DNA from: Anaerolineales bacterium
GTDB taxonomy: Bacteria > Chloroflexota > Anaerolineae > 4572-78 > J111
Assembly: GCA_012032575.1 (NCBI GenBank)
Contig: JAAUSP010000319.1
Coordinates: 1-8,508, forward strand
Length of the DNA stretch: 8,508 nucleotides
Direction: 5' to 3'
Below the pieces are notes generated by a model. The model was given only the letters and a program-made list of their open reading frames with translations. It was not told where the DNA came from and made no database searches. A program made the position numbers and the translations under genes. Numbering within the stretch: the first letter of the stretch is position 1; every line of letters starts with the position of its first letter. Positions 1-8,508 of this stretch are shown here, piece after piece.

Positions 1-315
1 GGCCTCGGACCAAACCCTCGGCACGCTAATTTTGGGCACCGAGGTGTTGAGACATGTATGTACCGGCAAATCAGGCCAGACATGTTCGACATCCTCCGTC
101 TGGCTCAGCGCGGCAATGTCGGCGGGGGTCATCCTGGTGGCCTCGGCGGGAATCAGGGTAAAGCTGGGTTCGGTCGAGGCAAGCTGCACGCCTCGGGTGG
201 CGGCGCGGGCGCTGAACATGCTGCCTTCTTTACGCCGCACAATCACTGCAATCGGTTCATCATTCGGAACCACATTCATTCTCTGCTGTAAAGATGGGGA
301 AATCGTCGCGGGCAT
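1..315 (-). CDS. Subtilisin-like (S8) serine protease, N-terminal part only
   Basis: Reading leftward from an ATG at 313-315, the frame stays open for 105 codons to the window edge, so only the N-terminus is visible. Residues about 20-86 resemble a degenerate I9 propeptide (start IAVIVRRKEG, end EDVEHVWPDLPVHT). They are followed by LNTSVPKISVPRVWSEA, which matches the usual junction just before the first catalytic Asp motif of S8 proteases. The catalytic Asp, His and Ser lie outside the window, so the protease call rests on the prodomain and this junction. There is no N-terminal signal peptide; the first residues are MPATISPSLQQRMNVV. A good Shine-Dalgarno (AAAGGAGA, 321-328) six bases upstream fixes the start. 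No convincing promoter lies in the 199 bp before it, so it is probably transcribed with the I9-like gene at 515-769. Confidence 0.72.
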   Translation of the reverse strand, partial: MPATISPSLQQRMNVVPNDEPIAVIVRRKEGSMFSARAATRGVQLASTEPSFTLIPAEATRMTPADIAALSQTEDVEHVWPDLPVHTCLNTSVPKISVPRVWSEA

Positions 316-335
316 AGTTATCTCCTTTGCCTGAA

Positions 336-365
336 CGTTTCAGGTGAAACGCAAAAGGTGAAACG
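336..365. repeat. Small hairpin with repeated word GGTGAAACG
   Basis: CGTTTCA (336-342), a GG loop and TGAAACG (345-351) form a perfect 7-bp inverted repeat. The word GGTGAAACG then recurs at 357-365, so the element is a direct repeat plus one inverted copy. It lies about 20 bp upstream of the protease start, in what would be its 5' untranslated region. No function can be assigned; it fits the general form of the other word-repeat elements in this window. Confidence 0.6.
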
Positions 366-377
366 TGTTACAATGTT

Positions 378-443
378 CACCACAAAGGCACAAGGGCACA
401 AAGTTTTTTTATTATTTCTTTGGGTCTTCATGCCTTAGTGGTT
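378..443. repeat. Imperfect long hairpin, ACCACAAAGGCACAAG type
   Basis: The left arm (378-403) reads CACCACAAAGGCACAAGG then GCACAAAG. The right arm (418-443) reads CTTTGGGTCTTCATGCC then TTAGTGGTT. They pair imperfectly around an AT-rich loop with seven T's (404-410). The left arm itself holds a repeated word, (G)GCACAA. From memory, near-identical ACCACAAAGGCACAAAG hairpins are scattered through many environmental bacterial genomes, but I could not search for this. On the minus strand, the direction of the flanking genes, the loop is A-rich and no U-tract follows, so it is not a standard intrinsic terminator. Confidence 0.6.
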
Positions 444-479
444 AAGATATCGCTTCAATAATCCGGTCGTCCCGATCTG

Positions 480-520
480 TCGCGTCTTCGCGTCCTCGCG
501 TCTCTACGCTTTTGCTACGC
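480..520. repeat. Tandem 8-bp repeat TCGCGTCT, one-armed
   Basis: Three head-to-tail 8-mers, TCGCGTCT (480-487), TCGCGTCC (488-495) and TCGCGTCT (496-503), are followed by CTACGC (504-509) and CTACGC again (515-520). The second CTACGC overlaps the stop codon (515-517) of the 84-residue gene. Unlike the other elements there is no reverse-complement arm nearby, so this looks like half an element. It sits just after the 3' end of the I9-like gene. Confidence 0.6.
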
Positions 521-769
521 GGTCCTCATACCTTCATCCGCCTCCACCGAGACCACCCACTCCTGGGTGAGCAGCTTCAAGGCATCCCGGCCCGGCGCCG
601 ATACGGCCACGCCCGGCGACAGCTTGAAGACGTGCCTGACCTCGATACCCTGAGCGGCCAGCCAGTCCAGGTGTGGGCTGGGGTCGCCGTCGGTGCGGAC
701 AATCAAATCAACGGCCCGATTGGGCATATCCTGCAAGCGTTGTTCTAATTTTTGATCAATTTCGGCCAT
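515..769 (-). CDS. Free-standing I9-like peptidase inhibitor/propeptide protein
   Basis: An 84-residue protein whose sequence follows the I9 (subtilisin propeptide) pattern: a first strand AVDLIVRTDG (19-28), a helix LDWLAAQGIEV, a central KLSPGVAVSAPG, a second helix RDALKLLTQE and a closing strand WVVSVEADEG. I9 domains normally fold the attached protease and block its active site with their C-terminal tail. Free-standing versions such as fungal POIA1 act as inhibitors. Here there is no signal peptide and no protease domain, but the next gene on the same strand starts with a similar I9-like segment and looks like an S8 protease. I infer a chaperone, inhibitor or immunity role for that protease. 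The start is set by a near-ideal Shine-Dalgarno AGGAGG (775-780), five bases upstream. The promoter is at 855-883. Primary similarity is weak, so function is tentative. Confidence 0.7.
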   Translation of the reverse strand: MAEIDQKLEQRLQDMPNRAVDLIVRTDGDPSPHLDWLAAQGIEVRHVFKLSPGVAVSAPGRDALKLLTQEWVVSVEADEGMRTA

Positions 770-804
770 GGTTACCTCCTGAAAAGAAAGATGCGATGAC
801 TCGT

Positions 805-846
805 GAGGCGAGGAGGCGAGGACCCGAAGTGCGTCGCCTCATCCTC
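805..846. repeat. Word repeat GAGGCGAG with partial inverted copy
   Basis: GAGGCGAG occurs twice head to tail (805-812, 813-820), followed after a short spacer by GTCGCCTCATCCTC (833-846), which contains the reverse complement CGCCTC. The hairpin is imperfect. It lies between the predicted minus-strand start point (about 848) and the Shine-Dalgarno of the I9-like gene, so it would fold in that mRNA's 5' leader. Confidence 0.5.
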
Positions 847-854
847 TTTACTTA

Positions 855-883
855 ATTATCAATCTTAAAGGGTCAAATGTCAA
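855..883 (-). promoter_or_regulatory. Sigma-70-like promoter for the I9-like/protease pair
   Basis: On the minus strand a perfect -35 TTGACA (878-883) is separated by 17 bp from GATAAT (855-860), one mismatch from the -10 consensus. The expected start point is about 848, giving a leader of roughly 80 nt before the ATG at 769. No comparable promoter is visible in front of the protease gene itself, so this one probably serves both. Confidence 0.65.
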
Positions 884-903
884 CCGGCAATGTTAACAAA
901 TAG

Positions 904-963
904 GTGATACGTGATGCGTGATACGTGAGCCTCTTCATCACGCATCACGTATCACGCATCACG
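904..963. repeat. Word-repeat palindrome, unit GTGATRC
   Basis: The left arm has GTGATAC (904-910), GTGATGC (911-917) and GTGATAC (918-924). After a short loop the right arm has GCATCAC (942-948), GTATCAC (949-955) and GCATCAC (956-962), preceded by a partial unit from 936. The two versions of the 7-mer alternate in both arms, so the arms can pair perfectly over about 19 bp in a shifted register. It lies 33 bp beyond the rhomboid stop codon and just before the promoter of the next gene, a terminator-like position, but no T-tract follows on either strand. Confidence 0.8.
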
Positions 964-996
964 ATTACCCCCGGAATTCCGAGAGCGCCAAACAGG

Positions 997-2575
997 TTAA
1001 GAGGTCTGATTGATCGAGTTGTCCAGCTTGAGGATCAAATTATAAGCGCCGGGTTGTCCGTCGCTGCTGACGGCGTAGATGGTGTAAGTGCCGGAAACAG
1101 GCAAGATATAGGTTTCAATCCGGGCATTGTAACCGCCGCCGCTGTCGTCATCTTCGGTGAGATATTCGTTATCGGGGTCAAACAGACCAATCTGGGCGTC
1201 TATTTCATTACTCTGCATGCTAATGGTCACTACCTGGCCGGCTTTGCCCTCAAAGGTCCATAAATCGCCTGCTTCGTCTCTCAATTGGCCTTGAACGGTC
1301 TGGCCGTAGGCAATCGTCCCGCCGCCCGAATGGCCTCCCGGCTCTATTCCCCCCCAACCGCTGGCCCAAAAGGAGAAGACCAGCCATGTCGCACTGACCA
1401 ACGCGACCACACTGAGCACGGGCATCCACCAGCGCCGCCGCAGCGAAGCCCGATCCTGGATGCGGCGGCGGGTATTGTTGGGGTCAATCCGGTAACGGGG
1501 AACCAGTGGGTAGGCCAGGACAAACCCGGCTAAAAAGCCGCCCAGGTGAGCAAAGTTATCGGCTGGCATCAGGCCGCTAAAACCCAGCACCAGGCTCACG
1601 CCAATGAGGACTAGCGCTGTGTTGCGTTGCCGCCGGCCAAATTCGCCCAAGCGCCGCCGGTAAAACAGAAAGAAGGCCAACTGCATGCCCACAATCCCAA
1701 AAATCGCCCCCGACGCGCCCGCCGAATAGGTCATCGGGCCGTGTACGGCAAAACTGGTCAGGCTGCCAAACAGACCGGCCAGCAGGTAAACGATAATAAA
1801 GCGGGCACGGCCATACAAACGCTCCATTTCAAAGCCAAAGGCAATCAGACCGATAAAATTAAAGGCCAGGTGCTGCGCTCCAATGTGCAAAAACATCGAA
1901 GTGAACAGTCGCCAGACTTCGCCTTGCAGGATCAACGGGCCGTAATTGGCCCCAAATTTGATCAGGACTTCGTCCGTCTGGGAGCCGCCGGCCAACTCCT
2001 GGGCCAGCCAAACCAGCACAATCGCACCCATCAGGAGGTAGGTAAAGAATGGCTTGGCCGGCGGATGCTCATAAGGGTTGAGATAGTCGCCCTGAACCTG
2101 GCTGTAATAGCGATCCTCAATCGCCTGCATACAGTCCGAGCAGCGAAATCCCACGGCGTCCGCTGGGCGCACTTGGGGCAAATGGGCCGGTTGCAGCGAT
2201 TGCAGCGCAGCCCTGTCTCCACTTTGGGATGCTGGTAGCAGTACAGCGGGCCGGTTTCTTCGGTTGAGCCACCCTCTTGAACCAAACCTGCGGCGGTCGG
2301 CTGCCTGTCCTGAGCTGGGACGAAGGGTCGGTGGTCGGCAGTCTTCTTTTCCAGCAAAGCCAGCGTCGCTTTGGCCGAAGCGTTACCAGGCTCCAAAGCC
2401 ACCACTCGATCCAAATAAGCTTTCTTTTCAGCCAAATCCTCGACCACGCCGGCCAATTCCAGCCAGGCGGCGGCGTTGCTTGGGTCTTCCTGGGCGCCTC
2501 GTCGAAAAGGCGGCGGGCCTCAGCGGTGTCGCCCACACGGGCAGCGGTTCGTCCTTGTTGAAGTTTATCTGACAT
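997..2575 (-). CDS. Rhomboid intramembrane serine protease with TPR-like, B-box and PPC-like domains (two frameshifts)
   Basis: Cleaves membrane-bound substrates inside the bilayer. With two single-base gaps repaired it gives 526 residues. Residues 1-85 look TPR-like (AEARRLFDEA, then AWLELAGVVEDLAEKKAYLDR). Residues 113-149 form a B-box-type zinc finger with C113, H116, C125, C128, C133, C136, C146 and C149. The rhomboid core spans about 175-365, with H236 and N240 (HLAFN), catalytic Ser289 in GASGAIFG and His344 in NFAHLGG. A seventh helix lies at about 386-404. Residues 422-518 resemble a PPC beta domain (GQTVQGQL to SGTYTIYAV), predicted outside. The frame breaks at about 2491-2500, where CCC probably should be CCCC (before QEDPSNAAAW), and at 2153-2157 between AQRTP and VGFRCSDC. 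Start ATG 2573-2575 has AAAGGA upstream and a good promoter. Both catalytic residues are intact, so the breaks are probably sequencing errors. Confidence 0.85.
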
Positions 2576-2606
2576 GAGGAGTCCTTTAGTGAGTCGGGTT
2601 ACGTTC

Positions 2607-2635
2607 ATTTTAAGGCATCTTCAAACAGGGGTCAA
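2607..2635 (-). promoter_or_regulatory. Sigma-70-like promoter for the rhomboid gene
   Basis: On the minus strand TTGACC (2630-2635) and TAAAAT (2607-2612) are separated by 17 bp, each one mismatch from consensus. The start point would be near 2600, leaving a leader of about 25 nt before the ATG at 2575. It supports the upstream start and therefore the full-length, frameshift-spanning rhomboid reading. Confidence 0.6.
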
Positions 2636-2680
2636 GGGTTAATTGTTATCAGTTTGCCTTCAAATTCATATTTTTTCGGG

Positions 2681-2686
2681 TATAAT
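2681..2686 (+). promoter_or_regulatory. Perfect TATAAT box, possible second promoter of the ABC cassette
   Basis: TATAAT matches the -10 consensus exactly. The nearest -35-like sequence, TTGCCT (2654-2659), is 21 bp away, which is too far for a normal sigma-70 promoter, so activity is uncertain. If used, its transcript would carry the hairpin at 2700-2750 in a leader of about 165 nt. Confidence 0.3.
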
Positions 2687-2699
2687 GCCCTGGTTGATT

Positions 2700-2750
2700 C
2701 GTGTTGCGTCTTGCGTCTTGCGTAAAACGGAACACGCAACACGCAACACG
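2700..2750. repeat. Word-repeat palindrome, unit GTGTTGC/GTCTTGC
   Basis: After C2700, the left arm (2701-2723) reads GTGTTGC, GTCTTGC, GTCTTGC, GT. The right arm (2732-2750) is the reverse complement of GTGTTGC units. The arms pair over 19 bp with two mismatches, both the same G-to-C change at the same place in successive left-arm units. The loop is about 8 nt. It lies in the divergent region between the rhomboid and ABC promoters. No T-tract follows. Confidence 0.8.
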
Positions 2751-2782
2751 TTTGCGCTCGTTGCTCTATATCTGGGCTAAAT

Positions 2783-2803
2783 ATTGACAAAACATTGACA
2801 AAA
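2783..2803 (+). promoter_or_regulatory. Direct repeat ATTGACAAAA over the -35 region
   Basis: ATTGACAAAA occurs at 2783-2792 and again at 2794-2803, 11 bp apart, about one helical turn. The second copy contains the -35 box of the ABC promoter. Such same-face direct repeats can be regulator sites, but the repeat could also be a chance duplication of the -35. Confidence 0.4.
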
Positions 2804-2823
2804 TTCCTCTGTTCTGTTATAAC
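2795..2823 (+). promoter_or_regulatory. Strong sigma-70-like promoter of the ABC cassette
   Basis: A perfect -35 TTGACA (2795-2800) is followed after 17 bp by TATAAC (2818-2823), one mismatch from consensus, with an extended -10 TG at 2815-2816. The start point would be near 2830, about 28 nt before the ATG at 2858. No other promoter of this quality is seen before the permease or AttH-like genes, so it likely drives all three. Confidence 0.7.
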
Positions 2824-2857
2824 TAATCGTGTTGAATTTCACGATGAATGGTAAATT

Positions 2858-3537
2858 ATGACTCCAATTGTTCAGCTTCAAAATTTGACCAAAAGTTATA
2901 CCGAAGGCAAGGAGAGCCGGGCTATTCTGCAAGATGTCAATGCCAGCTTTGACACCGGCGAATTTATCCTGCTGCTGGGCCACAGCGGTTCCGGTAAAAG
3001 CACCCTGCTCAACCTCATCAGCGGCATTGACGCGCCCGACAACGGCGATATTCTGGTCAACGGCGTGGCCATCAACCGCCTGAGCGAGCGCCAGCGGACC
3101 ATGTTCCGGCGGGAGCATATCGGCTTTATTTCCAGTTTTTCAACCTGATCCCTACCCTGACCGCCTTTGAAAACATCACCCTGGCCCTGCATCTCAACGG
3201 CGGCGTCACTGCGGCCAAAGAAAAAGAGTCAAAAAACCTGCTGGAGCGGGTCGGCCTGAGCCACCGGCAAGATGCCTTTCCCGACCGCCTGTCGGGCGGG
3301 GAGCAGCAGCGCGTGGCCATTCTGCGGGCCATCGCCCACAACCCCACCCTGCTCCTGGCCGACGAACCCACCGGCAACCTCGACGAAGACACCGGCCGCA
3401 CCATCATCGAACTCCTGCTCGAACTGACCCGCCAGGCCAACAAAACCCTGATCATGGCCACCCACAACCCGGAAATCATTCCGCTGGCGGACAAGGTGTA
3501 TCGGATTAAACATGGGGAATTGATTTTAACCAAGTAG
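2858..3537 (+). CDS. LolD/MacB-type ABC transporter ATPase (one frameshift)
   Basis: ATP-hydrolysing subunit of an MacB/LolCDE-type (type VII) exporter, working in the cytoplasm with the permease encoded next. The repaired protein is 226 residues, the usual family length. Motifs: Walker A GHSGSGKS (41-48), Q-loop Gln93 in IGFIFQFFNL, signature LSGGEQQR (145-152), Walker B LLLADEP (165-171), D-loop GNLD (173-176) and H-loop His203 (ATHNPE). The frame breaks at 3128-3132, inside the Q-loop codons: ATTTCCAG is present where ATTTTCCAG would restore I-F-Q. Without repair the product stops after about 97 residues and cannot work. Every motif on both sides is intact, so a lost T in a homopolymer is the simplest explanation. 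The Shine-Dalgarno is weak. The gene is followed immediately by the hairpin at 3538-3587. Confidence 0.88.
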
Positions 3538-3587
3538 CGTGGTGCGTGGTGCGTGGTCAATTAACGCACCACGCACCACGCACCACG
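3538..3587. repeat. Word-repeat palindrome, unit GCGTGGT, between two cassette genes
   Basis: Counting the G of the stop codon (3537), GCGTGGT occurs three times head to tail (3537-3557). After a 10-nt loop containing CAATTAA, its reverse complement runs 3568-3587. The stem is a perfect 20 bp. It fills most of the 69-bp gap between the ATPase and permease genes and ends 19 nt before the permease ATG, which lacks a clear Shine-Dalgarno. No T-tract follows. It could protect the upstream mRNA 3' end or tune permease translation. Confidence 0.85.
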
Positions 3588-3606
3588 TTGATTATATGAC
3601 ACACTG

Positions 3607-6178
3607 ATGACAAAACCTTCTCCCTTCACCCTGCTCGCTCTGCGTCACACCACCCGCCACCCGATCCAAAGTTTGCTGCTTATTTTGGGGGTGGCGTTGG
3701 GCGTGGCGATGATTGTAGCCATTGACCTGGCCAACGGCAGCGCCAGCCAGGCCTTTGCCCTGTCCACCGACAGCATCGCCGGCAAGGCGACCCACCAGAT
3801 TGTGGCCGCGCCCGGCGATTTGCCCACCTCGCTCTACGAGCAGTTGCGGCGCGAGGCGGGCCTGACCGATGTCGCTCCGGTAGTGACCGGCCTGGTGCTG
3901 CTGAAAAACGCCGATGACCTGCCGCTGCAACTGCTGGGCATTGACCCCTTTGCCGAGCCGCCGTTCAGAACTTATCTGGGCGACGGCAGCGGTCAGATTT
4001 CCTTTAACGCCCTGCTCAGCTTGCTGATCGAGCCAAACACCGTCCTCCTGCCCCAATCCCTGGCCGAGCAGTACAACCTGACCCCCGGCGATACCTTGAC
4101 CCTGCTGGCGGGCGGCCAGATCAAAACCGTCCAACTGGTCGGCCTGCTCCAGCCCAGCGACGAACTCAGCCAGCGCGCCCTCAACGGCCTGATCCTGGCC
4201 GATATCAGCACCGCCCAGGAAGTGCTGAACATGGTCGGTCGGCTTAGCCACATTGACCTGATTTTGCCGCCCCAGGCCGACCCGCAGCCCATCCTCGACC
4301 GGCTGCCGGTCAATGCCCGTTTGCAGCAGGCCGCCCTGCGCAACCAAACCCTTAACCAGATGACCGCCGCCTTTGAGCTGAATTTGTCGGCGCTGAGCCT
4401 GCTGGCCCTGATTGTCGGCATGTTTCTGATTTATAACACCATCAGTTTTTCGGTGGTGCAGCGCCGGCCGGTGCTGGGCACGCTGCGCTGTCTGGGCGTC
4501 ACCCGGCGCGAGATTTTTGGCCTGGTGCTGGGCGAGGCCCTGGTCTTGAGCGCCCTCGGCGCGGTCATTGGGCTGGGGCTGGGCGTCATCCTGGGGCGCG
4601 GCCTGGTCGGGCTGGTCACGCAGATCCATCAATGATCTTTATTTTACCCTGACCGTGCAAAGCGTCTCGCTCTCACCGCTGACCCTGTACAAAGGGCTGG
4701 TCGCCGGCCTGGCTGCCGGTTTGCTGGCCGCTTTTGTCCCGGCTCTGGAAGCGACCACCGTGCCTCCCAACAGCGCCCTCAAACGCTCCCTCGGCGAAGC
4801 CCGCATGCAGCGATTCATTCCCGGTCTGGCCGTGGCCAGCGTGGTGATGATGCTGGCGGGCTGGGTGCTGCTCAATCTCGCCAGCCGCTCGCTCCCGCTC
4901 AGTTTCACCGCGCTGTTCATTATTCTGCTCGGCTCGGCCTTTCTCAGCCCGCTGCTGACCAAGCTGCTGATGGGCCTGGTCCAGCGGGTCACACCGCGCC
5001 TGTTTGGGATCATCGGGGTGATGGCCCCGCGTGACATCATCCGCTCCCTCAGCCGGACCTCGGTGACGATTGCGGCGCTGATGCTGGCGGTCACGGTGAT
5101 TATCGGCGTCAGCGTGATGATTGACTCCTTCCGTAACACGGTGGTGACCTGGCTGGACAGCATTCTGGCCGCCGATATTTACATCAGTCCGGCCGGGCAA
5201 AACCTGCGCGTCGAGGGCGACATCAGCCCCGACTTTATCGAGCAGGCCAGCCAAATCGAAGGGGTGGAGGCGGTCAGCCTGTTGCGAAGCACGGTGGTTT
5301 TCTCAGAGGACTATGAAGAAGTGGAGCTGCGCGGCCTGTCGCCGGAACCGCGCGAGGACCTCCGCCCGATGCTGTGGGCCAGTGGCAGTCCGGCAGAATT
5401 GGAGGCGGCCAGAGAAGCCGGCGGGGTTCTGGTTTCCGAAGTGTTTGCCCGCACCCAGGGCCTGCCGCTCGACCGGCCTTCGGTCATCACCCTCATCACC
5501 GAAAGCGGGCCGCAGCCGTTCGACGTAGTGGGCATTTTCTACGATTACGCCGTGCCGGATAAAGGCTACGTGCTGATGCGGCTGCAAACCTATCGGACCC
5601 ATTGGCCCAGCGACACGGCTATTTCCAACATGGCCCTGTTCCTTTCGCCCGAAGCCGCGGCGCAGGCGGACGCGCTGGCCCAAAAAATAACCGACGAATT
5701 TTCGGCCAAATATTTTCTGTCCGTCTCCTCCAACCGGGGCATCAAAGAGAACGCGCTGGAGGTCTTTGACCGGACCTTCACCATCACTGCCGCTCTGCGC
5801 CTGCTGGCGACGGTGGTTGCTTTTATTGGCGTGTTGAGCGCCATCATGTCGCTGCAACTGGAGCGCACCCGCGAACTGGGCACGCTGCGGGCCAACGGCA
5901 TGAGTATATTACAATTGTGGGGCCAAACCCTGCTGGAAACGGCGCTGATGGGCCTGACCGCCGGGCTGATGGCCATGCCCATCGGCTGGGCGCTGGCCTA
6001 CATTCTGGTCCATTTTATCAACCTGCGCTCCTTCGGCTGGTCGCTGCAAATGCACACCACCCCCGACATTTTTGGTCTGGCTCTGCTGGTGGCCCTGCTG
6101 GCGGCTTTGCTGGCCGGGATTTACCCGGTCATTCGACTGAAGAATATGCAGATTGCCGTCGCGGTGAGGGAGGAGTAG
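3607..6178 (+). CDS. FtsX-type ABC transporter permease, double-domain (one frameshift)
   Basis: Membrane subunit of an MacB/LolCE-type system, partner of the ATPase just upstream. The repaired protein is about 856 residues. Visible order: a first helix (about 18-42), an extracytoplasmic MacB-PCD-like region (43-255), helices at about 260-282, 310-336 and 360-378 forming FtsX unit one, helices at about 405-423, 432-452 and 485-503, a second outer region (about 505-720), then helices at about 725-750, 775-800 and 823-845 forming FtsX unit two. That gives ten helices, as in fused YbbP/AttFG-like permeases. FtsX hallmarks include VVQRRPVLGTLRCLGVTRREI and LERTRELGTLRANGMS. The frame breaks at 4621-4627: dropping one base (such as A4624) turns TQIHQ-stop into TQSINDLYFTLTV and restores the frame. 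The ATG at 3607 has no clear Shine-Dalgarno. The final stop overlaps the start of the repeat at 6178. Confidence 0.85.
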
Positions 6179-6315
6179 CGAATGGCGAATGAGCGAATGG
6201 CGAATCAGCGAATGGCGAATCAGCGAATGGCGAATAAGCGAATGGCGAATCAGCGAATGGCGAATCAGCGAATGGCGAATAAGATTCTTCATTCGCCATT
6301 CGCCATTCGCCATTC
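6178..6315. repeat. Seven 15-bp tandem repeats with a 7-bp-unit inverted arm (GCGAATG / ATTCGCC)
   Basis: AGCGAATGGCGAATN is repeated seven times without a gap from 6177 to 6281; the last base is G, C, C, A, C, C, A in order. Each 15-mer contains the word GCGAAT twice. After AGATTCTTC the right arm (6291-6315) has three and a half ATTCGCC units, the reverse complement of the same word in a plain 7-bp register. The element therefore folds into a stem of up to about 20 bp, with many alternative registers. It fills most of the gap between the permease and AttH-like genes. The 15-bp period is a multiple of three, so all frames stay open and give spurious low-complexity translations. Confidence 0.9.
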
Positions 6316-6333
6316 ATCTGGGGGTAACAAACT

Positions 6334-7479
6334 ATGAAACTAGCCATCGCTATTATCGCCTTGCTTTTAATTTCCGGCTTCATCGTCTTTCGCTACGATC
6401 AGGTCAACCTCAACCCCGATGAAATCAGCGCCGAGGTAGAAAATCTGGTGGGGGAAGAGTACACCGGCGAGGATTTTCGCAAAGTCTACGAGGTTGTCCC
6501 TTTTGAGTTTCCCAAAGATCACGGCCCTCACCCCGATTACCGGGCCGAGTGGTGGTATTACACCGGCAACCTGGCCGACGCCCAGGGCAACCGCTTTGGC
6601 TACCAGTTTACTATCTTCCGGCGGGGTATCGTCCCCGGCGAGCCGGAGCGAGCCTCGGAGTGGGCCACCCGCCAGATTTATTTTGCCCACTTCACCGTGA
6701 CCGATGTGAGCGGTAACGCCTTTGAATTCCACGAGCGCTACAGTCGGGCCAGCCCCAATTTGGCCGGAGCGCAGGGCCTGCCGACCTATCACGTCTGGTT
6801 GGACGATTGGTTTGCCAAGGAGATTGCGCCGGGCAAGGTGCAGCTCAAAGCCGGCGATGGCAATGTAGGCATTGATCTGATTCTGGAACAGGCCAAACCC
6901 GCCGCGCTGCAAGGGGATCGCGGCCTGAGCGCCAAGAGCGACGCGCCGGGCAACGCCAGCTACTATTACTCCCTCACCAACAACCTCACCACCGGCACGG
7001 TGACGACCGCCCGTGGCACGTTTGATGTGACCGGCAATTCCTGGAAAGACCGGGAATGGAGCACCTCGGACCTGGGGCCGGAGGCGGTGGGCTGGGATTG
7101 GTTTTCATTGCAGTTGGACGATGAACGCGAAGTGACGTTTTACTACATTCGCCGCAAAGACGGCAGCGCCGAGCCGGTTTCCGCCGGGATATTGGTCAAT
7201 CCCGACGGCACTACCGAGGTTTTGAAGCTGGACGATATAAAAATTACCAACCTCAGCACCTGGACCAGCCCCGCCAGCGGCGCGGTTTATCCCGCCGAGT
7301 GGAACCTCGCCATTCCCGACCAGGGCATTGACCTACATATCACCCCGCTCATTAGCGACCAGGAACTGCGGGTTTCGTTTACCTACTGGGAAGGGGCCGT
7401 GCGGGTAGAAGGGTCGCACACCGGCTACGGCTACGTGGAGCTAACCGGCTATTACGAGAGTCTGCGGGGACGGATGTGA
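6334..7479 (+). CDS. AttH/CrtC-like lipocalin-fold protein (COG5621 type), membrane-anchored
   Basis: A 381-residue protein of the family called AttH, carotenoid 1,2-hydratase-like or 'predicted secreted hydrolase'. Residues 3-20 are a hydrophobic N-terminal anchor or uncleaved signal (MKLAIAIIALLLISG); no lipobox Cys is present. Family hallmarks are clear: HPDYRAEWWYYTGNL (66-80), AHFTVTD (118-124), SWKDREWSTSDLG (236-248) and GWDWFSLQL (253-261). Members have two lipocalin-like barrels and are often encoded beside a LolD-like ATPase and FtsX-like permease, as in the attEFGH arrangement. That is exactly the context here, so a role in binding or handing over a hydrophobic substrate outside the membrane is likelier than carotenoid hydration. 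The catalytic claim for this group is not settled. Translation starts at ATG 6334 after GGGGGT (6320-6325). The gene is intact. Confidence 0.85.
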   Translation: MKLAIAIIALLLISGFIVFRYDQVNLNPDEISAEVENLVGEEYTGEDFRKVYEVVPFEFPKDHGPHPDYRAEWWYYTGNLADAQGNRFGYQFTIFRRGIVPGEPERASEWATRQIYFAHFTVTDVSGNAFEFHERYSRASPNLAGAQGLPTYHVWLDDWFAKEIAPGKVQLKAGDGNVGIDLILEQAKPAALQGDRGLSAKSDAPGNASYYYSLTNNLTTGTVTTARGTFDVTGNSWKDREWSTSDLGPEAVGWDWFSLQLDDEREVTFYYIRRKDGSAEPVSAGILVNPDGTTEVLKLDDIKITNLSTWTSPASGAVYPAEWNLAIPDQGIDLHITPLISDQELRVSFTYWEGAVRVEGSHTGYGYVELTGYYESLRGRM

Positions 7480-7486
7480 GACAGAA

Positions 7487-8508
7487 CTATTGAGCCGGTC
7501 CAATCTGTATATCGTCAAAGTAGCCGGTCACCAGCGAGCCATCCTCCAGATAAAGTTGCAGTTCGGCGTTGAATTGGGCCGTTTTCAACGGCTCGATTTC
7601 CTCCGGCGTGTGTGTGCCAATCGGCTGGTCATCGGCAAAAAAGGTTAGCTCGCCCGACTCCGGATTCATTTCAATCCTGACAGTATGCCAGGTGTCGTAA
7701 TCCACGGCTGGGCCATCCGCCCGGTACACCTCGGCGAATACCTCGTTGCGAAAAGATGCCACATTGCAGGACAGTTGGGCCTGGTCAATGTCAGCATTCC
7801 CGGCCAGGCCGCAGCCGGCCCAACTATCCAACGAATTGGTCAAAAGCACCGACACCGCCCCCTGCTTTGCGGATATGTCACTGTCCAGCTTCAACCTGGC
7901 CTCGACAAACCCGATCTGCCCGAACTCAACCTCCTCATAGTCCAGCGCCCGGTGGAAGCGAGCCTGGCTAAGGGCTGGAGCATCGGTGGGGGTGACGGAG
8001 CCGATGTGGGTATCTTCGACAAAGCAGGCAAAGGTGAGCGGGTCGGGGGTAACTTCTAACCGAAAAGTATACCAGCGGTCGAAAGCGGCGGGAACGCCCT
8101 GGGAAATATCGGGTGCTGAGCCGGCCCCGTAATTGGCCATTTCAAAATAGGCTTCAGCTTCATCCGGGTGGGCAGTCAGGCCGCAAAAGGCAAACCAGTC
8201 GCCCTCGGGCAAATCCTCGGTACCCAGGCCGATACCCAGGTTTACCTGCTCACCGTTGAAGTCGTCGGCAATTTGCAGCCGGGCCTCAATTGTACCCAAC
8301 TGCTCTGCTGAAACAAGGCTGGGTTGGTTGAGCGCAAGGGCACAGCTCGTGGTTTCGGATTGAGCCGGCGCTTCAAACCTGATAACGCCCTCTTGTTGCT
8401 CTACCTGGCAAGGCTTGTCCGAGTCCGCCTCCCACAAAGCTGGATTCCATGTTCCATCAAAGGCCGGGTCAGCAAAGTCATCATACAAGCCGGCAGCGGG
8501 CGCAGGTG
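7487..8508 (-). CDS. Extracellular-type protein with two tandem jelly-roll (LamG/ConA-like) domains, C-terminal part
   Basis: The frame is open from the right edge (PAPAAG, then LYDDFADPAFDGTWNP) to TAG at 7487-7489, showing 339 residues. The TTG at 8486-8488 is probably an internal Leu, not a start; the Pro/Ala stretch looks like a linker from a missing N-terminal region. Two copies of one domain align within it. Counting from that Leu, TIEARLQI (66-73), WFAFCGL (98-104), WYTFRLEVTP (139-148) and LTFACF...HIGSVTP (151-167) match FVEARLKL (194-201), WAGCGL (223-228), WHTVRIEMNP (267-276) and LTFFADDQPIGTHTP (281-295). It ends GYFDDIQIG, typical of concanavalin-like beta sandwiches. No catalytic residues are recognisable; a sugar- or surface-binding role is inferred. 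In Chloroflexota such domains can follow Ser/Thr kinase domains, but that cannot be checked here. It converges with the AttH-like gene, 7 bp apart. Confidence 0.75.
   Translation of the reverse strand, partial: PAPAAGLYDDFADPAFDGTWNPALWEADSDKPCQVEQQEGVIRFEAPAQSETTSCALALNQPSLVSAEQLGTIEARLQIADDFNGEQVNLGIGLGTEDLPEGDWFAFCGLTAHPDEAEAYFEMANYGAGSAPDISQGVPAAFDRWYTFRLEVTPDPLTFACFVEDTHIGSVTPTDAPALSQARFHRALDYEEVEFGQIGFVEARLKLDSDISAKQGAVSVLLTNSLDSWAGCGLAGNADIDQAQLSCNVASFRNEVFAEVYRADGPAVDYDTWHTVRIEMNPESGELTFFADDQPIGTHTPEEIEPLKTAQFNAELQLYLEDGSLVTGYFDDIQIGPAQ

Follow-up and report, generated by a model that had tools for sequence, protein, structure and literature searches.

Hairpins built from tandem copies of a 7–8 bp word, with a reverse-complement arm facing each array, are found in the intergenic gaps of Chloroflexota genomes, and dozens of different words follow a single rule of polarity: the arm on the 5' side is usually the G-rich one. 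They may belong to a broadly distributed class of "word hairpins" between genes, produced by slippage plus hairpin template switching on a dispersed word vocabulary, an origin to which we give very nearly an even chance. Such a regular left–right asymmetry looks more like a trace of DNA copying than of a single mobile repeat.

Elements of the Window

The window is the whole 8,508-nt stretch of Anaerolineales contig JAAUSP010000319.1. The initial annotation grouped eight of its elements under one architecture, a tandem word usually followed by its reverse complement. The palindromes proved real: in four of the eight (904–963, 2700–2750, 3538–3587, and ~6178–6315) heptamer arrays stand opposite their reverse complement; 378–443 is a degenerate octamer hairpin, and the other three elements (336–365, 480–520, and 805–846) are weak.

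Table 1. Repeat elements of the window. Fold z-scores (z) compare single-strand folding with 200 dinucleotide shuffles; the last column gives arrays called by Tandem Repeats Finder.
Element	Position	Composition	Measures	Arrays
Weak degenerate element	336–365	GTGAAAC-type word x2, 15-bp spacing, plus short inverted copy	z −1.6	
Degenerate octamer hairpin	378–443	CACAAAGG-type 5' arm, purine-rich, not G-rich	z −5.9	381–403 (period 8)
Octamer array, clear partner arm absent	480–520	TCGCGTCT	z −2.2	480–503
Weak octamer element	805–846	GAGGCGAG x2.2 plus short complementary arm	z −2.1	805–822
Strong heptamer hairpin	904–963	CGTGATR	arm 19/19 paired, lag-7 match 0.92, z −7.2	900–928, 936–963
Strong heptamer hairpin, divergent gap	2700–2750	CGTCTTG/CGTGTTG	arm 21/24 paired, lag-7 match 0.94, z −5.2	2700–2723, 2727–2750
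Strong heptamer hairpin	3537–3587	CGTGGTG	arm 20/20 paired, lag-7 match 1.0, z −7.8	3537–3557, 3564–3587
5' arm of ~6178–6315	6177–6280	about seven 15-bp units (GCGAATG + GCGAATCA)	period 15, 6.9 copies, 96% matches	6177–6280
3' arm of ~6178–6315	6290–6315	CATTCGC x3.7, reverse complement of the 5' word		6290–6315

None of the 200 shuffles of 6176–6318, which covers ~6178–6315, was as stable as the real sequence (z −2.9); for 336–365, 19 of 200 were. A hairpin detector requiring arms of at least 14 found three hairpins in the window, each with period 7, and a mean of 0.06, none of them periodic, in 50 dinucleotide shuffles of it; it missed ~6178–6315, whose arms differ in make-up. Here the 15-bp units (7 + 8) stand opposite pure heptamers, with later multiplication of the 15-mer on one arm only. 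The 5' arm begins within the stop codon of a permease, and the 3' arm ends 18 bp upstream of the start codon of a CrtC-like gene; likewise, the array at 3537–3587 begins within the stop codon of an ABC ATPase frame. In 904–963, A/G unit variants are mirrored between both arms. The left half of 378–443 has a G minus C count of −2.

Each of the five window gaps longer than ~60 bp contains such an element (frames read by eye). Since elements were found in only 140 of 819 gaps of at least 30 bp in relatives, the window is unusually rich. An Rfam search of the window at gathering score returned no matches, nor did a plasmid search with 880–1000, although the low-complexity filter of BLAST may have masked this query.

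Survey of Chloroflexota Relatives

The 1,654 kb sampled from twelve Chloroflexota genomes yielded 242 arrays, of which 171 have period 7 and 32 have period 8; one block-shuffled copy of the sequence yielded a single array. Judging from record titles, many relatives come from metagenome assemblies. The 203 period-7 and period-8 arrays are mostly intergenic: 157 lie in gaps (3 of which may belong to G093 and G099, genomes without gene calls), 10 at edges, and 36 within genes, at a coding fraction of 0.78. For 92 of 270 arrays a complementary 9-mer lies no more than 90 bp away, where flanks taken from the remaining arrays of the same genome lead to an expectation of 17.4. The elements were thus far commoner than in shuffled DNA in both the window and the relatives; the initial annotation had named the lack of such an excess as grounds for refutation. 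Chance, low complexity, or assembly artefact, the last of which metagenome assemblies might favor, has a negligible probability given the shuffled controls (no periodic hairpin in 50 window shuffles, one array against 242) and the presence of word hairpins in Dulcicalothrix desertica PCC 7102 as well (three within 121 kb, each of them G-left and two with period 9).

A Common Vocabulary of Words

Each gap was at first thought to have its own word, but among the four strong words of the window, three belong to one family, CGTGNTR variants (CGTGATR, CGTGTTG/CGTCTTG, CGTGGTG). Within one related class, 81 of 199 genomes carry arrays of this type, one of them with as many as 1,554 matches; one word triple has 209 matches within a single genome. 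With equal starting points for real words and nulls, the 53 distinct words found have a weak common consensus (score −372.0; null mean −387.0, sd 4.6; none of 60 nulls as good). Outside Chloroflexota, the word pattern gave one match, in one of ten genomes, and a literature search for six word strings matched only an unrelated human paper. The words are a vocabulary common to loci and genomes, not private to gaps, and purely local creation is therefore insufficient to explain them.

Words this dispersed could belong to a REP- or MITE-like mobile family, in which a transposase, for example of the Y1 (RAYT) type, moves short hairpins whose words drift later. Common descent could also account for the weak consensus and the fixed polarity. 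Y1_Tnp (PF01797) was found in 140 of 199 genomes, including 13 of the 15 richest in words and 127 of the other 184, but the difference is non-significant (p 0.24), and two word-rich genomes, G132 (236 matches) and G117 (141), have no Y1_Tnp match, although these bins may be incomplete. The words are far more varied than the units of a usual transposon family, and among same-word elements of one genome (G002) the loops differ between loci (by eye). The supposed contrast with dispersed families therefore survives for the loops, which do not recur in the set compared, and fails for the words, which recur at many loci. REPs and GTAG- and CGTC-tagged palindromes, as characterized in excerpts of PMC3733652, are likewise short, intergenic, and present in many copies; the conserved sequence and end tag of REPs were not seen here, and the words differ between loci. 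Among the four strong elements, GTAG is at the left edge of only 3538 and ~6178 (by eye), and in both cases it consists of a G preceding the stop codon TAG. A mobile family is, on this evidence, an unlikely source.

Polarity

Among 81 heptamer hairpins, the 5' arm has more G than C in 72 and fewer in 8, with one tie; counted by distinct word (n = 53), the figures are 42, 6, and 5 ties. Octamer hairpins (n = 30) have a purine-rich 5' arm in 29 cases, a pyrimidine-rich one in none, and one tie. Arrays considered by gap side are arranged in the same way. In tandem gaps, those on the left side favor G over C by 59:15 and those on the right favor C over G by 64:19; convergent gaps follow the G-rich-5' rule on both sides (left 6:2, right 11:2); divergent gaps follow it on the left (10:1) and are even on the right (5:5). 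The G-rich strand is thus nearer its 5' neighboring ORF whatever the gene orientation, except on the right side of divergent gaps. Gaps of other than tandem orientation supply only a handful of whole hairpins (convergent gaps 4:1; divergent gaps 3:2, one tie), and in genome G145 the polarity is weaker (13:4).

Plain gap composition can be rejected as the cause of this polarity, since 170 array-free tandem gaps are without comparable skew (−0.03 downstream of the stop, −0.07 upstream of the start). As a general property of hairpins it would be at most weak, given the near-even ratios for intrinsic terminators (20:17, 7 ties) and for non-periodic hairpins in tandem gaps (60:44, 11 ties).

Mirrored Arms

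When the units of the 3' arm were put in random order, the best attainable hairpin score fell in 62 of 78 elements, rose in 15, and stayed equal in one; the score was re-optimised after shuffling, but the elements were preselected as hairpins and some bias may remain. This supersedes an earlier version (n = 74; 46 better, 8 worse, 20 equal) biased by the choice of register. A comparison of each element's own partner with those from other loci (73 of 73) was circular and was not used. An order of variant units common to both arms is a prediction of strand-switch copying. The proposal of a local copying process (slippage plus strand-switching) is consistent with this mirroring and with the excess over chance; it does not account for words common to many loci.

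Mismatches in 69 tandem-gap elements comprise 46 that would be G-U on the coding strand, 49 A-C, and 57 others. G-U mismatches are not favored, which makes an RNA fold in the direction of reading less likely.

Placement and Function

The elements could be selected nucleic-acid devices at gene ends (for termination, mRNA stability, or cistron boundaries), or protein or nucleoid sites, with shape kept and sequence free. Their placement offers some encouragement: they are commonest in tandem gaps (0.73 per kb of gap, against 0.28 in divergent ones), and 30 of 163 stop-side distances fall 0–5 bp past the stop codon, where 15.5 were expected. Elements overlapping the stop codon are not in excess, however (31 against 35.5 expected), nor are convergent gaps preferred (0.50 per kb, against 1.30 for other hairpins, which peak there). 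An all-frame translation stop can be rejected, with stop codons in 28 of 53 words against 26.6 expected (sd 2.8), and the coding strand lacks the G-U bias that an RNA device might show.

Intrinsic termination had been dismissed because no T-tract follows any element. In the strict sense this is accurate: whichever strand is read, T runs after the eight elements never exceed 3. Two strong elements are nevertheless followed by T-rich stretches on the coding strand: 6 T in 8 downstream of 904–963 on the minus strand (coding there), and 5 T in 8 downstream of 3538–3587 on the plus strand, as also after 805–846. A terminator pattern scan found no site on any element; it was limited to loops of 3–8, and would therefore skip 904–963 and 3538–3587. 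Terminators are unsupported for the class by T runs and gap orientation, though these two may still act in termination. For genome annotation, caution is advisable before every such hairpin is called a terminator or a regulatory RNA.

Orthologous gaps bear on both selection and mobility. A word element is present in at least one species in 36 of 194 comparisons: in one species only in 28, in both with the same word in 4, with a close word in 1, and with another word in 3. Presence in one species only is also what a mobile family would give, and the finding of different repeat families in the same gap in different species is what a device kept for its shape would give. In one gap (by eye), two species have CGTGAAA words and two others CGTGATG-type remnants. 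Most elements, however, are unconserved between related species, and turnover at orthologous gaps is rapid; overall, a selected device seems improbable. The gaps compared were too diverged for reading junctions or target-site duplications, and none offered an empty site near enough for a single birth event to be recognized. A Fisher test for co-occurrence (p 0.0009) treated the 28 one-sided cases as evenly divided and used non-independent pairs, and is not relied on.

Possible Origin

In the slippage and template-switching explanation, replication slippage would multiply a 7–8 bp word, and quasipalindrome-type template switching, with the 3' end of the nascent strand folding back onto its own arm, would copy the array into a facing reverse-complement arm or keep both identical. 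Template switching would then be the maker or repairer of the arms, and polarity could follow from fold-back of a G-rich nascent strand. Slippage alone, acting locally, does not predict the recurrence of words (81 of 199 genomes; 209 matches) or their weak consensus; words might move from gap to gap through ectopic copying, or through recombination of one array with another, most copies presumably being near-neutral passengers tolerated there. Loss of repair functions was considered as a cause, but neither MutS1 (in 12 of the 15 word-richest genomes, with best E-values converted to the cut-off by hand, and 165 of 184 others) nor SbcD (9 of 15 and 126 of 184) is clearly lacking.

Comparison to Known Repeats

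The elements resemble STRR/LSSR-type repeats in having tandem units of ~7 bp above chance (171 of 242 arrays are of period 7) and a mostly intergenic location. To our knowledge, a mirrored arm and polarity are not the subject of the STRR and long simple sequence repeat work (Mazel 1990, Mrazek 2007). The 2007 survey, as summarized in PMC4679880, found that heptamers outnumbered every other class in most of its genomes, and polymerase slippage was proposed; the present hairpins bear on this dominance of period 7.

The closest likeness is to the GGGNATC and GGGGA(C/T)T heptamers of Xanthomonas and Nostoc, attributed to G-quadruplexes (Rehm et al., 2015). According to that paper (PMC4692102), they are 89–93% intergenic in Xanthomonas and 68% in Nostoc, lie mainly between aligned ORFs and rarely between divergent ones, and have the G-rich strand on the sense strand near stops and on the antisense strand near starts; facing inverted pairs number 70 and 75 in two Xanthomonas genomes and are few in Nostoc. 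Period 7, intergenic placement mostly between aligned genes, the strand rule (G-rich strand nearest the 5' neighbor), and inverted pairs are thus common to both, and quadruplexes might be proposed here too. However, GGG occurs in only 2 of the 53 distinct words, so that quadruplexes cannot be the general cause and are very improbable as an explanation; polarity is unchanged without these two (40 against 6, 5 ties), and GGG tracts are absent from all four strong words of the window. Xanthomonas and Nostoc each have one G-tract word type, in contrast to dozens of words here, nearly all without G-tracts; 83% of repeats are in the same gene context in two Xanthomonas species, in contrast to the fast turnover here, and mirrored unit order between arms is a further difference. 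A broader reading is that any 7–8 bp word could form part of a universal, self-maintaining class of DNA structures whose mirrored arm is made and repaired by fold-back, in a fixed direction, of the G-rich nascent strand, with polarity as a footprint of that strand choice and the Xanthomonas and Nostoc repeats as its G-tract corner; we consider this rather unlikely.

TAACTGA heptamers of Beggiatoaceae, Cyanobacteria, and Bacteroidetes, for which PMC4679880 suggests translational regulation, are also intergenic tandem heptamers, patchily distributed and with other heptamers mixed in. In the main genome studied, most stand as direct repeats immediately 5' of start codons (169 direct sets against one indirect), and indels between two Cyanothece strains are mostly in 7-nt steps. 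That system has one word, mostly direct, where many words with facing arms are found here. The heptamer-repeat literature, in the parts cited, explains single words by a quadruplex, a regulator site, or slippage; dozens of words under one rule of placement and polarity, with mirrored arms, argue for a common, testable process. In the P6b region of the Nostoc trnL(UAA) intron, according to extracts from PMC3488679 (citing Costa et al., 2002), degenerate heptamers of two word classes pair into a hairpin that changes length by repeat units; those lie inside one structured intron, and the present hairpins are dispersed in gaps.

Word elements of the window

The initial annotation listed eight word-repeat palindromes in the window; of these, four heptamer hairpins and a degenerate octamer hairpin are strong and three elements are weak (table). 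No periodic hairpins were found in 50 shuffles of the window, and no Rfam family matched within it. The arrays at 3537 and 6177 each begin within the stop codon of the frame upstream. Each gap had been credited with its own word, which is too strong a claim: three of the four strong words are CGTGNTR variants, and words recur at many loci, as described below.

Features of the window
Feature	Position	Strand	Remark
Word element	336-365		weak
Octamer hairpin	378-443		strong but degenerate
Word element	480-520		weak
Word element	805-846		weak
Sigma-70-like promoter match	883-855	-	11/12
Heptamer hairpin	904-963		strong
Rhomboid protein gene		-	
Heptamer hairpin	2700-2750		strong
ABC ATPase	2858-3537	+	split across two reading frames
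Heptamer hairpin	3538-3587		strong
FtsX/MacB-type permease	3607-6178	+	split across two reading frames
Higher-order repeat	6177-6280		15-bp units of heptamer plus octamer; opposite arm pure heptamers
Heptamer hairpin	6178-6315		strong
CrtC-like lipocalin-domain protein	6334-7479	+	

The two frame splits may be sequencing errors or real breakage. The window (8.5 kb) very probably derives from a member of the Chloroflexota resembling Anaerolineae: organism-named matches listed for the CrtC-like protein are nearly all from Anaerolineae, Chloroflexi or Chloroflexota, with one (78%) labelled Reichenbachiella sp.; the nearest relative among the compared genomes is only 57% identical. The promoter match, one of 6 sites in a sigma-70-like scan (2.9 expected), falls in the gap separating elements 805-846 and 904-963; the 515-769 frame lies downstream of it.

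Census and placement

The sample comprised 1,654 kb from 12 Chloroflexota genomes, but most of these were chosen as word-rich and six of the seven stretches from one (G004) were centered on known matches, so array densities are not representative. Of its 242 arrays, 171 have period 7 and 32 have period 8, the remaining 39 having other periods, while one block-shuffled copy contains a single array; these elements are thus commoner than in shuffled DNA, which argues against chance. Genes were called with a simple codon-model caller, with none called in two genomes (G093 and G099). At a coding fraction of 0.78, 157 of the 203 period-7 and period-8 arrays are intergenic, 10 at gene edges and 36 genic. 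Word elements occur in 114 of 605 tandem, 13 of 116 divergent, and 13 of 98 convergent gaps, or 0.73, 0.28, and 0.50 per kb of gap; non-periodic hairpins peak in convergent gaps (1.30 per kb; tandem 0.57, divergent 0.28). Thirty of 163 stop-side distances fall 0-5 bp past the stop (15.5 expected), and elements overlapping the stop are not in excess (31 vs. 35.5 expected).

Pairing and polarity

A complementary 9-mer is found within 90 bp of 92 of 270 arrays, against 17.4 expected from the flanks of other arrays in the same genome. The order of unit variants is mirrored between arms: when the units of the 3′ arm were shuffled in the 78 elements of mixed unit make-up, the re-optimized hairpin score fell in 62 cases and rose in 15.

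Polarity, that is, a 5′ arm richer in G than in C, was scored for 111 word hairpins, from all loci sampled at that point, each set of identical copies being scored as one. Among the 81 period-7 hairpins, 72 have a G-rich and 8 a C-rich 5′ arm, and among the 30 of period 8 the figures are 21 and 7; by distinct heptamer word (n = 53) the count is 42 vs. 6. Scored by purines, it is 62 vs. 15 for period 7 and 29 vs. 0 for period 8. By genome, heptamer hairpins divide 13:1 (G200), 13:0 (G002), 13:4 (G145), 6:2 (G004), and 1:1 (G111), with 14:0 at other loci. Partnerless period-7 arrays in tandem gaps are mostly G-rich near the stop (27 vs. 13 C-rich) and C-rich near the start (31 vs. 4 G-rich). By gap side, tandem, convergent, and left divergent positions all conform, and the right of divergent gaps is split 5:5; complete hairpins are scarce outside tandem gaps (convergent 4:1, divergent 3:2). 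The four strong heptamer hairpins of the window follow the rule; the octamer hairpin at 378-443 breaks it (left half G-C -2), though purines predominate in its 5′ arm. The cyanobacterium Dulcicalothrix desertica yielded three word hairpins in 121 kb, one with period 7 and two with period 9; all three are G-left, and the few arrays scored by gap side are three as predicted and two against. Neither composition nor transcription direction explains the polarity; array-free gaps have no such G skew. Terminators in the same genomes divide 20:17.

Comparable repeats have been interpreted as quadruplexes: GGGAATC in Xanthomonas and GGGGA(C/T)T in Nostoc (Rehm et al., 2015; PMC4692102). These resemble word hairpins in period, intergenic site, preference for aligned genes, and strand rule, and those of Xanthomonas also in their facing inverted pairs. 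However, only two of the 53 words contain GGG, and without these two the polarity is 40 vs. 6; a quadruplex therefore cannot be the shared cause. Further heptamer relatives are the TAACTGA repeats (PMC4679880) and the Nostoc trnL P6b hairpins (PMC3488679). No description of many-word polarized heptamer hairpins in Chloroflexota was found among the articles listed in searches of open-licence literature.

Termination and function

That no T-tract follows the elements holds in so far as no T run after any of the eight exceeds three. On the minus strand, here the coding strand, 904-963 is nevertheless followed by six T in eight (904-892), downstream of the rhomboid gene, a possible weak terminator; on the plus strand, 3538-3587 is followed by five in eight. 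Both elements are invisible to the terminator scan, which takes loops of 3-8 only. These stretches shift a little probability from slippage with template switching to a selected functional device. An RNA fold selected in the reading direction should leave mismatches as G-U on the coding strand, but 69 tandem-gap elements show no such bias (46 G-U vs. 49 A-C type, with 57 others). Nor are stop codons in excess within words.

Words across loci and genomes

Of 199 genomes in the nearest relative's class, 81 contain the pattern CGTGNTR x2 + CGTG; G200 has 1,554 matches, G111 421, and G145 328. Matches to its backwards control are absent from most genomes, but number 181 and 50 in the richest (G200 and G111), 55 vs. 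121 in G183 and 35 vs. 62 in G137, and outnumber those of the pattern in a few word-poor genomes (8 vs. 2 in G139, 2 vs. 0 in G151); since reversing the pattern yields another heptamer repeat, these matches may be arrays of another word. GAGATTN x3 has 209 matches in G002, 65 in G005, 59 in G004, one in G007, and none in four other genomes. Each genome thus has a vocabulary of words, every one of them found at many loci. By eye, same-word elements of G002 have no common loops. Beyond what composition predicts, the 53 words agree weakly on a consensus (score -372.0; 60 nulls with mean -387.0, sd 4.6, best -376.3); descent from a common ancestor, or a preference of the process for certain sequences, could account for it.

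Orthologous gaps were compared between G002 and its relatives G207, G209, and G208 (74-91% identical at the DNA level across the main colinear blocks). Among 194 comparisons (periods 7-9), non-independent because genomes are in common, 158 have no word element, 28 have one in one species only (nine opposite another kind of hairpin), and eight in both (same word in four, close in one, different in three). By eye, three species each have a different repeat in one gap, where the fourth has non-periodic sequence; in another gap, two species carry CGTGAAA hairpins and two others have remnants of CGTGATG type; and in at least two gaps each of three species has a palindrome family of its own. Turnover is therefore rapid and, at some sites, repetitive.

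Possible mechanism

Template switching at quasipalindromes is a mutational process described in Escherichia coli and yeast (PMC7202029, PMC3820800, and PMC8604942). Slippage would produce uniform words within an array, and the 15-mer superstructure at 6178 reflects a later round confined to one arm. Template switching between arms would produce mirrored unit order. Fold-back priming on a G-rich nascent strand would be the simplest physical reading of the polarity. Local slippage with strand-switching, as initially proposed, would account for uniform words and mirrored order, but words common to many loci would need an additional dispersal step, either through a mobile phase or by ectopic copying from one array to another. 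Y1 transposase, SbcD, and MutS1 have no visible link with word hairpins across the compared genomes, although bins may lack genes.

Other repeat classes

Palindromes of GGGCGAGGC, AGGACTGGC, CCCTCTCCC, and TCATTCTGAGCG type occupy orthologous gaps (stretches L132-L134 vs. L135-L140), with the family at some gaps differing per species. An octamer class with 5′ word CACNAAGN occurs at several G200 loci (L099 3771, L103 1111, L103 1768, L106 5506) and at 378-443 of the window; its 5′ arm is purine-rich, not G-rich, and it is perhaps a separate dispersed class. Nonamers CGCAGATTN, ACAGGATTN, and AACGGATGN form period-9 hairpins of like architecture (L151 9900, L136 8138, L225 6357, L227 13029, L247 4859), including in a cyanobacterium.
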